Shown here: piece by piece, positions 1 to 64,000 of the stretch
How positions within the stretch are numbered: position 1 is the first letter of the stretch
How the letters are laid out: the number at the start of each line of letters is the position of its first letter
NCBI GenBank assembly: GCA_958295945.1
Contig: OY282386.1
Span: 992,001 to 1,056,000 of the forward strand
Source: Candidatus Poribacteria bacterium
GTDB taxonomy: Bacteria; Poribacteria; WGA-4E; WGA-3G
DNA: 64,000 nucleotides
Direction: 5' to 3'
The notes under the pieces: model-generated
What the model was told of the DNA's origin: nothing
What the model saw: only the letters and a program-made list of their open reading frames with translations
Databases searched by the model: none
Translations under genes and position numbers: made by a program

Positions 1-803
1 TAACCGAATTCCTCCCCATAAGCAGCTCAGGACACCTCGTCTTAGCACAGAACTTCCTCGGGTTGGAAAAACACCTCGTCTTTTTTGATGTGATGCTACA
101 TTTAGGGACACTTTTCGCTGTGCTTGTCGTATATCGTCAAGCATTAGGAAAATTAGTAGGTGTAGGACTGTCAACTCTTGCAAATGGACAGTTTTATCGC
201 AAGCCAATCACAACAGTCAACGCATCAGTTGAACTCAGATTTATATGGTTAATTCTACTGGGTATGATTCCAACAGGCATCATTGCCCTGCTGTTCAAAT
301 CTGAGTTGGAATCCTTCTTTGATAATGTGCAACTTGTCAGCATCATGCTAATCATCACCGGTGTTATTCTTCAATTACCACGACTGCGGAAACAGCAAAC
401 AGAAAACTCAGATTCTACTCCAGACAAAATCAAGACTTGGCACGCACCGCTCATCGGAATCGCACAAGGAGGTGCCATTACCCCCGGTATCTCTCGCTCT
501 GGAACAACAATATCTTTAGGGTTATTTTTAGGAATTCCAGCAAAAACCGCTGCTGAATACTCATTCCTTCTCTCAATACCAGCAATACTCGGGGCAGTTG
601 TGCTCAAGATTCCGGATATTGGTGACACACACATCCCTTACTACATTTTAGCTGCGGGAATGTTCGCCTCATTCGTTGTAGGTTATATTGCATTGCGGTT
701 TCTATTGGGAGTGTTGAATCGTGGAAAATTCTCCCTCTTTTCTTATTACTGCGTGGCTTTAGGACTCATCTCGCTCTATGTTTCCACCTTCGTTCTCCCA
801 TAA
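1..803 (+). CDS. uppP: Undecaprenyl-diphosphatase UppP/BacA, 5'-truncated by window edge
   Basis: Membrane enzyme that dephosphorylates undecaprenyl diphosphate to recycle the lipid carrier for peptidoglycan and surface polysaccharides. The open frame runs from base 3 without an in-window start, giving 266 residues, so only roughly the first 10-20 residues are missing relative to the usual ~270. The first family signature TEFLPISSSGHL is encoded at the very edge, before the first usable start codon (TTG at 63). The second signature, ITPGISRSGTTIS, contains the conserved PGxSRSG catalytic motif. Several hydrophobic membrane segments follow. The stop codon lies inside an end-like copy of a dispersed repeat (CATAAGCGTCAAT), and an insertion sequence sits 28 bp downstream. 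Family assignment is secure from the two motifs. Confidence 0.95.
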   Translation, partial: TEFLPISSSGHLVLAQNFLGLEKHLVFFDVMLHLGTLFAVLVVYRQALGKLVGVGLSTLANGQFYRKPITTVNASVELRFIWLILLGMIPTGIIALLFKSELESFFDNVQLVSIMLIITGVILQLPRLRKQQTENSDSTPDKIKTWHAPLIGIAQGGAITPGISRSGTTISLGLFLGIPAKTAAEYSFLLSIPAILGAVVLKIPDIGDTHIPYYILAAGMFASFVVGYIALRFLLGVLNRGKFSLFSYYCVALGLISLYVSTFVLP

Positions 804-831
804 GCGTCAATATAATAAGCTGCTCTATTGT

Positions 832-2286
832 CAATACCTTCGCCAAAAAAATTGTTGAATAAATTGGGCAAATGTCCTAAAGTTATGCAAATATATTAAT
901 AAAATAACTTTGAAAGGACAATTGCCCATGCAAGTAATTATAGCACTTTTTGCAGTTTTTGCACCACATATATCTGCAACGACAGGACGCCAATTATCAT
1001 GTGTTGTCCTCGCAGTGCTTGCGATGACAGGACGGGTCACCATGTTAAATATCTCTCGTTGGACATCAAAAGGCGGTAGCTACCGCACACTTCAACGCTT
1101 TTTCAACACGGTGCTGCCTTGGCCGACCCTCTTCTGGGTGTTTTTTCGCACACACCTGCTTGATCGTGAAAGCGAATATATCATCGTAGGAGACGAAACA
1201 ATCAAGCCCAAAACGGGTTCAAAGACTTTTGGTTTAGACCGTTTCTTTTCTTCAACACATGGCAAAGCGATCCCAAGTTTGTCATTCTTAGCCGTGTCCT
1301 TAGTGAGTGTCAATGAACGGCGTTCTTATCCAATGGCTATAGAACAAATCGTCCGAGATGACACATCATCGACTTCAGCTGCCAAACAAGATGCTACCCC
1401 AAAGGACCCCTTGAAACGCCCGCGTGGACGCCCAAAAGGGAGCAAAAACCGAGATAAAACCGATGTCGTGATTATCGGTGTTTTGAAACAACTTCAAATT
1501 ATGATCAAAACGCTACTGTCAAAAGTCGGAGGTGCGATCCAACTCCGGTATTTAGTGCTTGATGGATATTTTGGACATAATAACGGAGGACAAATGACAA
1601 GACAATGTGATCTCCATCTCATCTCAAAACTTCGCTCGGATGCCGCACTGTTTTGGCAACCGACAGACGAAAAAGAAGGCCCCGGACGCCCACGGCTCTA
1701 CGGGGAAAGGTTCAACCCACAACAGATTGATCCGAAATATCGCATCTCTATCCAAACCGATGGAAATATCAGAACCGACATCTATCAAGGACACCTGCGA
1801 AACCAAAAGTTCCCAGAACTTCTAAACGTCGTTTGCCTCCTCAAGACAAACTTGAAAACAAAAAAGCAATCACACATCCTATTGTTTAGTTCTGATTTAG
1901 CATTAGACGCAGAAAAGATGATTGACTATTATTCCCTTCGTTTCCAAATCGAGTTCAACTTCCGGGATGCGAAACAATATTGGGGATTGCAAGATGCTAT
2001 GAATGTCAACAAAGAACCCGTGAACACTGCAGCAAATCTATCAATGTTTATGATCCATGTCAGTGCGAAACTCATGGAAAAGGACAGATGTCAGAATCCC
2101 GAATATAGTGTATTAGATCTCAAATCGCGCTACCGAGGGCTGAAATATGTGCATGAAACATTAAAAATGCTTCCGCAAAAACCTGAACCAATTGTTATTC
2201 AGCAAATCACTGAACATCTGGGTTCAATCGGTGCTATTCATCACACACAACCCAATCTTAACCCAGGATAATTGGCGAAGGTATTG
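832..2286 (+). mobile_element. IS4-type insertion sequence, complete, 1455 bp
   Basis: The element is bounded by perfect 15-bp terminal inverted repeats, CAATACCTTCGCCAA at 832-846 and its reverse complement at 2272-2286. It is flanked by a 6-bp direct repeat TATTGT at 826-831 and 2287-2292, the expected target-site duplication. It carries one transposase gene with an uninterrupted frame. The right inverted repeat starts one base after the transposase stop. Intact ends, intact duplication and an open transposase frame point to a recent, possibly active insertion between uppP and the polysaccharide operon. Confidence 0.92.
928..2271 (+). CDS. IS4-family-like DDE transposase
   Basis: Transposase of the surrounding insertion sequence, 447 residues from the chosen start. 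ATG 928 is preferred over the in-frame TTG at 910 because AAAGGA sits 9 bp upstream of it. The IS4-family signature Y(2)R(3)E(6)K is present exactly, in YYSLRFQIEFNFRDAK near residue 335-350, supplying the catalytic Glu. The first catalytic Asp is probably in VGDETIKPK, and another in LVLDGYFGHN. A basic segment RPRGRPKGSKNR near residue 165 resembles an AT-hook and may bind DNA. Length and domain order are normal and no frameshift is seen. The exact IS group within the IS4 superfamily cannot be set by eye. Confidence 0.9.
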   Translation: MQVIIALFAVFAPHISATTGRQLSCVVLAVLAMTGRVTMLNISRWTSKGGSYRTLQRFFNTVLPWPTLFWVFFRTHLLDRESEYIIVGDETIKPKTGSKTFGLDRFFSSTHGKAIPSLSFLAVSLVSVNERRSYPMAIEQIVRDDTSSTSAAKQDATPKDPLKRPRGRPKGSKNRDKTDVVIIGVLKQLQIMIKTLLSKVGGAIQLRYLVLDGYFGHNNGGQMTRQCDLHLISKLRSDAALFWQPTDEKEGPGRPRLYGERFNPQQIDPKYRISIQTDGNIRTDIYQGHLRNQKFPELLNVVCLLKTNLKTKKQSHILLFSSDLALDAEKMIDYYSLRFQIEFNFRDAKQYWGLQDAMNVNKEPVNTAANLSMFMIHVSAKLMEKDRCQNPEYSVLDLKSRYRGLKYVHETLKMLPQKPEPIVIQQITEHLGSIGAIHHTQPNLNPG

Positions 2287-2313
2287 TATTGTTGCAAGGG
2301 TTTTTAACCCCGA

Positions 2314-3024
2314 TTAGACATCTCTCTTTGTTTTCACCTTCGTTGCCCCAATCCAGTAAGTAGAAACCGATCCCAGTACTCGTTTATTATGACAGAGGAC
2401 ATCCACTGTCAAACCAATATCTTTTAGTGTATTACATATCTTCTTGTCGCTTTGCAGTGTGTTTCGAATCAACTTTTTACCAGTGCATCCATAGATTAGA
2501 CTGGCAAGATACATCTGCAATGGCTTCAATCTAAAACGCTTGAGATAGCGAAGCGGAAAACCGAACCCATGACCAGAAATCGCAAGCATACCACCCGGTT
2601 TTAGAACACGCGCAAGTTCCGATAACGCTTCCTTATCATCAGGCACATGCGGCATCACAAGGAAACAGGTGACTAAGTCAAAAGTGGAGTCCGCAAACGG
2701 TAAGGTAGGAAGTGAAGTACAAATCAAGGAAGGAAATGTTGAGGAAGGTGTGATTAACTCATCAATCTTTGAACGACCAATGGTTAAGAATCTCTCATCA
2801 ATATCAACACCGACAAGAAGTTTCGGTTTTCCCGCAGACAAGGCAGCGAGATGATTCCCCGGTCCGCAACCGACATCCAGTACGTTTTTATCTATCGTCT
2901 CAATATCAAGCGCGCCAAGCTGCTCCTGTGTTTTGCCTGTTCTTAATTCAAGATAAGCGTTCTTAATATAGGCACGGTGCCATTTCGTTAGTTCGTTATT
3001 TTCCATAGAATAGAATTTACCCAT
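2314..3024 (-). CDS. Class I SAM-dependent methyltransferase
   Basis: 236-residue methyltransferase of the Methyltransf_11/UbiE type. Motif I is VLDVGCGPGNHLA near residue 50, followed by the acidic motif VGVDID that contacts the SAM ribose, and a downstream ARVLKPGGMLAISG strand-loop typical of the fold. The substrate is unknown. It is the last gene of a four-gene minus-strand operon for polysaccharide or glycolipid assembly, and its 5' end overlaps the deacetylase gene by 37 bp, so modification of a sugar or lipid is a reasonable inference. GGGAG directly precedes the ATG at 3024. A second ATG at 3006 would also fit, so the start is uncertain by six codons. Confidence 0.85.
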   Translation of the reverse strand: MGKFYSMENNELTKWHRAYIKNAYLELRTGKTQEQLGALDIETIDKNVLDVGCGPGNHLAALSAGKPKLLVGVDIDERFLTIGRSKIDELITPSSTFPSLICTSLPTLPFADSTFDLVTCFLVMPHVPDDKEALSELARVLKPGGMLAISGHGFGFPLRYLKRFRLKPLQMYLASLIYGCTGKKLIRNTLQSDKKICNTLKDIGLTVDVLCHNKRVLGSVSTYWIGATKVKTKRDV

Positions 3025-3893
3025 CTCCCAATGCGTTGTGGAATTGTCGTCAACTCCGCACGTAAACGCATAAGTCCAGCATCATCACTCATCGGAATTG
3101 TCTTCAGGTGATACGCAGAAGTACCACAAGTGTTCCACCCAATATCAGACGTGCGTGCAGAACGAAATCCACCAGATTTGACAATCTCAATCTCGCGTTC
3201 AGAATAGTCGCCATTCGGATAACTAAAATGAAGACACTCCTTACCCAAAAGTTCCTCTAAGTCCATCTTGCTGCCAAGAATCTCCTGTTTACATTCTATG
3301 TCATTACAATTGGGTAAAATTGGATGAAATTGTGTGTGCGGTTCAAAATCCACACAATCCATCATCTCCCGCATCTCTTCTATATTCAGTGACTGTCTAT
3401 CTTGATACTCATTTTCAGGTTCAAAATCAGTTGACTCCTTCAGATATGCTAATCTTTCTACATTGGGCAGCCTTTTCAATCGTTCTTTTTTTCTTTTAGT
3501 TTGTTTAGGTATTCTAAACCAGAAATATCGATGTGTATTGATTATCTGTGTGCAGACATAGATTGTCGGACGTATACGGTACTGCTTGATTATCGGCAAA
3601 AGTGCGATATTACCTACATGTCCATCGTCTATTGTTATCACAACACTTTTCGGAGGAACTTCAGAAAAGTCATTGTCATGAATGCCTGAAACAAGCGTGT
3701 CTAATGTGATGATCTTGTAATGACGCGAGAGATAGGACAGATGCTTTGTGAACACATTAGGTGAGACATCGTGATATAAGAGAATAGCGACCTTATCTTG
3801 ACAAATCCATCGGACAATCAACGGAATACCGAATAAGCAGATCAGAACTGAAACACTGTTTTTGATAAAGTTCGCGAATCGGTTAGGTGCCAT
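2988..3893 (-). CDS. Polysaccharide deacetylase family protein (NodB-like, CE4)
   Basis: 301-residue protein with an N-terminal hydrophobic segment near residues 12-28, likely a membrane anchor, and a NodB-homology domain. The metal and catalytic motif is visible as VVITIDDGHVGN, with the DDG pair, and the second metal motif as HTQFHP (HxxxHP). LLYHDVSP near the start of the domain and FSYPNGDYSE near the end match CE4 or polymer-export deacetylases. It probably removes N-acetyl groups from a surface polysaccharide. Its start overlaps the end of the upstream glycosyltransferase gene by 11 bp and its end overlaps the methyltransferase gene, so the genes are translationally linked. The substrate is not inferable. 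Confidence 0.88.
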   Translation of the reverse strand: MAPNRFANFIKNSVSVLICLFGIPLIVRWICQDKVAILLYHDVSPNVFTKHLSYLSRHYKIITLDTLVSGIHDNDFSEVPPKSVVITIDDGHVGNIALLPIIKQYRIRPTIYVCTQIINTHRYFWFRIPKQTKRKKERLKRLPNVERLAYLKESTDFEPENEYQDRQSLNIEEMREMMDCVDFEPHTQFHPILPNCNDIECKQEILGSKMDLEELLGKECLHFSYPNGDYSEREIEIVKSGGFRSARTSDIGWNTCGTSAYHLKTIPMSDDAGLMRLRAELTTIPQRIGRWVNSILWKITN

Positions 3894-4992
3894 TTTTTTC
3901 TAAGAAACTGTGATAAATCTTTTCTAATCTTTGTATAGATTCAGCAGGGTTGAACTTTTGCTCAATAGTTGTACGGGCATTTTTGCCTAATTCACTGGCA
4001 AACTCAGGTTCTGTTAGAATGCGTTCCAATGCAGAGGCTAAAGCTGATGAATCTTGGTCAGGAACACGAATACCGTTCTTGTCCGTTTCTATAAGGTCTC
4101 TAATGCCACCCACATCCGAGGCAATGCACGGCATGCCGATACCCATCGCCTCTATCAAAGCATTCGGTGAACCTTCGTGTAACGATGGAAGCACAAAAAC
4201 ATCCGATTTCAATAACTCAGAATAGACATCCTCACAAAACCCAGGGAACATGATCTTGTCCGTAAGATTGTGTTCAGCAGTAAGTGCGCGAAGTTCTGGC
4301 TCAAGTTCACCATCACCGAGAAACGTACATCGCCACTTAACTTCCTTTCGATTCAGCAAACCCAACGCCTCAATCAAATAACGATGACCCTTTTCTGGTG
4401 CGAATCTACCTACGCAAACAATTGACTTTTCTTCGGTATTATCTTTCTGCTTCTGAGACCATTCTTGTGTAGGTAATTCCAGTATATTGGGAATGCTAAT
4501 AATATATCTATTTGGATAGAGTTGGAGAAGGTTTCGTTGAATCTGTTCTGAATTTGTCAACAAGCAATCTGTGGTATTATATATCACTTTTTCTGTCCAC
4601 CAGAGTCTGAATTTACCATATCTGGCATGATAATCACCCCGTTGCGATGCAATGAACGGAATATCTCCCCACAATCCGAATTTACATGAAATTCCACAGA
4701 GAAAATTAGAATACCACAACCAACTATGAACGATGTCCGGTTCAACTGCCTTGACAATGCCACCCAGTGAAAACGCTCTTTCTAACAGTTTCCACCGAGA
4801 GTCTTTACCTGCAAGTATAGTGACATCTCTCACACAAGGGAGCGCGGCAAGTTCATCAAAACGTTCCCCTTCCGCACGACTCAGCACAACATGCACATCA
4901 TATCGCTCAGGAGTAAAATGTGTCAACGTCTTGAGTAATTGAGATTCAGCACCATCTTTTGTCATGGAATCAATGACATAGAGAATTCGCAT
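3883..4992 (-). CDS. Glycosyltransferase family 4
   Basis: 369-residue GT-B fold glycosyltransferase. The N-terminal half begins MRILYVIDSMTKDGAE, the usual acceptor-binding Rossmann start with a Gly-Ala loop. The C-terminal half carries IVCVGRFAPEKGHRYLIEA and the GT4 nucleotide-sugar binding signature LHEGSPNALIEAMGIGMP, whose two glutamates (EGSPNALIE) match the EX7E motif. It should transfer an activated sugar onto a lipid-linked or polysaccharide acceptor at the cytoplasmic face. It lies 9 bp after the GT39-like gene and overlaps the deacetylase gene, in an operon for envelope glycan synthesis. Donor and acceptor are unknown. Confidence 0.9.
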   Translation of the reverse strand: MRILYVIDSMTKDGAESQLLKTLTHFTPERYDVHVVLSRAEGERFDELAALPCVRDVTILAGKDSRWKLLERAFSLGGIVKAVEPDIVHSWLWYSNFLCGISCKFGLWGDIPFIASQRGDYHARYGKFRLWWTEKVIYNTTDCLLTNSEQIQRNLLQLYPNRYIISIPNILELPTQEWSQKQKDNTEEKSIVCVGRFAPEKGHRYLIEALGLLNRKEVKWRCTFLGDGELEPELRALTAEHNLTDKIMFPGFCEDVYSELLKSDVFVLPSLHEGSPNALIEAMGIGMPCIASDVGGIRDLIETDKNGIRVPDQDSSALASALERILTEPEFASELGKNARTTIEQKFNPAESIQRLEKIYHSFLEKNGT

Positions 4993-5001
4993 TTTGAGAT
5001 A

Positions 5002-6498
5002 TTACCAATACGTATAAAGCAGCACTTCTGACAAGATGAGTTGGAAAACCAACATACCCCCAACCCAATACAAATCTGAACGAGGTCGTGTTGTGAGATA
5101 ATTCGCAACTGGAATTACGAAAAACGGCACCATGAAAATCCAGATACGTTCCACTTCCATCGTAAACCATGACGAAAATGTGAAATAAAAAAGCGTTATC
5201 ACGAAACCGATAACAAAAGTATCTGACTTTTCAAGGTTCAAAATCCAAGAGACCCATCTTTGATTATCTGATGTGTTGTTCTGTTGTAGTTCCCGCACAG
5301 ATGCGAACAGTTGACATCCCCAAATAACTGTAATCGGAATACCTACACCAATCAGGAATGCAAACAAGTTAGCAAAACTGAGATGAAGATAACGATCAAA
5401 ACTTTCAAAACCGCTTCCCATACCCGCCTCATCCTTTTTGATCGCTGCCCAAAGTGCATCAAACGGTTGAAAACCTGTAATCACATATAGTAATAAGTAA
5501 AAACCGACAAATCCTGTTGTAGCAAATGCTAATACCTTTAGGTATTGCACAAATTTACTCCGTTCCAATAATGCAACTACACATAGAAATACCCCAACAA
5601 CCACCGTCGCATACGTCATAAACATACCGAAGGCCAGAGAAATCCCAGTCAACAAACTATACGGACGGAACGTGTCCAACTCAAGATGGGGGGAGGTCTC
5701 TCGTTCTCTCGCTTCGTAAAATAGATAGAGACTTAGGATCGGGAACACACTAAAAGGACCATCCATAGATGTCGTAGTGAACATCACAAAGTTCGGTGTG
5801 ATAAGGAAAAGCAGCAGTGCGTAAAGTGCCACCTTTTCACCGTATAGTCGTTCACTCAGTTTATAGATAGGGATAACCACAATCATAGTGAAAAAAACTG
5901 ATAGCAATGATGCAGAAACCAGATTATAACCGAATATTTGACTCACATACCATAAGAATACGACACCACCGGGAGGATGTGTCCGTGTATGTCCTGAAAA
6001 CTTTACAAACAATTCTTGCTTGCTAAAATCACGTAGAAATACACGTAACCCCAATTCATCAATATACGGCACATCAGCATAATACTCCTGTCCAGATCGG
6101 GTGTAAGGTTCAAGTAAGGCTGAAATCCGTTTCGGTTCTTCTTCGGTACCTATTTCACGAAACCCATCAATTTGTGCTACACTCAGATTGATAGCGATAA
6201 AACAGACTACCGAAATCAATATCAACTGACGAGAATCAATGCTATTCGGTAGGATATATCTATAGCAAAGATAGAGGAAACCGATACAGACTATTAGGGC
6301 GGGAAGTATCCACAAACTCAGGTCAAGTAGTGGTTCAGCATAAAGAGGGACAAAATGTTTGCTATAGTTGATGGCACCGAGGTCAAGTCCTGTCGCCCGC
6401 ATGATTGCTTTTAATATTATGTGATATAATAAGAAAAACAGCGCGAGAATAAGTGATTGCCCGGCGATAGATCGAAACGCTCTTTGCAGATATTGCAT
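5002..6498 (-). CDS. GT39/ArnT-like multi-pass membrane glycosyltransferase
   Basis: 498-residue integral membrane protein with about ten hydrophobic segments and a large extracytoplasmic loop. The loop contains RISALLEPYTRSGQEYYADVP and, before the next helix, THPPGGVVFLWYVSQIFG, resembling the PMT/ArnT (GT39) pattern. GT39 enzymes use polyprenyl-phosphate sugars on the periplasmic face. It is first in the operon with GT4, deacetylase and methyltransferase genes. Linkage to uppP, which regenerates undecaprenyl phosphate, is thematically consistent but uppP is on the other strand. The acidic DE pair typical of ArnT is not unambiguous by eye, so the exact family is tentative. Confidence 0.75.
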   Translation of the reverse strand: MQYLQRAFRSIAGQSLILALFFLLYHIILKAIMRATGLDLGAINYSKHFVPLYAEPLLDLSLWILPALIVCIGFLYLCYRYILPNSIDSRQLILISVVCFIAINLSVAQIDGFREIGTEEEPKRISALLEPYTRSGQEYYADVPYIDELGLRVFLRDFSKQELFVKFSGHTRTHPPGGVVFLWYVSQIFGYNLVSASLLSVFFTMIVVIPIYKLSERLYGEKVALYALLLFLITPNFVMFTTTSMDGPFSVFPILSLYLFYEARERETSPHLELDTFRPYSLLTGISLAFGMFMTYATVVVGVFLCVVALLERSKFVQYLKVLAFATTGFVGFYLLLYVITGFQPFDALWAAIKKDEAGMGSGFESFDRYLHLSFANLFAFLIGVGIPITVIWGCQLFASVRELQQNNTSDNQRWVSWILNLEKSDTFVIGFVITLFYFTFSSWFTMEVERIWIFMVPFFVIPVANYLTTRPRSDLYWVGGMLVFQLILSEVLLYTYW

Positions 6499-6840
6499 TC
6501 GTTTTATGTGGCAAGATCAGAATAGTATAATGGACCATTTTAGCATGTTTATGGTGGGTGTCAATGTAAATTTGTCTGAACAAGGATTCGCAGGATGGAT
6601 AGCATTGGCAGGATCGAGTTATGGTGTGTCTTGGGTTTTGATGAGGTATATGGGATTGCTTTATCTGTTTTTCTGTCTGAATAAAGGGTTACACGGATGA
6701 ATGCCAATGAACGCTGATTATTGAGATTGATCTATCAGATCCGGTTCGACATTTCAGATATTTATGTTGAATCAAGGAGCTATTTTAGCTGACACATAAA
6801 TCCGAGTTCATCCGTACAATCCACCATTCTGACAAACACC
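6499..6840. other. Intergenic, repeat-like; no convincing gene
   Basis: 342 bp between the GT39-like gene start and the 3' end of the broken TolB-like gene. It holds stretches such as ACACGGATGAATGCC (near 6691) and an inverted partner GAGTTCATCCGT (near 6801), and AAGGATTCGCAGGAT near 6581, which look like short intergenic repeats. An open frame at 6506-6700 has an unusual composition (MWQDQNSIMDHFSMF...) and no clear ribosome-binding site; I do not call it. The operon promoter for the leftward genes should lie here but I see no consensus pair. Confidence 0.5.
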
Positions 6841-7806
6841 TCAATTTTCCATCCGTCTTACCTTCAGATCTCCCCATGTTGTCGTCATCAGACCAGCAGG
6901 ATGCACAGGTAAATAAGAATATGTCCAATCAAAGAAGATATATTTCCCATCAAACTGCTCCAACACCTTTTCAAGCTGACCACCATTGACCGGTATTGCG
7001 TATATGAAATCTGTATTATTAGCGAAGTCCCGAGCCCTATATGTAATATACTCTCCATCTGGCGACCATTTTAGGTCTTAGTGTATATGATTTTCAAGTA
7101 CAATTTGTGTCATCTTGAAAGGACTTACAAGCGAGACTATGCTGAGTATATTCTTCCACTCTTCTACTGCTTCTTTGGGAAAAAAAGCGATCTGTTTTCC
7201 ATTCGGAGAGAAAATCGGTACGAAGCCATCTTGATCAAGCATAGTAACCCGTTTGGTACGCAGATCTATGATATACATCTTCCCGTTTCTGGGGGTGTGA
7301 TAAACTACCTGAGCTCCATCTGGCGAAAAGTCTACTGAATACACTTGCCGTTGGTCTAATCGAACTATTTTTGGTTCCACTTTGTGTGTTTCATCACTGG
7401 ATATAAAAAAGATCCCGCTACTCTCTGCTGCTGTGGATATATTTGAGAAAACGATATCTCCCTTAACTGAAATGCAGAAATCTGTTATTCTATTAAACTG
7501 ACCCTGTGTAAGGTTGCGTGCTTCATTTGTGCTTCTATCAAAAAGTATGAGGTCCTTCGGAATATTTCGTTCATACAGCTTGGTGACGAGTAAATCCCCA
7601 TTTTTTTGAACGGATAGCTTTATAAATCTATCTTTCTGACTGAATATTTTGCGTGATTCCAGCGGGTTTTCTATCGTGGTAATATGCAATTCATAGTTAC
7701 CATCACCCGGAGGTCCCAAAATGATCTCACCAGTGAGTTCGGCAGAAGTTGTAATTGGTACCAGCAAAACCAGACACAAATTGATAAGAGAAAACAGGTG
7801 CTTCAT
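6841..7806 (-). pseudogene. TolB/PD40-like secreted protein interrupted by an in-frame stop codon
   Basis: The first part encodes a signal peptide (MKHLFSLINLCLVLLVPITTSA) and beta-propeller repeats of the PD40/TolB type such as VYSVDFSPDGAQVVYH and FVPIFSPNGKQIAFF. It stops at a TAA at 7078-7080. The same frame then continues for 79 codons with clear homologous sequence, beginning DLKWSPDGEYITYRARD and ending TTTWGDLKVRRMEN before a TGA at 6841-6843. The paralogue at 37934-38968 ends in nearly the same tail (TTTWGDVKSSLR), so the second part belongs to this gene. ATG 7806 is chosen because GGAG lies upstream of it, rather than the ATG at 7818. A nonsense mutation, an assembly error or stop readthrough are the options. 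Confidence 0.88.
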
Positions 7807-7995
7807 GACAATCTCCAATTATACTGAAAAATGATTTTTGACTGACAATAGATTATCACATCCACAAACGATAATCAACATATAACCCCGTAGGTAGATT
7901 ACACTGATTGGTCAGAGAGTTTTGTTGTGTGGAGGCTTTTTGATGAGGATTAGCGTAGATGTTTGATGTAAGAATTCGTTTGTTTGAACAACGAT

Positions 7996-9108
7996 TTATG
8001 ACTCAGAAACCTGCAACTCCAAAGCTGCATCCAATAACGCATTTGCCAAAAACTGCGGATTAACCTCATCTTTCCCCCGAAATGTCCGCACCCGTTCACC
8101 ATTCACCTTTAGCACAGCCAATTCCTTGCCGCCGAGATGTATTCCAAGTTTCGCGTTACGAGTTTCACCAGGACCGTTCACCTCACACCCCATCACTGCC
8201 ACAGGAATATTGATTCCGTTTTTCTCAAGTAGTTCCTCTGCCATAGCAACGATATCTTCATAGCCTGCAGTAGGGTCCCCACGTCCACAGAACGGACAAG
8301 AGATTACATCTAATATATCCTCAGCCATACCGAGTGCACGCAGCAGTTCCTTTGCTGTCAACACCTCTTCCACAGGATCACCCGTGATTGAGATGCGGAT
8401 CGTATCCCCGATACCTTCTAACAACAACGTGCCGATACCGAGTGTGGATTTGACATGTGCGCGCCGCGGTGTCCCCGCTTCCGTCACCCCAAGATGCAAC
8501 GGATAACGCACCTTCGCAGAAAGCAATCTATTCGCCTCTATCATCCGAATCGGATCACTGGATTTGACTGAGATAGCAATATCTGTAAAGTCGTGTTCTT
8601 CACATATATTGACATGCCGCATCGCGCTTTCTAACAACGCCTCTGCTGTCGGTGAAGGATACTTTTCCAACAAGTCTTTTTCAAGCGACCCTTCGTTTAC
8701 CCCAATACGAATGGGAATATTAGCTGCTTGAGCAGCAGACAACACCTGGGCAATCCGTTCCTCGTTACCGATGTTACCCGGATTGATACGAACCTTTGCG
8801 ACACCCGCATCTACTGCATCCAACGCGTATCGGTAGTTGAAATGGATGTCAGACACAATTGGCACTGGGGAACGTTTGACTATTTCACTGAGTGCTTTTG
8901 CGTCTTTCTCTTCTGGTACGGCAACTCGGACAATCTGCGCGCCTGCCTCAGCACATCGTTCCACTTGTGCCAAAGTCGCATCAACGTCGTGCGTCAACGT
9001 CGTCGTCATCGTCTGAATGGAGATCGGATTACCGCCACCTATCGTCACGTTGCCAACTTGGATGGTTCGCGTCGATTTCCGATTATCAATTTGTATCAGT
9101 TCTTTCAT
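7996..9108 (-). CDS. ispG: 4-hydroxy-3-methylbut-2-enyl diphosphate synthase IspG (GcpE)
   Basis: 370-residue [4Fe-4S] enzyme of the MEP isoprenoid pathway, converting methylerythritol cyclodiphosphate to HMBPP. The N-terminal TIM-barrel begins with VGNVTIGGGNPISIQTMT, and PIVSDIHFNYRYALDAVD is conserved family sequence. The cluster cysteines are visible in the C-terminal domain as SCPFCGRG and VMGCEVNGPGE, the latter with the conserved Glu. Length and architecture match the short bacterial form without the insert seen in plants. It stands alone between the broken TolB-like gene and the CRISPR operon, 87 bp downstream of the latter's last gene in the same direction, leaving room for its own regulation. 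The isoprenoid product feeds the undecaprenyl carrier used by uppP. Confidence 0.97.
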   Translation of the reverse strand: MKELIQIDNRKSTRTIQVGNVTIGGGNPISIQTMTTTLTHDVDATLAQVERCAEAGAQIVRVAVPEEKDAKALSEIVKRSPVPIVSDIHFNYRYALDAVDAGVAKVRINPGNIGNEERIAQVLSAAQAANIPIRIGVNEGSLEKDLLEKYPSPTAEALLESAMRHVNICEEHDFTDIAISVKSSDPIRMIEANRLLSAKVRYPLHLGVTEAGTPRRAHVKSTLGIGTLLLEGIGDTIRISITGDPVEEVLTAKELLRALGMAEDILDVISCPFCGRGDPTAGYEDIVAMAEELLEKNGINIPVAVMGCEVNGPGETRNAKLGIHLGGKELAVLKVNGERVRTFRGKDEVNPQFLANALLDAALELQVSES

Positions 9109-9195
9109 AATTAGTATAGCTTTCAGTTTTAGACTATCAGTTATCGGTTAAAGTGATTTTGTACGGATTATATTTAATTTAATGCTTGTGGTATC

Positions 9196-10203
9196 CTACC
9201 GTGCTTGAATAATTGAGCCGTAACGTACAATCTGAGTCCGTTGTGTAGGTAGCCAATAGGGTGGACAATATGCGCCAAAAGTCTCAACTGTTGCGACTAA
9301 TGCATATTTTTCACAACCGAAAAGTTCTTGGTTAAGTGAATCCGGTATTTCTCTTCGTGCGAAAACGCGGTCGTAGGGTAAGTCTTTAATCAACGCTAAC
9401 CTGTCATTGCTATAAAGCGGGCCAGATAACGGTTTTGCGAAAGTAGCTGTAACTTCAGAACATTGCCTAATTTCAAAGGTAGCAAGTTGACCATATCCTA
9501 ATGTAGTTTTCTTACCAAGTCCAATCTGTTCCTTGAGTGCGAAATCTAATAACTTTTCAATTCCGCTTTTATCACCGCGAAAGAAAAAGACGTAACTTTT
9601 AGTTAGTGGAAAATAGAGGCGGTTGTCAAGTGCTTTCGTTGGACCACCTCCCGTATTGAGTTTACTCTTCAGGCGAATCGGACGACCAAATGGTTCGCTG
9701 ACTCTTCGTCGTAATGGGATAGAATCTACAACTTCAGGGTATACCTTAAATTGCTGGCTATTGGAAGTGAAAAACGCTCCAACAGGAATAAGGACATCAC
9801 CGTCGACATCAACTGGTAAACCAACGGAACAATCATAAAATGGTTTTAATCCAGTCAACGGAATTTTGCGTAACGGCAGTTCAAAGTCTATCCACATCTC
9901 TTGATGAAGTAACGCTATATTCCATTGCCATAATAATTGTTTGGAAAGTTCGGGGTTTGCATTCAAAGCGTTACCAAGTGCAGCTCGGAAGGCGACATAA
10001 CTTAGAAATCCATCAAGCGTAGGAAGTCCGATGACAGGGGCATTTGACTTTTCAGCAGTAGTAACAGCAGATGTTGCTAAATTTAATCGGAGTTCATATA
10101 TTTCCTTTCCTGTCTTTACCCCGAATTGGTACTGTGCATCTTCGAGTAATTGCTTAATTAACAGGTCAGGTTGTAACACTGAATTAGAGCGGCGCGATGT
10201 CAT
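9196..10203 (-). CDS. Type IV CRISPR Cas5-like protein (Csf3-like)
   Basis: 335-residue RAMP-superfamily protein. The C-terminal half contains LLDFALKEQIGLGKKTTLGYGQL, of which GLGKKTTLGYGQ is the glycine-rich loop of RAMPs, preceded by IPLRRRVSEPFGRP and a basic region. The end has GAYCPPYWLP, a proline-aromatic patch that I associate with Csf3. In type IV effectors Csf3/Cas5 caps the crRNA 5' end. Its ATG overlaps the Csf2-like stop as ATGA, so it is translationally coupled. It is the last of four genes in the operon. A second Cas7-type role cannot be excluded. The family call rests on motif pattern and operon position, not on a profile search. Confidence 0.72.
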   Translation of the reverse strand: MTSRRSNSVLQPDLLIKQLLEDAQYQFGVKTGKEIYELRLNLATSAVTTAEKSNAPVIGLPTLDGFLSYVAFRAALGNALNANPELSKQLLWQWNIALLHQEMWIDFELPLRKIPLTGLKPFYDCSVGLPVDVDGDVLIPVGAFFTSNSQQFKVYPEVVDSIPLRRRVSEPFGRPIRLKSKLNTGGGPTKALDNRLYFPLTKSYVFFFRGDKSGIEKLLDFALKEQIGLGKKTTLGYGQLATFEIRQCSEVTATFAKPLSGPLYSNDRLALIKDLPYDRVFARREIPDSLNQELFGCEKYALVATVETFGAYCPPYWLPTQRTQIVRYGSIIQAR

Positions 10204-11180
10204 TCGTTTATCTCTTCAGTCTGAACGGTTAATACTTTGAGAATATCATCTCGTTTTTCTGTTAGATAATTTTGGTAGGCACAAACCGCATCTTTGACGG
10301 TTTCCGGAAAATCTCCCGGATAATTCACTTGTTCTGATCCAACCAATCCTTGAAATTGAGTCCGGACTTGTCCATATCCGGCTGCACTTCTACCCCCGAT
10401 TGTAGGTTGTTGTAGGAAAGTTGACAACCCATCAAATAAGCAACCGAGTTCTAACTGATCAACCGGATATTTAGAGTAGAATTGCTGCAATAACCAAGTC
10501 CCTGCAGGAATACATTCAACATAGTAAATCATCTGTTGGGGGTCTTGATTTTCCGTAGCAGAAGTTCCATCCGTTTGGGATTCAAGATCAACGAATCGCT
10601 GTCGCGTAAGATCCTTGCTATCATCCTTACGTGTGAGTGGACCGTCATTAAAGATTAGATTCCTTGCATTTGTCCATTCATTTGGTGGTGGAATAATACT
10701 CATATCAAGTGACTCATACATCCCTTGCATTATTTCCTGTGTCTCCTCAGCACAAGGCACAATATGTGTCATCGCTAATTTAGAAGGAAGCATCACGTTA
10801 CCAAATGCAGAACCCATCAACCGCATTGAAGGTAGATGATTAGCAAAATCATAGATCAGATTACCCGCTTTGCTCTTATCGGAGAGTGCTCCTCCACTAT
10901 ACAAAATGGTATAGATATCGTTATCGTTGAATTTGAGCAGTTGTTTACCTTGATTGCTAAGACGTGAACAGAGTGCATCGGCAAGAATGTCACGTAACTG
11001 ACCCCGAAAACTGTTACCAGACAATGCAGGAACAGACATAGGCTTTCCTTTGTAAATGACGCGCATTTGTTTGAGTTTGCTAATATTTCCAATAGTCTCT
11101 TCTGTGTGAATAATCGGCTGTTCGGCAAGGTATGCAAATGTTAACTTTACATCAACAAGAGTGTGATTAGTTTGTTTCAT
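10200..11180 (-). CDS. Type IV CRISPR Cas7-like backbone protein (Csf2-like)
   Basis: 326-residue RAMP protein. The N-terminal part has VPALSGNSFRGQLRDIL, the Cas7/Csf2 pattern of a Gly-Asn-Ser-x-RG loop followed by a helix. Then come SGGAL and RLMGSAFGNVML, a small-Gly stretch typical of Csf2, and near the C-terminus GGRSAAGYGQVRTQF, a second glycine-rich loop. Cas7 proteins polymerise along the crRNA. The start is set at ATG 11180 because AGGAG lies 9 bp upstream within the end of the preceding gene; a longer frame to 11240 lacks such a site. One base separates it from the stop of the Cas11-like gene. It ends in a 4-bp overlap with the Csf3-like gene. Confidence 0.78.
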   Translation of the reverse strand: MKQTNHTLVDVKLTFAYLAEQPIIHTEETIGNISKLKQMRVIYKGKPMSVPALSGNSFRGQLRDILADALCSRLSNQGKQLLKFNDNDIYTILYSGGALSDKSKAGNLIYDFANHLPSMRLMGSAFGNVMLPSKLAMTHIVPCAEETQEIMQGMYESLDMSIIPPPNEWTNARNLIFNDGPLTRKDDSKDLTRQRFVDLESQTDGTSATENQDPQQMIYYVECIPAGTWLLQQFYSKYPVDQLELGCLFDGLSTFLQQPTIGGRSAAGYGQVRTQFQGLVGSEQVNYPGDFPETVKDAVCAYQNYLTEKRDDILKVLTVQTEEINE

Positions 11181-11181
11181 G

Positions 11182-11652
11182 TTATGCTTCTCCTTCGCCA
11201 GCATCTTCAAGTAGGAGTTGGGCTTCATCTGCCTCATCAATTCCTCCCCGTGCCTCTTGATAGATTTTTTTCATGAGCATTACTAATGGTGTTGTCTCTT
11301 CTTTCAGAAGTCTCAATGCCTCATCAACGTGTTCAGTTTTAGATTGATAGATTGCTTCAGTTACTTCTCCAAGACACCGTAATGTAATGAAATTCGGGGA
11401 AATAGCTAACTGCACATCATTCACCAAACTACCAAGTGTATCTGCATTAGAGGCACGAATATACTTGACAAGTACTGGATATGGATTAAACATATCCTTA
11501 CGCTTAAATAACTTTGGGTCAAGCGGACCTCGCATCAGAAGGAGCGTTTGAACTGCTAATTTAACAGATTCATCTAAATCAAGTTTCCCAGCTGCTTGTA
11601 GTGCGTCAGTTAAAGTCTCCTCTAAAGTCTTTGGCTTGTTTTGTTGCGTCAT
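11182..11652 (-). CDS. Small helical protein, probable Cas11-like small subunit
   Basis: 156-residue protein with no recognisable sequence family but a predicted mostly helical composition, for example the amphipathic stretches LEETLTDALQAAGKL, DESVKLAVQTLL and HVDEALRLLKEET. It sits between the large-subunit and Cas7-like genes. That is the position of cas11 in class 1 effector operons, where the small subunit lines the belly of the complex. Both its length and helicity fit Cas11. A strong AGGAGG sits just upstream of the ATG. The acidic C-terminus (LLLEDAGEGEA) is unusual. The assignment is by context and secondary-structure impression only, so it is a hypothesis rather than a homology call. 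Confidence 0.55.
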   Translation of the reverse strand: MTQQNKPKTLEETLTDALQAAGKLDLDESVKLAVQTLLLMRGPLDPKLFKRKDMFNPYPVLVKYIRASNADTLGSLVNDVQLAISPNFITLRCLGEVTEAIYQSKTEHVDEALRLLKEETTPLVMLMKKIYQEARGGIDEADEAQLLLEDAGEGEA

Positions 11653-11664
11653 AGGTGAATCCTC

Positions 11665-13920
11665 CTAAATTTCATCCAAGGTTTGTGGTGAAAATAAATC
11701 AAGTTGTTGAGGTGTACTAGTCTTGTTTTTCTCAACTTTTGTCTGTTTTTGCGGGACTTCCTTTTGTTTTTGAAGGGCTTGCAAAAGTAACAAAAGTGCA
11801 GGAAATTCCTCAAGAGCGTTTGCTGTATTTTGTCTTAACTCTTCATATTGCTTCCAACTTTCGGCAAAATCACCTTTCTCAATATGACTGTCCCAGAAAT
11901 CTTCTGCGTCTTTAAATGCTATATCCTCTAATGTAGAATTTTTCGGGAGTCGTCCTACATTGATTGTTGCTGCAGAACTCTCAAAAACAGCTGTAACTGG
12001 ATCGTTATTAGAAAGTACCAGTTTCAGCCATAGGTTTTTCTGGTTTACTCTGTTTTTCGAACGTTTGAGTTCATTCGTGACCTCTGTTAAAAGTTTTTCC
12101 CACTCAAAAAATGCTTTCGTCAAACTTACCTGCACATTGTCATTAATCAATATCGGTATAGTAGATTGAGAATTGACGGTAGTGATATGAGGTGCCATCT
12201 TAAGCAACGTATGCTTTTGATGTGCAGATCGGTCAGGAGTTATAGTTGTTCCCAAAGCGACTTCTATCGCCGGGGACACCTCTGACTCAAATGGATAGAC
12301 TTTTAAAGCAACATTTGAGAAAAGAAGATCAAGATGTGGTAACAGACTACGAATACGATCATTTGATTCGTGAGTCAAAGCGATAGATCCAAGATATGGT
12401 AGTGGAAGGTGTTCATCTGGTGCAATTTGCTGCCAAAGTTTCGCAATTACACGACGTGACACTTGTTGAAAAAGTGTGAATTCCTGTGTCGTAACTGTGA
12501 TACGGTTGAGTTCATTGCGAAAACGACCACCTATATCCAATGGTGGTTGTTCGATTGCTTCCAATTCTTGATCATCTGCAGCAAAGTGTGAAGCTGGCGC
12601 GAAAAAAGCAAAAGATCCTCGAAGTGACTTACGCGCGGATATGCCTTTTTTAGCTTCTGGTGAGCTAATCACATATAAATACGTTAATGGAGCAACATCT
12701 TCTTCAAAACCCACAAATTCTGTGTCAACAAATTTGCCTGAAAACAACTTGTCTAATCTTGTTGGAGCAGGAGGTAGATTTGAAACAAACGGTGTCCCAG
12801 TCAAACGGCAGACTTTCTTATTTGACGACTTTCTTATTTTGGAAAGCATTTCCACAGGATGTTGGATAGCATCATTCAACGGACGGAAGTTGTCATTTTT
12901 AGGACGTTTACCTAAGCGTCCGGGAACTTCACGAATTTCAATCTGGTTATCAAAAGCATCTTTCAGATAATCAACACCATTTTTTTTTGTCAAGACGTTA
13001 AAGTCCTGTTCAAGTCTCTGACGGCTTCTATCAAGCGTCATTTCCTGAATCTTTTGAATCTTTTTTGATAAGTCATCGGAATAGAGTTGAGACTGTGGAA
13101 CGGCAATTATTACTGTCCGGTTGTCTTGATATACCACCAACAGTTCAGACAATGACACAGTGTTATCCAACATTTCGTTAGGTAATAACGGTTTTGCTGT
13201 TAGGTCTGCAGTAAATGCTGTATTAAAACCTCCATGCTTTTGATTCGTCACGGGGGTGATATGGTGCATGATGAACGTCTTATCGTCCATATAGACATCA
13301 TAATGTCTTCCAACTTCGTGCCAAATTTCAGCATTTGTAGGTTGTGGCGAAAAAGTTGTGTTGGTCTTAGTCTCAAATTTGAATTGGACTCGTTCAATTG
13401 GCTCGCGTCCATCATCAATGAATGCTTGTTTTAATGTTTCTGCTACATCTTTTGTCACCACCTCAATAAATCCATCTGCAATAACTGAACGAGTTAACAA
13501 GGTGGGTAACGCGGGCTGCACAGCAAGACTCAATTGAATATAGTTTACTGTAGCACCGAGGTTGACCTGATCACCTTGATCTGAAATGAAATCATTCTCG
13601 CTTAAAGTAAAATGATGTGTTCTAAAGTGATGTGTCTTGATCAAACCTTCACGAATGTTTGTACGTTGTGCAAATGTTTGAATTGCTTGCTCAAATGGAG
13701 GCAAACCCGGAGTATGATACCAAGAGAGTTTGCCTTTACGAACCCAGTAGAAAGCAGGTTTGTACAAGTCATGCCACAGCCACGCGATAAATTCCTCAAC
13801 GCTTGTTGAACCGACAAGCGCGTTGAGCATAACATGAAGCGGAAATGAGGCGAGATTGATAGTGTCGTGTTCATCTGCAGCAGATGTTCTTGCTATTGGT
13901 CCGAAGTTAAATTGTATCAT
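11665..13920 (-). CDS. HD-domain large subunit of a type IV-C-like CRISPR effector (Cas10-like)
   Basis: 751 residues from ATG 13920; an in-frame ATG at 13983 would add 21 residues and neither has a good ribosome-binding site. Near the N-terminus WLWHDLYKPAF carries an HD dyad (H50-D51, with K54), and His pairs follow at 97-98 and 102-103 (THHFRTHHF), matching the HD nuclease arrangement at the start of Cas10 or Cas10d. No GGDD or GGDE cyclase motif is present. A lone cysteine segment, VCRLTGTPF, replaces the usual CxxC zinc finger. The C-terminus (LLLLLQALQK then a Lys/Gln-rich tail) is helical. As first gene upstream of Cas11-, Csf2- and Csf3-like genes, it fits the HD large subunit reported for subtype IV-C. 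Cas10d of type I-D is the main alternative. Confidence 0.7.
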   Translation of the reverse strand: MIQFNFGPIARTSAADEHDTINLASFPLHVMLNALVGSTSVEEFIAWLWHDLYKPAFYWVRKGKLSWYHTPGLPPFEQAIQTFAQRTNIREGLIKTHHFRTHHFTLSENDFISDQGDQVNLGATVNYIQLSLAVQPALPTLLTRSVIADGFIEVVTKDVAETLKQAFIDDGREPIERVQFKFETKTNTTFSPQPTNAEIWHEVGRHYDVYMDDKTFIMHHITPVTNQKHGGFNTAFTADLTAKPLLPNEMLDNTVSLSELLVVYQDNRTVIIAVPQSQLYSDDLSKKIQKIQEMTLDRSRQRLEQDFNVLTKKNGVDYLKDAFDNQIEIREVPGRLGKRPKNDNFRPLNDAIQHPVEMLSKIRKSSNKKVCRLTGTPFVSNLPPAPTRLDKLFSGKFVDTEFVGFEEDVAPLTYLYVISSPEAKKGISARKSLRGSFAFFAPASHFAADDQELEAIEQPPLDIGGRFRNELNRITVTTQEFTLFQQVSRRVIAKLWQQIAPDEHLPLPYLGSIALTHESNDRIRSLLPHLDLLFSNVALKVYPFESEVSPAIEVALGTTITPDRSAHQKHTLLKMAPHITTVNSQSTIPILINDNVQVSLTKAFFEWEKLLTEVTNELKRSKNRVNQKNLWLKLVLSNNDPVTAVFESSAATINVGRLPKNSTLEDIAFKDAEDFWDSHIEKGDFAESWKQYEELRQNTANALEEFPALLLLLQALQKQKEVPQKQTKVEKNKTSTPQQLDLFSPQTLDEI

Positions 13921-14428
13921 CTTAATGTTTCTTTTTTGATTTGCGTGGTTGATATTGTGTATAGCAGCAGGCTGCAAGAACATACAACCAAAGTGATAAT
14001 TTCAATTACCTTAAATATACGAAGGATGTGCATAAAGAATGCAATGTTGAATACGTGCTAAAAGGTAGTCTGCACGCGCCGCATGCTATCCAGAAATATA
14101 AATGGCGCAATGAATTGCACGACTACAAACGACACTTCTATAAATCAAGCTGCACCTGAAGTCTACTCCTGTCTGTATTGAAGCACCCAAATAATTATGC
14201 ACACCCTTCAATTATTTATGTTATCTATAGAATTTGTAAAACCCATAGTTAAAAACATCATTGGTTGGCATGTTAGAATCCTACCACATTTAGGACTATT
14301 TTGCAATTCTTTTCGGAAAAATAAGGTGTTTGACTTTGTATGATTTATATGATACTATATTGAAAAATAGTTGAGGTTAAGCACACCTAAGAAGCATGTT
14401 GCGAAATATCTCAAGTGGAGATGTCCAA
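13921..14428. other. Divergent intergenic region between CRISPR operon and R-M genes
   Basis: About 500 bp holding the 5' regions of two divergent operons. A copy of a dispersed repeat (GCGCAATGAATTGCACGAC, near 14105) is present. I looked for direct repeats of 25-40 bp with regular spacing, on both strands, and see none, so there is no CRISPR array here. A sigma70-type promoter faces the methyltransferase gene. I do not find a clear promoter for the leftward CRISPR operon. Confidence 0.6.
14330..14358 (+). promoter_or_regulatory. Sigma70-type promoter for the R-M operon
   Basis: TTGACT at 14330-14335 and TACTAT at 14353-14358 are separated by exactly 17 bp. Transcription would start near 14365, leaving a leader of about 64 nt before the methyltransferase ATG at 14429. 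Confidence 0.6.
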
Positions 14429-15280
14429 ATGGCACATATCTGGAGAAAAGAACGGACAGACCAAAGTAGAATCCTTGACAAGTTCTACACGAAGGAGGAA
14501 GTAGTCAAAAGGTGTTTAGATGAAATCCAAAAACTACCTTATATCTATGATTGCGTGATAGAACCTTCTGCTGGAAATGGTGCTTTCTATAAAAATATCC
14601 AACATGACAACAAAATAGGAATTGATATTGACCCACACCATGATGAGATTATCAAAGGTGACTGGTTAAATTATAATGTTAGGGATGGACACGAGCGCGT
14701 ATTAGTCATAGGGAATCCGCCATTCGGTCAATATCAGAAACTCTCTTCCAAATTCATATCGCATGCCATCTCGTTTAACAATGTCCAAACAATTGCTTTT
14801 ATTTTACCAGATGTCTATAGAAAACATACACGACAAAAAATATTGCCATACAATTGGAGAATCGTCTCTATAACTGATTTAGGAAGGGATTGCTTTACCT
14901 TAGAAGGACAAGACTATCATGTACCTGCCAGTTTCTTCATCTTTGATAAATCAGAGGGAAAAGATTTAAGAGTTAATCCGAATGCTTATACAGAAACAAA
15001 CGATTTTAAATTCTCCAATAAAGATGACTTTGATATATTTGTTTTCGGTGCTTCTCCAACAAGAATTACAAAAAAACCAACACCCAATAATAGAGGGTAC
15101 TACCTAAAGTCAAAAATTCCAGTAGATGATTTAATTTCCCGTATCAAAGCAGTTGATTGGAATGGAAATTCTTGTGCAAACGGTGGTGTATATTGGTTAA
15201 CAAAATATGAATTCTTAGAACAATATATAAAATGTTATGAACCAAACAGAACAAAAGAAAACCAATTGAGTTTGTTTTGA
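14429..15280 (+). CDS. N6-adenine-type DNA methyltransferase (R-M system)
   Basis: 283-residue DNA methyltransferase. Motif order is RILDKFYT near the N-terminus (motif X-like), VIEPSAGNGAF (motif I, SAM binding), GIDIDPHHDEI (motif II) and VIGNPPFGQ (motif IV, the catalytic NPPF of N6-adenine enzymes). This order fits the gamma class. ATG 14429 is chosen over the in-frame ATG at 14396 because TGGAG lies 8 bp upstream. It is followed 55 bp later by a putative restriction endonuclease. The C-terminal codons overlap one copy of a short direct repeat shared with the start of the next gene. Codon use is A/T-rich compared with the neighbouring hisC, in keeping with transfer. Recognition sequence unknown. 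Confidence 0.85.
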   Translation: MAHIWRKERTDQSRILDKFYTKEEVVKRCLDEIQKLPYIYDCVIEPSAGNGAFYKNIQHDNKIGIDIDPHHDEIIKGDWLNYNVRDGHERVLVIGNPPFGQYQKLSSKFISHAISFNNVQTIAFILPDVYRKHTRQKILPYNWRIVSITDLGRDCFTLEGQDYHVPASFFIFDKSEGKDLRVNPNAYTETNDFKFSNKDDFDIFVFGASPTRITKKPTPNNRGYYLKSKIPVDDLISRIKAVDWNGNSCANGGVYWLTKYEFLEQYIKCYEPNRTKENQLSLF

Positions 15281-15364
15281 TCCCTTTTAGCGCAATATAT
15301 CAAGGAAAACCGTCTACATTTTTTCATATAATGTTATGAACCAGATAGAACTAAAGAAAACAAT
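15231..15364 (+). repeat. Short direct repeat spanning the methyltransferase/endonuclease junction
   Basis: A segment of about 31 bp at 15231-15261 (AATGTTATGAACCAAACAG...) recurs at 15330-15360 (AATGTTATGAACCAGATAG...) with three mismatches. In copy 1 it encodes the methyltransferase C-terminus, but in another frame it would read MNQTEQKKTN then stop. In copy 2 that frame is the real start of the endonuclease (MNQIELKKT). The intervening 68 bp are not repeated. Confidence 0.75.
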
Positions 15365-15926
15365 ACGTTACATCTTAGACAACATAGATCAAAGTAGAAT
15401 AGTCCTGAATAGCGTAGTAAGTATTAGAAAAAAATTAATTGATTTAACTTTTGAACAAGTAATTTCTGAACAAGAGTTTTACAAAATAAGTAGTATTCTG
15501 ACCCCACAATCGAGAAGTCCTATGTGGGAGAAATATTTCATAGAAATGCATAATTGTAAAAAAGTGAATAAAAAAGATGAAAGAGGAGACTTTAAGAAGA
15601 ACCGCAGATACTATGAATATAAAAGTTCTGGTTACAATCAGGATAATTCTGTTCATATTGTTCAAATTAGACCGTGGCAGGAGTGTGATTACATTATTCA
15701 GTCAATCTCCGACGATGGTGCAACCACATTTGTTTTAACGCACGCAGAGATGATGTTAGAAATGGAAAAGCTTAAAGCCGCTCGCGCACATGGAACTCAA
15801 GCTTTAGTAAATAATGAGAATATAGAATATAGAATGACTCTAAAGAAAGATTCTGCACATTGGGATAGATGGATTAACAACTATATGAGAAATAGTGATG
15901 ATATTTTCAATAGTGAAACAGAATGA
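15336..15926 (+). CDS. Probable restriction endonuclease of the adjacent R-M system (PD-(D/E)XK-like)
   Basis: 196-residue protein with no family I can name. The centre contains GDF at residues 84-86 and YYEYKSS at 92-98, giving D85-x8-E94-x-K96, the spacing and chemistry of a PD-(D/E)XK nuclease core. It is preceded by SPMWEKYFIEMHNC, a helix-like stretch often seen before such cores. The position immediately downstream of an adenine methyltransferase in the same direction supports a type II restriction enzyme. The stop overlaps the next ATG (ATGA), so the operon once continued. Composition is rich in Lys, Asn and Ile, like the methyltransferase. Function is an inference from motif and context. 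Confidence 0.65.
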   Translation: MNQIELKKTIRYILDNIDQSRIVLNSVVSIRKKLIDLTFEQVISEQEFYKISSILTPQSRSPMWEKYFIEMHNCKKVNKKDERGDFKKNRRYYEYKSSGYNQDNSVHIVQIRPWQECDYIIQSISDDGATTFVLTHAEMMLEMEKLKAARAHGTQALVNNENIEYRMTLKKDSAHWDRWINNYMRNSDDIFNSETE

Positions 15927-16021
15927 AATATTACGAACATTTTGACTACATAAACGAGTCCACTGAATATACGCCAAGACGCTTTGACTTTAACTTCCTA
16001 TCTTACTCCTACAAGCGATGA
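15923..16021 (+). pseudogene. Clipped third gene of the R-M operon, running into hisC
   Basis: A 32-codon frame (MKYYEHFDYINESTEYTP...) starts in a 4-bp ATGA overlap with the endonuclease stop, the arrangement of translationally coupled operon genes. It ends at 16021 after overlapping the 3' end of convergent hisC by 24 bp. The N-terminus reads like a real protein but the remainder is absent, so this is probably the stump of a third island gene cut off where the island joins hisC. A genuine 32-residue protein is the alternative. Confidence 0.5.
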
Positions 16022-17107
16022 AAGTACCTCAATAAAACGTTCATTTTCCGCCTGCCTACCAATTGTCACCCTAATAGCGTTCGGAAAACCGTAACTTGCC
16101 ATGCCACGCACAATAACACCTTTCTTCATCATTGCATCTACAAAATCCGCGCCAGTTTGGTTGACAAACACCATAATAAAATTCCCCTCTGTCTTGATAT
16201 AACGCAGACCTAATTTGTCAAATGCAGCATAGAGGAAAGTTTTACCAATTTCATTCAATTCTTTGCTTTTCTTGACATAATCAGTATCTTTGAGTGCTGC
16301 ACGCGCCGCTGCTTGTGCTATCGCATTACAGTTAAACGGTTGACGAACAGGATTTATCGTTGTAATGATGGATGGCGGAGCAATTCCATAACCTACTCGC
16401 AAACCTGCAAGTCCGTAAATTTTGGAAAACGTTCGGGTGATAATGAAGTTGCGATCCTCCATCACGTAAGGCAATGTGTGTGGATAGTCAGGATTTGTAA
16501 CATATTCATAATACGCTTCGTCAAACACGACCAAAACATTCTCTGGCACTTGTGCCATAAACTGCGCGGTCTCTGCTGCGGTAATCATCGTTCCAGTAGG
16601 ATTGTTAGGATTCGCAATGAAGATGACCTTCGTTTTGTCGGTAATTGCCGATGCCATTGATGACAAGTGATGTGTATCGTTTTGCATTGGAACAACAACA
16701 GCAGTTGCCCCAGAGACCTGAGCCACATGTTCATATACAACAAACGCACCTTCTGCGTAAATCACCTCGTCGCCAGGTCTAAGGTAGGTCTCACCGACGA
16801 GCGTAAGCACCTCGTTTGACCCATTCGTCAAAATCAGATGCTCTTCGGTAACGCCAAGGTGTTTCGACAAATCTGCTTTGAGATAAAAACCATTTCCATC
16901 AGGATAGAAATGCACCTGTTTAGCACTCTCTTCAATTGCTTGTAATGCTAACGGTGAGGGACCAAGCGGGTTCTCGTTTGATGCTAACTTGATTATATCA
17001 GAAATACCGAGTTCACGTTTAACCTCTTCAATCGGTTTCCCACCCTGATATGCTTCAAGCGTTTCAATACCGGGATTCGGTGTTAATGTCTTCTGTGTTG
17101 TATTCAC
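15998..17107 (-). CDS. hisC: Histidinol-phosphate aminotransferase HisC
   Basis: 369-residue class I/II PLP-dependent aminotransferase converting imidazole acetol phosphate to histidinol phosphate. Typical features in order are IKLASNENPLGPSP (substrate loop), FYPDGNGFYLK, IFIANPNNPTGT, VFDEAYYEYV and TRTFSKIYGLAGLRVGYG, where the Lys of SKIYG binds PLP. The Arg near the C-terminus in IRVTIGR is the carboxylate ligand. The gene is complete, although its last codons overlap the clipped end of the R-M operon in the opposite strand. It is isolated from other histidine genes here. Related enzymes acting on phenylalanine or tyrosine have the same motifs, so the histidine role is the default assignment. 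Confidence 0.93.
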   Translation of the reverse strand: MNTTQKTLTPNPGIETLEAYQGGKPIEEVKRELGISDIIKLASNENPLGPSPLALQAIEESAKQVHFYPDGNGFYLKADLSKHLGVTEEHLILTNGSNEVLTLVGETYLRPGDEVIYAEGAFVVYEHVAQVSGATAVVVPMQNDTHHLSSMASAITDKTKVIFIANPNNPTGTMITAAETAQFMAQVPENVLVVFDEAYYEYVTNPDYPHTLPYVMEDRNFIITRTFSKIYGLAGLRVGYGIAPPSIITTINPVRQPFNCNAIAQAAARAALKDTDYVKKSKELNEIGKTFLYAAFDKLGLRYIKTEGNFIMVFVNQTGADFVDAMMKKGVIVRGMASYGFPNAIRVTIGRQAENERFIEVLSSLVGVR

Positions 17108-17200
17108 ATGTTTCCCATTCTAAAATATATTAGCGTATTCAATCATTGAAATAATAGTATAGCATAGTTCACCGATTTTTTTCACAGCAAAATATATCTT

Positions 17201-17583
17201 GGGTGTGTAAAGATTTTGTCACTAACTTCTCACCATGAATTGTAGGGGCGGGTCTCTGTGCCCGTCCGTTGCATTACAGGACAAGGAATGGCGGGCACAG
17301 AGACCCGGGGAATCATGGCGAATACCAAACGCGTATTCATATCGTCCCTACGGGACTAAAGAAAACAGAAGTTTATATCTGTCAGGACTTACGCATTCCC
17401 CCTTGATAAGGGGGGGGTAAATAGTCGCATTCCCCCTTGATAAGGGGGGTAGGGGGGTTAAATAGTGCAATATTTCAGTGTTTTTGGTCTTTTTAACCCC
17501 CTAAATCCCCCTTATCAAGGGGACTTTAAGAGAAACTGCGTAAGTCCTGTCTGTGTCAAATGTGACAAAAACTTTACACACCC
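17201..17583. repeat. Composite of nested inverted repeats
   Basis: Outer 22-bp arms lie at 17201-17222 (GGGTGTGTAAAGATTTTG...) and 17562-17583 and are inverted copies with one mismatch. A third copy of the arm is at 18434-18454. Inside lies a perfect 16-bp inverted pair at 17249-17264 and 17292-17307 (CGGGTCTCTGTGCCCG). It is followed by a copy of the TCCCTACGGGACTAAAG repeat and by the 167-bp element at 17383-17549. Confidence 0.85.
17383..17549. mobile_element. MITE-like element, 167 bp, with 5-bp target duplication
   Basis: Perfect 13-bp terminal inverted repeats CAGGACTTACGCA at 17383-17395 and its reverse complement at 17537-17549. The flanks are identical 5-mers, TCTGT at 17378-17382 and 17550-17554, consistent with target-site duplication. 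The interior is built of the motif TTCCCCCTTGATAAGGGG in two direct copies and one inverted copy. There is no coding capacity, so a transposase in trans would be needed. Confidence 0.85.
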
Positions 17584-17748
17584 GATTGACAGAGGTATGT
17601 AAAGTTCTTAGAAAAATATCGCATTAACCCTATAGTCTTGTTCGTAAATTCGTAGCACATGCTGCCAGCTTGTGCATGCAAAACTATGCCAAAAAGTCAG
17701 AAAAAGAATTAAAAGAATACAAATTTTGCTAAAATTGTAAAAAAATAC

Positions 17749-17777
17749 TTGACTTACGTTATTTATTAGGTTATAAT
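17749..17777 (+). promoter_or_regulatory. Consensus sigma70 promoter with no obvious gene
   Basis: TTGACT at 17749-17754 and TATAAT at 17772-17777 with a 17-bp spacer form one of the best -35/-10 pairs in the window. The predicted start is near 17784. No well-supported coding region follows within several hundred bases. Confidence 0.7.
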
Positions 17778-17814
17778 ATATGTCACATACAAATTAATTT
17801 CAATGCAGTAAATT

Positions 17815-18234
17815 ATGAAACCAATACATCTTATGCAAAGAACAATGATTAACCTGCAAGCAATCTCTTCATTACATAGAAACACATTACACAAGAGTGA
17901 GAATGCACAGACATTCAATCACATAAACGGCAAACCCTTAGGCATCACACCACTTTTGACATTTAGAAACATTCTATCTGCATTCGTCCAATGCTGGACA
18001 AGTATGATGCTCAGTCAACCAATCTCACACAACAAAAGACGAATAGTGAAAGTGTACAAAATAAAAATTTTTTGTTTTTTTATAAATCCTTTACCAACCC
18101 TGATAGCAACTGCTCTGAAAGCACTAAAAAAAACTGTACAGATGTACGAAATAATGTCCAATTTCTGTACAGTTTTGATAAGCGAAAATTCCATAAAATT
18201 AGGAGGAAATCACAGAGAATATTTTGTCAGATGA
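17815..18234 (+). CDS. Doubtful 139-codon frame downstream of a strong promoter
   Basis: An open frame (MKPIHLMQRTMINLQAIS...) begins about 31 nt after the predicted start site. There is no ribosome-binding site before the ATG, and the composition does not resemble a known family. A second frame at 17991-18293 (MLDKYDAQSTNLTQQKT...) overlaps it and has the more protein-like composition, so a single frameshifted gene or no gene at all are both possible. A perfect 12-bp inverted repeat at 18130-18141/18165-18176 lies within. I do not assign a function. Confidence 0.2.
   Translation: MKPIHLMQRTMINLQAISSLHRNTLHKSENAQTFNHINGKPLGITPLLTFRNILSAFVQCWTSMMLSQPISHNKRRIVKVYKIKIFCFFINPLPTLIATALKALKKTVQMYEIMSNFCTVLISENSIKLGGNHREYFVR
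18130..18176. repeat. 12-bp perfect inverted repeat (hairpin or operator)
   Basis: AAAACTGTACAG at 18130-18141 and CTGTACAGTTTT at 18165-18176, separated by 23 nt. It lies about 350 nt downstream of the consensus promoter and could end a non-coding transcript or be a paired protein-binding site. Confidence 0.6.
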
Positions 18235-18295
18235 AACACAGAATTCATGAACACTTCAACTGCTGCCAATCAAACCGCACAACAAAATCTTAAGA

Positions 18296-18540
18296 TGAAG
18301 ATTAATTTCTTAATCGGGTAATTCTAAATTCCAAAACCCGTAGGCGGGGAATACCAAAAGGCGTTCATACCGTTGATTACTTGATTTGGCACTACATTAG
18401 ATTACAGGTTTTTAACTTGAATTGACATCTACGGTGACAAAAACTTTACACACCAATATATCTTTACGCCTTTTGGACGGGTTTCCAACCCCGATTTACA
18501 AAGAACTGCGTTCATAGTCGCGCAATTCATTACGTCTCTT
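18296..18540. repeat. Dispersed repeat copies upstream of the SprA-like gene
   Basis: This stretch strings together copies of several families found elsewhere in the window. CCCGTAGGCGGGGAAT (near 18339) is followed by TTCATACCGTTGATT (near 18365), as at 40918-40965 and 59785-59860. An arm GTGACAAAAACTTTACACAC lies at 18434, and TAGTCGCGCAATTCATTACG at 18515. No coding potential is seen up to the gene at 18676. Confidence 0.75.
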
Positions 18541-18675
18541 ACATTCTCCGCGCTATCCGTGAAATCCACGATTAAGATTTAATCCTCAGAAAAATAATTC
18601 CATCAATAAGTAAACCCACCCATTTCTTCTGCGTTACAATACTATTACAACCCAAAACAACAATGGAGAACTCTC

Positions 18676-21600
18676 TTGAACCCAATATCCACAGACGGAT
18701 ATAGATGTCTATTTATCCTTGTGCTCACATTGCTTTTTCTTGCAAAACCTGCCTTGACTGCGAATAAGGACGAATCCACACCGACACCTCAACAAGAAAA
18801 CACCGCAAATACACCAATTGAAAACCCGTTTACCAAAAAACCCGAAAAAGACAGTTGGTTAGAAAGTGACACGCAGACTGAACCCACCGAGGACGAATCT
18901 GAAGCACGAGACGAAGATACAGAACTGGCACTACGTCGTCAGTTACTCATGCCATATTTAGAGTCTATACGCCGCTGGAGAAATCCACCTGACCTCGGAG
19001 ACCTATCAAAACTATATGATTGGACACCGCGCAAAAAATCCGATACAAAAGGCATTGATCTGCCTATGGATTCAAACCTACAGATTACAGGTTTCCAGTC
19101 AGTAACAGTTGAAGTCAACGAAACACACTATTTCGGTGAAGGTGACTTGAACAGATATGGAGGATACGGATATGGCAGTTATAGCGGTTACGATTCCGGA
19201 CTTGATCTCGGATTGAGCTCATCCTACGGCTATGAAGATTTTGGATACGGTGGTGGATACGATAGTTTCGGTTCAGGTTCCTCAAGCTACGGAAGCGGAT
19301 ATAGTAGTTATGGAAGCAGAGGAGTCCCTCGCGCATCTGGCATCAACATACGACAACAGCAGAAGATAGGTCTACACGGACGCGTCGGAGAACGCACACA
19401 TATCGCTGTAGACTACAACGCAGGTGATACCTACGGCGGAGGATATGGGGGTTATGGAGGCGGATATGGACTCGGAGGTGCTAAAGAACAGAAAATCAAA
19501 ATATGGTATGAAGGAAAACCGGACAGCATCATCAAGACAATATCCTTCGGGGACATCACACTCAGTCTTCCCAACACACGTTTTCTCAATATCAACCGAA
19601 ATCTGTTCGGACTTGAAGGCGTTTTTGAGTATAAGAACACACGCCTAACCGCATTCGGTTCACGCAGTAAAGGTGTCCGTGAAGTGCGGACGTTCCGCGG
19701 CCAATCACGCAGAGCAAGTTTCGGATACGGTCCACGCGGCATTCAGGTCGCCGATTCAAATTATGTTAAGAATAGATACTATCTAATTCATAAAGGTGAA
19801 GATAACCTACTCCACGACGCATATCTCCCAATAAAATCAGGAAGTGTAGAAATCTATATTGATGATAGTGTCGTAGGCAACAACCAAGGTGGACAACGAA
19901 CCAGTCAAGGATATTTCAACCCACAGTTCCCCGGACAAGACTACAACATTGACTATGAAACAGGTGAGATTGAATTCCTCTCCTCAATCTCGTCAAGTTA
20001 TACTATCGTTGTCGCCTATGAATATTTAGGTGATGGCGGTGGAAGTGTCGGAAATCCTGGAAACGTCTTCGCTGATGAAAATGCTGACGGTACCATTGAT
20101 GAAGAGGGTGAAGAAATAGGCTATGTTGTCCTAAAAGATAAGGGGTTTCGAGGCACCGCTGCATCACACGTCTACTACATCGGAAACAGAAATATAAACC
20201 CACGCGATTTTACTTTGACGATTATCAGAGAAGGACAAAGTGAAACCTTTGATACGGAGGAAGGACCTGTACCATATATTGCAATATTTGGATTAGACCA
20301 GAACGGAGACGGCATCGTTGACCCAGAGTTCATTGACTATGACAGAGGACTACTGCGTTTCCCATCTACACGTCCATTTGAGATACAAGACTCTCAACAT
20401 CCATATTACAAATACAGAGACTCCCTAAACAATGAGGCAATATATCTGGAATCCTTACGCAGTACCGATCAAATATACACCATAGTCGCAGATTATTCCT
20501 ATCAATCCGAAACATATAATGTCGGTCTGTTCGTCATACCCGAAAGCGAAACCGTACGACTAAACGGCAAACTCCTTACCCGAGACACAGATTATTTGAT
20601 GGTCTATGAAGTAGGCTCAATACGATTTGTCCGTGAACTCGATGAGTTTGATGAGATCGTCGTAGAATTTGAGAAAACTCCATTCGGCGGTGGTACACAG
20701 CAAGCTGTCGCTGGTCTATGGCTGGAATACACACACAAACCCAAACCGAAATCACCTAAACAGCAGAACCTTGAAGACAGGTTTAATAGATTAGGCGGGT
20801 TCCAAAACATACCTACAGGTTTAGATAATAACCTAAATACTGACCCTTTTTCCGGTGGTTTGCCTAACACAGGCTCACGTACAGGACGCGGATTCGGTAA
20901 TACTGGATTCGGATCAAGCGGATTCGGAAGTGGTTTTGGCAGCAGCTTTGGCGGTGGAGGATACAGCAGTTTCGGTGGGTTCGGTGGACGATCCAGAAGC
21001 GGTTCCAGTTATTATGGCGGATACGGATCGGGTATGAATTATTTCAATCCTGTATTCCAAAAAGGTTTTAACATCTCAACTGGATACATCCTAACAACTG
21101 GACAACAACCCGCACAGATCCCAGATGTCAACAGTGTGCCAAACAGATTACAGGCGTTTAACATAAACACAAGTTTCGGCAGAGAATTTAACATCGCATG
21201 GTTGGTCAATCCACTTCCATTCGTGAATACACGCTACTTCCCACTCTCCTTTGACTTCAGCGGAGAAGCCGCTTATTCACATAACAACCCAAATAGTGTT
21301 GGCGTCGCTATGATTGATAGTATGGAAGGGGTAAAACAGACTTCTACTATACCAACAAGAAAATATAATTGGAAACCAAGTAGTCTGCCTTATGTCCCAG
21401 AATCTCAACAGGCAGACCTATCCACAACCGACTATAGTGCGGTACCAACTCAAGAAAATAGAGCTCTCTTTAATGTTGTACTCAGAGATAGAGAGGAAGC
21501 AGATGCAATTGGCAACTATATGCGAAACAGAGATGTACCAGCATCTTCTATTCAACCACTTTCACTCTCAACAGATGAACGTGTGATCATGGAGATCGGA

Positions 21601-24600
21601 TATGATTTTACGGATATTGTCGCAGAATGGGGTGGATTCTCAAACGGTATCTCAAAGTCTGGTACAGATTTTTCTGAGCGCGGTTTCATTGAAATGTGGA
21701 TGCGGGTACAAGGCGATGACGACGTTACGCTTTATCTTAATATCGGGGCTGTCAGTGAAGACTCAGACGCAGACAAAAGACTTGACAGCGAAGACCTACC
21801 TCAATCTTTAGATGACACAAACGGAGACAATGTTGTTGACGCGCTTGACCTTGACCTGGAGAACTTGCCTGCTGATCAACAGAATCGCGCTAATGGGCAA
21901 ATAGATATAGGAGAGGATGTAGGATGGCTATTTGATGGCAAATTTCAACCTGAATCCTTTGGAGAAAACAACGATATTTTAGATAGTGAAGACCTAAATG
22001 GGGATGGCGTACTGGATACCATTGACGCATATTTTCAAGTCGCTATTCCTCTCAACGAAATTCCAAACGAATGGATAAAAGGCAAAAACACAAACGGATG
22101 GACTTTCCTTAGCATCCCACTCACAACATTTGTTCCAGAAGGCACACGCCTTCCAAGTCTTGTGTTTGTTCAACACTTCCGCCTGTGGTTGATGAAGAAT
22201 CGACCCGGAAACGTCAAAGGCACATTCCAGTGGGCTTCTATTGAAATCGTCGGGAATAGGTGGCAACAAGGGGTCGTCACAAAATCATTAAATGATACCA
22301 CCTCAGGACTTTCTGATAGTCAAGTTGTGGAAGATACATTAGAAAAGTTCATCGTTGGCACAAGAGACAACTTCAGTTTTGACAAATATCAGAGTGCATA
22401 CATCGAAATTGAGGATAATGAACTCTTCAGGAAACTACACCCTTTCACAGCATCATCACTCGCCTTTCAGACACAGCAGCAACGAGAACAAACACTCAGC
22501 TTGGAGTATTATCTTTATCCCGGTTCACACGGTATCACATCAAAACAACTCAAAGGTTACACGCAAAGTGAAGGACAGGATTTTAGCCAACATGATACAC
22601 TCCGATTTTGGTTATACGGAGATAATAGTGATACGACATTTGTCATGCAACTCGCACCCAGCGTGCGGACAGCATACAGAAGTTCCTTTTACAGTTCCGA
22701 CCCGTTCCTCAACCAACCACAACAGGAAGAGGATGTCAACATCTTTGAAAACCTAACTGATTATTATGAATACACAATACCACTTGACTTTGGTGGTTGG
22801 AAACTAGTCGAAATTGACCTGCGGGACAATACACGCAACGAATATCTCGATAGTGTTGAGAATCAGGATGATACCGATACTACAAATCTGGATGTCCAAT
22901 CCGATCCTGTAGAAAACGCACCTGATGGACATCCTGACGGTTTCACCGTCAGAAAAACGGGAACTGGCGTTAGCAGGACGCAGCTAACAATAAAAAACAT
23001 CGGCGGTATTCTACTTGGTATCCGAAACGATACTGACCAAGAACTCAGCGGTGAAGTCTGGGTAAACGAAATACATCTCGGCGACCCACTTATACGTTCT
23101 GGTTGGGCACGACGCGGTGATATGTCTGTTTCACTCGGTCGCATCCTCCGCATCCGCGGTGGATACGCAAGTCAGGACAAAGATTTTGAAAGTGGCGCAG
23201 GTGAAATCGGTAGGCAACGCCTATCTTCACGAGGATATAGTACCACGAACAACGACTACAATATAAACGCAGATGTCACTATCTTCCAATGGCTACCTAT
23301 CCGATATTCTATAAGAGAACAAGAATCTGAAACGGAAGCACGCCGCGGCAGCTACACCTCTTTCCAAAGTGGAAAAAGCCAAACACATAACAGAGATATG
23401 TCTGTTAATTTCAACCGAAATCCCTTCCCAAACCTCGGTTTCGCATACAACTTCCAAGACTTCTGGAATGAACGCCAAGGCACACAGATTAGCCACTTAT
23501 ATACAGGGACCTTTCGCTACAGTATCGGCACAAAAGTCGGATTCAATATGCAATATCGCCACGAAGACATTATCGCACAACCCGAAACCGCTACCGACAC
23601 AACCGCATCATCTACTTCCTATTACAGTTACGGCTACGGCAGAAATCGTGATGAAAAAACAGACAGCGGCTCCATTTCCCTCAACATCAGTCCAATAAAC
23701 GCATTTAGTCTCAATCCGAGTTATGATATTCGGAGAACGCTTGAAAGACGTGATCAAAGCCAATACAGACCCACCTCTTTCACATCTGGATTTGACACCA
23801 CTGCTAATGACGATGACACTCAGGACACACCAGCAGGCTTTTCCATTGCAGAAAGAGAACATCGGGTTTCTCTCACTCCCCGACTCAACCGAGATCTACT
23901 CGGTTTACGTCCCACTGTCACAAGCCGGGCAAGTTTCCGTGAAAACTGGTTCACCACACAAAAAGACGCGTCGCTCAACGGAAACATCAACTTCGGTCTG
24001 AACCTTCGTATACAGAAATGGTTCGGATGGATATTCAAAAGTAAAGAACCAGAGAAGGTAACGACACAGAACAGCACAGGAAAACTTATAGATACACCTA
24101 AAAATCAAGTGCCAAGCCAACCACTCATTGAACAAATGCGTAAAAGGGACATTGATGAGGCACAAATACAAGAATATACAGAAAAACAAAGCGATTGGAT
24201 AAATCGAGACAAAGCAGAAATAGACCAAAGTCAACCTACATATCTCGCAGCACAACAAAAACAGGAAGGACTCTTCCAACGCATCATCAACACGTTCTCT
24301 ATCAATACCAGTGCGAATTTCACCGCAACCGAATCGTTCCGTCAACTTGAATCAGGCCAATCCCTATTAGATGTTTGGCAACTTGAAAACGATGCAGAAG
24401 AACGCACAAATTCACGCAAAAGCAATCGCTACTCAGTTCGCACTTCCGTGGAACCGTGGAAATGGTTGACCTTCGGCACAAATCTCAGCACTGCCGATAG
24501 TTTCCGTAAAAGCTACGCCACAACCTACACCTCACATGCAGAAACCTATGAGGGTGATATAAAACTCAAAACACAAAAAGCAACAAGCTTCCAACTCCGC

Positions 24601-25098
24601 TACAGTTTCACGACGCGGAATAATACAAACCTTGATGTCACCCTCAGCGATAGCACCGCACACACACCATCACTCAGTTGGATACATAAATGGAGCGATG
24701 AAACCAGAACTTCATTAGGTATCCGCACAACACGCCGAGACCATCTCCGAAGCGGTATTGAGAGCAACGCACTCATCATCACTCCTAACTTTAGCATTGA
24801 CTACAAATATCACACGGAAGGTGGTATTCGTCTCCCAATTTTCGGCAGGATACCCCTAAGACACGACCTTGACCTTACCAACACCTTATCTTTAGCAATC
24901 CGCCGGGAAAACTACGGTGCCAACAAAGAGGAACGTTCTGAACGGTATGAGACTACACTACGCGTCGGTTACAAACTTAGTAACCACCTTACAGCAAATC
25001 TACATCTTGGCGTAAGTTATAACAACGATAGAGTTGAAGAGGGAAGGGATTTTATATCAGTCGCAAGTGCACTAACAGTCAGAGGCGAATTCCAATAG
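18676..25098 (+). CDS. SprA-like giant outer-membrane protein (putative T9SS-type translocon)
   Basis: 2140 residues. TTG 18676 is chosen because GGAG ends 7 bp upstream. A signal peptide (FILVLTLLFLAKPALTA) leads an N-terminal region with LSLPNTRFLNINRNLFG and FEYKNTRLTAFGSRS. Repeated surface modules follow (DYNIDYETGEIEFLSSIS; DTDYLMVYEVGSIRFV), and a long amphipathic C-terminal half ends in barrel-like strands. This order resembles SprA, the outer-membrane channel of the type IX secretion system in Bacteroidetes and related FCB phyla. EF-hand-like calcium motifs occur (DENADGTIDEE, DQNGDGIVD, DTNGDNVVD, DLNGDGVLD). Two Gly/Tyr/Ser-rich inserts, residues about 155-215 and 735-790, are unusual. 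No other T9SS gene lies in this window, so the secretion role is inference. Confidence 0.72.
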   Translation: MNPISTDGYRCLFILVLTLLFLAKPALTANKDESTPTPQQENTANTPIENPFTKKPEKDSWLESDTQTEPTEDESEARDEDTELALRRQLLMPYLESIRRWRNPPDLGDLSKLYDWTPRKKSDTKGIDLPMDSNLQITGFQSVTVEVNETHYFGEGDLNRYGGYGYGSYSGYDSGLDLGLSSSYGYEDFGYGGGYDSFGSGSSSYGSGYSSYGSRGVPRASGINIRQQQKIGLHGRVGERTHIAVDYNAGDTYGGGYGGYGGGYGLGGAKEQKIKIWYEGKPDSIIKTISFGDITLSLPNTRFLNINRNLFGLEGVFEYKNTRLTAFGSRSKGVREVRTFRGQSRRASFGYGPRGIQVADSNYVKNRYYLIHKGEDNLLHDAYLPIKSGSVEIYIDDSVVGNNQGGQRTSQGYFNPQFPGQDYNIDYETGEIEFLSSISSSYTIVVAYEYLGDGGGSVGNPGNVFADENADGTIDEEGEEIGYVVLKDKGFRGTAASHVYYIGNRNINPRDFTLTIIREGQSETFDTEEGPVPYIAIFGLDQNGDGIVDPEFIDYDRGLLRFPSTRPFEIQDSQHPYYKYRDSLNNEAIYLESLRSTDQIYTIVADYSYQSETYNVGLFVIPESETVRLNGKLLTRDTDYLMVYEVGSIRFVRELDEFDEIVVEFEKTPFGGGTQQAVAGLWLEYTHKPKPKSPKQQNLEDRFNRLGGFQNIPTGLDNNLNTDPFSGGLPNTGSRTGRGFGNTGFGSSGFGSGFGSSFGGGGYSSFGGFGGRSRSGSSYYGGYGSGMNYFNPVFQKGFNISTGYILTTGQQPAQIPDVNSVPNRLQAFNINTSFGREFNIAWLVNPLPFVNTRYFPLSFDFSGEAAYSHNNPNSVGVAMIDSMEGVKQTSTIPTRKYNWKPSSLPYVPESQQADLSTTDYSAVPTQENRALFNVVLRDREEADAIGNYMRNRDVPASSIQPLSLSTDERVIMEIGYDFTDIVAEWGGFSNGISKSGTDFSERGFIEMWMRVQGDDDVTLYLNIGAVSEDSDADKRLDSEDLPQSLDDTNGDNVVDALDLDLENLPADQQNRANGQIDIGEDVGWLFDGKFQPESFGENNDILDSEDLNGDGVLDTIDAYFQVAIPLNEIPNEWIKGKNTNGWTFLSIPLTTFVPEGTRLPSLVFVQHFRLWLMKNRPGNVKGTFQWASIEIVGNRWQQGVVTKSLNDTTSGLSDSQVVEDTLEKFIVGTRDNFSFDKYQSAYIEIEDNELFRKLHPFTASSLAFQTQQQREQTLSLEYYLYPGSHGITSKQLKGYTQSEGQDFSQHDTLRFWLYGDNSDTTFVMQLAPSVRTAYRSSFYSSDPFLNQPQQEEDVNIFENLTDYYEYTIPLDFGGWKLVEIDLRDNTRNEYLDSVENQDDTDTTNLDVQSDPVENAPDGHPDGFTVRKTGTGVSRTQLTIKNIGGILLGIRNDTDQELSGEVWVNEIHLGDPLIRSGWARRGDMSVSLGRILRIRGGYASQDKDFESGAGEIGRQRLSSRGYSTTNNDYNINADVTIFQWLPIRYSIREQESETEARRGSYTSFQSGKSQTHNRDMSVNFNRNPFPNLGFAYNFQDFWNERQGTQISHLYTGTFRYSIGTKVGFNMQYRHEDIIAQPETATDTTASSTSYYSYGYGRNRDEKTDSGSISLNISPINAFSLNPSYDIRRTLERRDQSQYRPTSFTSGFDTTANDDDTQDTPAGFSIAEREHRVSLTPRLNRDLLGLRPTVTSRASFRENWFTTQKDASLNGNINFGLNLRIQKWFGWIFKSKEPEKVTTQNSTGKLIDTPKNQVPSQPLIEQMRKRDIDEAQIQEYTEKQSDWINRDKAEIDQSQPTYLAAQQKQEGLFQRIINTFSINTSANFTATESFRQLESGQSLLDVWQLENDAEERTNSRKSNRYSVRTSVEPWKWLTFGTNLSTADSFRKSYATTYTSHAETYEGDIKLKTQKATSFQLRYSFTTRNNTNLDVTLSDSTAHTPSLSWIHKWSDETRTSLGIRTTRRDHLRSGIESNALIITPNFSIDYKYHTEGGIRLPIFGRIPLRHDLDLTNTLSLAIRRENYGANKEERSERYETTLRVGYKLSNHLTANLHLGVSYNNDRVEEGRDFISVASALTVRGEFQ

Positions 25099-25101
25099 GG
25101 A

Positions 25102-25173
25102 CTATTCATTCTTAATTGTCTGAGACGGTCTATATGGAATCACAAAATCAACGCGCATCGGAATCCCAGAAGA
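25102..25173 (-). pseudogene. Remnant 3' end of a CarboxypepD_reg-like gene
   Basis: The minus strand reads SSGIPMRVDFVIPYRPSQ... to a stop at 25102, matching the shared C-terminus SSGIPKRVDFVIPDIP of the two complete genes at 25428 and 26681. Sequence upstream of it does not continue the domain. It is a leftover third copy from tandem duplication, now abutting the SprA-like gene end. Confidence 0.7.
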
Positions 25174-25228
25174 ATTGGCGTGGTTTCCAACCACGATTAC
25201 ATTTTTGGAATGCTTTCTAAACCCGATG

Positions 25229-25497
25229 AAATCAACCCTTCGTAGGCGCGCTTTGTAAGCGCGCTTGGTCTTCGTATCCGCGCAATTCATTGAGCCTCTT
25301 ACATTCAAGCACCAGAGGTGCGTCAGGAGTATAGAAACCATGCACCTCACACACTAAGCCCAGCGAGATGACACGCCAACTCGTATCCGCGCATTTCATT
25401 GTAGTGCGAGGTATCAGTGCTCCGCTATCAATTCCCAATAATCGGAGGTGGAATATCAGGAATCACAAAATCAACCCGCTTCGGAATCCCAGAAGAT
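25229..25497. repeat. Segmental duplication, copy A (~269 bp)
   Basis: About 85-90% identical by eye to 26484-26751. It includes an inverted motif GGCGCGCTTTGTAAGCGCGC, two copies of the CGCGCAATTCATTG repeat, a GCGAGG stretch and the last 70 bp of the gene at 25428. The two copies are 1255 bp apart, defining the unit of a tandem duplication. Confidence 0.85.
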
Positions 25498-26465
25498 ATC
25501 GGAAGACCAAGAAACCTTCTGACACCCTCAATTCCTTCAACCCTATTACGGACTTTGCGATAATATCCAGACGCTTCAGTTTCATATTTCACCGTAATAA
25601 GAATGGTATTACTATTTACTGATACGCAATTATCAAAGCGGTACTCACCATTAGAGTTTGTTAAAACAGGTCTCCACTTCTTGGGAATCCGTTTCGTTGA
25701 ATCACCTGTGGAACCTAAATAGACCTCTATATTCTCTAATCGGTTTGTATTTCCATCTTCCCTGGTGACTTGTCCATAGATGGATCCCTCAAAAAATCTA
25801 CTCCATATCTCCGTTGATGGTCCTAAAAACATGACTATAATCATAACAGTTCCGAATATGACCTCAGGCACGTAGTGATAACTGTAGGTTCTGCGAGCGG
25901 GTCTGTGAGTTGCAATAGTATTCTCTGGAATATTGGGAACAACAAGGTCAACAGCTATCGCTTCTCCGGACGAAATTGGCAATCCGAATTTAGCATTCCC
26001 AAATAACCATCTCACACCCTCAAATTCACCGATATCTTCGGTAATAACCCGCCTATTTCCAACATCTACTCCTAACGTAAATTTACGTCCCACAGGGATT
26101 TTACATTGGAAAAGAAATTCTCCCTTTGTGTTTTCAGATATAGATTTGACTTCGACCTTGTAGTCAATGGCACGCAAAGATATATCTAAATTTAGATCTT
26201 GTTTTGACAAATCTTTATTCTTTTCAATAACAACCTTGCCAGTAACCGTGCCAAAAAACAACCACCGCCAAATCTGTGCAACAATTCGAAAAAGGAGAAC
26301 AACAGTTAGGTATGCATAGAATTCGTGGTTGTAAATTATCCAATCAAAGTCCAAGAGTTTTGCAATTGTAATGAATGTTCCAAATAATAAACTACCAGCA
26401 ATCCAATCCATCAGATAGGACCAAAAGCTTTTATAGTTTCTACGTGGTGGTTTATATCTTGCCAT
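25428..26465 (-). CDS. Membrane protein with two CarboxypepD_reg-like domains
   Basis: 345 residues. The N-terminal third has two hydrophobic segments (WIAGSLLFGTFITIAKLL; YLTVVLLFRIVAQIWRWLFF). A first beta-sandwich starts at GTVTGKVVIEK and ends SSGEAIAVDLVVPNIP. A third transmembrane segment follows (VIFGTVMIIVMFLG), then a second sandwich from GSIYGQVTREDGNTNRLENIEVYLG to SSGIPKRVDFVIPDIP. The pattern of a small Gly-x-Val start, an NSNGEYRFDN turn and a terminal beta-strand resembles carboxypeptidase-regulatory-like (CarboxypepD_reg) domains, often found on envelope proteins. It is duplicated with the gene at 26681. Function unknown. The ATG at 26465 has a weak upstream AGGT. Confidence 0.6.
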   Translation of the reverse strand: MARYKPPRRNYKSFWSYLMDWIAGSLLFGTFITIAKLLDFDWIIYNHEFYAYLTVVLLFRIVAQIWRWLFFGTVTGKVVIEKNKDLSKQDLNLDISLRAIDYKVEVKSISENTKGEFLFQCKIPVGRKFTLGVDVGNRRVITEDIGEFEGVRWLFGNAKFGLPISSGEAIAVDLVVPNIPENTIATHRPARRTYSYHYVPEVIFGTVMIIVMFLGPSTEIWSRFFEGSIYGQVTREDGNTNRLENIEVYLGSTGDSTKRIPKKWRPVLTNSNGEYRFDNCVSVNSNTILITVKYETEASGYYRKVRNRVEGIEGVRRFLGLPISSGIPKRVDFVIPDIPPPIIGN

Positions 26466-26483
26466 TATATTACCTACAGATTA

Positions 26484-26751
26484 AATCAACACCTTCGCAG
26501 GCGCGCTTTGCAAGCGCGCTTGGTCTTCGTATCCGCGCAATTCATTGCGCCTCGGACATTCAGCACCAGCGGTGCGGCAGGTGTATAGAAACCATGCACC
26601 TCACACACTAAGCCCAGCGAGACGACACGCCAACTCGTATCCGCGCAATTCATTGTAGCGCGAGGTCTCAATGCCCACCATCAATTCCCAATTATCGGAG
26701 GCGGTATATCAGGAATCACAAAGTCAACCCGCTTCGGAATCCCAGAAGACA
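26484..26751. repeat. Segmental duplication, copy B (~268 bp)
   Basis: Partner of copy A at 25229-25497. Here the palindrome reads GGCGCGCTTTGCAAGCGCGC and the following text (CACCTCACACACTAAGCCCA) is identical between copies. It spans the intergenic gap and the last 71 bp of the gene at 26681. Confidence 0.85.
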
Positions 26752-27268
26752 TTGGAAATCCGAGCCAACGTTTACCCAGAAACCATCTGACCCCCTTAAT
26801 TTCACCGATGACTTGATGAACATAACGATTGTTTGTTAATTTCGCTGTTAGTGTGAGATGAGGTCTTATCGGTAAATTTTCAAAACGGAACTCCCCTTTT
26901 TCATCGGTAATAACAGGTGTATCCTTCCTTCGTAAGTGATGAGAGGGACCCCAGGAGACCTCAACATTCTTAATCGGAGCAGGTGAGGTATTGTCACTAT
27001 TCAGAACAACAGTCCCGTAAACCGTCCCTTTATAAAAAGATCGGCATTTCTCTATTGCTGTCTCCATTACAAATGTAATAAGGAGGATACAAAGGAGTGT
27101 ACAAAGTAAACCTATTATTGGACCAAAAAGATCTGAAAAAATATAATGGTAAGTGTTTTCAAAAATCAAATAATAAATCAAAAATTTTATGAAGGATAAA
27201 ACTGGGAACCATTTACTATTTGGACTTGAACGATTTTTGGTGTACATAGCATTTTCCTTTGACCACAT
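26681..27268 (-). CDS. Membrane protein with one CarboxypepD_reg-like domain
   Basis: 195 residues. Two hydrophobic segments (LSFIKFLIYYLIFENTYHYI; IIGLLCTLLCILLITFVME) lead one beta-sandwich domain from GTVYGTVVLNSDNTSPAPIKNVEVSWG, with TDEKGEFRFENLPI as the turn, ending MSSGIPKRVDFVIPDIP. It is the single-domain paralogue of the protein at 25428, sharing the last 23 residues almost exactly. Its ATG overlaps the stop of the PD40-like gene upstream (TAATG), so the two are probably cotranscribed. Role unknown; a regulatory or anchoring domain for an envelope partner is possible. Confidence 0.6.
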   Translation of the reverse strand: MWSKENAMYTKNRSSPNSKWFPVLSFIKFLIYYLIFENTYHYIFSDLFGPIIGLLCTLLCILLITFVMETAIEKCRSFYKGTVYGTVVLNSDNTSPAPIKNVEVSWGPSHHLRRKDTPVITDEKGEFRFENLPIRPHLTLTAKLTNNRYVHQVIGEIKGVRWFLGKRWLGFPMSSGIPKRVDFVIPDIPPPIIGN

Positions 27269-28491
27269 TAGTCAAGGATCGATCTCTTATAACGTATATT
27301 GAGGCCTGTATAAAATATCTTAACGGATTTCAGTGTCTCAAAGTCTAATAGAAAGTGGCCTTCCTCATTTGCATAGTTTATTGCCTTTCCAGATGGATTA
27401 AAGGTTGCTCCCCATCCTTTAGCAATTATATGAGGGTTGAGTTCTTTTGTAATATCAAGTGGCCAAACATCTCCCTTCGTAGCCATTGCATCCTCTCTGG
27501 TTGGACGTATTGGCTCAATGATGGTTTCAATATCTACCAACCAAATTTCATTGTGTAGGCCAAATGGGTCATTTTTATTTTCTTCATCCGGTCGCGTCAG
27601 TAGATCCGGGCGTATTTCATACAGCAGATGTTTTCCTGTTGAGGATATCTGTAAATTAGAAATCCTTGGTGTATTGACGATCTTTGTCCACATCGGACAA
27701 AGAGTGGGATAAGGCGCAACACGCCAGATACCCGTTTCATCCCATACATAAATGTAATTACCATCTGGAGCCCATCGCACTTGTGTTTCCAACGTAATTT
27801 TCGGCATCGCTTGGGCAAAAAGCTGTGGAATTACTTTCGGTTTCTCAATCGGTGCCCATTCTGTAAACGCTTTCTTTTCTTCCTCAGAAAAAAATAAACG
27901 ACCTTTCTTATTTTGAAGAACCTTTCCATTCGTTTCTTGTATCATCCAACCGGCAGGGTTGAACACTCTGGAAAGTTTTACCGCACGTTTCATCTCCGGT
28001 GACTGGAACGGATGTGGTTCTAGAGGCACAAAGTAGCAGAAATGTTGACCATCTTTTGAAAATTGTAACTGTTCTATGGGACCATTACTGGTAGCTATAT
28101 GAGGTCTCATCATCACTTTATCCATCAAAACCAGAGCAATAGCATAATCTTTTGATGAATGCCAATACAAACAACTGATATTTCCATGAGGGGCCGCAAC
28201 GACTTCTAAGTATCGCGGGGTGAGACAATATCCGCCAAATTTGGCACGTCCTTCATTTTCCGTGATAGCAAGCATCAGAAAGAATTCGGAACCCCCATGA
28301 TATCTGTTTTCTGAAATGAGAACCTGATATCTGCCGTTAGGAGAGAATGATTGCGGATGGATCAGTCCTATGTATTCAAAATGCTTTAGATGGGATTTAA
28401 AATCTTTCTTTTGACCTACTGCTTCAAGTTGTCCCAGTATGCAAACAAAAAACAAAAGTGTTCCAAAAACAGATCTAAAAAAATAACGCAT
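27268..28491 (-). CDS. Secreted PD40/TolB-like beta-propeller protein
   Basis: 407 residues with an N-terminal signal peptide (SVFGTLLFFVCILGQLEA). Propeller-type repeats are visible as PQSFSPNGRYQVLISE, IEQLQFSKDGQHFCYF, VRWAPDGNYIYVWDE and NLQISSTGKHLLYEI, with the PD40 pattern W/FSPDG-x-IY. TolB-type propellers sit in the periplasm and bind partner proteins; the partner here is unknown. It is followed immediately by the CarboxypepD_reg-like gene. A ribosome-binding site GGGAG is 8 bp upstream of the ATG. It is more divergent than the TolB-like pair at 6841 and 37934 and lacks their shared C-terminal tail. Confidence 0.65.
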   Translation of the reverse strand: MRYFFRSVFGTLLFFVCILGQLEAVGQKKDFKSHLKHFEYIGLIHPQSFSPNGRYQVLISENRYHGGSEFFLMLAITENEGRAKFGGYCLTPRYLEVVAAPHGNISCLYWHSSKDYAIALVLMDKVMMRPHIATSNGPIEQLQFSKDGQHFCYFVPLEPHPFQSPEMKRAVKLSRVFNPAGWMIQETNGKVLQNKKGRLFFSEEEKKAFTEWAPIEKPKVIPQLFAQAMPKITLETQVRWAPDGNYIYVWDETGIWRVAPYPTLCPMWTKIVNTPRISNLQISSTGKHLLYEIRPDLLTRPDEENKNDPFGLHNEIWLVDIETIIEPIRPTREDAMATKGDVWPLDITKELNPHIIAKGWGATFNPSGKAINYANEEGHFLLDFETLKSVKIFYTGLNIRYKRSILD

Positions 28492-28503
28492 TGTGTCATC
28501 TCC

Positions 28504-28557
28504 CTAAAAAAAATATAATTCGTAAGAGAAGTGCTATAGTGCCACTTCTCTTACGAA
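28504..28557 (-). terminator. Rho-independent terminator
   Basis: A perfect 15-bp stem, TTCGTAAGAGAAGTG at 28519-28533 and its complement at 28543-28557, with a 9-nt loop. Read on the minus strand it is followed by a run of eight T (complement of 28506-28513). It lies 78 bp downstream of the broken secreted-protein gene and separates it from the PD40-like gene. Confidence 0.85.
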
Positions 28558-28634
28558 AATGAAATATAACCTTATGGAAACGGACCATCTACACACGGAT
28601 CATGATCTTTAGAGGGCTTTACGGTAAAGTTCAC

Positions 28635-29791
28635 CTATATGTCTTGATTCCACTGTACAGGAATAACTTCAAGAGCAACATCACCTGTATCTACTTTTTT
28701 CTCTTTATTCTCATACTTGCAAATGCGGATTGGTCTATTACCCGGAATAGGATCATCCCCATGGAGATGCATATCGTCAGACTTTAACGTTACATCCATG
28801 AAATACCCTATAGGTATTTGATTAGGAAAGCTATAAAAGCCAGCGTTATTCGTCAATACCTTATCCTTCTTATTTGCAAAGATATTATTTATCTTCAAAA
28901 CTTCATACTCAACAGTTGTCGCATTAAAGCGTGTGTCGGATACCCACTCTCCTTCTGGCTTTGATCCTGATTCTCCTTCTTCTTGAACCCAACACCAGAA
29001 AACAAGATTCTCTCTGTTATCCAACGGATCGCCATCTATAGCACACTCACACGACCCAAAAAGCGTTGTTGTTAACGTTGCTCTCCATAATTGTTTGACA
29101 AGGATAATTGCTACAACCTTACCACCGATCTTCAGGGCTCCTTTAACATTTACTTGCACATTCATTATATCCCCTGCTGAAGTATCAAGGCTTCCCGCAA
29201 CATTAATTGAAGTGCTAGTTACGCCATATACAGCGTGTGATACGACAGAAACACTATCCACAAAAACCTCTATTTCATTAATAACATAGTTGCTGCTTGA
29301 AGATGTAACTTCAACATCAAATGAATAAGAATCACCTATTTTGATGTCATCCGTTATTGTGAGTTCGTCTGGTGTGTGATAACTTCTTCAGGTGGAGTCC
29401 AGACCGTCAGAGTATATGAATCCCAATCGACACTTTGATCAGCAGCATCGGAATGAGGATAGACATAAGCGGTAATCTCATATTCTTTTCCAGAAGTGGT
29501 GCCACTGTTAAACGTGTGCTTAAACTGGGAACTCTTTGATGTTCCATCCCCGTAGTCTGTGTAGACCAATGTGCCGAAGCCAGTTTCACCTGGACCTCGC
29601 ACATACCAGTAAACAGTACCGAAAGGTTCATTAAATTCCGCACGAGAATATTGTGTTGAACCTGTCCAAATATAATTGTCATAAGATGACTCGGGGCCTA
29701 CAGAATCAACATTGATTGCATCAGCAGTTACTGAAAACACTAAGACTGCTGAAATAGCGATTATGAGTAACGTACCAAATCTTGCAAACAT
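28635..29791 (-). pseudogene. Secreted protein split by a 2-bp frameshift
   Basis: The 5' part (145 codons from ATG 29791) encodes a signal peptide (FGTLLIIAISAVLVFSVTADA) and a domain with TGSTQYSRAEFNEPFGTVYW, PKD- or Ig-like in flavour, ending TVWTPPEEVITHQTNSQ. At about 29372-29378 (GTGTGTG on the plus strand) the frame breaks. Removing 2 bp gives EEVITPDELTITDDIKIG, which continues without a stop into the 3' part, ...NEIEVFVDSVSVVSHA and on to VIPVQWNQDI. The joined product would be 384 residues. A CA-dinucleotide slip is the simplest cause. An assembly error is possible. Function unknown. Confidence 0.82.
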
Positions 29792-29910
29792 GATAAATCT
29801 CCTTGTAAAATATAGATTCTCGCCAATAGCGGCGATGTGAACATTTTAATGTTCTTTCAGTTAAGGTTCCCGCTGTTCAACATCACTATTCTGGACTGGT
29901 GTTATGGTTG

Positions 29911-30072
29911 TCAGATTTGAAAGAAGTCTTCTGTCAGAGGTTCCAACCGAGTGTTGAACGCTGTAGCACATTCCGCACAACGACGAACTGATTCCTCAGC
30001 AGAGAGTGGATCACCATCGCCAATTGGAAACGGGCAATACTCATTGTATCGTGGACCGCGTCGGTATCTCAT
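29911..30072 (-). CDS. Small Cys-containing protein, 53 residues
   Basis: Not recognised. A 53-codon frame starts MRYRRGPRYNEYCPFPIGDG, continues with RRCAECATAF, and ends TEDFFQI. A cysteine in YCPF and a CxxC pair in RCAEC could bind a metal, as in small zinc-ribbon proteins. GGGAAGAAATAAAGCG precedes the ATG, a plausible though distant ribosome-binding site. The frame sits between the broken secreted-protein gene and the tRNA-Val gene on the same strand. The mix of charged and Cys/Pro residues looks like a real protein rather than chance, but no conservation evidence is available. Confidence 0.5.
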   Translation of the reverse strand: MRYRRGPRYNEYCPFPIGDGDPLSAEESVRRCAECATAFNTRLEPLTEDFFQI

Positions 30073-30354
30073 CGCTTTATTTCTTCCCACTGTTAAATAG
30101 CAAGAAAATTAATTTTATCCAACTACAAAAAACAAGGTAATCACCTTTATATTAAGTACTTACGTTTCACACAAACTTCTTTAGATATTTTTTTACAGAA
30201 AATGCAAAAGCATAGAATTCTATAGTAAACTTATGTTCGCAAATGGGATAACGAATTATGGTTGGATAGTAATACTCTTTATTCCTTCCTCTATAAGCAG
30301 ATAAAAACGCCAAACTTTATCGGAATAAATCGGTGTGGGGTACGGTTTATGCAA

Positions 30355-30427
30355 TGGGGCGTACTGGATTTGAACCAGTGACTTCTACCGTGTGAAGGTA
30401 GCACTCGTACCCCTGAGCTAACGCCCC
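30355..30427 (-). tRNA. tRNA-Val (anticodon CAC)
   Basis: The minus strand folds as a full cloverleaf. The acceptor stem is GGGGCGT, the D-arm GCTCAGGGGTACGAGT(GC), the anticodon arm CTACC-TTCACAC-GGTAG (CAC at positions 34-36) and the T-arm ACTGG-TTCAAAT-CCAGT. The discriminator is A. No CCA is encoded. It is 12 bp from the next tRNA gene. Confidence 0.92.
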
Positions 30428-30439
30428 GATGGAAGAGAA

Positions 30440-30512
30440 TGGGCCCACTAGGACTCGAACCTAGGACCAGCCGGTTATGAGCCGGCGGCTCTGACCACTG
30501 AGCTATGGACCC
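30440..30512 (-). tRNA. tRNA with CAT anticodon (Met elongator or Ile2)
   Basis: Cloverleaf on the minus strand: acceptor GGGTCCA pairing with TGGGCCC, with one G-T wobble; D-arm GCTCAGTGGTCAGAGC; anticodon stem CCGG-CTCATAA-CCGG; T-arm CTAGG-TTCGAGT-CCTAG. The first acceptor pair is G-C and the anticodon stem lacks three consecutive G-C pairs of the initiator type, so it is an elongator Met or lysidine-modified Ile tRNA. These cannot be separated by eye. Confidence 0.88.
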
Positions 30513-30572
30513 TTACTATTTTAATTATAACTCGTTTCTAACAAAAAATCAAGTAATAATTCAATATGACAA

Positions 30573-32183
30573 TTATTCAATAAAACCACGCAGACGGTGG
30601 CTTCGGATGGGATGGCGGAGCTTACGCAGTGCCTTCGCTTCTATCTGACGGATACGCTCACGAGTCACATCAAAAACAGTACCCACTTCTTCAAGCGTTT
30701 TCGGATATCCCGTTGTAATACAAAGCTCATCAATCCGCTTACGCGTAGATTGTGACAATAACGGGGAGGCAGTGTCGTCTTCAATACCGAAACGGAGGAC
30801 AATCACTTCACGTTCACGCTCCGATAAATCCGCAAGTGCTTCCTGGATACGTTCTTTGAGAATGCTCAGCTCGGCTTCAGTTGCAGGAGAAAGCACAGAA
30901 ACATCTTCAATAAAATCACCTAATTGACTGTCATCATCGTCATCTCCGATCGGTGTTTCTAACGAGACAGTCTCAGGCACGATCCGCAAGACCTCTCTGA
31001 CCTTTTCTGTCGGGATATCCATATCTGCAGCAATCTCTTCGGGTGTCGGTCTCCGGCCTAAATCTTGTAGCAGTGAACGTTCCGCCCGCTTCATCTTATT
31101 TATTCTCTCGTGCATGTGGACAGGAATACGGATAGTTCGTCCTTGATCCGCTATTGCACGCGTGATGCTCTGGCGAATCCACCACGTTGCATAAGTACTG
31201 AACTTAAACCCACGCTGATAGTCAAACTTCTCAACTGCACGCATCAAACCGATATTGCCCTCCTGAATCAGATCAAGAAATTCCATTCCAGGTGCTTGAT
31301 GTCTATATTTTTTGGCAATACTCACGACTAACCTGAGGTTCGCCTCAACGATTGCCAGCTTTGCATCTTGGGCATTTTCTTCTCCGATCATAATTTGTTT
31401 GGTGACAGATTGGAGTGCATCCCGCGAAATACCGACAGTATTGAGATACTGCTGAATTTCACGTTGATAACGCACAATAGTGATGTACGCCTCTTTCGCA
31501 GCTTTTGTTTTGAATTTATGCTCCTTCGCATTAAGTCTGCCGTTCAACCATTCTGCGGGGATTTTATGCTGTTTTTGCAGACGCAAAATTTCCTGTTCAC
31601 GATTACTGACGTTCTGCTCTACTTCTGTCACCTTACCTGAGATATTGCTAATCTCTTCTCGGTCAATTTTCAACTGATCCAGAATTTTCATAAAGGTCGC
31701 GTAACTACGAATTGACATCAATTCTATATGGGAACCGTTTTTTGATGCCTCCTTTGCAGCAACAAGGTATTCCAATTCCAATTTCTCAATCGTATGCATC
31801 GCCCGTTCAACTCTATCACGTAGTTTTCGTTCCTTATCACGTGTTGAATTGCTGGAAACTTGCATATCAATAATATCTGATGCACGTTTTTTGGTTATGA
31901 TAATCTTATATAGAAGTTTACGCACCTCCGCAATAGCAAAACGTGTGGTAAAGGTCGCTTCTTGTGCTTGACGTAGACCTGTTTCAATCTGTTGTGATAA
32001 TTCTATCTCTCTATTTTTATCAATCAACTGTATTCTTCCCATTTCACGCAGATACTGTTTGATGAGATCCTCGCGTTCACTGATCTCACTCGGTTCAAAC
32101 TCTATATCCTCATCAAATTCTGCTTGGTCAGAACCATCAGATTCATTAAATTCAAGTAGGTCTGTATTATTACCATATTCCAC
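30573..32183 (-). CDS. rpoD: Primary sigma factor RpoD (sigma70/SigA) with a region-4 insertion
   Basis: 536-residue primary sigma factor for RNA polymerase. Region 1.2 is [20 protein letters not shown] spacer with coiled-coil character follows, then region 2.1-2.4 with [22 protein letters not shown] and [25 protein letters not shown]. Region 3 carries [18 protein letters not shown] and [13 protein letters not shown]. Region 4 carries [18 protein letters not shown] and [22 protein letters not shown]. About 24 residues ([20 protein letters not shown]...) are inserted between GIEDDT and TLEEVG, within the region 4.1-4.2 linker, where E. coli RpoD has none. The start is GTG 32183 with GGAG upstream. 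It lies downstream of dnaG and a truncated sigma paralogue. Confidence 0.95.
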
Positions 32184-32413
32184 AAGTCAGCTCTCCTTTC
32201 TGTTTTTTCTGTGGTTACCTTATCCTCAATATTACCAAATTATTTCTTAATCTTCATGCAGTTTGCGCTACAATTATTGCTTATACCGAACACACCTTCA
32301 ATTTAATTATTTTGCTGTATCATTAGTCCCGTAGGGACGGAGTGTTTATAAAAAAATGTTGTCCATCCCTCTTGAGTTCCGTAGGACGATATGTTTATAG
32401 ATTGCGTCTGAAC
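32184..32413. repeat. Two copies of the GTCCCGTAGGGAC-type repeat between sigma genes
   Basis: TAGTCCCGTAGGGACGGAGTG (near 32324, first 20 bases) and GAGTTCCGTAGGACGATATG (near 32376) are tandem copies of a dispersed repeat also seen inverted at 17341 and partly at 42471. The second copy touches the 3' end of the truncated sigma paralogue, so it may mark the breakpoint that removed the rest of that gene. Confidence 0.7.
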
Positions 32414-32971
32414 TCAACATTCACTATTTGCACCTTGACCTGCAATGGCACGACTAACATCTTGTCGGATCCACCATTCTGCATAAGTCTTAAACTGGAA
32501 ACCACGTTGATAATCGTAATGATCAATAGCACTTAGCAATCCACTATTACCCGCCACAACCAGATCAAGAAATTCCATTTCAGGTGCTTGGTGTCTATAT
32601 TTTTTCGCAATGTTCACGACTAACCTGAGATTCTCCTCCAGAATTGCCATTTTTATTTTTGCCTCTACAACATCATCCGCTTCGTCAGTGTTAATCTGAT
32701 TGGAAATACTTTTCAGTGCCTCACGGGTGAGACCAATTTTTTTGAGATACACGCCAATCTCACTATGATAACGGCTTATCTCTTCGTATGCACTTTTTTC
32801 CACATCAGTTTCAAAGTCATGTGTATCGGCATTGAAGTCCTCTGAGAACCATTCCGCAGGCATATTATGCTGTTTTTGAATCTCGTCAATTTTTTGTTCA
32901 CAATCACTTATATGACGCTCAACTTCGCTTATCTGTTTAACTATGGGACGGATATTTTTTGAATTCACCAT
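32414..32971 (-). CDS. Truncated sigma70 paralogue containing only region 2
   Basis: 185 residues, similar to residues about 195-385 of the adjacent RpoD. The spacer segment is EVERHISDCEQKIDEIQKQHNMPAEW (in Rpo[10 protein letters not shown]), then region 2 reads [47 protein letters not shown] and FKTYAEWWIRQDVSRAIAGQG, ending ANSEC. It lacks region 1.2 and all of regions 3 and 4. The tryptophan pair and Gln of region 2.4 (WWIRQ) are kept, while the EGN of region 2.1 is AGN. An AGGAGA site overlaps the dnaG stop 8 bp upstream, so it should be translated with dnaG. It may be a decaying duplicate or a core-polymerase-binding competitor. Confidence 0.85.
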   Translation of the reverse strand: MVNSKNIRPIVKQISEVERHISDCEQKIDEIQKQHNMPAEWFSEDFNADTHDFETDVEKSAYEEISRYHSEIGVYLKKIGLTREALKSISNQINTDEADDVVEAKIKMAILEENLRLVVNIAKKYRHQAPEMEFLDLVVAGNSGLLSAIDHYDYQRGFQFKTYAEWWIRQDVSRAIAGQGANSEC

Positions 32972-32979
32972 TAGTTCTC

Positions 32980-34935
32980 CTATGTGCTTTGTGTGGTAAC
33001 CGTATCATCTTCAAGTTGTGGTGAATTTGATGCTTGATCAGAACGCTCCTTTTTGACAACAGCACGTCTTTGTTTTGTTAGTTCACAAAGTTCCTTGAGA
33101 GACGATTCATAATCATCGGAATCTTGTGAAATTGACCGCACCTGTTGTTCAAGTTCTTGTATCAGAAATCCTTTCAGTTTATCTATACACCCATCTATTC
33201 GCGCTTTGTGAGAGGGGAAATCAATGCTGTTACTAGAAATCATCAGTGCTTGAGAGATAAAAGTTAATGCATATTCATCTTCACAAGTATTCAAGATATA
33301 TTGAATATCAACGGAATCATTTTCAGTTGCTTCCCAGAGTAATTTAGTTATATATTTAAGGTTCTCATCTGAAATGTCACTATAGTCAAATTTGTCTTTA
33401 ATATCTGGTATTAGTTTGGGAGCTTGAATTAGGGTTTGGACAAAAAGTAGTTCTATTTTCTCACGTATTGATGAAATATTTGAACTATCAAAAGGCCTTC
33501 TGATACTACGTTGGGATACTTTATCTTTTGGAGATAGTTCTTTTGATAAATCTGTCTTTTCTTGTTTTTCTCGCTGTATTTTCTGTGCCCTCTTCTTTTT
33601 TTCTTCTATATATTCCTGAGAAGGTTGTGCCTTTACTCCAATAGATTTTAATTCTTGCCAAATTAATCCCTCATCAACACTCAACTGATTTACAACGGAT
33701 TTAATATAAATAAACCGGTCTGTCTCGTTCTTGATTTTTGCAAGTATATTGACTATATCTTTGACAACTTGTGTCTTGACTTCAGGATTACGGATGTTGC
33801 CATGTCTTATCGCAGACTGAATTTGAAATTCGATCAGATTAATCGCTTTGTCAAGTAATTCATTAAATGAATCTGCCCCATTTGTCTTTACAAACGAATC
33901 AGGGTCATCACCGGTCGGCATCAACGCAATACGCACACGGATCTCCTCAGCGATCAACCTTTCCAACCCACGTTGTGCAGCTTGCAATCCAGACGCATCT
34001 CCATCAAAAACTATTACCACTTCGGGTGTATAACGTTTCAATAAAGAAGCGTGGTTTTCACTAAGGGATGTACCAGAGGAGGCTATAACATTCTCAATCC
34101 CATGCTGTTGCAACATCAACACATCCATATAACCTTCCACAAGCAGTGCCGACTGTTTTCTGGAGATAGATTGTTTCGCCTTGTCAAGATTGAAAAGAAT
34201 ATCGCTTTTGTTGTATAGCACAGTCCCGGGTGAATTGAGATATTTCGGTTGATGTTCATTAGAGAGTGCTCTCCCACCAAATCCAACAGGAACTCCCTGC
34301 GTATTATGGATCGGAAACAGAATACGATTCCAGAAACGATCTTGCGGTCCTTTATCCTCGTTCTTAATCAAACCCGCATCCACCAGTTGCTGAATAGCCC
34401 ATCCTTCGTGCGTAGCAGCCTTATACAGATCGCGCCGTTGCTGTTTGGCATAACCGAGTTGAAACAGATTGGTTGTCTGTGACACCACACCTCGGTTCTT
34501 CAGATATTCACGCGCATGCTGACTGTGTTGTCCCGTCCGAAGCAGCTCATGATAATACTTCATAGCAAACCTATTGAGTTCACTCAACTCACTGATAAGT
34601 TTCTGACGCGCACTCACTTTAGCATCTTTTGTCGGCAACGGAATATTCGCTCGTTCAGCAAGCCATTCTATCGCTTCAATGTAAGTCTTGCCTTCATGTT
34701 TCTGTAGAAAATGGATTACATTACCACCCGTCTCGCAACCGAAACACTTGAATATCTGCATCTCCTGAGAAACAGAAAAAGACGGCGTTTTCTCTTGATG
34801 AAACGGACAGAGTCCTTGATAGTTTCGTCCTGCTTGTTTAAGCGGAACGCCACACTCTGTTATGACTTCTACGATGTCATTTTGAGTCCGTATTTCGTCA
34901 ATCGTTTCTGGTGGAATATAGTTTCTTGTTGCCAT
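32980..34935 (-). CDS. dnaG: DNA primase DnaG
   Basis: 651 residues from ATG 34935, chosen because AAGGTGAT lies just upstream; an in-frame start at 34974 lacks one. It synthesises RNA primers at the replication fork. The N-terminal CHC2 zinc domain reads CPFHQEKTPSFSVSQEMQIF and KCFGCETGG. The catalytic core has YFHLKRGV-type sequence (EYLKNRGV), VGFGGRAL and the TOPRIM motifs ALLVEGYMDVL (Glu) and VIVFDGDASGLQAAQRG (the DGD acidic pair). The C-terminal ~200 residues are divergent, Lys/Glu/Gln-rich and presumably bind helicase. It is followed by the truncated sigma paralogue and rpoD, a variant of the dnaG-rpoD arrangement, and is preceded by mutS2. Confidence 0.96.
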   Translation of the reverse strand: MATRNYIPPETIDEIRTQNDIVEVITECGVPLKQAGRNYQGLCPFHQEKTPSFSVSQEMQIFKCFGCETGGNVIHFLQKHEGKTYIEAIEWLAERANIPLPTKDAKVSARQKLISELSELNRFAMKYYHELLRTGQHSQHAREYLKNRGVVSQTTNLFQLGYAKQQRRDLYKAATHEGWAIQQLVDAGLIKNEDKGPQDRFWNRILFPIHNTQGVPVGFGGRALSNEHQPKYLNSPGTVLYNKSDILFNLDKAKQSISRKQSALLVEGYMDVLMLQQHGIENVIASSGTSLSENHASLLKRYTPEVVIVFDGDASGLQAAQRGLERLIAEEIRVRIALMPTGDDPDSFVKTNGADSFNELLDKAINLIEFQIQSAIRHGNIRNPEVKTQVVKDIVNILAKIKNETDRFIYIKSVVNQLSVDEGLIWQELKSIGVKAQPSQEYIEEKKKRAQKIQREKQEKTDLSKELSPKDKVSQRSIRRPFDSSNISSIREKIELLFVQTLIQAPKLIPDIKDKFDYSDISDENLKYITKLLWEATENDSVDIQYILNTCEDEYALTFISQALMISSNSIDFPSHKARIDGCIDKLKGFLIQELEQQVRSISQDSDDYESSLKELCELTKQRRAVVKKERSDQASNSPQLEDDTVTTQST

Positions 34936-34984
34936 AAGTATCACCTTATTGATTAACGCAATTATTCCTAACAAAACTACAATA

Positions 34985-37429
34985 CTATTCTACAAATTTA
35001 ACGACCGTCACGCCTTCTCCACCCTCATTCGGGTGAGCGTATTGATAGTCCGCTACGATTTGGTTTGAGTCCAATGCTTTGTGAACCGCACTACGAAGGG
35101 TGCCAGTGCCTTTCCCATGCAATATCCTCACGCTTGATAATCCCGCGAGGTAGGCATCGTCCAAATACTTATCCGCCATCGCTATGCCTTCATACACAAA
35201 CATGCCGTGTATGCATAGTTCTTCTTTGACCGTATTTGCCTTGTCAAGTTGAATGTCCAAAACCGAGCCAGTGTGATGCTGTCCCTCTTTTCTCGGTAGC
35301 ACTCTGTCAATATCTTTATAGGATAACTGCATCTGCATGCTACCAATCCGTATGCGCAAAGGTTTGTCCCCATCACCGACTGAAATTACTTCTCCGAATT
35401 GGTTCAACGGCACTATATGAACTTTGTCACCAACGTTCACAGTGTCAATCGGTTTCTTCTCTTGTTTTTTGGGAGGATCGGGTTTGATTTGTTTTTTAGC
35501 CGTTTCTATTTTTGTGAAGGCTTCACGAATACTGGCTTTTGAGGCTTGTTCACGCCGTATATCTGAAACCACATTGTCCACAGTTCTACGCGCATCAGAA
35601 ATGATACTCAATGCCTCTTTTTCTGCGTTCTCCAGCCGTGTCTTTTGTTCTATCTGATATGTTTCAACTTGTTCTTTATGTTTCTGATATTCAGTTTCTG
35701 CCAGACGGATTTTCTCTTGAAGTTGTTCTTTTTCTGTGTCTAATTCCTTTTGTGTGTGCTGTAACTTAAGGAGTAGGTCTTCCACGGCAATATTATTCTG
35801 ACCTATATTCTGTTCAGCATCGGCGAGGATTCGCGCGGGTAGTCCCAATTGTTCGGCTATTTTTATCGCATTGCTACTCCCAGGTACGCCTATTTTCAAC
35901 TTATAAGTCGGTCGCAATGTGCTCCAATCAAACTCCATTGACGCATTTTCCATATTCTGCTGCGTATGTGTATACGCCTTCAAAGCACCATAATGTGTGG
36001 TAACGATCGTGTTGACATTCCGTTGATTTAACCATGACAGAATTGCCATCCCAAGTGCAGTGCCTTCAGTCGGATCCGTGCCAGCACCAATTTCGTCTAA
36101 TAGGACTAAAAAGTTTCCCGTGTCAGATTCTTCAAGCGACCTTAGCATACCAGATATTTTTGTAATATGTGAGGAAAAGGTACTCAGATTTTGCTCTATG
36201 TTCTGGTCATCACCAATATCAGCAAAAATGTGATTGAATATCGGAAGCCTACTACCGCGCACTGCTGGAATATGCAAACCCGATTGTGCCATCAAACATA
36301 ATAATCCAACAGTTTTGAGGACAACGGTCTTGCCACCTGTATTTGGACCTGTAATGACAAGCGTATTGAAACCTTTGCCGATATGCACATCTGTCGGAAC
36401 AACCTGTGTAGGAAATTTGTGTGTCGGTGTCGTGGCATTATCAGGATCAACTGATTGTTCTTTCTTAGATTGGAAATTATCACGGGTTTGAAATTCAAGT
36501 ATTGGGTGTCGTGCTTCAAAGAGGCGAAGAACCCCTTTCGTATTCAACTTCGGTTCAACTGCATTCAAATCAAAACTAAATTGGACTTTCGCATTCAAAA
36601 AATCAAGTTCAGCAAGCAAATCAAGTGCCAGTTCTAAATCAACAAGTCTTTCACGGAGTTGATCTGTCAAATCCAATAAAATCCTGCGGATTTCTCTCTG
36701 TTCGGCTTCAACTGCTTCGTGAAGCGCATTATTCATCTCAACAATAGACAAAGGTTCCATAAAATAGGTCGCACCACTCGTGGATTGACCTTGAACAACA
36801 CCTTTGAAAAAAGCTTTCGCATCCTGTCTGATCGGAATCACATATCGGTTGTTGCGTGATGTAATAACAGATTCCTGAATGGATTTTTGATAGTCGGGAG
36901 AATTGAGGATGGTATCTAACTTTTGATGGATTTTATTACGGATTTTTTGGAGTTTTTGACGGATGGAACGCAACTCAGCACTTGCTCTGTCAAGAACAAC
37001 GCCTTCCGTGCTAATACAGGATTCAACAGCATCTATGACTTCATCAAAAACTGGTAGCGCGTCTACGATTGACATCAACCGTGGTATCTCATCGTGATTC
37101 TGATTTCTGAATTTCTTTTTGACTATAGAGGGAAGTCTCGCAACCTTTACAATCTTGATGAAATCTTCAGGGACTAAAATCGCACCTATCTTAGACACAT
37201 GCAATAACGTCGTACTTATATCCGTCAATCCATCTAACGAAATCCCACCAGTGCGTTGGTGAAAGTTTTTCAACTCAGAACACAATTTTTGTTGGTATTG
37301 CACCGTATCATAAGAATCTGATGGAGAGAGATTGTCAACTCGTGCTTTCCCCAACTCGGAAGTAGTATATCTCTTTAAATGATGCTTTAGTTTATCATAT
37401 TCTAAGGCTTTTTCTACGTTAGACAGCAT
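34985..37429 (-). CDS. mutS2: Endonuclease MutS2 with C-terminal Smr domain
   Basis: 814 residues. The middle carries the MutS ATPase with Walker A GPNTGGKT, Walker B LLDEIGAGTDPTEG and THYGALKAYTH. A coiled-coil region of Glu, Gln and Lys follows (QKELDTEKEQLQEKIRLAE). Then come a KOW-like strand segment (VNVGDKVHIVPLNQFGEVIS) and a C-terminal Smr domain with ELCIHGMFVYEG, VRILHGKGTGTLR and HPNEGGEGVTVV. MutS2 suppresses homologous recombination or acts on branched DNA and collided ribosomes; it lacks the mismatch-recognition domain of MutS. Length fits the family (~780-800). It lies 49 bp upstream of dnaG on the same strand. Confidence 0.95.
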   Translation of the reverse strand: MLSNVEKALEYDKLKHHLKRYTTSELGKARVDNLSPSDSYDTVQYQQKLCSELKNFHQRTGGISLDGLTDISTTLLHVSKIGAILVPEDFIKIVKVARLPSIVKKKFRNQNHDEIPRLMSIVDALPVFDEVIDAVESCISTEGVVLDRASAELRSIRQKLQKIRNKIHQKLDTILNSPDYQKSIQESVITSRNNRYVIPIRQDAKAFFKGVVQGQSTSGATYFMEPLSIVEMNNALHEAVEAEQREIRRILLDLTDQLRERLVDLELALDLLAELDFLNAKVQFSFDLNAVEPKLNTKGVLRLFEARHPILEFQTRDNFQSKKEQSVDPDNATTPTHKFPTQVVPTDVHIGKGFNTLVITGPNTGGKTVVLKTVGLLCLMAQSGLHIPAVRGSRLPIFNHIFADIGDDQNIEQNLSTFSSHITKISGMLRSLEESDTGNFLVLLDEIGAGTDPTEGTALGMAILSWLNQRNVNTIVTTHYGALKAYTHTQQNMENASMEFDWSTLRPTYKLKIGVPGSSNAIKIAEQLGLPARILADAEQNIGQNNIAVEDLLLKLQHTQKELDTEKEQLQEKIRLAETEYQKHKEQVETYQIEQKTRLENAEKEALSIISDARRTVDNVVSDIRREQASKASIREAFTKIETAKKQIKPDPPKKQEKKPIDTVNVGDKVHIVPLNQFGEVISVGDGDKPLRIRIGSMQMQLSYKDIDRVLPRKEGQHHTGSVLDIQLDKANTVKEELCIHGMFVYEGIAMADKYLDDAYLAGLSSVRILHGKGTGTLRSAVHKALDSNQIVADYQYAHPNEGGEGVTVVKFVE

Positions 37430-37654
37430 GGGTCTGACCTTCTCATCTAAGGTTATATCAAATCAAAGTAAGAGTTATGCCGTAAAGAATAAGCACAGAG
37501 GTATACAAACCACTTACTACGACATAAGGAAGAATGTCAATTGCATTAGAGATGGGTGAAAAAGACAAGGAAATAAGCTCGTTCTATGGAAACATAACTA
37601 CAATACCCAAGTCGCCACGCCTGATTTGTTGGAGGGTTTCTAATACCATTTCTA
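37430..37654. other. Intergenic; contains a copy of a 30-bp dispersed repeat
   Basis: No gene seen. Near 37602-37636 the text ACCCAAGTCGCCACGCCTG then ATTTGTTGGAGG resembles the element ends at 44438-44468 and 48229-48259. The mutS2 promoter probably lies here but no clean -35/-10 pair is visible. Confidence 0.5.
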
Positions 37655-37786
37655 AATATATAGTGAATTATCAAAATAAGTTGACAAATCATCTGTAGGA
37701 GCGATCTCCGAATCGCGATAGACCGAGAATCGGAGTTCCTCCTACAACTCGTAATGTCAAGTTAATTGTAAAATCCACTATATATT
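37655..37786. mobile_element. MITE-like palindromic element, ~130 bp
   Basis: Imperfect 30-bp terminal inverted repeats. The left arm (TATATAGTGAATTATC...) is at 37657-37686, and the right arm (...AAAATCCACTATATA) is at 37755-37784. The core holds a second inverted pair, GTAGGAGCGATCTCCGAATC near 37697 and the complementary ATCGGAGTTCCTCCTAC near 37730. The outer bases AATATATAG fit insertion at a TA-rich site. Non-coding. Confidence 0.7.
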
Positions 37787-37933
37787 ATCTGATTTTTGTA
37801 GCACAAACTGCTAGTTTGTGCCGTCCTTTGTTTCATTTCTAACAACCAGTAATGAGAGTAAAATTAATAGAAATGGTATAACCCGATGTCTGCCAAGTAG
37901 CACAAAATTGGTAGCAAATTAGGTTAAAAAGTG

Positions 37934-38968
37934 TTATCTCAAACTGCTTTTGACATCACCCCACGTTGTAGTTATTTTCTTTTTCGGTTCAACAGGTAGA
38001 TTTCCCAGATTCCCGCCTTCCTGTTTCCACCAAGAGATACCAAATATACCACCATCAACCTCAAAGAGTTTCTCTGTCTTACCAGCATCAAGATCGTGAA
38101 GATAGAATACTCCCCATAATGAATAGATAATTGACCTTGAATTCGCAGACCAATCTGTCCACATACCCGCATTCTTATCTACATCATAGAGTGCTATGAG
38201 CTCTCTCGTTTCAACATTGATTGAATACATTGTGTCAATCTCTCTATCCCACCGTCGAAATAGAATACTATTGCCATCTGGTGTCCACACAGGATAATAA
38301 TCTATATTGAATTCGGTAAGCACGTCAATCTCTAACGTTTCAGTATCTAACAAGAACAGTTGTTCTAACCCACCCGGTCTTTCAAGAGAAAACACCAAAC
38401 GTTTGCTAAACGGTCCCCAAGACATACCGTAAAAGAAAAATGTTCTGCCGAAATGCGGTATTGCAGTTACTACCTCCATTTGGCGGGAAGCAATATCCAT
38501 TATCCAGATCTGGTTCTCTTGTTGTTGCTGTTCTGTGGTATATCCATTAAAGGCGAGTTTCTTACCATTCGGTGAAATTGAAAGGAAACGGTAGGTGCCA
38601 CCAATTTCAGTCAGTTGCGTCTTTTGACGCGGATTATTTATATCAATGGAAAAAATATGTGCTTCAGTATTTACACGTTGAATAAAATATAGTATGTCAT
38701 CATCCGGACTCCAGACTGCGTAATATCCGGGATGATTCAACGATCTTGATTTGTAATCTCCATCTGTGAATGTGGTCATCTGAAGATTGTAATCAAATTT
38801 ACCTTCTACTTCATTGAAACCCCTGACAGAATAAGCAATACGTCCAGTTAGTTCGGGTAATGCATCTGCAACAATGGGTGAAAAAAGAAATATAGAAATA
38901 AGACCTAAACTAAATAGTTTAAAGAATTTGATAAAACCAAAATTGCATTTTTGATGTTTTTTACTCAT
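37934..38968 (-). CDS. TolB/PD40-like secreted beta-propeller protein
   Basis: 344 residues from ATG 38968, chosen over the ATG at 39025 because GGAGGG lies just upstream of it and a signal peptide follows at once (FFKLFSLGLISIFLFSPIVADA). PD40 propeller blades include YYAVWSPDDDILYFIQ, FLSISPNGKKLAFNG, GMSWGPFSKRLVFS, YYPVWTPDGNSILFRR and WTDWSANSRSIIYSL. The C-terminus is ITTTWGDVKSSLR, almost the same tail as the broken paralogue at 6841-7806 (TTTWGDLK). It probably acts in the periplasm or at the cell surface. Its ATG overlaps the 3' end of the TPR gene by 8 bp, so they form an operon. Confidence 0.78.
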   Translation of the reverse strand: MSKKHQKCNFGFIKFFKLFSLGLISIFLFSPIVADALPELTGRIAYSVRGFNEVEGKFDYNLQMTTFTDGDYKSRSLNHPGYYAVWSPDDDILYFIQRVNTEAHIFSIDINNPRQKTQLTEIGGTYRFLSISPNGKKLAFNGYTTEQQQQENQIWIMDIASRQMEVVTAIPHFGRTFFFYGMSWGPFSKRLVFSLERPGGLEQLFLLDTETLEIDVLTEFNIDYYPVWTPDGNSILFRRWDREIDTMYSINVETRELIALYDVDKNAGMWTDWSANSRSIIYSLWGVFYLHDLDAGKTEKLFEVDGGIFGISWWKQEGGNLGNLPVEPKKKITTTWGDVKSSLR

Positions 38969-40115
38969 CAGATCCCTCCGTGTCCGATAGTGCAAGACGA
39001 TCATAATTGAGAACTGCCAACTCATAGAGTTCCCGACTCAATCCTATTTCTTTTAAATCTACTACTACGTCATAATCATTCAACGCTGAACTCTGAAGAC
39101 CAGATTGCTCCGATTTCCGTGCAGACAGAACATTACTGATAACTTCTGTGGATACTTCTTCAAAACTGCGGACACGGGTGCGTACATCTGATGACAATCC
39201 ACCCTCAATATCCTTTTTCACCTTATATGTCCGAATCGCATCCGTATATGCCATCAACGCTTCAAAATAAAGTTCTTCTGTTTCTGAGTGTTCAGCATTA
39301 GCTAAATCTAAAGGTTCTTCAATCAATAGGAGGACTGCTTTAGCATCCGTAATCAGTTCCATGCTTCTTTGTTCAATACCGTGATTAACTGTTGTCTTGA
39401 ATTCGTCAATAATTTCTTTGTAAGTTGTCTTTGCGTCTTCTGATGCATTCAATTTTTCATGACACAGTGCCTGATTATATTTCGCATTTGAAATTACATA
39501 CTGACGAAGTTCTGGGGCAAGTTGTGGGGTATCTGGGAATGCTTTGGCATCATACGTCGTGATCGCCTTCGCATAATCCCCTTCCTGTTCATAACAGTTG
39601 CCTATCGCCTTATGAGCATACAACGCATATATCTCATTTTCAGGTTTGCTTGTTTCAATGAGCTTTTCAAACTGCATACGTGCATCGGAGTATTTCCCTT
39701 GAAAATACAGACTCTTTGCGTAATTAAATCGGGCTTTGTCAGCAAATGTCGTATTTCCATATTTGTCAAAAACTGCCTGCAGATTCTCTTCAGCATCTTG
39801 AAACGAAGTCTTCTCTTCAATCGGTTCTTCTTCCGTGTCATCTTCAGTTTCTGTTGGGGCAGACACATCAAAATAATTTTTCTCAGCTTCCTTATAGGTT
39901 TCCCTTGCCTTATTGAAGTCCACCGAAGCCTCAACATACTTGGTTTCCTGATTTTGTGTGTAAATCATATATACGACTATACTGATAAGGGCAACAGCCA
40001 AAGTAATAATGATAGTTCTCAGATTATTTTTCAAAAAAGCATAACTATGCAGAACCAAATTGATAAACTTATCTTCTTGAATTTCTTCTTTGGTTAAACG
40101 TTTGTTTTGCGACAT
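38961..40115 (-). CDS. Membrane-anchored tetratricopeptide repeat protein (YfgM-like)
   Basis: 384 residues. A cytoplasmic N-terminus is followed by one transmembrane helix (LRTIIITLAVALISIVVYMIYTQ). A helical periplasmic region carries TPR-like units such as FADKARFNYAKSLYFQGKYSDARMQFEKLI and ALYAHKAIGNCYEQEGDYAKAITTYD. The layout resembles YfgM/YbgF-type TPR proteins (TPR_21 family) that associate with the Sec translocon or envelope complexes. It precedes and overlaps the TolB-like gene, suggesting that the pair works together in envelope assembly, although TPR and propeller partners also occur by chance. The Glu/Thr-rich linker (TETEDDTEEEPIEEKT) is low in complexity. The start ATG 40115 follows AAAGAGGAAATC. 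Confidence 0.75.
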   Translation of the reverse strand: MSQNKRLTKEEIQEDKFINLVLHSYAFLKNNLRTIIITLAVALISIVVYMIYTQNQETKYVEASVDFNKARETYKEAEKNYFDVSAPTETEDDTEEEPIEEKTSFQDAEENLQAVFDKYGNTTFADKARFNYAKSLYFQGKYSDARMQFEKLIETSKPENEIYALYAHKAIGNCYEQEGDYAKAITTYDAKAFPDTPQLAPELRQYVISNAKYNQALCHEKLNASEDAKTTYKEIIDEFKTTVNHGIEQRSMELITDAKAVLLLIEEPLDLANAEHSETEELYFEALMAYTDAIRTYKVKKDIEGGLSSDVRTRVRSFEEVSTEVISNVLSARKSEQSGLQSSALNDYDVVVDLKEIGLSRELYELAVLNYDRLALSDTEGSDE

Positions 40116-40143
40116 GATTTCCTCTTTATTTTTATGACAATTA

Positions 40144-40215
40144 AGCGGGTGACGGGAATTGAACCCGCGACCCTCAGCTTGGGAAGCTGACGCTCTACCG
40201 CTGAGCTACACCCGC
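40144..40215 (-). tRNA. tRNA-Gly (anticodon CCC)
   Basis: Cloverleaf on the minus strand: acceptor GCGGGTG pairing with CACCCGC, D-arm GCTCAGCGGTAGAGC, anticodon arm TCAGC-TTCCCAA-GCTGA giving CCC at 34-36, T-arm GCGGG-TTCAATT-CCCGT with one wobble, and a U discriminator typical of bacterial tRNA-Gly. No encoded CCA. Confidence 0.92.
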
Positions 40216-40314
40216 TCCCTATCTATTATTATACCATATCCTCTGGGGGGTTGTCAAGATAAAGAAAGACGGGCAATCAACCTACCCGCCTATACAATAA
40301 TTCAGTGTCAAAAT

Positions 40315-40779
40315 CTACAGTTTGTCAAGTTCGTTCAACACCTGTTCTGCGGTTAACGTATTGTCTGGGGGTGCATCTTCAACGTGTTTGAAGGCAATCT
40401 TACCTGAACCGTCTACAATAAAAACACCGCGGGTCGTTATACCCACCTCATCAAGTGCCATCCCATATTTACTTGACACCTCAAGATTCATATCTGAGAG
40501 AAGCGGGAAACCGATCCCACCCAACGCCTCACTCCATGCCTTATGAGCAAACGTTGAGTCGCGATTAATCGCAACGACATCCGCACCTTTAGCACGAATA
40601 GCGTCTAAGTTATCATTAAAATCGGGAACTTGTTCTGAACACACAGGTGAAAAATCAAGTGGATAAAAAAGAATTACAAGATTTTTACCTTCAAAATCCG
40701 CCAAAGTAACTTCCGTATCTTCTTGATCTGTTGCTCCTGTCAAACTAAAATCTGGAGCAGCACTTCCTAATTCTGCCAT
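40315..40779 (-). CDS. Peroxiredoxin (AhpC/TSA family, single-Cys)
   Basis: 154 residues from ATG 40779, chosen because AGGAGG lies 6 bp upstream; an earlier in-frame ATG at 40839 would add an atypical Phe/Arg-rich leader. It reduces hydrogen peroxide and organic peroxides. The thioredoxin-fold motif is FYPLDFSPVCSEQ, where the only cysteine of the protein is the peroxidatic one, and VAINRDSTFAHKAW and GVFIVDGSGKI follow in normal order. Lack of a second cysteine places it with 1-Cys AhpE/Bcp-like enzymes that rely on an external thiol. It lies downstream of tRNA-Gly as a single gene. Family assignment is secure; the reducing partner is unknown. Confidence 0.92.
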   Translation of the reverse strand: MAELGSAAPDFSLTGATDQEDTEVTLADFEGKNLVILFYPLDFSPVCSEQVPDFNDNLDAIRAKGADVVAINRDSTFAHKAWSEALGGIGFPLLSDMNLEVSSKYGMALDEVGITTRGVFIVDGSGKIAFKHVEDAPPDNTLTAEQVLNELDKL

Positions 40780-41185
40780 AAAAAACCTCCTAAATTGACT
40801 TAAAAAATGTTCATATTTTCTTATAAAATGATACCACATATTAGGTCTAAAACCAAATTAAAATTGGGACAGGAAAGCATAGTAACAGGCACACTCCGTG
40901 ACATATTTCACAAACCCCGTAGGCGGGGAATGCTATATAACATTCATACCGTTGATTTGGTGCTTTTCTAACCGAGCAGGATTGAGCATTGTTGGAGTGG
41001 TTTCCAACCACGATTTATAGATGAGATGTCTCGTAGTCGCGCAATTCATTACGCCTCTTACATAATCCGCGTAATCCGCAATTTAGAAACGAACCAAAAA
41101 GGTTTCATTTGACAACACAAACTCAGTTTGCTAAACTCTGAAATCAGAAAAACCTAAACATTTAGCGAATAGGAGATTCCCAATA
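40780..41185. repeat. Repeat-filled intergenic region before the ManD-like gene
   Basis: Copies of four dispersed families follow one another: CCCCGTAGGCGGGGAATG (near 40917) with TTCATACCGTTGATTTGG (near 40944), GTTGGAGTGGTTTCCAACCA (near 40991), and TAGTCGCGCAATTCATTACG (near 41034) with CTCTTACATAATCCGCGTAA. No gene or convincing promoter is seen. AGGAG at 41171-41175 is the ribosome-binding site of the next gene. Confidence 0.7.
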
Positions 41186-42379
41186 GTGAAAATCACAAAC
41201 GTCAAAACCATACTCACAGCACCAGATGGAATTCGATTGGTCGTTGTCAAAATAGAGACCAGCGAACCCGGTCTATACGGAGTCGGGTGTGCAACCTTCA
41301 CACAACGACCACTCGCAGTCGCAACCGCTGTAGACGAATATCTAAAACCTTTCCTGATAGGAAAAGACCCAACAAACATTGAGGACATTTTCCAGACAAG
41401 TTTTGTCAGTTCATATTGGCGAAACGGTCCTGTTCTCAACAATGCACTCAGCGGTGTAGACATCGCGCTCTGGGACATCATGGGTAAAAGAGCAAATATG
41501 CCTGTCTATCAACTGCTTGGAGGGAAATGCCGTGATGCTGCAACACTTTACGCACACGCAGGCGGTGGTGACTTTGAACAAGTAGAAAACAGCGTCAGAC
41601 AATATATGGAACAAGGCTATCGCTATGTCCGAGTACAAGTCGCAATTCCCGGATATACCACTTACGGCGCAGGCGGCGGAAAGCGGAGTTCTCCTGCTTT
41701 TGAACCCACACCTTATGTCAACACAGTCATCAAACTCTTTGATCATCTACGAACAAACTTGGGAGATGAAGTGGAACTGCTACACGATGTACACGAACGC
41801 ATTCCACCGATCCAAGCGATTAACCTCGCAAAAGGATTGGAACAGTATAATCTCTTTTTCCTTGAAGACCCATTCGCTCCAGAAGATGTAGACTATTTTC
41901 AACTCATGCGGCAACAGACAAGCATCCCAATCGCAATGGGAGAACTGTTCAACAATCCAAACGAATACATCAATCTAATCAAAGACCGACTAATAGATTT
42001 CATCCGTGTGCATATTTCACAAATCGGTGGAATCAGTCCAGCGCGGAAACTCGCTGCATTCTGCGAATTCTTTGGCATCCGAACAGCATGGCACGGGCCG
42101 GGAGATGTTTCACCTGTCGGACACGCAGCAAATGTCGCATTAGATTTAGCATGCTACAACTTCGGAATTCAGGAACGGCATGTATTCGGAGAAAACACGA
42201 AAGAGGTGTTCCCAGGATGTCCAGAAATACGGGACGGATGCTTTTGGGCACAGGAAGCACCAGGACTTGGCATCGATTTGAACGAAGAACTTGCAGAACA
42301 ATTCCCATTCCCAGAACATCCACTCAACGGAGGATGGGCACCAGTCAGAAGGATGGATGGCACAGTCATACGTCCATAG
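41186..42379 (+). CDS. Enolase-superfamily sugar-acid dehydratase, ManD/RspA-like
   Basis: 397 residues from GTG 41186, with AGGAG 10 bp upstream. It belongs to the mandelate racemase/muconate lactonising group and matches the D-mannonate dehydratase ManD (RspA) branch. Features are SSYWRNGPVLNNALSGVDIALWDI, then LHDVHERIPPIQA with the first Mg ligand Asp and the catalytic His-containing VHE, FFLEDPF (second ligand Glu), IAMGELFNN (third ligand Glu), HISQIGGIS and the base WHGPGDVSPVGHA. It probably dehydrates a sugar acid such as D-mannonate or D-gluconate. No other uronate-pathway gene lies beside it, so substrate is inferred from family only. Many ManD-like members have little activity. 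Confidence 0.88.
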   Translation: MKITNVKTILTAPDGIRLVVVKIETSEPGLYGVGCATFTQRPLAVATAVDEYLKPFLIGKDPTNIEDIFQTSFVSSYWRNGPVLNNALSGVDIALWDIMGKRANMPVYQLLGGKCRDAATLYAHAGGGDFEQVENSVRQYMEQGYRYVRVQVAIPGYTTYGAGGGKRSSPAFEPTPYVNTVIKLFDHLRTNLGDEVELLHDVHERIPPIQAINLAKGLEQYNLFFLEDPFAPEDVDYFQLMRQQTSIPIAMGELFNNPNEYINLIKDRLIDFIRVHISQIGGISPARKLAAFCEFFGIRTAWHGPGDVSPVGHAANVALDLACYNFGIQERHVFGENTKEVFPGCPEIRDGCFWAQEAPGLGIDLNEELAEQFPFPEHPLNGGWAPVRRMDGTVIRP

Positions 42380-42421
42380 GTTTCATAGAAAATATTCGGT
42401 AGTGCGGTTTCCTAACTGCCC

Positions 42422-42480
42422 CATAAGCGTCAATTTAAGGATTTATTTGCTTGGCGATAACGTTCTTTAGTCCCGTATGA
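42422..42480. repeat. Dispersed repeat end (CATAAGCGTCAATTTAAG) and partial partner
   Basis: CATAAGCGTCAATTTAAG at 42422-42439 matches the terminal repeat of the element at 59745-60109 and a copy at 799-813. It is followed by TTCTTTAGTCCCGTATGA, a broken copy of the GTCCCGTAGGGAC family. No second terminus is seen nearby. Confidence 0.6.
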
Positions 42481-42532
42481 AGATACCCAACACAAGACTA
42501 CTATTCAAACTACAAAAAGGAGATTCTAATAG

Positions 42533-44374
42533 ATGGAAATAAACGAAGGTGCTACTTTCACACATAAAAATGCTCAGGTTGGATTACCAGATGGGGCAAT
42601 AACCTGTTTTGGAAGAGGAAAAATAAATCAAGTCAAATTCTTCCCAGATGGAAAACGATTGGCTGTCGTTTCATCCATCGGTGTCTGGATCTATGATTCA
42701 GAAACAGGAGAAGCACTTGACTTACTGACAGAGGATACTACACCTGTGACGATTATTGCCTTCAGCGCAGATGGAAAATTCTTCGCTACGAGTGGTGAGA
42801 ACAAAATAATCCATTTATGGGATACAAAGACGTGTCGGCTAAAAGGTACTTGTGTTGGACATAAAAATGATGTTGAGTATTTGACATTCAATGTGAGAGG
42901 AGATAAACTTGCAAGTACAGATGGTGAAATCATGGTATGGGATGTTGGTACCTGTGAGCTTTTAAAATCTTGTTTAACAGATTTTGCATCAGATGCAATT
43001 ATGACATGGACTTCTGATAGTATACATCTTCTTACCGTAGGCAATACCGATAATAAGGAGTCACAAATTGCATATTGGGATACACAGGACTATGAAATTG
43101 TGAAAGAGATGTCCCTTGAAACTAACTTTAATGCTGCTGCTATTTCACCTGATCAGAAAATTCTTGCTACAGGAGATGGTCCTTTGCAGTTTTGGGAGTT
43201 AGAAACTGGTAAACGACTCAGTAATAATACAGAGTGGGTAGGTGAGTTTCAGTCAATGGAGTTTTCACCGGATGGACGTAGACTTGTGACAGGCAGCCGT
43301 TCGGACAGAGTCGATGTATGGAATGTTGATACAACCGAACTGCTGAATAGAATGGCACACGGAGACGAGGTGATTTCGGTGTCTTATTCACCTGATGGAG
43401 AGACAATTGCCAGTGGGAGTGATGATGGCACGGTCCAAATGTGGGATGCCGATACAGGTGAACAAAAAATGAATATTGCTGGTCACAGCCCAAAAGAAAA
43501 TTATTCTGTTGCATTTTCGCCTGATGGCAGTATGCTGACATGTGGTAGTGAAGATGGAATGCAGTGGTGGGATTTACAGAGTGGAAAGAGTGTAAGGAAC
43601 ACGTATCTTGAGAGAAATAATGTTCATTCAATTAGATTCTCCGATGATTGTGCAATTTTGGTTACATTGTACTCTCCCAATACGTTAAACATGGCACGTT
43701 TGTGGGATGTAGCAACTGGTCGGTTTCTCGGAAGTTTTAGAGGAGATGGAACAACATTTTCTTCTATAGCAATTTCACCTGATGGATGTATGCTCGCGAC
43801 CGGTACCAGAGATAACAAAGTTTGTTTATGGGAGATTTGTAAGGGGCAACTTTATCTGATTGGAGATTGCTTGATGACTTTCAATGAACATACGGATGAA
43901 GTCAATTCAGTTGCGTTTTCTCCTGATGGAAGAAAGCTTGCAAGTGGTAGCAATGACAAAACAATCATGATATGGGATGTTGACAGTCAGACTCACCTTA
44001 GATCGTTAACGGGACACGAAAAGGAAGTTAATAGCGTGGTGTTTTCTTCTGATGGGGATACGGTTGTAAGTGGCAGTGCTGATGGAACACTCCGTTTTTG
44101 GGATGTTGCCACAGGTGAATTGACACGTCCGCCGATATCAGATGCAGGAGTTGTAACGCATCTGGCATATTCTCCTGATGGCAGGTTGCTGGCGAATAGT
44201 TCTAAGAATAAAAAAGTTGTACACATTTGGGATGCACAATCTGGAGAACTCCTACAGAAGTTTACTGGACATACACAGATTATCAATGATGTTGCGTTTT
44301 CTCCGGATGGGGAAACGGTTGCAAGTGTGAGTTCAGATGGGACGGTCCTTTTGTGGGATGTAAGTAAGTTTTAG
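42533..44374 (+). CDS. WD40 repeat protein A
   Basis: 613 residues without a signal peptide, made of about 12-14 WD40 blades of the form ...FSPDGRKLASGSNDKTIMIWD. Clear blades include VNSVAFSPDGRKLASGS, VNSVVFSSDGDTVVSGSADGTLRFWD and INDVAFSPDGETVASVSSDGTVLLWD. The likely propeller binds proteins or peptides; no enzymatic domain is attached. Its N-terminus (GLPDGAITCFGRGKI...) resembles that of WD40 protein B at 45936 (NYLPEGAIARFGKGY), so they are paralogues. The start has AAGGAG nine bases upstream. The codon pattern prefers T/A-ending codons and the text TTTTCTCCTGATGG recurs, showing internal repeat expansion. Role unknown. Confidence 0.85.
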   Translation: MEINEGATFTHKNAQVGLPDGAITCFGRGKINQVKFFPDGKRLAVVSSIGVWIYDSETGEALDLLTEDTTPVTIIAFSADGKFFATSGENKIIHLWDTKTCRLKGTCVGHKNDVEYLTFNVRGDKLASTDGEIMVWDVGTCELLKSCLTDFASDAIMTWTSDSIHLLTVGNTDNKESQIAYWDTQDYEIVKEMSLETNFNAAAISPDQKILATGDGPLQFWELETGKRLSNNTEWVGEFQSMEFSPDGRRLVTGSRSDRVDVWNVDTTELLNRMAHGDEVISVSYSPDGETIASGSDDGTVQMWDADTGEQKMNIAGHSPKENYSVAFSPDGSMLTCGSEDGMQWWDLQSGKSVRNTYLERNNVHSIRFSDDCAILVTLYSPNTLNMARLWDVATGRFLGSFRGDGTTFSSIAISPDGCMLATGTRDNKVCLWEICKGQLYLIGDCLMTFNEHTDEVNSVAFSPDGRKLASGSNDKTIMIWDVDSQTHLRSLTGHEKEVNSVVFSSDGDTVVSGSADGTLRFWDVATGELTRPPISDAGVVTHLAYSPDGRLLANSSKNKKVVHIWDAQSGELLQKFTGHTQIINDVAFSPDGETVASVSSDGTVLLWDVSKF

Positions 44375-44486
44375 GCATTTCAATATACGAAGTGCCCTTT
44401 ATACAAAGTTAGGGTTATTTATAGTGACATTTAGAATAACCTAAGTTGCCACCTATCATTTGTTGGAGTGGTTTAAAACCACGACT
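44375..44486. repeat. Dispersed repeat, ~30 bp, at the left edge of the WD40/CBM9 block
   Basis: ACCTAAGTTGCCACCTATC followed by ATTTGTTGGAG (44439-44468) matches, inverted and 28 of 30 positions, the sequence at 48229-48258. A diverged copy is at 37602-37636. GTTGGAGTGGTTTAAAACCA follows at 44462. Confidence 0.75.
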
Positions 44487-44651
44487 TAATCAACGCATTG
44501 TCCCGCGAGGTCTCCGTGCCTCGCCTATTAATCAACACATTGTCCCGCGAGGTCTCCGTGCCTCGCCTATTAATCAACACATTGTCCCGCGAGGTCTCCG
44601 TGCCTCGCCTATTAATCAACACATTGTCCCGCGAGGTCTCCGTGCCTCGCC
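44487..44651 (+). repeat. Tandem repeat, 42-bp unit, four copies
   Basis: Four near-identical units start at 44487, 44529, 44571 and 44613; the unit is 42 bp (14 codons). Each holds an inverted pair, GCGAGG...CCTCGC around TCTCCGTG, so the array could form a row of hairpins. Translated it reads (INQHIVPRGLRASP)n, but no ribosome-binding site or coding signal supports a protein. There are no variable spacers, so this is not a CRISPR array. Confidence 0.85.
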
Positions 44652-45071
44652 CAACGAAACAAAAATATTGACCCTAAAAAAACAACACACAATTACACAA
44701 AAAAAAACGCAAAACAACACACAAACCCTCACAAACCCAGACAGGCACAGACTGCAAAGACAACACACATAAAAGGAGCACTGTGTGAAAAACAACACAA
44801 TACGGTGTGAAAATCAAAAAACACCCTCTTGTTGGAGTGGTTTAAAACCACGATTTTCAACAATGGTTGGAGCACTTTAAAACCGCGATTTTCAACGATG
44901 GTTGGAGCACTTTATGGTGGAGCATAGAATTATATTTATACTTTCTATCAACGGTAGGCGAGGTTTCCTAACCTCGCCTGATCAATGTGTAGAATTAATT
45001 CAATAATTTACCATATACTGAGAGTATCAATTACTGCGAAAGTCTACCAATTCTATAAATGATCTACCCAT
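44652..45071. other. Intergenic: A/C-rich stretch, hairpins and short repeats
   Basis: Nothing gene-like. A strongly asymmetric A/C-rich run fills 44656-44790. Copies of GTTGGAGTGGTTTAAAACCA (44832) and GGTTGGAGCACTTTAAAACC (44864) follow. A perfect hairpin AGGCGAGGTT-TCCT-AACCTCGCCT is at 44956-44979. GGAGGCGCAATAAATTGCGC (45090) is an inverted copy of the CGCGCAATTCATTG family. Confidence 0.65.
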
Positions 45072-45149
45072 TTGGATTTGAATATAAAAGGAGGCGCAAT
45101 AAATTGCGCGACTACGAACACAATATACATGTATTGGAGGAACAAAATC

Positions 45150-45914
45150 TTGAAGACAGCACTTTCTATCAATTTGATGTGTATTTTACTTTTTATGACA
45201 GGATGTGAATTATTTGGATTAAAGAAACCAAAAGAACTTGGAGAATTATTTGACAATGTACCAAAACAGGATGGCGAAGTGGATCTGGGAGATGGTAAAA
45301 GGCTTCCTGGAGTGAAGATAGACACTCCACCAGTGATTGATGGCAAACTGACCGATGAAGCTTGGCGCAATGCACCTCAAGGCACGGATTTCTTTGACAG
45401 AAATGCTGGGAATATCCAAGCACAAGACCAAACAACAATTATGTTGGTATATTCTGATGAAGCAATTTATCTTGCTTGGTATCTATTTGATAGTGTCCCT
45501 GATGGAATTGTTGGACTTCAGGCGATGGATCAGATTCGTCCATCGGGTGAGGATTGGGTATCGTTTACGATAGATCCTTTCCATACACATCAATTTATGG
45601 ACCGCATTTTCTTTATGGCAAATCCGCTTGGTAGCAAATGGGTAAGTCACCCACCACCATTTGCAACGCCTGAAGAACTATCAAATATGTGGGATGTCGC
45701 TGCAAGCATCGTTGATGATGGATGGATTGTTGAGATGGAAATTCCATGGACAATGCTGGATTATCCTGATACACATAAACCGATAAATATCGGGATTAAC
45801 TTTGATCGTGGGCATGCCAGAACACGTGCGAACACGTGGTGGTCAAAGGTCCGGTTTGTTGAGGATAACAGACAAGATGGACATTGGATGAATGTCAAAC
45901 CGCCGCGAAAATAG
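45150..45914 (+). CDS. CBM9-like carbohydrate-binding lipoprotein
   Basis: 254 residues from TTG 45150, chosen because GGAGG lies 9 bp upstream at 45136-45140 and because it puts a lipoprotein signal (SINLMCILLFMTGC) at the N-terminus; the lipobox is LFMTGC. The rest resembles a family 9 carbohydrate-binding or DOMON-type beta-sandwich, with PPVIDGKLTDEAWRNAPQ (the typical opening), TIMLVYSDEAIYLAWYLFD, DWVSFTIDPFHT, WIVEMEIPWTML and GINFDRGHARTR. Such domains bind terminal sugars at the cell surface. It lies 21 bp before WD40 protein B on the same strand, so they are probably cotranscribed. A longer frame starting at 45072 lacks support. Confidence 0.8.
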   Translation: MKTALSINLMCILLFMTGCELFGLKKPKELGELFDNVPKQDGEVDLGDGKRLPGVKIDTPPVIDGKLTDEAWRNAPQGTDFFDRNAGNIQAQDQTTIMLVYSDEAIYLAWYLFDSVPDGIVGLQAMDQIRPSGEDWVSFTIDPFHTHQFMDRIFFMANPLGSKWVSHPPPFATPEELSNMWDVAASIVDDGWIVEMEIPWTMLDYPDTHKPINIGINFDRGHARTRANTWWSKVRFVEDNRQDGHWMNVKPPRK

Positions 45915-45935
45915 AATAACCATGTAGGAGAATCT

Positions 45936-47942
45936 ATGAAATCAGATTACATGCAATCGCATATTGATATGAATCAATTTAAGAACTATCTGCCAGAAGG
46001 TGCTATAGCAAGGTTCGGTAAAGGTTATGTGTTTGATATGCAGTTTGCTCCTGATGGTTCTAAACTTGCTGTTGCAAGCACAATCGGCATCTGGATATAC
46101 GATACGCAGACTTGGGAAGAACGCAATCTTTTGACAGGACATACGTATTATGTCAGTGGTGTTGAATTTAGTCCTGATGGTAAGACACTTGCTAGTATCA
46201 GTAGTTGGGGGGACTATACTATCCGTTTGTGGGATGTTGCTACTGGTGAGTCTAAAGCAACTTTCACTGAACATACTGACGACATCTATTCCATGGTTTT
46301 CAATCCAAATGACGATACCCTTGCAAGTGCAGGAAAAGATCAAACTATCAGATTATGGGATGTGTCAACTAGTAAACTGAAAAGAATTCTTGATGAACAT
46401 AAGGACCAAGTGAATACGTTAACCTATAGTCCGGATGGTAGCAAACTTGCCAGTGGTGGAAAAGAGGAGGTTATCCGTGTTTATGATGTACAAACAGGTG
46501 ATCCTGTGTTAACATTTGCTGCACACGTTAGTTCTGTGGATACAGTGAAGTTTGCTCCTGATGGAAATACGATTTTCAGTCAAGGATCTGACAACAAAGT
46601 TTGTATCTGGAATGCCAATTCTGGTGAATTAATACAGGAAATTAGTGATAATACAAAGTATTCTTGTGACATTTCAAACGATGGAAGTACTATTGCAGTC
46701 GCGAGTTCCTGCGGTACCGTTCATCTATGTAATTCACAGTCAGGTGATGTCGTCCGGACGATTAACCTTGGAACGAAGTTAGATGCTATCGCGACAACCT
46801 ATCCTCTCCGTGGTTGTCAGTGTGGAACAAACCCTGATACAAAATTAGGCTCTATTTTATATTCTCCTGATAATAGGACAATTGCTTGTTATGATGACAG
46901 AGATACTATACACTTATTGGATATGGAAAGTGAAACGTTCCTTCATACATTCAAAACACCTGGTAGGCATAGTGTCAATAGTTATAGGTATTCCCCGTGT
47001 GGAAACACGCTTGCAATTTCCAACGGTTTTGAGATACATGTCTGGGACATCAAATCTGGTGAACATGTAAGAACAATTTCAGGATATGCAGAGGTTGTTG
47101 GTGAAGTTGAATTTGCACCAGATGGGAAAACGTTGGTTAGTTTAGACAATATTGCTCGCATTTGGGATGTAACTACACATAAACTCCTTAATACACTTTC
47201 GGAAGAAGGATCTATTGCCTCTGTTGCCTATTCACCAGATGGTTCAACACTTGCATGTGGCACTTATGACAATACAATTCATTTACATGAGACTGATACT
47301 TGGCAACGCAGCACAACGTTTGAAGGACTTACAGAATCGGTAACAACGGTAGTATTTAGTCCTGATGGAAAAACATTAGCAAGTGATGGCAGTGATAATA
47401 CAATATGTTTATGGAATCCAATGACTGGTGAACAGATATATAAACTCAAAGGACATACCGATAGTGTTTATGATATAGCGTTCTCTCCAGATAGTTCTAT
47501 CCTTGCCAGTGGTGGATGGGATGGAACTATCCGTTTTTGGGATGTTGCCACTGGAAAACTTCTAAATACTATTGAAACTGATCCTAACGAGAGTATAGAT
47601 TCTGTAGCGTTTTCACCGGATGGTTTGACACTTGCCTGTACGGGTGAAAACGGTGCTAAAAGTGTCCGTTTTAGGGATGTTTCAACGGGAGAACTGCTCC
47701 ATACTATTGATGTTGAGGCTCGGGCAATTTCTGTTGTTTATTCTCCTGATGGTAGAACTATTGCCAGTGGCGGTATGGGTGAACTTTCTATATGGGATGT
47801 TACCACTGGTGAGGTCTTGAAGACGTTTACCGGTCATATTGATCCTGTTAATTCTGTTGCATATTCTCCTGATGGTCAGACACTTGCAAGTGGTTGTAGA
47901 GATAGTACCGTGGTTATCTGGGATTTGACTGAGGATATTTAG
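45936..47942 (+). CDS. WD40 repeat protein B
   Basis: 668 residues with about 14 WD40 blades, for example VSGVEFSPDGKTLASISSWG, VNTLTYSPDGSKLASGGKEE, VTTVVFSPDGKTLASDGSDN, VYDIAFSPDSSILASGGWDG and VNSVAYSPDGQTLASGCRDS. The N-terminus (LPEGAIARFGKGYVFDMQFA) is shared in outline with WD40 protein A at 42533. No signal peptide, kinase or other domain is attached. AGGAG precedes the ATG. It follows the CBM9-like lipoprotein gene by 21 bp. The propeller may scaffold a cytoplasmic complex, but nothing ties it to a pathway. Blades are very regular, suggesting recent internal duplication. Confidence 0.85.
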   Translation: MKSDYMQSHIDMNQFKNYLPEGAIARFGKGYVFDMQFAPDGSKLAVASTIGIWIYDTQTWEERNLLTGHTYYVSGVEFSPDGKTLASISSWGDYTIRLWDVATGESKATFTEHTDDIYSMVFNPNDDTLASAGKDQTIRLWDVSTSKLKRILDEHKDQVNTLTYSPDGSKLASGGKEEVIRVYDVQTGDPVLTFAAHVSSVDTVKFAPDGNTIFSQGSDNKVCIWNANSGELIQEISDNTKYSCDISNDGSTIAVASSCGTVHLCNSQSGDVVRTINLGTKLDAIATTYPLRGCQCGTNPDTKLGSILYSPDNRTIACYDDRDTIHLLDMESETFLHTFKTPGRHSVNSYRYSPCGNTLAISNGFEIHVWDIKSGEHVRTISGYAEVVGEVEFAPDGKTLVSLDNIARIWDVTTHKLLNTLSEEGSIASVAYSPDGSTLACGTYDNTIHLHETDTWQRSTTFEGLTESVTTVVFSPDGKTLASDGSDNTICLWNPMTGEQIYKLKGHTDSVYDIAFSPDSSILASGGWDGTIRFWDVATGKLLNTIETDPNESIDSVAFSPDGLTLACTGENGAKSVRFRDVSTGELLHTIDVEARAISVVYSPDGRTIASGGMGELSIWDVTTGEVLKTFTGHIDPVNSVAYSPDGQTLASGCRDSTVVIWDLTEDI

Positions 47943-48279
47943 TTTTAAGTATTCTCAGTTAATCATGTCAACTACGCGTAAAGGTTTTGAAGCATAATAT
48001 TTCATCTTATCAGAGTTATCCAGTATTGTTGTTTAATATGACAAATAATATCTTAATTTCACTTGACTTTGTTACCCAATTTGATTATACTTTAAATTAA
48101 CATATACATTATATTTTAACCTAAATTGCTACATGCTGAATATTAGACATCAAATACTTGAGCTACCGAAAAACAAGGATTTTCTGCAAATTTTGATGTC
48201 AATTTTAATTAATTGAAGTTAGAAACGCCTCCTACAAATAATAGGTGGCAACTTAGGTAATTTTACTTAAAGGGATGAG
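47943..48279 (+). promoter_or_regulatory. Intergenic with a sigma70 promoter for radC and a repeat copy
   Basis: TTGACT at 48063-48068 and TATACT at 48086-48091, spacing 17 bp, would start transcription near 48098, about 180 nt before radC. Between them and the gene is an inverted copy of the dispersed repeat (CTCCTACAAATAATAGG at 48229, GTGGCAACTTAGGT). Confidence 0.6.
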
Positions 48280-49029
48280 ATGTACTCTGTTGACAAATTA
48301 AAATTAAAAGATCTACCTAAAGATGAACGTCCCAGAGAACGACTTTATAAACACGGTCCATCACAACTGAAAACATCTGAACTGATCGCACTCATTCTCA
48401 AAAGTGGCTACAAAGGCACAACAGCTATTGAACTCGGCGAACAGATACTGTCTGCGTATGATAGTAACCTAAAACGGATGGCAGAAAACCGTCCTAAACA
48501 ATTTGAATCCATAAAAGGTGTTGGTTCTGCCAAAGCAGCACAACTTGTTGCTGCTTTTGAATTGGGAAGACGTTTAGCGCGTTCACACGCTGAAAGGGTT
48601 AAGATCTCCTCTCCGAGTGATGTTGCCGACCTATTGATGCCACTGATGCGAGATCTTAGAAAGGAAGTTGTCTGTGTGATGTGCCTTGACACGAAAGGTG
48701 GTATCACTACACAAGGTATCGCAGGTGATTCAGATAACGAGATTCAGTGGGGCAAAAGACTACTCTCTGAGGCAAATATATTTGAGGGGACTTTAAACTC
48801 AAGTGTATTTCATCCCAGAGAGATTTTCCGCTTTGCCATTGAGGAATCCGCAAACTCCATAGTTTTGGCACATAATCACCCTTCTGGTGACCCACAACCG
48901 AGTCAAGAGGATATTCGTGCGACCAAACAATTGATTGAAGCTGGCGATTATGTTGGCATCAAAGTGTTAGATCATATTATTATCGGTGATGGTATATTTT
49001 ACAGTTTGAAAGAGGAAGGCGTTATTTAG
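48280..49029 (+). CDS. radC: RadC/JAMM-domain DNA repair-like protein
   Basis: 249 residues. The N-terminal helical part includes LKDLPKDERPRERL and the helix-hairpin-helix-like segment FESIKGVGSAKAAQLVAAFELGRR. The C-terminal JAB/MPN+ metal-binding motif is intact as AHNHPSGDPQPSQED, with the two His and the Asp for zinc. RadC-family proteins are widespread with a still unsettled role, linked to recombination and repair or to protein-processing of mobile DNA. Its end overlaps the convergent rlmB-like gene by 8 bp. The gene is complete, with GGGATGAG just before the ATG as the ribosome-binding region. Confidence 0.92.
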   Translation: MYSVDKLKLKDLPKDERPRERLYKHGPSQLKTSELIALILKSGYKGTTAIELGEQILSAYDSNLKRMAENRPKQFESIKGVGSAKAAQLVAAFELGRRLARSHAERVKISSPSDVADLLMPLMRDLRKEVVCVMCLDTKGGITTQGIAGDSDNEIQWGKRLLSEANIFEGTLNSSVFHPREIFRFAIEESANSIVLAHNHPSGDPQPSQEDIRATKQLIEAGDYVGIKVLDHIIIGDGIFYSLKEEGVI

Positions 49030-49765
49030 CAGAACGTTGTCTGAGAACTTCGTATAACAGAACTCCGGTTGTGACAGATACATTTAATGATTGTATTTTC
49101 CCTAACATCGGGAGATGTACGAGGTAGTCACATTTTTGTTTTACAAGCCGTCGTATACCATCACCCTCATTACCCAAGACGATACACAACGGCACAGTGA
49201 AGTCAGCTGAAGTATAGGACATTTCAGCATGCTCATCTGTGCCAACAATCCATAAACCGCTTCCTTTTAGTTTCTCAATGGTTTGTGAAAGATTTGTCAC
49301 CTTTGAAATTGGCGTGTATTCTGTGCTGCCTGCTGCTGCCTTGTGAACTGCAGCAGTAATATCAACTGAGTTGTTTTTAGGGATTAGTACACCATCTGCA
49401 TTGGTCGCGTTAGCAGTCCGAATGATCGCTCCTAAATTTCTCGGATCCTGTATCTGGTCTAACATGATTAGAACCGCAGGGGAATTCTCTTTCTTCTCAA
49501 CATTCTCAAGGAGTGTTGGTAACGTTGTATATCGAAAGCCTCTGATATGTGCAATGACACCTTGATGGTTTGGGTGAAGTTTATCAAGATGATGTCTTGG
49601 ACTTCGTTGATACGGAATATCTTTTCGCTCAGCAGCATCAATTATCTGACGAAGACGCGGATGTTCATTGTCTTTAACAATTAGTATCGTTTCTATCTGC
49701 CTTGCACCGCTTCGGAGTGCTTCCATAACCGGATTTCTACCTACAATCATATCTGACATAGGCAT
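49022..49765 (-). CDS. SpoU-family RNA 2'-O-methyltransferase (RlmB/TrmH-like)
   Basis: 247-residue SPOUT-class enzyme. The N-terminal substrate-binding domain (VGRNPVMEALRSGARQIETI) matches RlmB/TrmH group 3. The catalytic knot has motif 1 DPRNLGAIIRTANATNADGV, motif 2 CIVLGNEGDGIRRLV and motif 3 LPMLGKIQSLNVSVTTGVLLYE. RlmB methylates G2251 of 23S rRNA; paralogues act on tRNA. N-terminal similarity favours the 23S role, but this is not decisive. The gene is the last of a minus-strand series from iolC through iolD and a small zinc-ribbon gene, with 42 bp to the latter. Confidence 0.88.
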   Translation of the reverse strand: MPMSDMIVGRNPVMEALRSGARQIETILIVKDNEHPRLRQIIDAAERKDIPYQRSPRHHLDKLHPNHQGVIAHIRGFRYTTLPTLLENVEKKENSPAVLIMLDQIQDPRNLGAIIRTANATNADGVLIPKNNSVDITAAVHKAAAGSTEYTPISKVTNLSQTIEKLKGSGLWIVGTDEHAEMSYTSADFTVPLCIVLGNEGDGIRRLVKQKCDYLVHLPMLGKIQSLNVSVTTGVLLYEVLRQRSAK

Positions 49766-49807
49766 GTCCCCCGCAACACAAGCAAAGTGTGTATAGTATA
49801 TGACAAA

Positions 49808-50047
49808 CTAATCTCCACGGACGAATTTGACATCGGGTCCGCGTGGTGTAATCTTTATGTCAGGATCGTCAATCTGACACTGAACACAAGTGATATCTCC
49901 AACATTTGCATTTTCCATGCGTGGTGCGAGTTTTCCTAATTTGAATGTGAACTTCATCATTTCATCTGCTGAAATCGCACCTTCACAGTTGCTGCATGGA
50001 ATAGATTCACCTGCTTTAAGTTTCTCTAATAATTCTGATGCCTTCAT
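49808..50047 (-). CDS. Small zinc-ribbon protein, function unknown
   Basis: 79 residues. Two CxxC motifs, PCSNCEG near residue 18 and TCVQCQID near residue 54, are spaced as in a small zinc ribbon. The N-terminus SELLEKLKAGES and C-terminus VKFVRGD flank it. I do not recognise the family. It sits between iolD (46 bp upstream) and the rlmB-like gene on the same strand, so it is transcribed with either. A role in metal or RNA binding is possible from the ribbon, but the sequence alone supports no specific function. Confidence 0.7.
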   Translation of the reverse strand: MKASELLEKLKAGESIPCSNCEGAISADEMMKFTFKLGKLAPRMENANVGDITCVQCQIDDPDIKITPRGPDVKFVRGD

Positions 50048-50093
50048 TATTATTGTTTCTCCTACATAAAAATTGTCTTAAATCTACACATCT

Positions 50094-51962
50094 CTATCCA
50101 AGGAAATATCGCTCTTTCTGCTTCGCTTTTTGATACTCTTGGAATGCCTGTTTTGCGCTGTCTACTTCCGACACCTCTGCAACGGGAACATCCCACCACG
50201 ATTCATACTGCGGCACCCTGCTGTCATAGTCAACATCTATTTTGACAACGGTTGTGCGATCCGCATCACGAGCATCTTGCAAAACGACTTTTAACGCTTG
50301 TGGTGATGCAACCTCAATGACATTAGCACCAAGGCTTTCTGCATTTGCTGCAAGATCAACCGGTAATATATCTCCTTTGAGTTCTCCCGTGTTATCATCG
50401 CGATATCGGAATCGAGTAGCAAACCCTTGTGCCCCCGTTGCCTCCGACAGACCTCCAATACTGCTGTGTCCATCGTTATTTATCAACACAATAATCAATT
50501 TGTAGTTTTCCTGAATTGAAGTGATAATCTCCTGTGCTAACATCAGATATGAACCGTCTCCGACAAGGACATATACATCACGCGAAGGATCCGCCATTTT
50601 GATGCCTAATCCTCCAGCAATTTCATATCCCATGCATGAGTAACCGTATTCCAAATGGAACTGCTTTGGATTACGTGTCCGCCAGAGTTTGTGGAGATCC
50701 CCTGGTAAGCTTCCAGCTGCACAGACAACAACATCTTCTGGTCGTGAAAATTCATTAACAACACCGATGACTTCACTCTGGCTTGGTAATGGGCGATTAT
50801 CAAGATGGAACAATCTTTCTACTTCTTCATGCCAAGTATCTCGGTAGTTTTCAATCTGTCCCGCATAGCCACTATTTACACGATACGTCCCAATAGCATT
50901 AGATAATTCATTAAGTGTGACTTGAGCGTCTGCGACTAATGGTAAAGCTGCATGTTTCGCTGCGTCAAATTCTGCGATGTTGATGTTGATAAACTGAACA
51001 TTCGGATTTTGAAAGGCAGTTTTAGAAGCAGTAGTAAAATCACTCAGGCGTGTTCCAATAGCGATGACTAAATCTGCATCACGAGCAGCGATATTTGCAC
51101 CAGGTGTACCAGTCGCACCAACAGCACCCAAGTTCTGTGGATGGTCGTACCGAAGCGACCCTTTTCCCGCGAATGTTTCACCCACTGGAATACCGGTTTG
51201 CTCAACGAATTTCGCCAACTGCTCTGTTGCCTCACTGTAGATGACTCCGCCACCAGCAATAATCAAAGGTCTTTCACTATTTGAAATCCATGTAACTGCT
51301 TGTTTTAACAGATCCTCATCAGCACGCGGTCTTGGAATAGCATAAACCCGTTTTTCAAATAGTTGTTCAGGGTAGTCAAATGCTTCTGCTTGAACATCTT
51401 GAGGTAAGGCTAATGTCACAGTGCCTGTTTCCGCTTGAGAAGTGAGAACACGCATCGCCTCTGGTAAGGCAGTGACAATCTGTTCAGGACGATTGATCCG
51501 ATCCCAATATCGAGAAACTGGTTTAAAACAATCGTTGACAGAGAAGTCCTGTGAATTCGGAGATTCTAACTGCTGCAGAACAGGTGCGACTAAACGCGTT
51601 GAGAAAATATCACCAGGCAACAATAGAACAGGAAGTCGATTAATTGTTGCTCCCGCAGCCCCTGTAAGCATATTCGTTGCACCTGGACCGATAGATGATG
51701 TGCAGGCAATTGTTTTGAGACGATTACTCATTTTGGCGTAAGCGGCAGCCGTGTGCACCATAGATTGCTCGTTCCGTGTTTGATAAAAACGAAAGGTATC
51801 CGAATATTGGTGCAGTGCTTGACCAATCCCTGCTACGTTTCCGTGTCCGAATATACCAAACATGCCAGCGAAAAATGCGCTCTCAGTTCCATCACGTTCA
51901 ACATATTGTTGGGTAAGAAATTGGACAACGGCTTGTCCCATTGTTAGTTTTCGTGTATTCAT
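50094..51962 (-). CDS. iolD: 3D-(3,5/4)-trihydroxycyclohexane-1,2-dione hydrolase IolD
   Basis: 622-residue thiamine-diphosphate enzyme of inositol catabolism that opens the ring of the scyllo-inosose dehydration product. The N-terminal pyrimidine-binding domain has GMFGIFGHGNVAGIGQAL and the IGPGATNM motif. The middle FAD/NAD-like domain includes RPLIIAGGGVIYSEA. The C-terminal thiamine pyrophosphate motif is GDGSYLMLAQEI followed by INNDGHSSIGG, the GDG-N-NN pattern. Length fits IolD rather than acetolactate synthase. It is 31 bp after iolC in the same direction. Other inositol genes (iolG, iolE, iolB) are not in this window. The final sequence KAKQKERYFLG is unremarkable. Confidence 0.93.
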   Translation of the reverse strand: MNTRKLTMGQAVVQFLTQQYVERDGTESAFFAGMFGIFGHGNVAGIGQALHQYSDTFRFYQTRNEQSMVHTAAAYAKMSNRLKTIACTSSIGPGATNMLTGAAGATINRLPVLLLPGDIFSTRLVAPVLQQLESPNSQDFSVNDCFKPVSRYWDRINRPEQIVTALPEAMRVLTSQAETGTVTLALPQDVQAEAFDYPEQLFEKRVYAIPRPRADEDLLKQAVTWISNSERPLIIAGGGVIYSEATEQLAKFVEQTGIPVGETFAGKGSLRYDHPQNLGAVGATGTPGANIAARDADLVIAIGTRLSDFTTASKTAFQNPNVQFININIAEFDAAKHAALPLVADAQVTLNELSNAIGTYRVNSGYAGQIENYRDTWHEEVERLFHLDNRPLPSQSEVIGVVNEFSRPEDVVVCAAGSLPGDLHKLWRTRNPKQFHLEYGYSCMGYEIAGGLGIKMADPSRDVYVLVGDGSYLMLAQEIITSIQENYKLIIVLINNDGHSSIGGLSEATGAQGFATRFRYRDDNTGELKGDILPVDLAANAESLGANVIEVASPQALKVVLQDARDADRTTVVKIDVDYDSRVPQYESWWDVPVAEVSEVDSAKQAFQEYQKAKQKERYFLG

Positions 51963-51993
51963 AATGATAATCCTCTATGCTGCAGTATATGGT

Positions 51994-53004
51994 TCATAAT
52001 CCACCTCGTTGTTCCACAAAAGCGTTGACTTCTGGCATTGTAGGCATAAAGTTTGCACAACCGTGCCGTGTAACAACAATCGCACCGGTTGCATTACCGA
52101 GTCGTGCAGATTTTTGCCAGTCCCAGCCGTTTAAAACACCGTAGATAAATCCGCTTGCGAACGCATCTCCTGCCCCAAGTGTATTGTAGATTTCAACAGG
52201 AAAGGGTGGCGCGTGTAAAACCTTTCCATCCCTCAAATAGATGTCTGCTCCATCGCTACCACGTTTTACGACTAATGCCTTTGGACCTGCATTTAATATA
52301 TTTGCGATTGCAGCGTTCAAATCTCCTTCAATATTTGGATTTGAGATTTGAGAATCTTCAACTGATACCTTTGAGATATCAGTCAAGGATGCAGCCTTAA
52401 TCTCCTCTTCAGTCCCGATTGCGGTGTCAATATTCCGTAATGCCGATCTAATGTTGATGCCATAAGCGCGTGGGTCATGCCATTGGTCAGACCGAAAATC
52501 CAAATCCAAGAACACCTGTCGTTCCATAGATTTCGCTTGTTCTGCTGCGTACAAGGTTGCACTCCGACTCGGTTCTTTGCTGAGACCTGTACCTGAAATC
52601 AACACAGCTCGACTATCTCCTATTGGAGATGCAATAACATCATCAATAGTCAATTCAATATCTGCACAGTTATCACGATAATAGATAAGGGGGAATTTAT
52701 CGGGTGGTTCAATTCCGAGGACAACTGCACTCGTACGATAACCAGGTTTCTTGACAATGAACTGTGTTTCAACTCTCTCGTCATTCAAAAACTTTAGCAA
52801 GAATTCGCCTACTGGGTCATCTCCTATTGCAGTCAAAAGAGATGAACGTAAACCAAGGCGTCGAGTCCCCACACTGATATTGGTAGGACACCCACCTACG
52901 AATGCTCCAAAACTCTTAATTTCAGGGAACGGACTTCCGACATCGTTAGAGTATAGGTCTATTGAGCTTCTACCGATGGCAAGGAGATCATACTTTTGTT
53001 CCAT
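51994..53004 (-). CDS. iolC: 5-dehydro-2-deoxygluconokinase IolC (PfkB family)
   Basis: 336-residue ribokinase-family sugar kinase that phosphorylates 2-deoxy-5-keto-D-gluconate, the step after IolD and IolB. The opening YDLLAIGRSSIDLYSN, the glycine loop FGAFVGGCPTNISVGTRRLG, and the C-terminal anion-hole signature YNTLGAGDAFASGFIYG (catalytic Asp in GAGD) are all present. Neighbouring iolD confirms the pathway. The ATG at 53004 follows TAGGGTAGTGA, a weak ribosome site. Aldolase (IolJ) is not adjacent, but a KDPG-type aldolase gene lies 2.3 kb upstream on the same strand and could split keto-deoxy sugar phosphates. Length is normal. Confidence 0.93.
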   Translation of the reverse strand: MEQKYDLLAIGRSSIDLYSNDVGSPFPEIKSFGAFVGGCPTNISVGTRRLGLRSSLLTAIGDDPVGEFLLKFLNDERVETQFIVKKPGYRTSAVVLGIEPPDKFPLIYYRDNCADIELTIDDVIASPIGDSRAVLISGTGLSKEPSRSATLYAAEQAKSMERQVFLDLDFRSDQWHDPRAYGINIRSALRNIDTAIGTEEEIKAASLTDISKVSVEDSQISNPNIEGDLNAAIANILNAGPKALVVKRGSDGADIYLRDGKVLHAPPFPVEIYNTLGAGDAFASGFIYGVLNGWDWQKSARLGNATGAIVVTRHGCANFMPTMPEVNAFVEQRGGL

Positions 53005-53072
53005 TCACTACCCTAAATGATGTTGAACCTATGGTTCGTCTGATACCGCGACCGGGCATTTCACACCAGCAC

Positions 53073-55079
53073 TCATCCTATATTGCCTTTTTGAATTGCA
53101 TCAACCATTTTTTGTGCTTCTATGACAGCTCTTGGTGGACTTTGCAATTTCCTACCGATAGAAACAATTCTGAGATAGTAGTCGTAAGCAGTTTGTAGAT
53201 CACCCATTAGATGTGCACTTTCTGCCGTATTGAAATAACAGACGGTAGCTGAAGCTTCGCATTTTTCAACATCCAGATTCATTTGTGCATATCGATAATT
53301 ATCTGCAGCGAGAATGTAGGATTTTCCTGCTTCTGTCCAAGCTCGCTGCATTTCTAACTGGCGTGCAAGATGAACATAATAGACTCCACCGTACCGTGCA
53401 TATTTCCTTGCGGTCCGCGGAGTATTGGCTGCAGCATAGGAAAATCTAGCCCGAGTATAGCAATTTGCTATGAGTTCTACTTCATTCATTTTTAGGAAAT
53501 TTTTGGCATGTCTGTTGTAAAAGGCACCAAGGCGCTTGTATTGTCTCTGACATTGATGTTTCTTATCTTGCTGTGTATAAATTTGTGCTTGTTGATAGAT
53601 ATAAGCCGCCTCTTCTTCATGCGGATATTGAATATCTTCGTGAACTTTATCCAATAGGAATTCAGGTGATGCCTCTTCAATTAAGACACGGTAATCACCG
53701 GTGGATTGGATTTGGTTTAGCGGCTGTTGAGATTTAATCGTCTCTTCTTGGTGGACACCTTGATCATACTGTTCATCTGAATGTATAATTTCATCCGATA
53801 CAAACGGTTCTCTTGAAATCGTCAATTCATCAATGATTTGAGATCTCTCTTCCTCTGACAACGCTTCAATCATATCAATGATGTCATCCAGACTTAGTTT
53901 ATTTGCAATTGGAACAATAGCACTCATTTCCCTAAACACAATATCAGCTTGCTCAACGAGTTCTTCATCTTGAAAATAGAATTTATGTGCTTTATTGAGT
54001 TCTTGGAGCGTTTTATCTATATCTTGGTTACGAGCATGTTCAATGGCATCAGTGTAGTGTTGTCTAAGTCGAATCTTAAGTCTTTCACGATTCTCTTTTT
54101 CAACTTTGTTCCGCAATTCAAAGAAGAGGGTTTGATTGATACGTTCGGCAACATCACTTTGCAATCCAAAAGTTTTTCTGCATCGTTCAAGTGCACTTGC
54201 TAACTCGGTCGCCGGTGAATCAGAACTTTCAGCGATCAGAGCTTCTGCTTGCTGTTCATATTGCCAGCATCGGATCCGATCAAGTTCATCATACATCTCA
54301 GCTGCAGTTTGGTATCGTTTATCTACTTCTCTATGCAGTGCTTTAATAAAAAACTTACGGAATATCTCTGGACATTTGTCAAGGTTTTCTATTTCCCCAG
54401 CAGCTTTTTTTCTATCAATTTCATCCGCTTCACCAGAAAATGGGAACTGTTTCGTTATTGCTTCATAAAGTACTAAGCCTGTTGCATAGAGATCAGCGCG
54501 ATAATCATACGCACCGTAGTTCTGTTCTGGTGCCATATAACGTCTGGTGCCGGTCATAGTGACTGCAAATTCCGTGGATTCACCAAAAATACGAGCTATA
54601 CTGAAGTCCGCTATTTTCGCAACTTTCTTAGATGTCAGTAATATGTTTTGTGGTTTGATATCACGGTGCAAAATATTTTGTGCATGTGCAGCTTTTAAAC
54701 CGTTACAGATATCAATACCAATATTGAGCACATCATTTAAGGTCAAATCCCCTTGTTGAACGAGTGTATGTAAATTTTTTCCTTCAATGAATTCCATAAC
54801 TATCCATGCGAGATAGTCATCTTTGCCGGGTTCAACTGTATGTATTGAAACAATGTTTGGATGTCCGGAGATATTTGACATCGCTTGGAGTTCAGTCAAA
54901 AGATAGCGCATTCTGTCTGCGGGGTAAGCATCTTTGGAAAGAGCTTTGAGCGCAACAGTTCGATTCGTCATCTCTTCGCGAGCACGAAAAACAGACGAAA
55001 AACTACCTGAACTCAGGAATTCAAGCAGTCTATATTTACCTAATATCTTTTCGTTAATTTTCATAGCAGAACACGTCAA
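53073..55079 (-). CDS. Ser/Thr protein kinase with helical repeat tail
   Basis: 668 residues. The N-terminal kinase domain has the glycine loop SSGSFSSVFRA, VALKAL (Lys), LHRDIKPQN (catalytic loop with Asp) and APEQNYGAY (activation end). The metal-binding DFG reads DFS (KIADFSIARIFG), a Gly-to-Ser change that still leaves the Asp. No transmembrane segment is apparent. The C-terminal 370 residues are helical and TPR-like (ARFSYAAANTPRTARKYARYGG), with a Gln/Glu-rich middle. The kinase probably signals in the cytoplasm with a partner bound by the repeats. ATG 55064 (MKINEKI) is as likely a start as 55079; no strong ribosome site marks either. It lies 68 bp upstream of iolC. Confidence 0.82.
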   Translation of the reverse strand: MTCSAMKINEKILGKYRLLEFLSSGSFSSVFRAREEMTNRTVALKALSKDAYPADRMRYLLTELQAMSNISGHPNIVSIHTVEPGKDDYLAWIVMEFIEGKNLHTLVQQGDLTLNDVLNIGIDICNGLKAAHAQNILHRDIKPQNILLTSKKVAKIADFSIARIFGESTEFAVTMTGTRRYMAPEQNYGAYDYRADLYATGLVLYEAITKQFPFSGEADEIDRKKAAGEIENLDKCPEIFRKFFIKALHREVDKRYQTAAEMYDELDRIRCWQYEQQAEALIAESSDSPATELASALERCRKTFGLQSDVAERINQTLFFELRNKVEKENRERLKIRLRQHYTDAIEHARNQDIDKTLQELNKAHKFYFQDEELVEQADIVFREMSAIVPIANKLSLDDIIDMIEALSEEERSQIIDELTISREPFVSDEIIHSDEQYDQGVHQEETIKSQQPLNQIQSTGDYRVLIEEASPEFLLDKVHEDIQYPHEEEAAYIYQQAQIYTQQDKKHQCQRQYKRLGAFYNRHAKNFLKMNEVELIANCYTRARFSYAAANTPRTARKYARYGGVYYVHLARQLEMQRAWTEAGKSYILAADNYRYAQMNLDVEKCEASATVCYFNTAESAHLMGDLQTAYDYYLRIVSIGRKLQSPPRAVIEAQKMVDAIQKGNIG

Positions 55080-55178
55080 ATAATTGAAGGAGTGTTTAAA
55101 CTGACAGAGGGAAATACTATTCTACATAATAGAAATTATCAAAAATTGTCTAAACTGTCAACATAAATTGATTATAAA

Positions 55179-55209
55179 ATAAATTGATGTATCATATACA
55201 TCAATTTAT
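55179..55209. repeat. Perfect 14-bp inverted repeat upstream of the kinase gene
   Basis: ATAAATTGATGTAT at 55179-55192 and ATACATCAATTTAT at 55196-55209, with a 3-nt centre. It lies about 100 bp upstream of the kinase start and 88 bp after the aldolase stop. It is AT-rich, so it suits a repressor site better than a terminator. Confidence 0.6.
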
Positions 55210-55296
55210 GCACTTTCAAACTTATATAAGCGGGAGATTTTGCATGAAAGACGTATGTAGGTATGAGAGGTTTATTACAAAACTTTTGTTTATTTA

Positions 55297-55938
55297 TTAC
55301 CTTGCAGATTTAACAGCGTTGACCAATATTTTTGCTCTTTCCGTTAGTGTAGCAAAGTCTACAGCATCAATTAGATCTTGACTTACAAGAGCACTTCCCA
55401 CTCCGAGAGCAGCTGCCCCAGCTTTTATGAATTCTGATGCATTTTCAGCAGTTACGCCTCCTGTTGGAACAAGTGGTATCTGTGGTAAAGGTGCTTTTAT
55501 ATCCTTGATATAGGATGGTCCGACTCCGCTTGAAGGGAACACTTTTACATAATCCGCGCCTGTTTCCCAGGCACATAGAATCTCAGTGGGTGTAAATGCC
55601 CCTGGTATAATAACCTTACCATACCGATTACAAATTGCAATTATGTCTGGTTTCGTAACTGGACTGACAACAAACTCTGCCCCAGCAAGCATAGCAGCCC
55701 GTGCAGTCTCTGCATCCAAAACTGACCCAACACCGATTAACACAGAATCCCCTAAACGGTTTGATACATCACTAATAACCTGTAACGCATTAGGAGTCGT
55801 CATCGTTATTTCAATTGCATCCACGCCCCCGTTTTTTATTGCAACTGCTGTATCAAAAAGTTCCTTTGAACTATTTGCGCGAATAATAGCGACTATGCCA
55901 CATTCCTCAATACGTTGCATCTGTTCTAATTTAGTCAT
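55297..55938 (-). CDS. KDPG/KHG-type aldolase (Eda family)
   Basis: 213-residue class I TIM-barrel aldolase cleaving 2-keto-3-deoxy-6-phosphogluconate or 4-hydroxy-2-oxoglutarate to pyruvate. The start MTKLEQMQRIEECGIVAIIRANSS matches the family, the Glu in GGVDAIEITMTTPNAL is the conserved catalytic acid, and the Schiff-base Lys is in DYVKVFPSSGVG. PTGGVTAENASEFIKAGAAALGVGS is the phosphate-binding end. It is alone but 218 bp upstream of the kinase-iolC-iolD series. Use in inositol or hexonate breakdown (with the ManD-like dehydratase) is inferred, not shown. Complete, normal length. Confidence 0.92.
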   Translation of the reverse strand: MTKLEQMQRIEECGIVAIIRANSSKELFDTAVAIKNGGVDAIEITMTTPNALQVISDVSNRLGDSVLIGVGSVLDAETARAAMLAGAEFVVSPVTKPDIIAICNRYGKVIIPGAFTPTEILCAWETGADYVKVFPSSGVGPSYIKDIKAPLPQIPLVPTGGVTAENASEFIKAGAAALGVGSALVSQDLIDAVDFATLTERAKILVNAVKSAR

Positions 55939-56174
55939 AGGCTGCCTCGTTTATCAGATAATTATCAATATAATAACTTCTTGTTGAAATGGTATTATGA
56001 CTACGTCCATGTAGTCATTTTTTGTTGGTAATTTTTATTGCCTTTAATATCATAACATGTTATGATTAAAAATCAAGTGTTCATTCTGTGTTTGAACACG
56101 TTCTACATTAACATCAGAAACTGATGTTTAGTATCTTGGACGAATATATATCAATCAACGTCCCCTAAAATAGA

Positions 56175-57518
56175 ATGGAAGTTCCACTATTACCTTATTT
56201 GATCGGATTGGTAGGTCTACTCATCCTATCCGGTTTTTTCTCTGGTTCTGAGACGGCTTTATGTGCACTCACACGTGTACAGGTTGAAAAGATTCGTCTC
56301 AAACAGGGAAACGCATCGGCAATTGTCAATTTTGTTGACAACCCTCGTCGATTATTTATTACCGTCCTCCTTGGAAATAATCTGGTAAATGTCACTTTTG
56401 CGATACTGATGGCAAGTCTTGTAGCGCAACGGGTTGATCAATTCTCCGATACTCTTGAGTTTATAATTGCAACAGGATTAAGTGTCATACCTATGCTTAT
56501 CTTCGGTGAGATGACACCGAAAACTATTGCTATTAAACACGCCGAGACTTTTTCCAAGATTACTGCACCACCCTTATGGCTGTTTTCTATCTTAATTACA
56601 CCTCTACGCAACCTGCTACGGAAAATCATTGACATTCTTGTGCCAATATTCGGTGGACAACCATCGCCATCAGAAACGCTTACAACAACTGATTTACAAG
56701 AATTCTTCAAGACATATCATGAGGAAGCACTACCTGAAGATGAGCGTGAAATTGTGGGAAATATCCTCCAACTGCGAGACATTGAAGCAAGAGAAATTAT
56801 GGTTCCCAGAACTGAAGTAATTGCGGTTCCGACCTCAAACACTATCCAAGATACACTCTCACTGGCAAAAGAACGCGGTTTTTCAAGGATTCCTGTCTAC
56901 CGAGAACAGATTGATAAAATCTGCGGTATCTTCTATGTCAAGGATCTTGTGCAATGGCGACAATCCGGGATCATTTCTCTAACGATTGATGAATTCCTTG
57001 AAAAACGGGAACATATCGTAGAAAACTTAGGTAGTGCTTTGTTAATACGTGATCCTATTTTAGCACTTGAAACTCGCAAAATCGGTGTGTTATTGCTGCA
57101 ACTCAAACGCGAAAAAACTAAGATTGCGATCCTTCATGATGAATACGGTGGCACTTCAGGTATTGTCACCACGGAAGATATTATAGAACAAGTCGTTGGC
57201 GATATTGCTGATGAACATGACAAAGACGATTCTCCACCTGAATATATCAGACATTCTGATGATCCATTGGTTATTGAAACTACGGGACGCATGAGTATTC
57301 GTGAACTCAACCAACAATTTGAACTAAAAATATCAGATGATACCGTAGATACGATCGGTGGTTATGCTATAGGTCTGTTTGGTCACATTCCATCAGTCGG
57401 TGAATCTCATGTCAACGAAAATGGTATAGTGTTTGAAATAACCGCAACAGAAGGAAATCAAATTACAAGTTTGTTGATACGAGTCCCTTCTCCTGAAACA
57501 CCTGAAATAGACACATAA
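56175..57518 (+). CDS. CNNM/CorC-type membrane protein 1 (DUF21-CBS-CorC_HlyC)
   Basis: 447 residues. An N-terminal DUF21 transmembrane domain has LIGLVGLLILSGFFSGSETAL and NNLVNVTFAILMASLV. It is followed by a CBS pair (IMVPRTEVIAVPTSNT; FSRIPVYREQIDKICGIFYVKDLV; ILHDEYGGTSGIVTTEDIIEQVVGDI). A C-terminal CorC_HlyC domain begins IETTGRMSIRELNQQF. This architecture is found in magnesium/cobalt-efflux and cation homeostasis proteins (CorC, MpfA) once called hemolysin C-like. The FFSGSETAL motif in the first helix is conserved and lies in the ion path of related structures. It precedes a paralogue by 14 bp, so the pair is cotranscribed. Confidence 0.92.
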   Translation: MEVPLLPYLIGLVGLLILSGFFSGSETALCALTRVQVEKIRLKQGNASAIVNFVDNPRRLFITVLLGNNLVNVTFAILMASLVAQRVDQFSDTLEFIIATGLSVIPMLIFGEMTPKTIAIKHAETFSKITAPPLWLFSILITPLRNLLRKIIDILVPIFGGQPSPSETLTTTDLQEFFKTYHEEALPEDEREIVGNILQLRDIEAREIMVPRTEVIAVPTSNTIQDTLSLAKERGFSRIPVYREQIDKICGIFYVKDLVQWRQSGIISLTIDEFLEKREHIVENLGSALLIRDPILALETRKIGVLLLQLKREKTKIAILHDEYGGTSGIVTTEDIIEQVVGDIADEHDKDDSPPEYIRHSDDPLVIETTGRMSIRELNQQFELKISDDTVDTIGGYAIGLFGHIPSVGESHVNENGIVFEITATEGNQITSLLIRVPSPETPEIDT

Positions 57519-57532
57519 TTGGGGCAGCTAAA

Positions 57533-58858
57533 TTGGATCCATTTATACTCTCTCTCATAATATTCGGTGCTGATAGCTCAGTGCATAGTGCGATACTGAT
57601 AAGTTTGTTTATATTTGCTGTACTTGTTTGCCTTGTGCTGTCTGCATTTTATTCTGGTTCAGAAACCGCCCTTGTTTCAGTCAACAAAATCCGGATAAAC
57701 CAACTTGTTGAGGAAGATGATACTAAGGCAAAAATAATTCATCGTTTGGTAGAATCTCCCGACAGAATGCTTGCCCTTACACTTGTGGGAACAAATCTTG
57801 CCAATGTCTTGATCGCACTATTTGGAGAACGTTTGACAATAAGCGTCCTTCCAGGTCTCAATGAAAACATTCAAGATGTGATTGCAATTGTTTATATAAC
57901 AGTGTTACTTCTGATTTTTGGAGAAATTTTACCGAAAACGATTTTCCGTGTCAAGGCAGATATACTTGCCCTACGATTCTCTTATGTTTTGCGGTTATCT
58001 GAATATGTATTAGCTCCCCTTATTTATTTTGTGCAGACAGTGACGAGATTTCTTGTCATCGTTATTGATAGAGGTCCAAGTTCTCCTAATCCAGAGGCAC
58101 AACGTGAAGAGTTACGATTAATTGCAACTATGGGTGAAGAATCTGGCAACCTGCTTACAGAACAGCGACGTATGATACACAGTCTCCTCAACATTCAAAA
58201 CCGTACGGTCGAACAAGCTATGGTACCACTTGTGGATATCGTTGCTATTGAAAAAACAACAACTTGTGATGATTTTCTACAAATCGCTGCTGATTCTGGC
58301 TATTCCCGTATTCCTGTCTATGATGGACGTGTCTACGACATTATCGGCATAGTCAATCTTTTAGATGTAATATATTCCGAAAACCTACCTGAAACGATAG
58401 AACCTTTTATCCGCACAGATATACAAGTTGTGCCTGAGTCAAAAAATATAAATGCTCTCCTCAAAGAAATTCAGGATACCCAACATACGATGGTGTTTGC
58501 TGTTAATGAATATGGTGGCACCGTAGGACTTGTCACTGTGGAGGATCTGGTTGAAGAAATTGTCGGTGAATTTGCTGATGAACGTGATGAAACCGATATG
58601 ATCCGTATTTTAGCACCCGATATAATGGAATGTGGTGGAAGAACCGAGGTCGATACTTTGGAAGAACATTATGGATTTTCTATTCCTCAAGGGGATTATG
58701 AAACAATTGCAGGTTATATACTTGATCGTATCGGGACAATCCCGGAAACGGGTACAGAAATTGATCTCAACAATTCAGTAATCACTATTTTAGATGCTGA
58801 TACACGTGCTATCAAGAAAGTTCGCATTCGTCTCCGTCTCGGACGTTTTTCTTCCTAA
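57533..58858 (+). CDS. CNNM/CorC-type membrane protein 2 (paralogue)
   Basis: 441 residues with the same domain order as the preceding gene. Its first hydrophobic segment ends LVCLVLSAFYSGSETALVSV and the second conserved stretch is LVGTNLANVLIAL. The CBS pair has QAMVPLVDIVAIEKT and YSRIPVYDGRVYDIIGIVNL, then FAVNEYGGTVGLVTVEDLVE, and a CorC_HlyC-type end (ECGGRTEVDTLEEHYGF). The start is TTG 57533; GGGGCAGC sits just upstream. The pair may act as a heteromer in Mg2+ or Co2+ efflux. Tandem CNNM genes occur in many bacteria. Start choice is the only uncertain point. Confidence 0.92.
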   Translation: MDPFILSLIIFGADSSVHSAILISLFIFAVLVCLVLSAFYSGSETALVSVNKIRINQLVEEDDTKAKIIHRLVESPDRMLALTLVGTNLANVLIALFGERLTISVLPGLNENIQDVIAIVYITVLLLIFGEILPKTIFRVKADILALRFSYVLRLSEYVLAPLIYFVQTVTRFLVIVIDRGPSSPNPEAQREELRLIATMGEESGNLLTEQRRMIHSLLNIQNRTVEQAMVPLVDIVAIEKTTTCDDFLQIAADSGYSRIPVYDGRVYDIIGIVNLLDVIYSENLPETIEPFIRTDIQVVPESKNINALLKEIQDTQHTMVFAVNEYGGTVGLVTVEDLVEEIVGEFADERDETDMIRILAPDIMECGGRTEVDTLEEHYGFSIPQGDYETIAGYILDRIGTIPETGTEIDLNNSVITILDADTRAIKKVRIRLRLGRFSS

Positions 58859-58929
58859 ACGGAGTAAATTCAAGCATATTCTGAGTTGACAGCGCGTTTG
58901 CAGTTATGACGCAAGTCATGCATATATGT

Positions 58930-59706
58930 CTACAATATACCGAGCGGAGGCATCACCACTATTTCTTCCGTAACCATCCCATTCGGTTGTTGACAAACAG
59001 AAAGCACCGTGTGAGCAATATGTTCAGGTTTTAGCATCTTATCAAAGTCAGGATGTTGAGGTATGTCTTCCCAAAACGGTGTCTCAACGGAACCTGGTAA
59101 AACTGCTGTCACGCGTATGTTTTGGTCTCGCACTTCTGCGGCTAAAACCTTCGTTAATGCAAGCGCACCAGCCTTTGCTGCACAATATGCACTTGAAGCA
59201 GGAAAAGCGACCTTCGCAGCAATAGAAAGCACGTTAATAATCTGACCACTGCCTTGTGCTAATAAATGTGGAAGTGCATATTTTGCACAGAGATATACCC
59301 CTTTCAAATTGGAATTGATGACACTATCCCAATCATTCGGATCAAAATCCACGATAGGACCAAAAATGCCGTTTCCTGCATTGTTGATCAAAATATCCAG
59401 CTTCTGATAAGTATCCAAAGTGTGTTGGATGAGGTTTTGCACAGCGTCAACGTCAGTGACATCAGTCGGAATAGCAATAACCTCTTTCCCCGATTTTCTA
59501 AGGTCAGCGGCGACTTGTTCTACTGTGTGTTGTGTCCGAGCAGCAAGTACAATCTTAACCCCAACATCTGCTAAGGATGTCGCAATTGCTTTGCCAATGC
59601 CTTTTGATGCACCTGTGACAATCGCTACTCTTCCTTCAAGACTATTTATCTGTAGGTTTTTGGTTGTGTTTTGCATGGTTAATATGGGAACATCTGAATG
59701 GCACAC
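58930..59706 (-). CDS. Short-chain dehydrogenase/reductase (SDR, classical)
   Basis: 258 residues. The Rossmann motif AIVTGASKGIGKAIA (TGxxxGxG) binds NAD(P). LINNAGNGIFG is the NNAG motif. Ser is in LSIAAKVAFPASS and the catalytic YxxxK is YCAAKAG. VLPGSVETPFWED follows, then the C-terminal QQPNGMVTEEIVVMPP. The sequence resembles FabG-like or 3-oxoacyl-reductase-type SDRs with no extra domain. ATG 59676 (MQNTTKN) might be the true start; neither start has a clear ribosome site. Substrate not predictable. The 5' end is followed by the repeat element at 59745-60109. Confidence 0.88.
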   Translation of the reverse strand: MCHSDVPILTMQNTTKNLQINSLEGRVAIVTGASKGIGKAIATSLADVGVKIVLAARTQHTVEQVAADLRKSGKEVIAIPTDVTDVDAVQNLIQHTLDTYQKLDILINNAGNGIFGPIVDFDPNDWDSVINSNLKGVYLCAKYALPHLLAQGSGQIINVLSIAAKVAFPASSAYCAAKAGALALTKVLAAEVRDQNIRVTAVLPGSVETPFWEDIPQHPDFDKMLKPEHIAHTVLSVCQQPNGMVTEEIVVMPPLGIL

Positions 59707-59724
59707 CTGGTGTACCTACCATCA

Positions 59725-60129
59725 ATTACAATCCTTAGATACACCATAGGCATCAATTTAAGAAAAATCAAACTCAAATAACTCAGTAGTCGTAGGCGGG
59801 GAATCATGGCGAATACTATACGCTTATTCGTTACTGGATTCATACCGTTGATTTGGCACTTTGGAAGCGTTCTGAATCATGGAAACATAAGTGACTAATT
59901 GACAGTCATGTATGTTGGTTCAGATAATCACCGTGCATATCACAGACATGTCCAGCGCGCCTAATGAAGATTAAGAAATAAATAACGTAATTTAAGATCA
60001 AAGACAAGCGCGCCTACAAGTTTTGAGGTTATTATTATTACTCGTTTAATAAATTAATCTTCATCAAAGCGCGCCTACAGCAGGTTGTGATTCTAAATTG
60101 ACACCTATGATTACAATCCTTAGATACAC
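59725..60129. mobile_element. Non-coding repeat element (365 bp) with 20-bp flanking direct repeats
   Basis: The element, 59745-60109, ends in imperfect inverted repeats CATAGGCATCAATTTA and CATAGGTGTCAATTTA (as read inward). Identical 20-bp direct repeats, 59725-59744 and 60110-60129 (ATTACAATCC...ATACAC), flank it as a target duplication. The right copy includes the last codons and stop of folE, which are intact. Inside are the dispersed motifs CGTAGGCGGGGAATCATGG and TTCATACCGTTGATTTGG, and two AAGCGCGCCTACAAG-like motifs. Confidence 0.75.
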
Positions 60130-60701
60130 CTAAGAAATTCTGCGCGAGTTGAACTGTCTTCACGGAATGTACCCCGCATAGCGTTTGTCGTCATTCTTGA
60201 GGCTTGCTTTTCAACACCGCGAGCCATCATACACATGTGTTGTGCTACAATAACAACACCAATACCTGTGGGGTTCAAGGCTGTTTCTAATGCTTCGGCA
60301 ATTTCGCGTGTTAACCTTTCCTGAACCTGTAAACGTCGAGCAAACATATCTACAACTCTTGGAATCTTGCTGAGACCAATAATCCGTTTTCGCGGAAGAT
60401 AACCTACATGACACTTGCCCCAAAACGGCAGAATGTGGTGTTCACATAAACTATAAAATTCAATATCCTTGACGATAACCATGTCGTCATTATCTTCGTC
60501 AAAAATCGCCTGGTTTAATACCGTATTTAAGTCCTTTTCGTAGCCGCTTGTCAAAAACGCCATCGCATTTGCCGCACGCGTTGGCGTTCTTTCCAGTCCT
60601 TGACGGGTTTTATCTTCTCCTATATTGTCAATAATCTGTGAATATAGCGTTTCTAACATTTCAGGGTTGCGATCTTTTTCACTAACCTGTTTAGTGTCCA
60701 T
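60120..60701 (-). CDS. folE: GTP cyclohydrolase I FolE
   Basis: 193 residues, homodecameric enzyme converting GTP to dihydroneopterin triphosphate, the first step to folate, tetrahydrobiopterin and queuosine. The zinc site is in [20 protein letters not shown], with Cys and His pair, and the second Cys in [53 protein letters not shown] and the end [14 protein letters not shown] are family-typical. It starts 3 bp after the tandem PTPS gene and so is cotranscribed with it. Its last codons lie in the right copy of the repeat-element target duplication. Length is normal (usually 180-220). Confidence 0.96.
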
Positions 60702-60704
60702 AAA

Positions 60705-61574
60705 TTAAGAAGATTCTCCATAATAATCAAAGTGATTTTTGGGAGTTTCTCGCAGACGGAGACGGTGTAAAACTACCGGTTGCAAATTCGGTTCTAACAC
60801 ATCCCAAAGTACCTTCACAAAGTTTTCTGAAGTTGGGTTAAGGGTTTCAAATTCCGGTGTGTCAAGATTAAGATGTTTGTAATCAAAACGTGAAAAAACC
60901 TGTTTTTCAACAACATCGTCAATTAGATTCAATCCAGCAACCAATCCTGTTTTCGCATCTACATCACCTTTTACGGTGACTTCAAGCACATAGTTATGAC
61001 CATGTCCAGCAGGATTGTTGCACTTCCCAAAGATGTCACGGTTTTCGTCATCACTGAGCGAATGGCTATGCAAACGGTGCGCAGCACTAAACTCATATAC
61101 ATTGGTGAGATAAACCATCAAACCTTCTCCGTAGTAGTCAGCAAAACGTTTTTTGTTTTCATAGAGTCGAACCCGATGGAGTAGATCATCAGGAAACGAT
61201 GATTCAAGTCGTTGCCAAATCTCAATCGTGATGTTTTCACATGTAGGTTGTAGAAATGGGTCCTTTGAAAAAACTGGATGTTGACGATTCAAGTGTTTGT
61301 GGTCATAGTTCGCATGCACTTCAGTTTTCAACAGTGCGTCCAATGTTGTCAAATTAATGACCATACCGTCATCAGCATCCACATCACCTTTGACCATGAC
61401 TTCAAGGACATAGTTATGACCGTGGCTATTTGGATTCGCTGCAGCTCCGAACAGTTCAAAGTTCTCAACATCACTCAATTCGGGAATCCGATTGTAATGT
61501 GATGCCTCAAATGCGGTTTGACGTGTTAGGTAATACATCGGTTTCTTGAAATACTGTGTTTCACCATTAGACAC
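60705..61574 (-). CDS. Tandem 6-pyruvoyl-tetrahydropterin synthase domains (fused PTPS/QueD-like)
   Basis: 289 residues from GTG 61574, directly after the stop of the 95-residue gene, with AAGGA upstream. Two PTPS domains are fused. Domain 1 (about residues 15-150) has FEASHYNR and NPNSHGHNY but an Ala where the catalytic Cys should be (GAAANPNSHGH). Domain 2 (about 155-285) has FSAAHRLHS and the canonical GKCNNPAGHGHNY, with Cys, two His for zinc and DYKHLNLD. Both keep the acid and base partners (DHKHLN, DYKHLN). The protein acts on dihydroneopterin triphosphate made by the downstream FolE, toward tetrahydropterin or queuosine precursor. A single domain per protein is usual. Confidence 0.9.
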   Translation of the reverse strand: MSNGETQYFKKPMYYLTRQTAFEASHYNRIPELSDVENFELFGAAANPNSHGHNYVLEVMVKGDVDADDGMVINLTTLDALLKTEVHANYDHKHLNRQHPVFSKDPFLQPTCENITIEIWQRLESSFPDDLLHRVRLYENKKRFADYYGEGLMVYLTNVYEFSAAHRLHSHSLSDDENRDIFGKCNNPAGHGHNYVLEVTVKGDVDAKTGLVAGLNLIDDVVEKQVFSRFDYKHLNLDTPEFETLNPTSENFVKVLWDVLEPNLQPVVLHRLRLRETPKNHFDYYGESS

Positions 61575-61862
61575 CTAATTCCTTTGAGCAACTACTTCAA
61601 GCTCATCGTCAACTGATTCATATTGAACGGACATGATCCATTCACCTGTGCCACGTATTTGCACGTTGCACTTCTTCAACCATTCAATTAATGTCAGCTT
61701 GTCAGATGCCTCCCACTCACAGACCATTCTGCCTGATAAAGTATCGCAAAGCACCCGGATGTTGCTGACATCATCGTTTGCTTCTTCTTGGAAACGTTTC
61801 AGCAGTCGTGCTACATCTTGCCGTGTCATACATGCGATTGCATGAGCAGAAACAAATCTCAT
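61575..61862 (-). CDS. 95-residue protein upstream of the PTPS-folE genes
   Basis: Not firmly recognised. The sequence begins MRFVSAHAIACMTRQDVARL and contains CDTLSGRMVCEWEASDKLTLIEWLKKCNVQ, whose Cys, Trp and Glu spacing is reminiscent of small alpha/beta barrel-like DUF4242 (nickel-binding-type) proteins. It ends IMSVQYESVDDELEVVAQ. It directly abuts the PTPS gene with no gap (TAG then GTG), so it is in the same operon and may help pterin metabolism or metal supply. Confidence in existence is good; its role is unknown. Confidence 0.7.
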   Translation of the reverse strand: MRFVSAHAIACMTRQDVARLLKRFQEEANDDVSNIRVLCDTLSGRMVCEWEASDKLTLIEWLKKCNVQIRGTGEWIMSVQYESVDDELEVVAQRN

Positions 61863-62039
61863 ATTTCAATCTTTCATTTTTCACAAGAAATTTGGAACAA
61901 TATGATGAAGATGAAGAAACAAAATCGGTATTATGGCATCAATATCCAGCGTGCGGACAAAGCGCGCCTACGAGTTTTCAGATGCTTAAGATTACCCAAT
62001 TATTAAATTAATCTTCACTATATCGTCCCATAATAAAGT
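61863..62039. repeat. Intergenic with AAAGCGCGCCTACGAG-type repeat
   Basis: ACAAAGCGCGCCTACGAG near 61957 and AATTATTAAATTAATCTTCA near 61997 match copies at 59994 and 60046-60079 within and near the element beside folE. Nothing else is seen. Confidence 0.5.
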
Positions 62040-62888
62040 CTAATCACGTGCAATAGGTGCACCAACAAGATTACCCCATTCTGTCCAACTACCATCATAG
62101 TTGCGAACCTTCTCATAACCGAGTAGGTATTTCAACAGAAACCATGTATGGGATGAACGTTCACCGATACGGCAATATGCGATGGTCTCTTTGCTATCAT
62201 CAACCCCTTGACCACCGTAAATAGATTGGAGTTCGTCGTGAGACTTGAACGTCCCATCTTCTGCAACCGCAGTTGCCCACGGGATATTTGCTGCTCCCGG
62301 AATATGTCCGCCACGTTGTGCTGTTTCACTCATACCTGGCGGTGCAATTACTTCACCCGTAAATTCTGCTGGAGAACGGACATCAACGAGATTAATAACA
62401 CCTTGTTCAAGTGTGGGTAGAATGTTGTCCTTTGTTGCACGGACGTTGTCATCGGGGAATTTCGCTTGATAGCCAGTACTCGGATAGGAAGGCACATCTG
62501 TAACGAGATCTCTGCCTTCATTAATCCATTTCTGCCGACCACCGTTCATCACCTTCAAAAGACTTTCATCATGTCCATAGTAGCGAAATTGCCAAAGTGC
62601 GTAAGTTGCGAACCAGTTATTGTTATCCCCATAGAATATCACTGTCGTATCGGTAGCAATACCGCAATCATTGCAGAGTGCTTCAAACTGTTCCTTTGTA
62701 AGAATATCGCGTCGGATTTGATCGCATAGTTGCGTCTGCCAATTCAAACCGACTGCCCCTGTGATGTGTCCTTCGCCATAGGCGGATGTATCTACATCCA
62801 CTTCAAGCAGGCGTATACCAGCATCACCACCATGTTCTGCAACCCACTCCGTACTTACCAATACATCAGGATTAGCGTAATCAGCCAT
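62040..62888 (-). CDS. Two-domain rhodanese-type sulfurtransferase
   Basis: 282 residues made of two rhodanese domains. The first (VSTEWVAEHGGDAGIRLLEVDVDTSAYGEGHITGAV) is inactive, ending DTTVIFYGDNNNWFATYALW with Asp in place of Cys. The second has the active loop TIAYCRIGERSSHTWFLL, Cys in CRIGERS, preceded by IPWATAVAEDG. It transfers sulfur from thiosulfate or mercaptopyruvate to cyanide or thiol acceptors. The CRxGxR loop fits thiosulfate:cyanide sulfurtransferase more than mercaptopyruvate sulfurtransferase. GGAGGG precedes the ATG. It is a single gene beside the pterin operon, with no clear functional link. Confidence 0.92.
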   Translation of the reverse strand: MADYANPDVLVSTEWVAEHGGDAGIRLLEVDVDTSAYGEGHITGAVGLNWQTQLCDQIRRDILTKEQFEALCNDCGIATDTTVIFYGDNNNWFATYALWQFRYYGHDESLLKVMNGGRQKWINEGRDLVTDVPSYPSTGYQAKFPDDNVRATKDNILPTLEQGVINLVDVRSPAEFTGEVIAPPGMSETAQRGGHIPGAANIPWATAVAEDGTFKSHDELQSIYGGQGVDDSKETIAYCRIGERSSHTWFLLKYLLGYEKVRNYDGSWTEWGNLVGAPIARD

Positions 62889-63330
62889 ATCTAACTTCCC
62901 TCCTGTTTCCGGTCTTTTACCGGAAGAATATAATAACCTTTACAGGTAAATATCAAATTTCGTATTCATGCTTGAATATATTTATATTCTGACATACTCC
63001 CCCAGCTAAAGCAGGGGGGTTCTTAGTGCTTATTTTGGAAACAACAAGTGTTACTAAATGTAAGTACACCACATTTTAGACGAAAAGTCAAGTTTATTTC
63101 TTGACACAACAAAGGCGGTGTCTACATCCCCGAGCTAAAGCAACGGGGTTTTGACACCGAAGTCGTTGATAAGGTTTTGTGATATATTTGTCAAATATAG
63201 ATGTTGTTTCTTAGTTACACAAGATTACTCAAGAAAGAACGATTTCATTTAAATAAAAATGGCGAGGTGCGGATACCTCGCGCATTTAGAATTCATTTGA
63301 AATTAGTTGATAATTTACAATATGGTCATC
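62889..63330. repeat. IS200/IS605-like terminal hairpins without a transposase
   Basis: Two palindromes of one type occur. CCCCCAGCTAAAGCAGGGGGG is near 63000 (first 20 bases), and CCCCGAGCTAAAGCAACGGGG near 63130. The motif CCCC-AGCTAAAGC-GGGG followed by TTCTT or TTTTG resembles the end hairpins of IS200/IS605 elements. No tnpA or tnpB frame lies between or beside them, so these look like relics. A minus-strand terminator is at 63253-63281. Confidence 0.5.
63253..63281 (-). terminator. Rho-independent terminator of the MORN-like gene
   Basis: GCGAGGT at 63262-63268 and ACCTCGC at 63275-63281 make a 7-bp stem with 6-nt loop. On the minus strand it is followed by CATTTTTATTT. It lies 50 bp after the MORN-like gene stop. 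Confidence 0.7.
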
Positions 63331-63795
63331 TTATTCAAGCTTTTCACCACATCGTGGACAGTCATCTTTCCAATTAGATCGTCTGCCTTCTCCACACCCA
63401 GAACATTCACCGAATGGGTGTTCATCAGGTTTGGCGCGGGCACCGCCCTTCTTGTAAGTGATGATACGCCAGACCGTCTCGCCATCCTCTTCCCAACAGT
63501 GCCATACTCCTTCTTTCCTGCCATCAGATGAAGTGCCATCATGTATCTTATATGGACCACCCCATTTGCGATTACCATTTTCATGATAACAGATATAATC
63601 ACCTTCATACTTGTTGTCGCGATAGTATGCCACGCTGGAGACGTTTCCATTCTTGTGATATAGAATCCATTTTCCGTCCTTCTTACCGTGAATGAAGTTT
63701 CCTTCACTGCGTTTTAATCCGTTTGCAAAATAGGTAATCCAATATCCATGCTTTTTGCCATCAACCATTTCACCTGTATCTCTGGCACTTGTCAT
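63331..63795 (-). CDS. MORN-like repeat protein with C-terminal zinc ribbon
   Basis: 154 residues. Four or five MORN-type repeats of the form GxxHGxWxxYxxNGxxxxE are seen: KKHGYWITYFANGLKRSEGN, KKDGKWILYHKNGNVSSVAY, KYEGDYICYHENGNRKWGG and RKEGVWHCWEEDGETVWRII. The C-terminus is a zinc ribbon, GECSGCGEG...DDCPRCGEKL. YwqK/MORN_2 proteins often lie in antitoxin-like or surface roles in bacteria, and fusion with a ribbon is unusual. AGAGGTGAA lies just before the ATG. There is no toxin partner in the window, so the antitoxin label cannot be supported. Confidence 0.75.
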   Translation of the reverse strand: MTSARDTGEMVDGKKHGYWITYFANGLKRSEGNFIHGKKDGKWILYHKNGNVSSVAYYRDNKYEGDYICYHENGNRKWGGPYKIHDGTSSDGRKEGVWHCWEEDGETVWRIITYKKGGARAKPDEHPFGECSGCGEGRRSNWKDDCPRCGEKLE

Positions 63796-63823
63796 ATTTC
63801 ACCTCTTTATTGAGAAATACTCT

Positions 63824-64000
63824 TTACAGATTTTCATTAAGGTATTCCTCAAAATTTTCTATAGTTTTCTTACCGATCCCTTTGACACCCTTTAGTCTAT
63901 CCTCATCAATTGCTGATCGGAGAGATAGGAGACTGTCAATACCTGCCGCCTGATATAGGAGTTTAATTGTTTTAGGACCGAGACCGGGGATAGGAATGAG
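63824..64000 (-). CDS. C-terminal end of a helix-hairpin-helix protein (window edge)
   Basis: The minus strand holds an open frame of 58 codons from the edge, ending TAA at 63824-63826. It contains two HhH motifs, LIPIPGLGPKTIKLLYQAAG and RLKGVKGIGKKTIENFEEYL, and ends NENL. The PGLGPKTIKLLY pattern is like the HhH part of PolX DNA polymerases, but PolX extends beyond it, so this is rather a small standalone HhH or a protein with C-terminal HhH. Only the 3' end is visible. Confidence 0.6.
   Translation of the reverse strand, partial: LIPIPGLGPKTIKLLYQAAGIDSLLSLRSAIDEDRLKGVKGIGKKTIENFEEYLNENL

Follow-up and report, generated by a model that had tools for sequence, protein, structure and literature searches.

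Sigma domain 2 on its own has been described chiefly in the form of laboratory fragments and of RsoA. Bacillus subtilis RsoA, which acts with SigO, is a small separate protein carrying sigma region 2 without region 4 (PMC8103513). A module similar by fold and sequence to the one described here, comprising the non-conserved region and region 2, is found in the Escherichia coli sigma70 fragment PDB 1SIG. ECF (group 4) sigmas are likewise small and lack regions 3 and 1.2, functioning without the first helix of the latter (PMC4598750). Sigma70 holoenzymes deprived of region 1.2 do not recognize the single-stranded -10 element (PMC7430646). In Candidatus Hodgkinia, eroded sigmas carrying E407A (E. 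coli numbering, used throughout) belong to the RNA polymerase of a reduced-genome endosymbiont (PMC8321222).

Here, we describe a short sigma gene located between dnaG and rpoD in the genome of a Candidatus Poribacteria bacterium. To our knowledge, this phylum has no cultured member, and no earlier report of the gene was found in a literature search of open-licence papers. Unlike RsoA, its product derives from the housekeeping sigma, retains part of the non-conserved region, and is encoded within the dnaG-rpoD operon, where no neighboring gene supplies a sigma-4 partner. Whereas 1SIG is a laboratory fragment, the short gene is natural and its product lacks region 1.2; in contrast to ECF sigmas, sigma-4 is missing; and, unlike in Hodgkinia, with which the copy studied here has E407A in common, an intact RpoD is encoded alongside. 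The short protein may work most like RsoA or like a natural sigma70 domain-2 fragment. A housekeeping sigma cut to domain 2 and kept beside its parent, with -11/-12 reading separated from -7 reading, would constitute a natural test of what sigma-2 alone does on RNA polymerase, be it to compete, to pause or to share the holoenzyme.

Architecture of the short sigma gene

The window, i.e., the whole 64,000-nt stretch of DNA that was analysed, had previously been interpreted by a sequence-only reading, which placed a truncated sigma open reading frame between dnaG and rpoD and gave it its own AGGAGA site overlapping the dnaG stop codon. Both features were recovered exactly as described (Table 1). 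Similar Shine-Dalgarno sites preceded most orthologs of the short gene and most of their rpoD genes. A promoter and terminator scan at the short gene gave signal no better than chance.

Table 1. Features of the dnaG-rpoD interval; positions are those of the window.
Feature	Position	Strand	Basis or remark
Short sigma paralog, 185 aa	32414..32971	(-)	ORF exact, ATG start, TGA stop
Region 2.1-2.4 (short residues 107-180), with WWIRQ and every -12/-11 reading residue	32432..32653	(-)	Residue-by-residue comparison with E. coli sigma70 and 13 orthologs
C-terminal part of RpoD non-conserved region (short residues ~12-106)	32654..32938	(-)	Alignment and codon model
Initial ~11 codons, of RpoD N-terminal origin	32939..32971	(-)	Alignment with orthologs and RpoD
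Shine-Dalgarno AGGAGA of the short gene	32976..32981	(-)	Overlaps dnaG TAG stop at 32980-32982
dnaG (primase), immediately upstream of the short gene	32980..34974	(-)	Pfam, synteny
Full-length rpoD (regions 1.2, 2, 3, 4), downstream; parent of the short copy	30573..32183	(-)	Pfam, trees
Repeat GTAGG(G)ACG...TGTTTATA, two copies, in the spacer that separates the short gene from rpoD	32329..32399	.	Sequence; relatives' spacers compared

The sole Pfam domain in the short protein was Sigma70_r2 (PF04542; E 6e-13, residues 111-179), which places it in the sigma-70 superfamily; the ortholog in genome G004 matched the same family at E 2e-17. In the same scan, regions 1.2, 2, 3 and 4 were all found in RpoD, which served as the control. 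This single match bears out the claim that regions 1.2, 3 and 4 are absent. The WWIRQ motif is present. The accompanying description of a region-2-only protein stands with respect to Pfam domains but not to the whole chain. By alignment, the protein runs from a head of ~11 residues taken from RpoD, through the C-terminal half of the non-conserved region (~90 residues), to regions 2.1-2.4 and the end. Group 1 sigmas carry regions 1.2, 2, 3 and 4 in one chain, of which region 2 alone was found here, and ECF sigmas join sigma-2 and sigma-4 in one chain, of which region 4 is absent here, the exception being a single fusion in genome G001 (see below). As a region-2-only protein it resembles that subunit of a two-subunit sigma of the RsoA-SigO type, but the neighboring genes are dnaG and rpoD rather than a co-encoded or dedicated sigma-4 partner.

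RpoD was the nearest relative of the short protein in its own genome by similarity, sharing 52% identity over 181 aa (E 5e-64, far beyond chance) and, at the nucleotide level, 75% identity over 222 nt. AlphaFold predicted an all-helical structure (mean pLDDT 86.5, pTM 0.76). When the model was compared with the PDB, sigma70 chains from holoenzymes of E. coli ranked best (Foldseek probability 1.00, E 2e-6); global superposition was poor (rmsd ~16 A), so that the domain is supported and its exact packing is not.

Distribution and origin of the truncation

The named relatives compared were Candidatus Poribacteria metagenome-assembled genomes. Within one genus of sponge-dwelling Candidatus Poribacteria, 14 of the 18 genomes carried the short gene. 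The truncated form is conserved in relatives, which was a check that the sequence-only reading had proposed. Thirteen of these held a complete copy in the order mutS2-dnaG-short-rpoD, with spacers of 54-307 nt before rpoD, and in G010 the final 43 codons of the gene were present where a contig stops. The remaining four (G007, G008, G011 and G013) had dnaG followed by rpoD after a gap of 3-19 nt. No short gene was found in 55 genomes of the order from outside the genus, no stop codon or frameshift was seen in the copies of the 14 carriers, and no relative examined had a full-length extra sigma copy between dnaG and rpoD. The outcome that the sequence-only reading had set against its own proposal, a full-length or absent copy in relatives with freely drifting residues, does not describe the carrying clade, where key residues do not drift; the absences number four. 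This pattern fits either two gains or a single gain within the genus with later loss from the G007/G013 lineage; a single gain is favored because the deletion junction is common to all copies.

All orthologs shared the internal deletion that removed region 1.2, as well as the loss of sequence beyond region 2.4. The heads of the short proteins matched the start of RpoD, as illustrated by the G003 short protein (MMDLGNAHPLDF followed directly by QFKEVER) against G017 RpoD (MDLGNAHPYDFNESD; MDLGNAHPYDF...), and by the G002 pair, MTLGNTHPIVF in the short protein and MELGNTHLLDF in RpoD. One junction between head and non-conserved region in every copy points to one truncation event. In a tree of the shared block the short copies formed one clade (91/87), within which branching largely followed that of rpoD, and the truncation is old. 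Independent truncations in several species are ruled out by the single clade and single junction. Past region 2, the copies of G002, G009 and G014, together with the G010 fragment, retained a short remnant resembling region 3.0 (HINEKIKERSKQ), while the others ended in a few unrelated residues. The proposed course of events would begin in an ancestor of most of the genus with a tandem duplication of rpoD, including its ribosome-binding site. Two parts of the upstream copy would then have been deleted, namely residues ~12-182, which span region 1.2 together with half of the non-conserved region, and all sequence past region 2.4, leaving a helical module of 180-200 aa. A search of viral contigs for a phage origin of the short gene found nothing.

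A repeat near position 32376 had been suggested to have cut the gene. Its copies actually lie at 32329-32350 and, in imperfect form, near 32379-32399. Truncation through this repeat was rejected, as it sits past the stop codon and relatives without it end at the same point. The window held a single instance of the exact form, and the corresponding spacers of relatives showed no such repeat. The spacer of G016 (L031, 307 nt) held a different insert with an inverted repeat (CCGTTGGGTTGAAGAACGAAACC ... GGTTTCGTTCCTCAACTCAACGG), such that small repeats seem prone to arise or insert at this site ahead of rpoD.

In G001, a second copy was observed on contig C70 (L032:628-1761, minus strand), where an ECF sigma that has both region 2 and region 4 was fused in frame to a short copy of the type found in G016 and in the window genome, G000. 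The flank downstream of the fusion also matched the G016 spacer between the short gene and rpoD, which indicates that a segment was duplicated to a second locus. The usual short gene, between dnaG and rpoD, is present in G001 as well.

Selection and residue retention

Across the 13 short genes, a codon model gave an omega of 0.200, with 2dlnL of 306 against omega = 1, these and the other 2dlnL values being approximate because kappa was also fixed, at its free estimate, in the fixed-omega fits. Pairwise dN/dS values agreed with this estimate. Neutrality is rejected and the short gene is under purifying selection. Constraint was evident in region 2, where the sequence-only reading had proposed looking for it (omega 0.183 across the 13 orthologs), and in the part from the non-conserved region (0.208). 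Over the same block RpoD had an omega of 0.065 (0.016 in region 2 and 0.104 in the non-conserved part), i.e., a value roughly threefold lower than that of the short gene. The trio nearest the window copy gave an omega of 0.29 (2dlnL 31.7). Gene conversion from rpoD was considered as a source of this conservation and excluded: synonymous sites between short genes and their own rpoD were near saturation (pS 0.61-0.79), and similarly so against other rpoD genes. Recent decay of the window copy was likewise unsupported, as Tajima tests showed it to evolve no faster than the G016 copy.

Residue roles in sigma70 region 2 were taken from published work (PMC2613000, PMC4496690, PMC4593229, PMC5101437 and PMC8321222). 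Fifteen positions were invariant in all 13 short copies, namely L384, L386, V387, F401, L412, Y421, G424, F427, T429, Y430, W433, W434, R436, Q437 and R441. Since the residue sets came from papers and were applied after the alignment had been seen, P values serve as a guide; on that footing, residues for -12/-11 reading and melting were kept better (P 0.0008) than positions drawn at random from region 2, the -7T pocket (N383, R385, L386, K426 and S428, plus region 1.2) was kept worse (P 0.026), and the four beta-prime contacts as a set showed intermediate retention (P 0.21). In the -7T pocket, region 1.2 was lost, S428 was K, N or R in 12 of 13 copies, K426 was Q in nine, and N383 was H in seven. 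The RpoD-majority residue at the beta-prime contacts was kept by 12 copies at D403, eight at Q406, 12 at E407 and nine at N409. Relative to RpoD and other group 1 sigmas, the short protein thus has the same -12/-11 residues and mostly the same core-contact residues across the shared block, but has lost the -7T pocket along with regions 1.2, 3 and 4.

The window copy retained each -12/-11 residue (T440 as S, Y425 as F), in line with the claim that it keeps the -10 region. Two of its four beta-prime contacts are changed (Q406V and E407A), and given these substitutions this particular copy may bind core weakly. As region 1.2 is needed in sigma70, reading of -10 DNA by the short protein is not assured.

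Candidate functions and other sigma genes

Given its pattern of conservation, the short protein probably functions as a regulator and is not a duplicate in decay. We give an even chance to its being a sigma-2-only accessory factor that binds the beta-prime coiled coil and, at -10-like sequences, modulates transcription by RpoD. Judging by spacing and Shine-Dalgarno sites, the gene would be translated with dnaG and rpoD. The product, by its residue retention, would use region 2.2 to dock on RNA polymerase at the beta-prime coiled coil and, once docked, would engage the upstream half of -10-like sequences, for which the -12/-11 residues, the W-dyad and Q437 are kept, and no longer position -7. 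Without regions 3 and 4 it would not support ordinary promoter recognition, and hence would act either through competition with RpoD domain 2 or through polymerase held at -10-like sequences. The predicted outcome is that RpoD-dependent transcription is damped or retuned. Competition with RpoD for core polymerase, one of the roles offered by the sequence-only reading, agrees with these findings. Counted against such an accessory factor is that four genomes of the genus live without the gene. More tentatively, and with somewhat less than even confidence, we propose that the protein represents a stably inherited, lineage-specific sigma-2-only RNA polymerase subunit derived from the housekeeping sigma, which reads the -12/-11 half of the -10 box only and tunes, pauses or splits primary holoenzyme function.

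Alternatively, as the sequence-only reading had likewise proposed, the short protein could give domain 2 of a two-subunit sigma and a separate protein domain 4, as in B. subtilis RsoA-SigO, where RsoA is itself a region-2-only sigma protein (PMC8103513). That the strongest constraint falls on the DNA-reading face accords with this, and the G001 copy, which follows an ECF sigma (regions 2 and 4) in the same frame, is suggestive, although such a fusion was seen once, within a copied segment. A conserved 124-aa protein consisting of region 4 only is present in 17 of the 18 genus genomes, but its conservation is just as strong in the four that lack the short gene. No region 3/4 partner adjoins the short gene or arose alongside it, and no RpoD-derived region 3/4 gene was found across the 18 genus genomes. 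We consider a two-subunit sigma unlikely.

A pure decoy, binding core but not DNA, would titrate the beta-prime coiled coil and lower the RpoD holoenzyme. In sigma70, a chain without region 1.2 should no longer recognize the -10 element (PMC7430646), and the retention of D403 and E407 in 12 of 13 copies agrees with such a role. The core face should then persist while the DNA face drifts, yet the opposite was seen, and the window copy kept its DNA face while losing Q406 and E407. Because the predicted residue pattern is the reverse of that observed, we regard a decoy as quite improbable.

The sequence-only reading had also raised a decaying duplicate cut by the repeat; such a duplicate would be a truncated pseudogene left open by chance. 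Faster evolution than rpoD, two core-contact residues gone from the window copy, and four genomes without the gene would suit this explanation. However, retention in 14 of 18 genomes with one truncation point and no broken copy, an omega of 0.20 with neutrality strongly rejected even in the trio around the window genome, and a window copy no faster than that of G016 make it very improbable; neither neutral evolution nor inactivating mutations in relatives, the marks of a pseudogene, were found. That translation of the short frame, rather than its product, sets rpoD expression by coupling is suggested by its place directly between dnaG and rpoD and by the repeated Shine-Dalgarno sites, but is extremely unlikely, as an omega of 0.2 and invariant DNA-reading residues are unexpected for a leader and the 54-307 nt spacers make coupling to rpoD weak.

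Other sigma genes were observed in the window genome. The 124-aa stand-alone region-4 protein is encoded there by a single copy at L091:2614-2988 on the minus strand (G000:C1:3008116-3008487), is 79-94% identical across the 17 genomes, and receives no equivalog name from family libraries. Sigma region 2 was matched 46 times in the genome. Many of these matches fall in open frames 550-1079 aa long, which are probably ECF sigmas with long C-terminal extensions. In addition, a 558-aa RpoD-like sigma at L092:2728-4404 on the minus strand (G000:C1:4181362-4182489) contained two region-2 matches, one weak and N-terminal and the other strong, followed by regions 3 and 4. Proteins of a length near 558 aa that match the short query occurred in nearly every genome of the genus.
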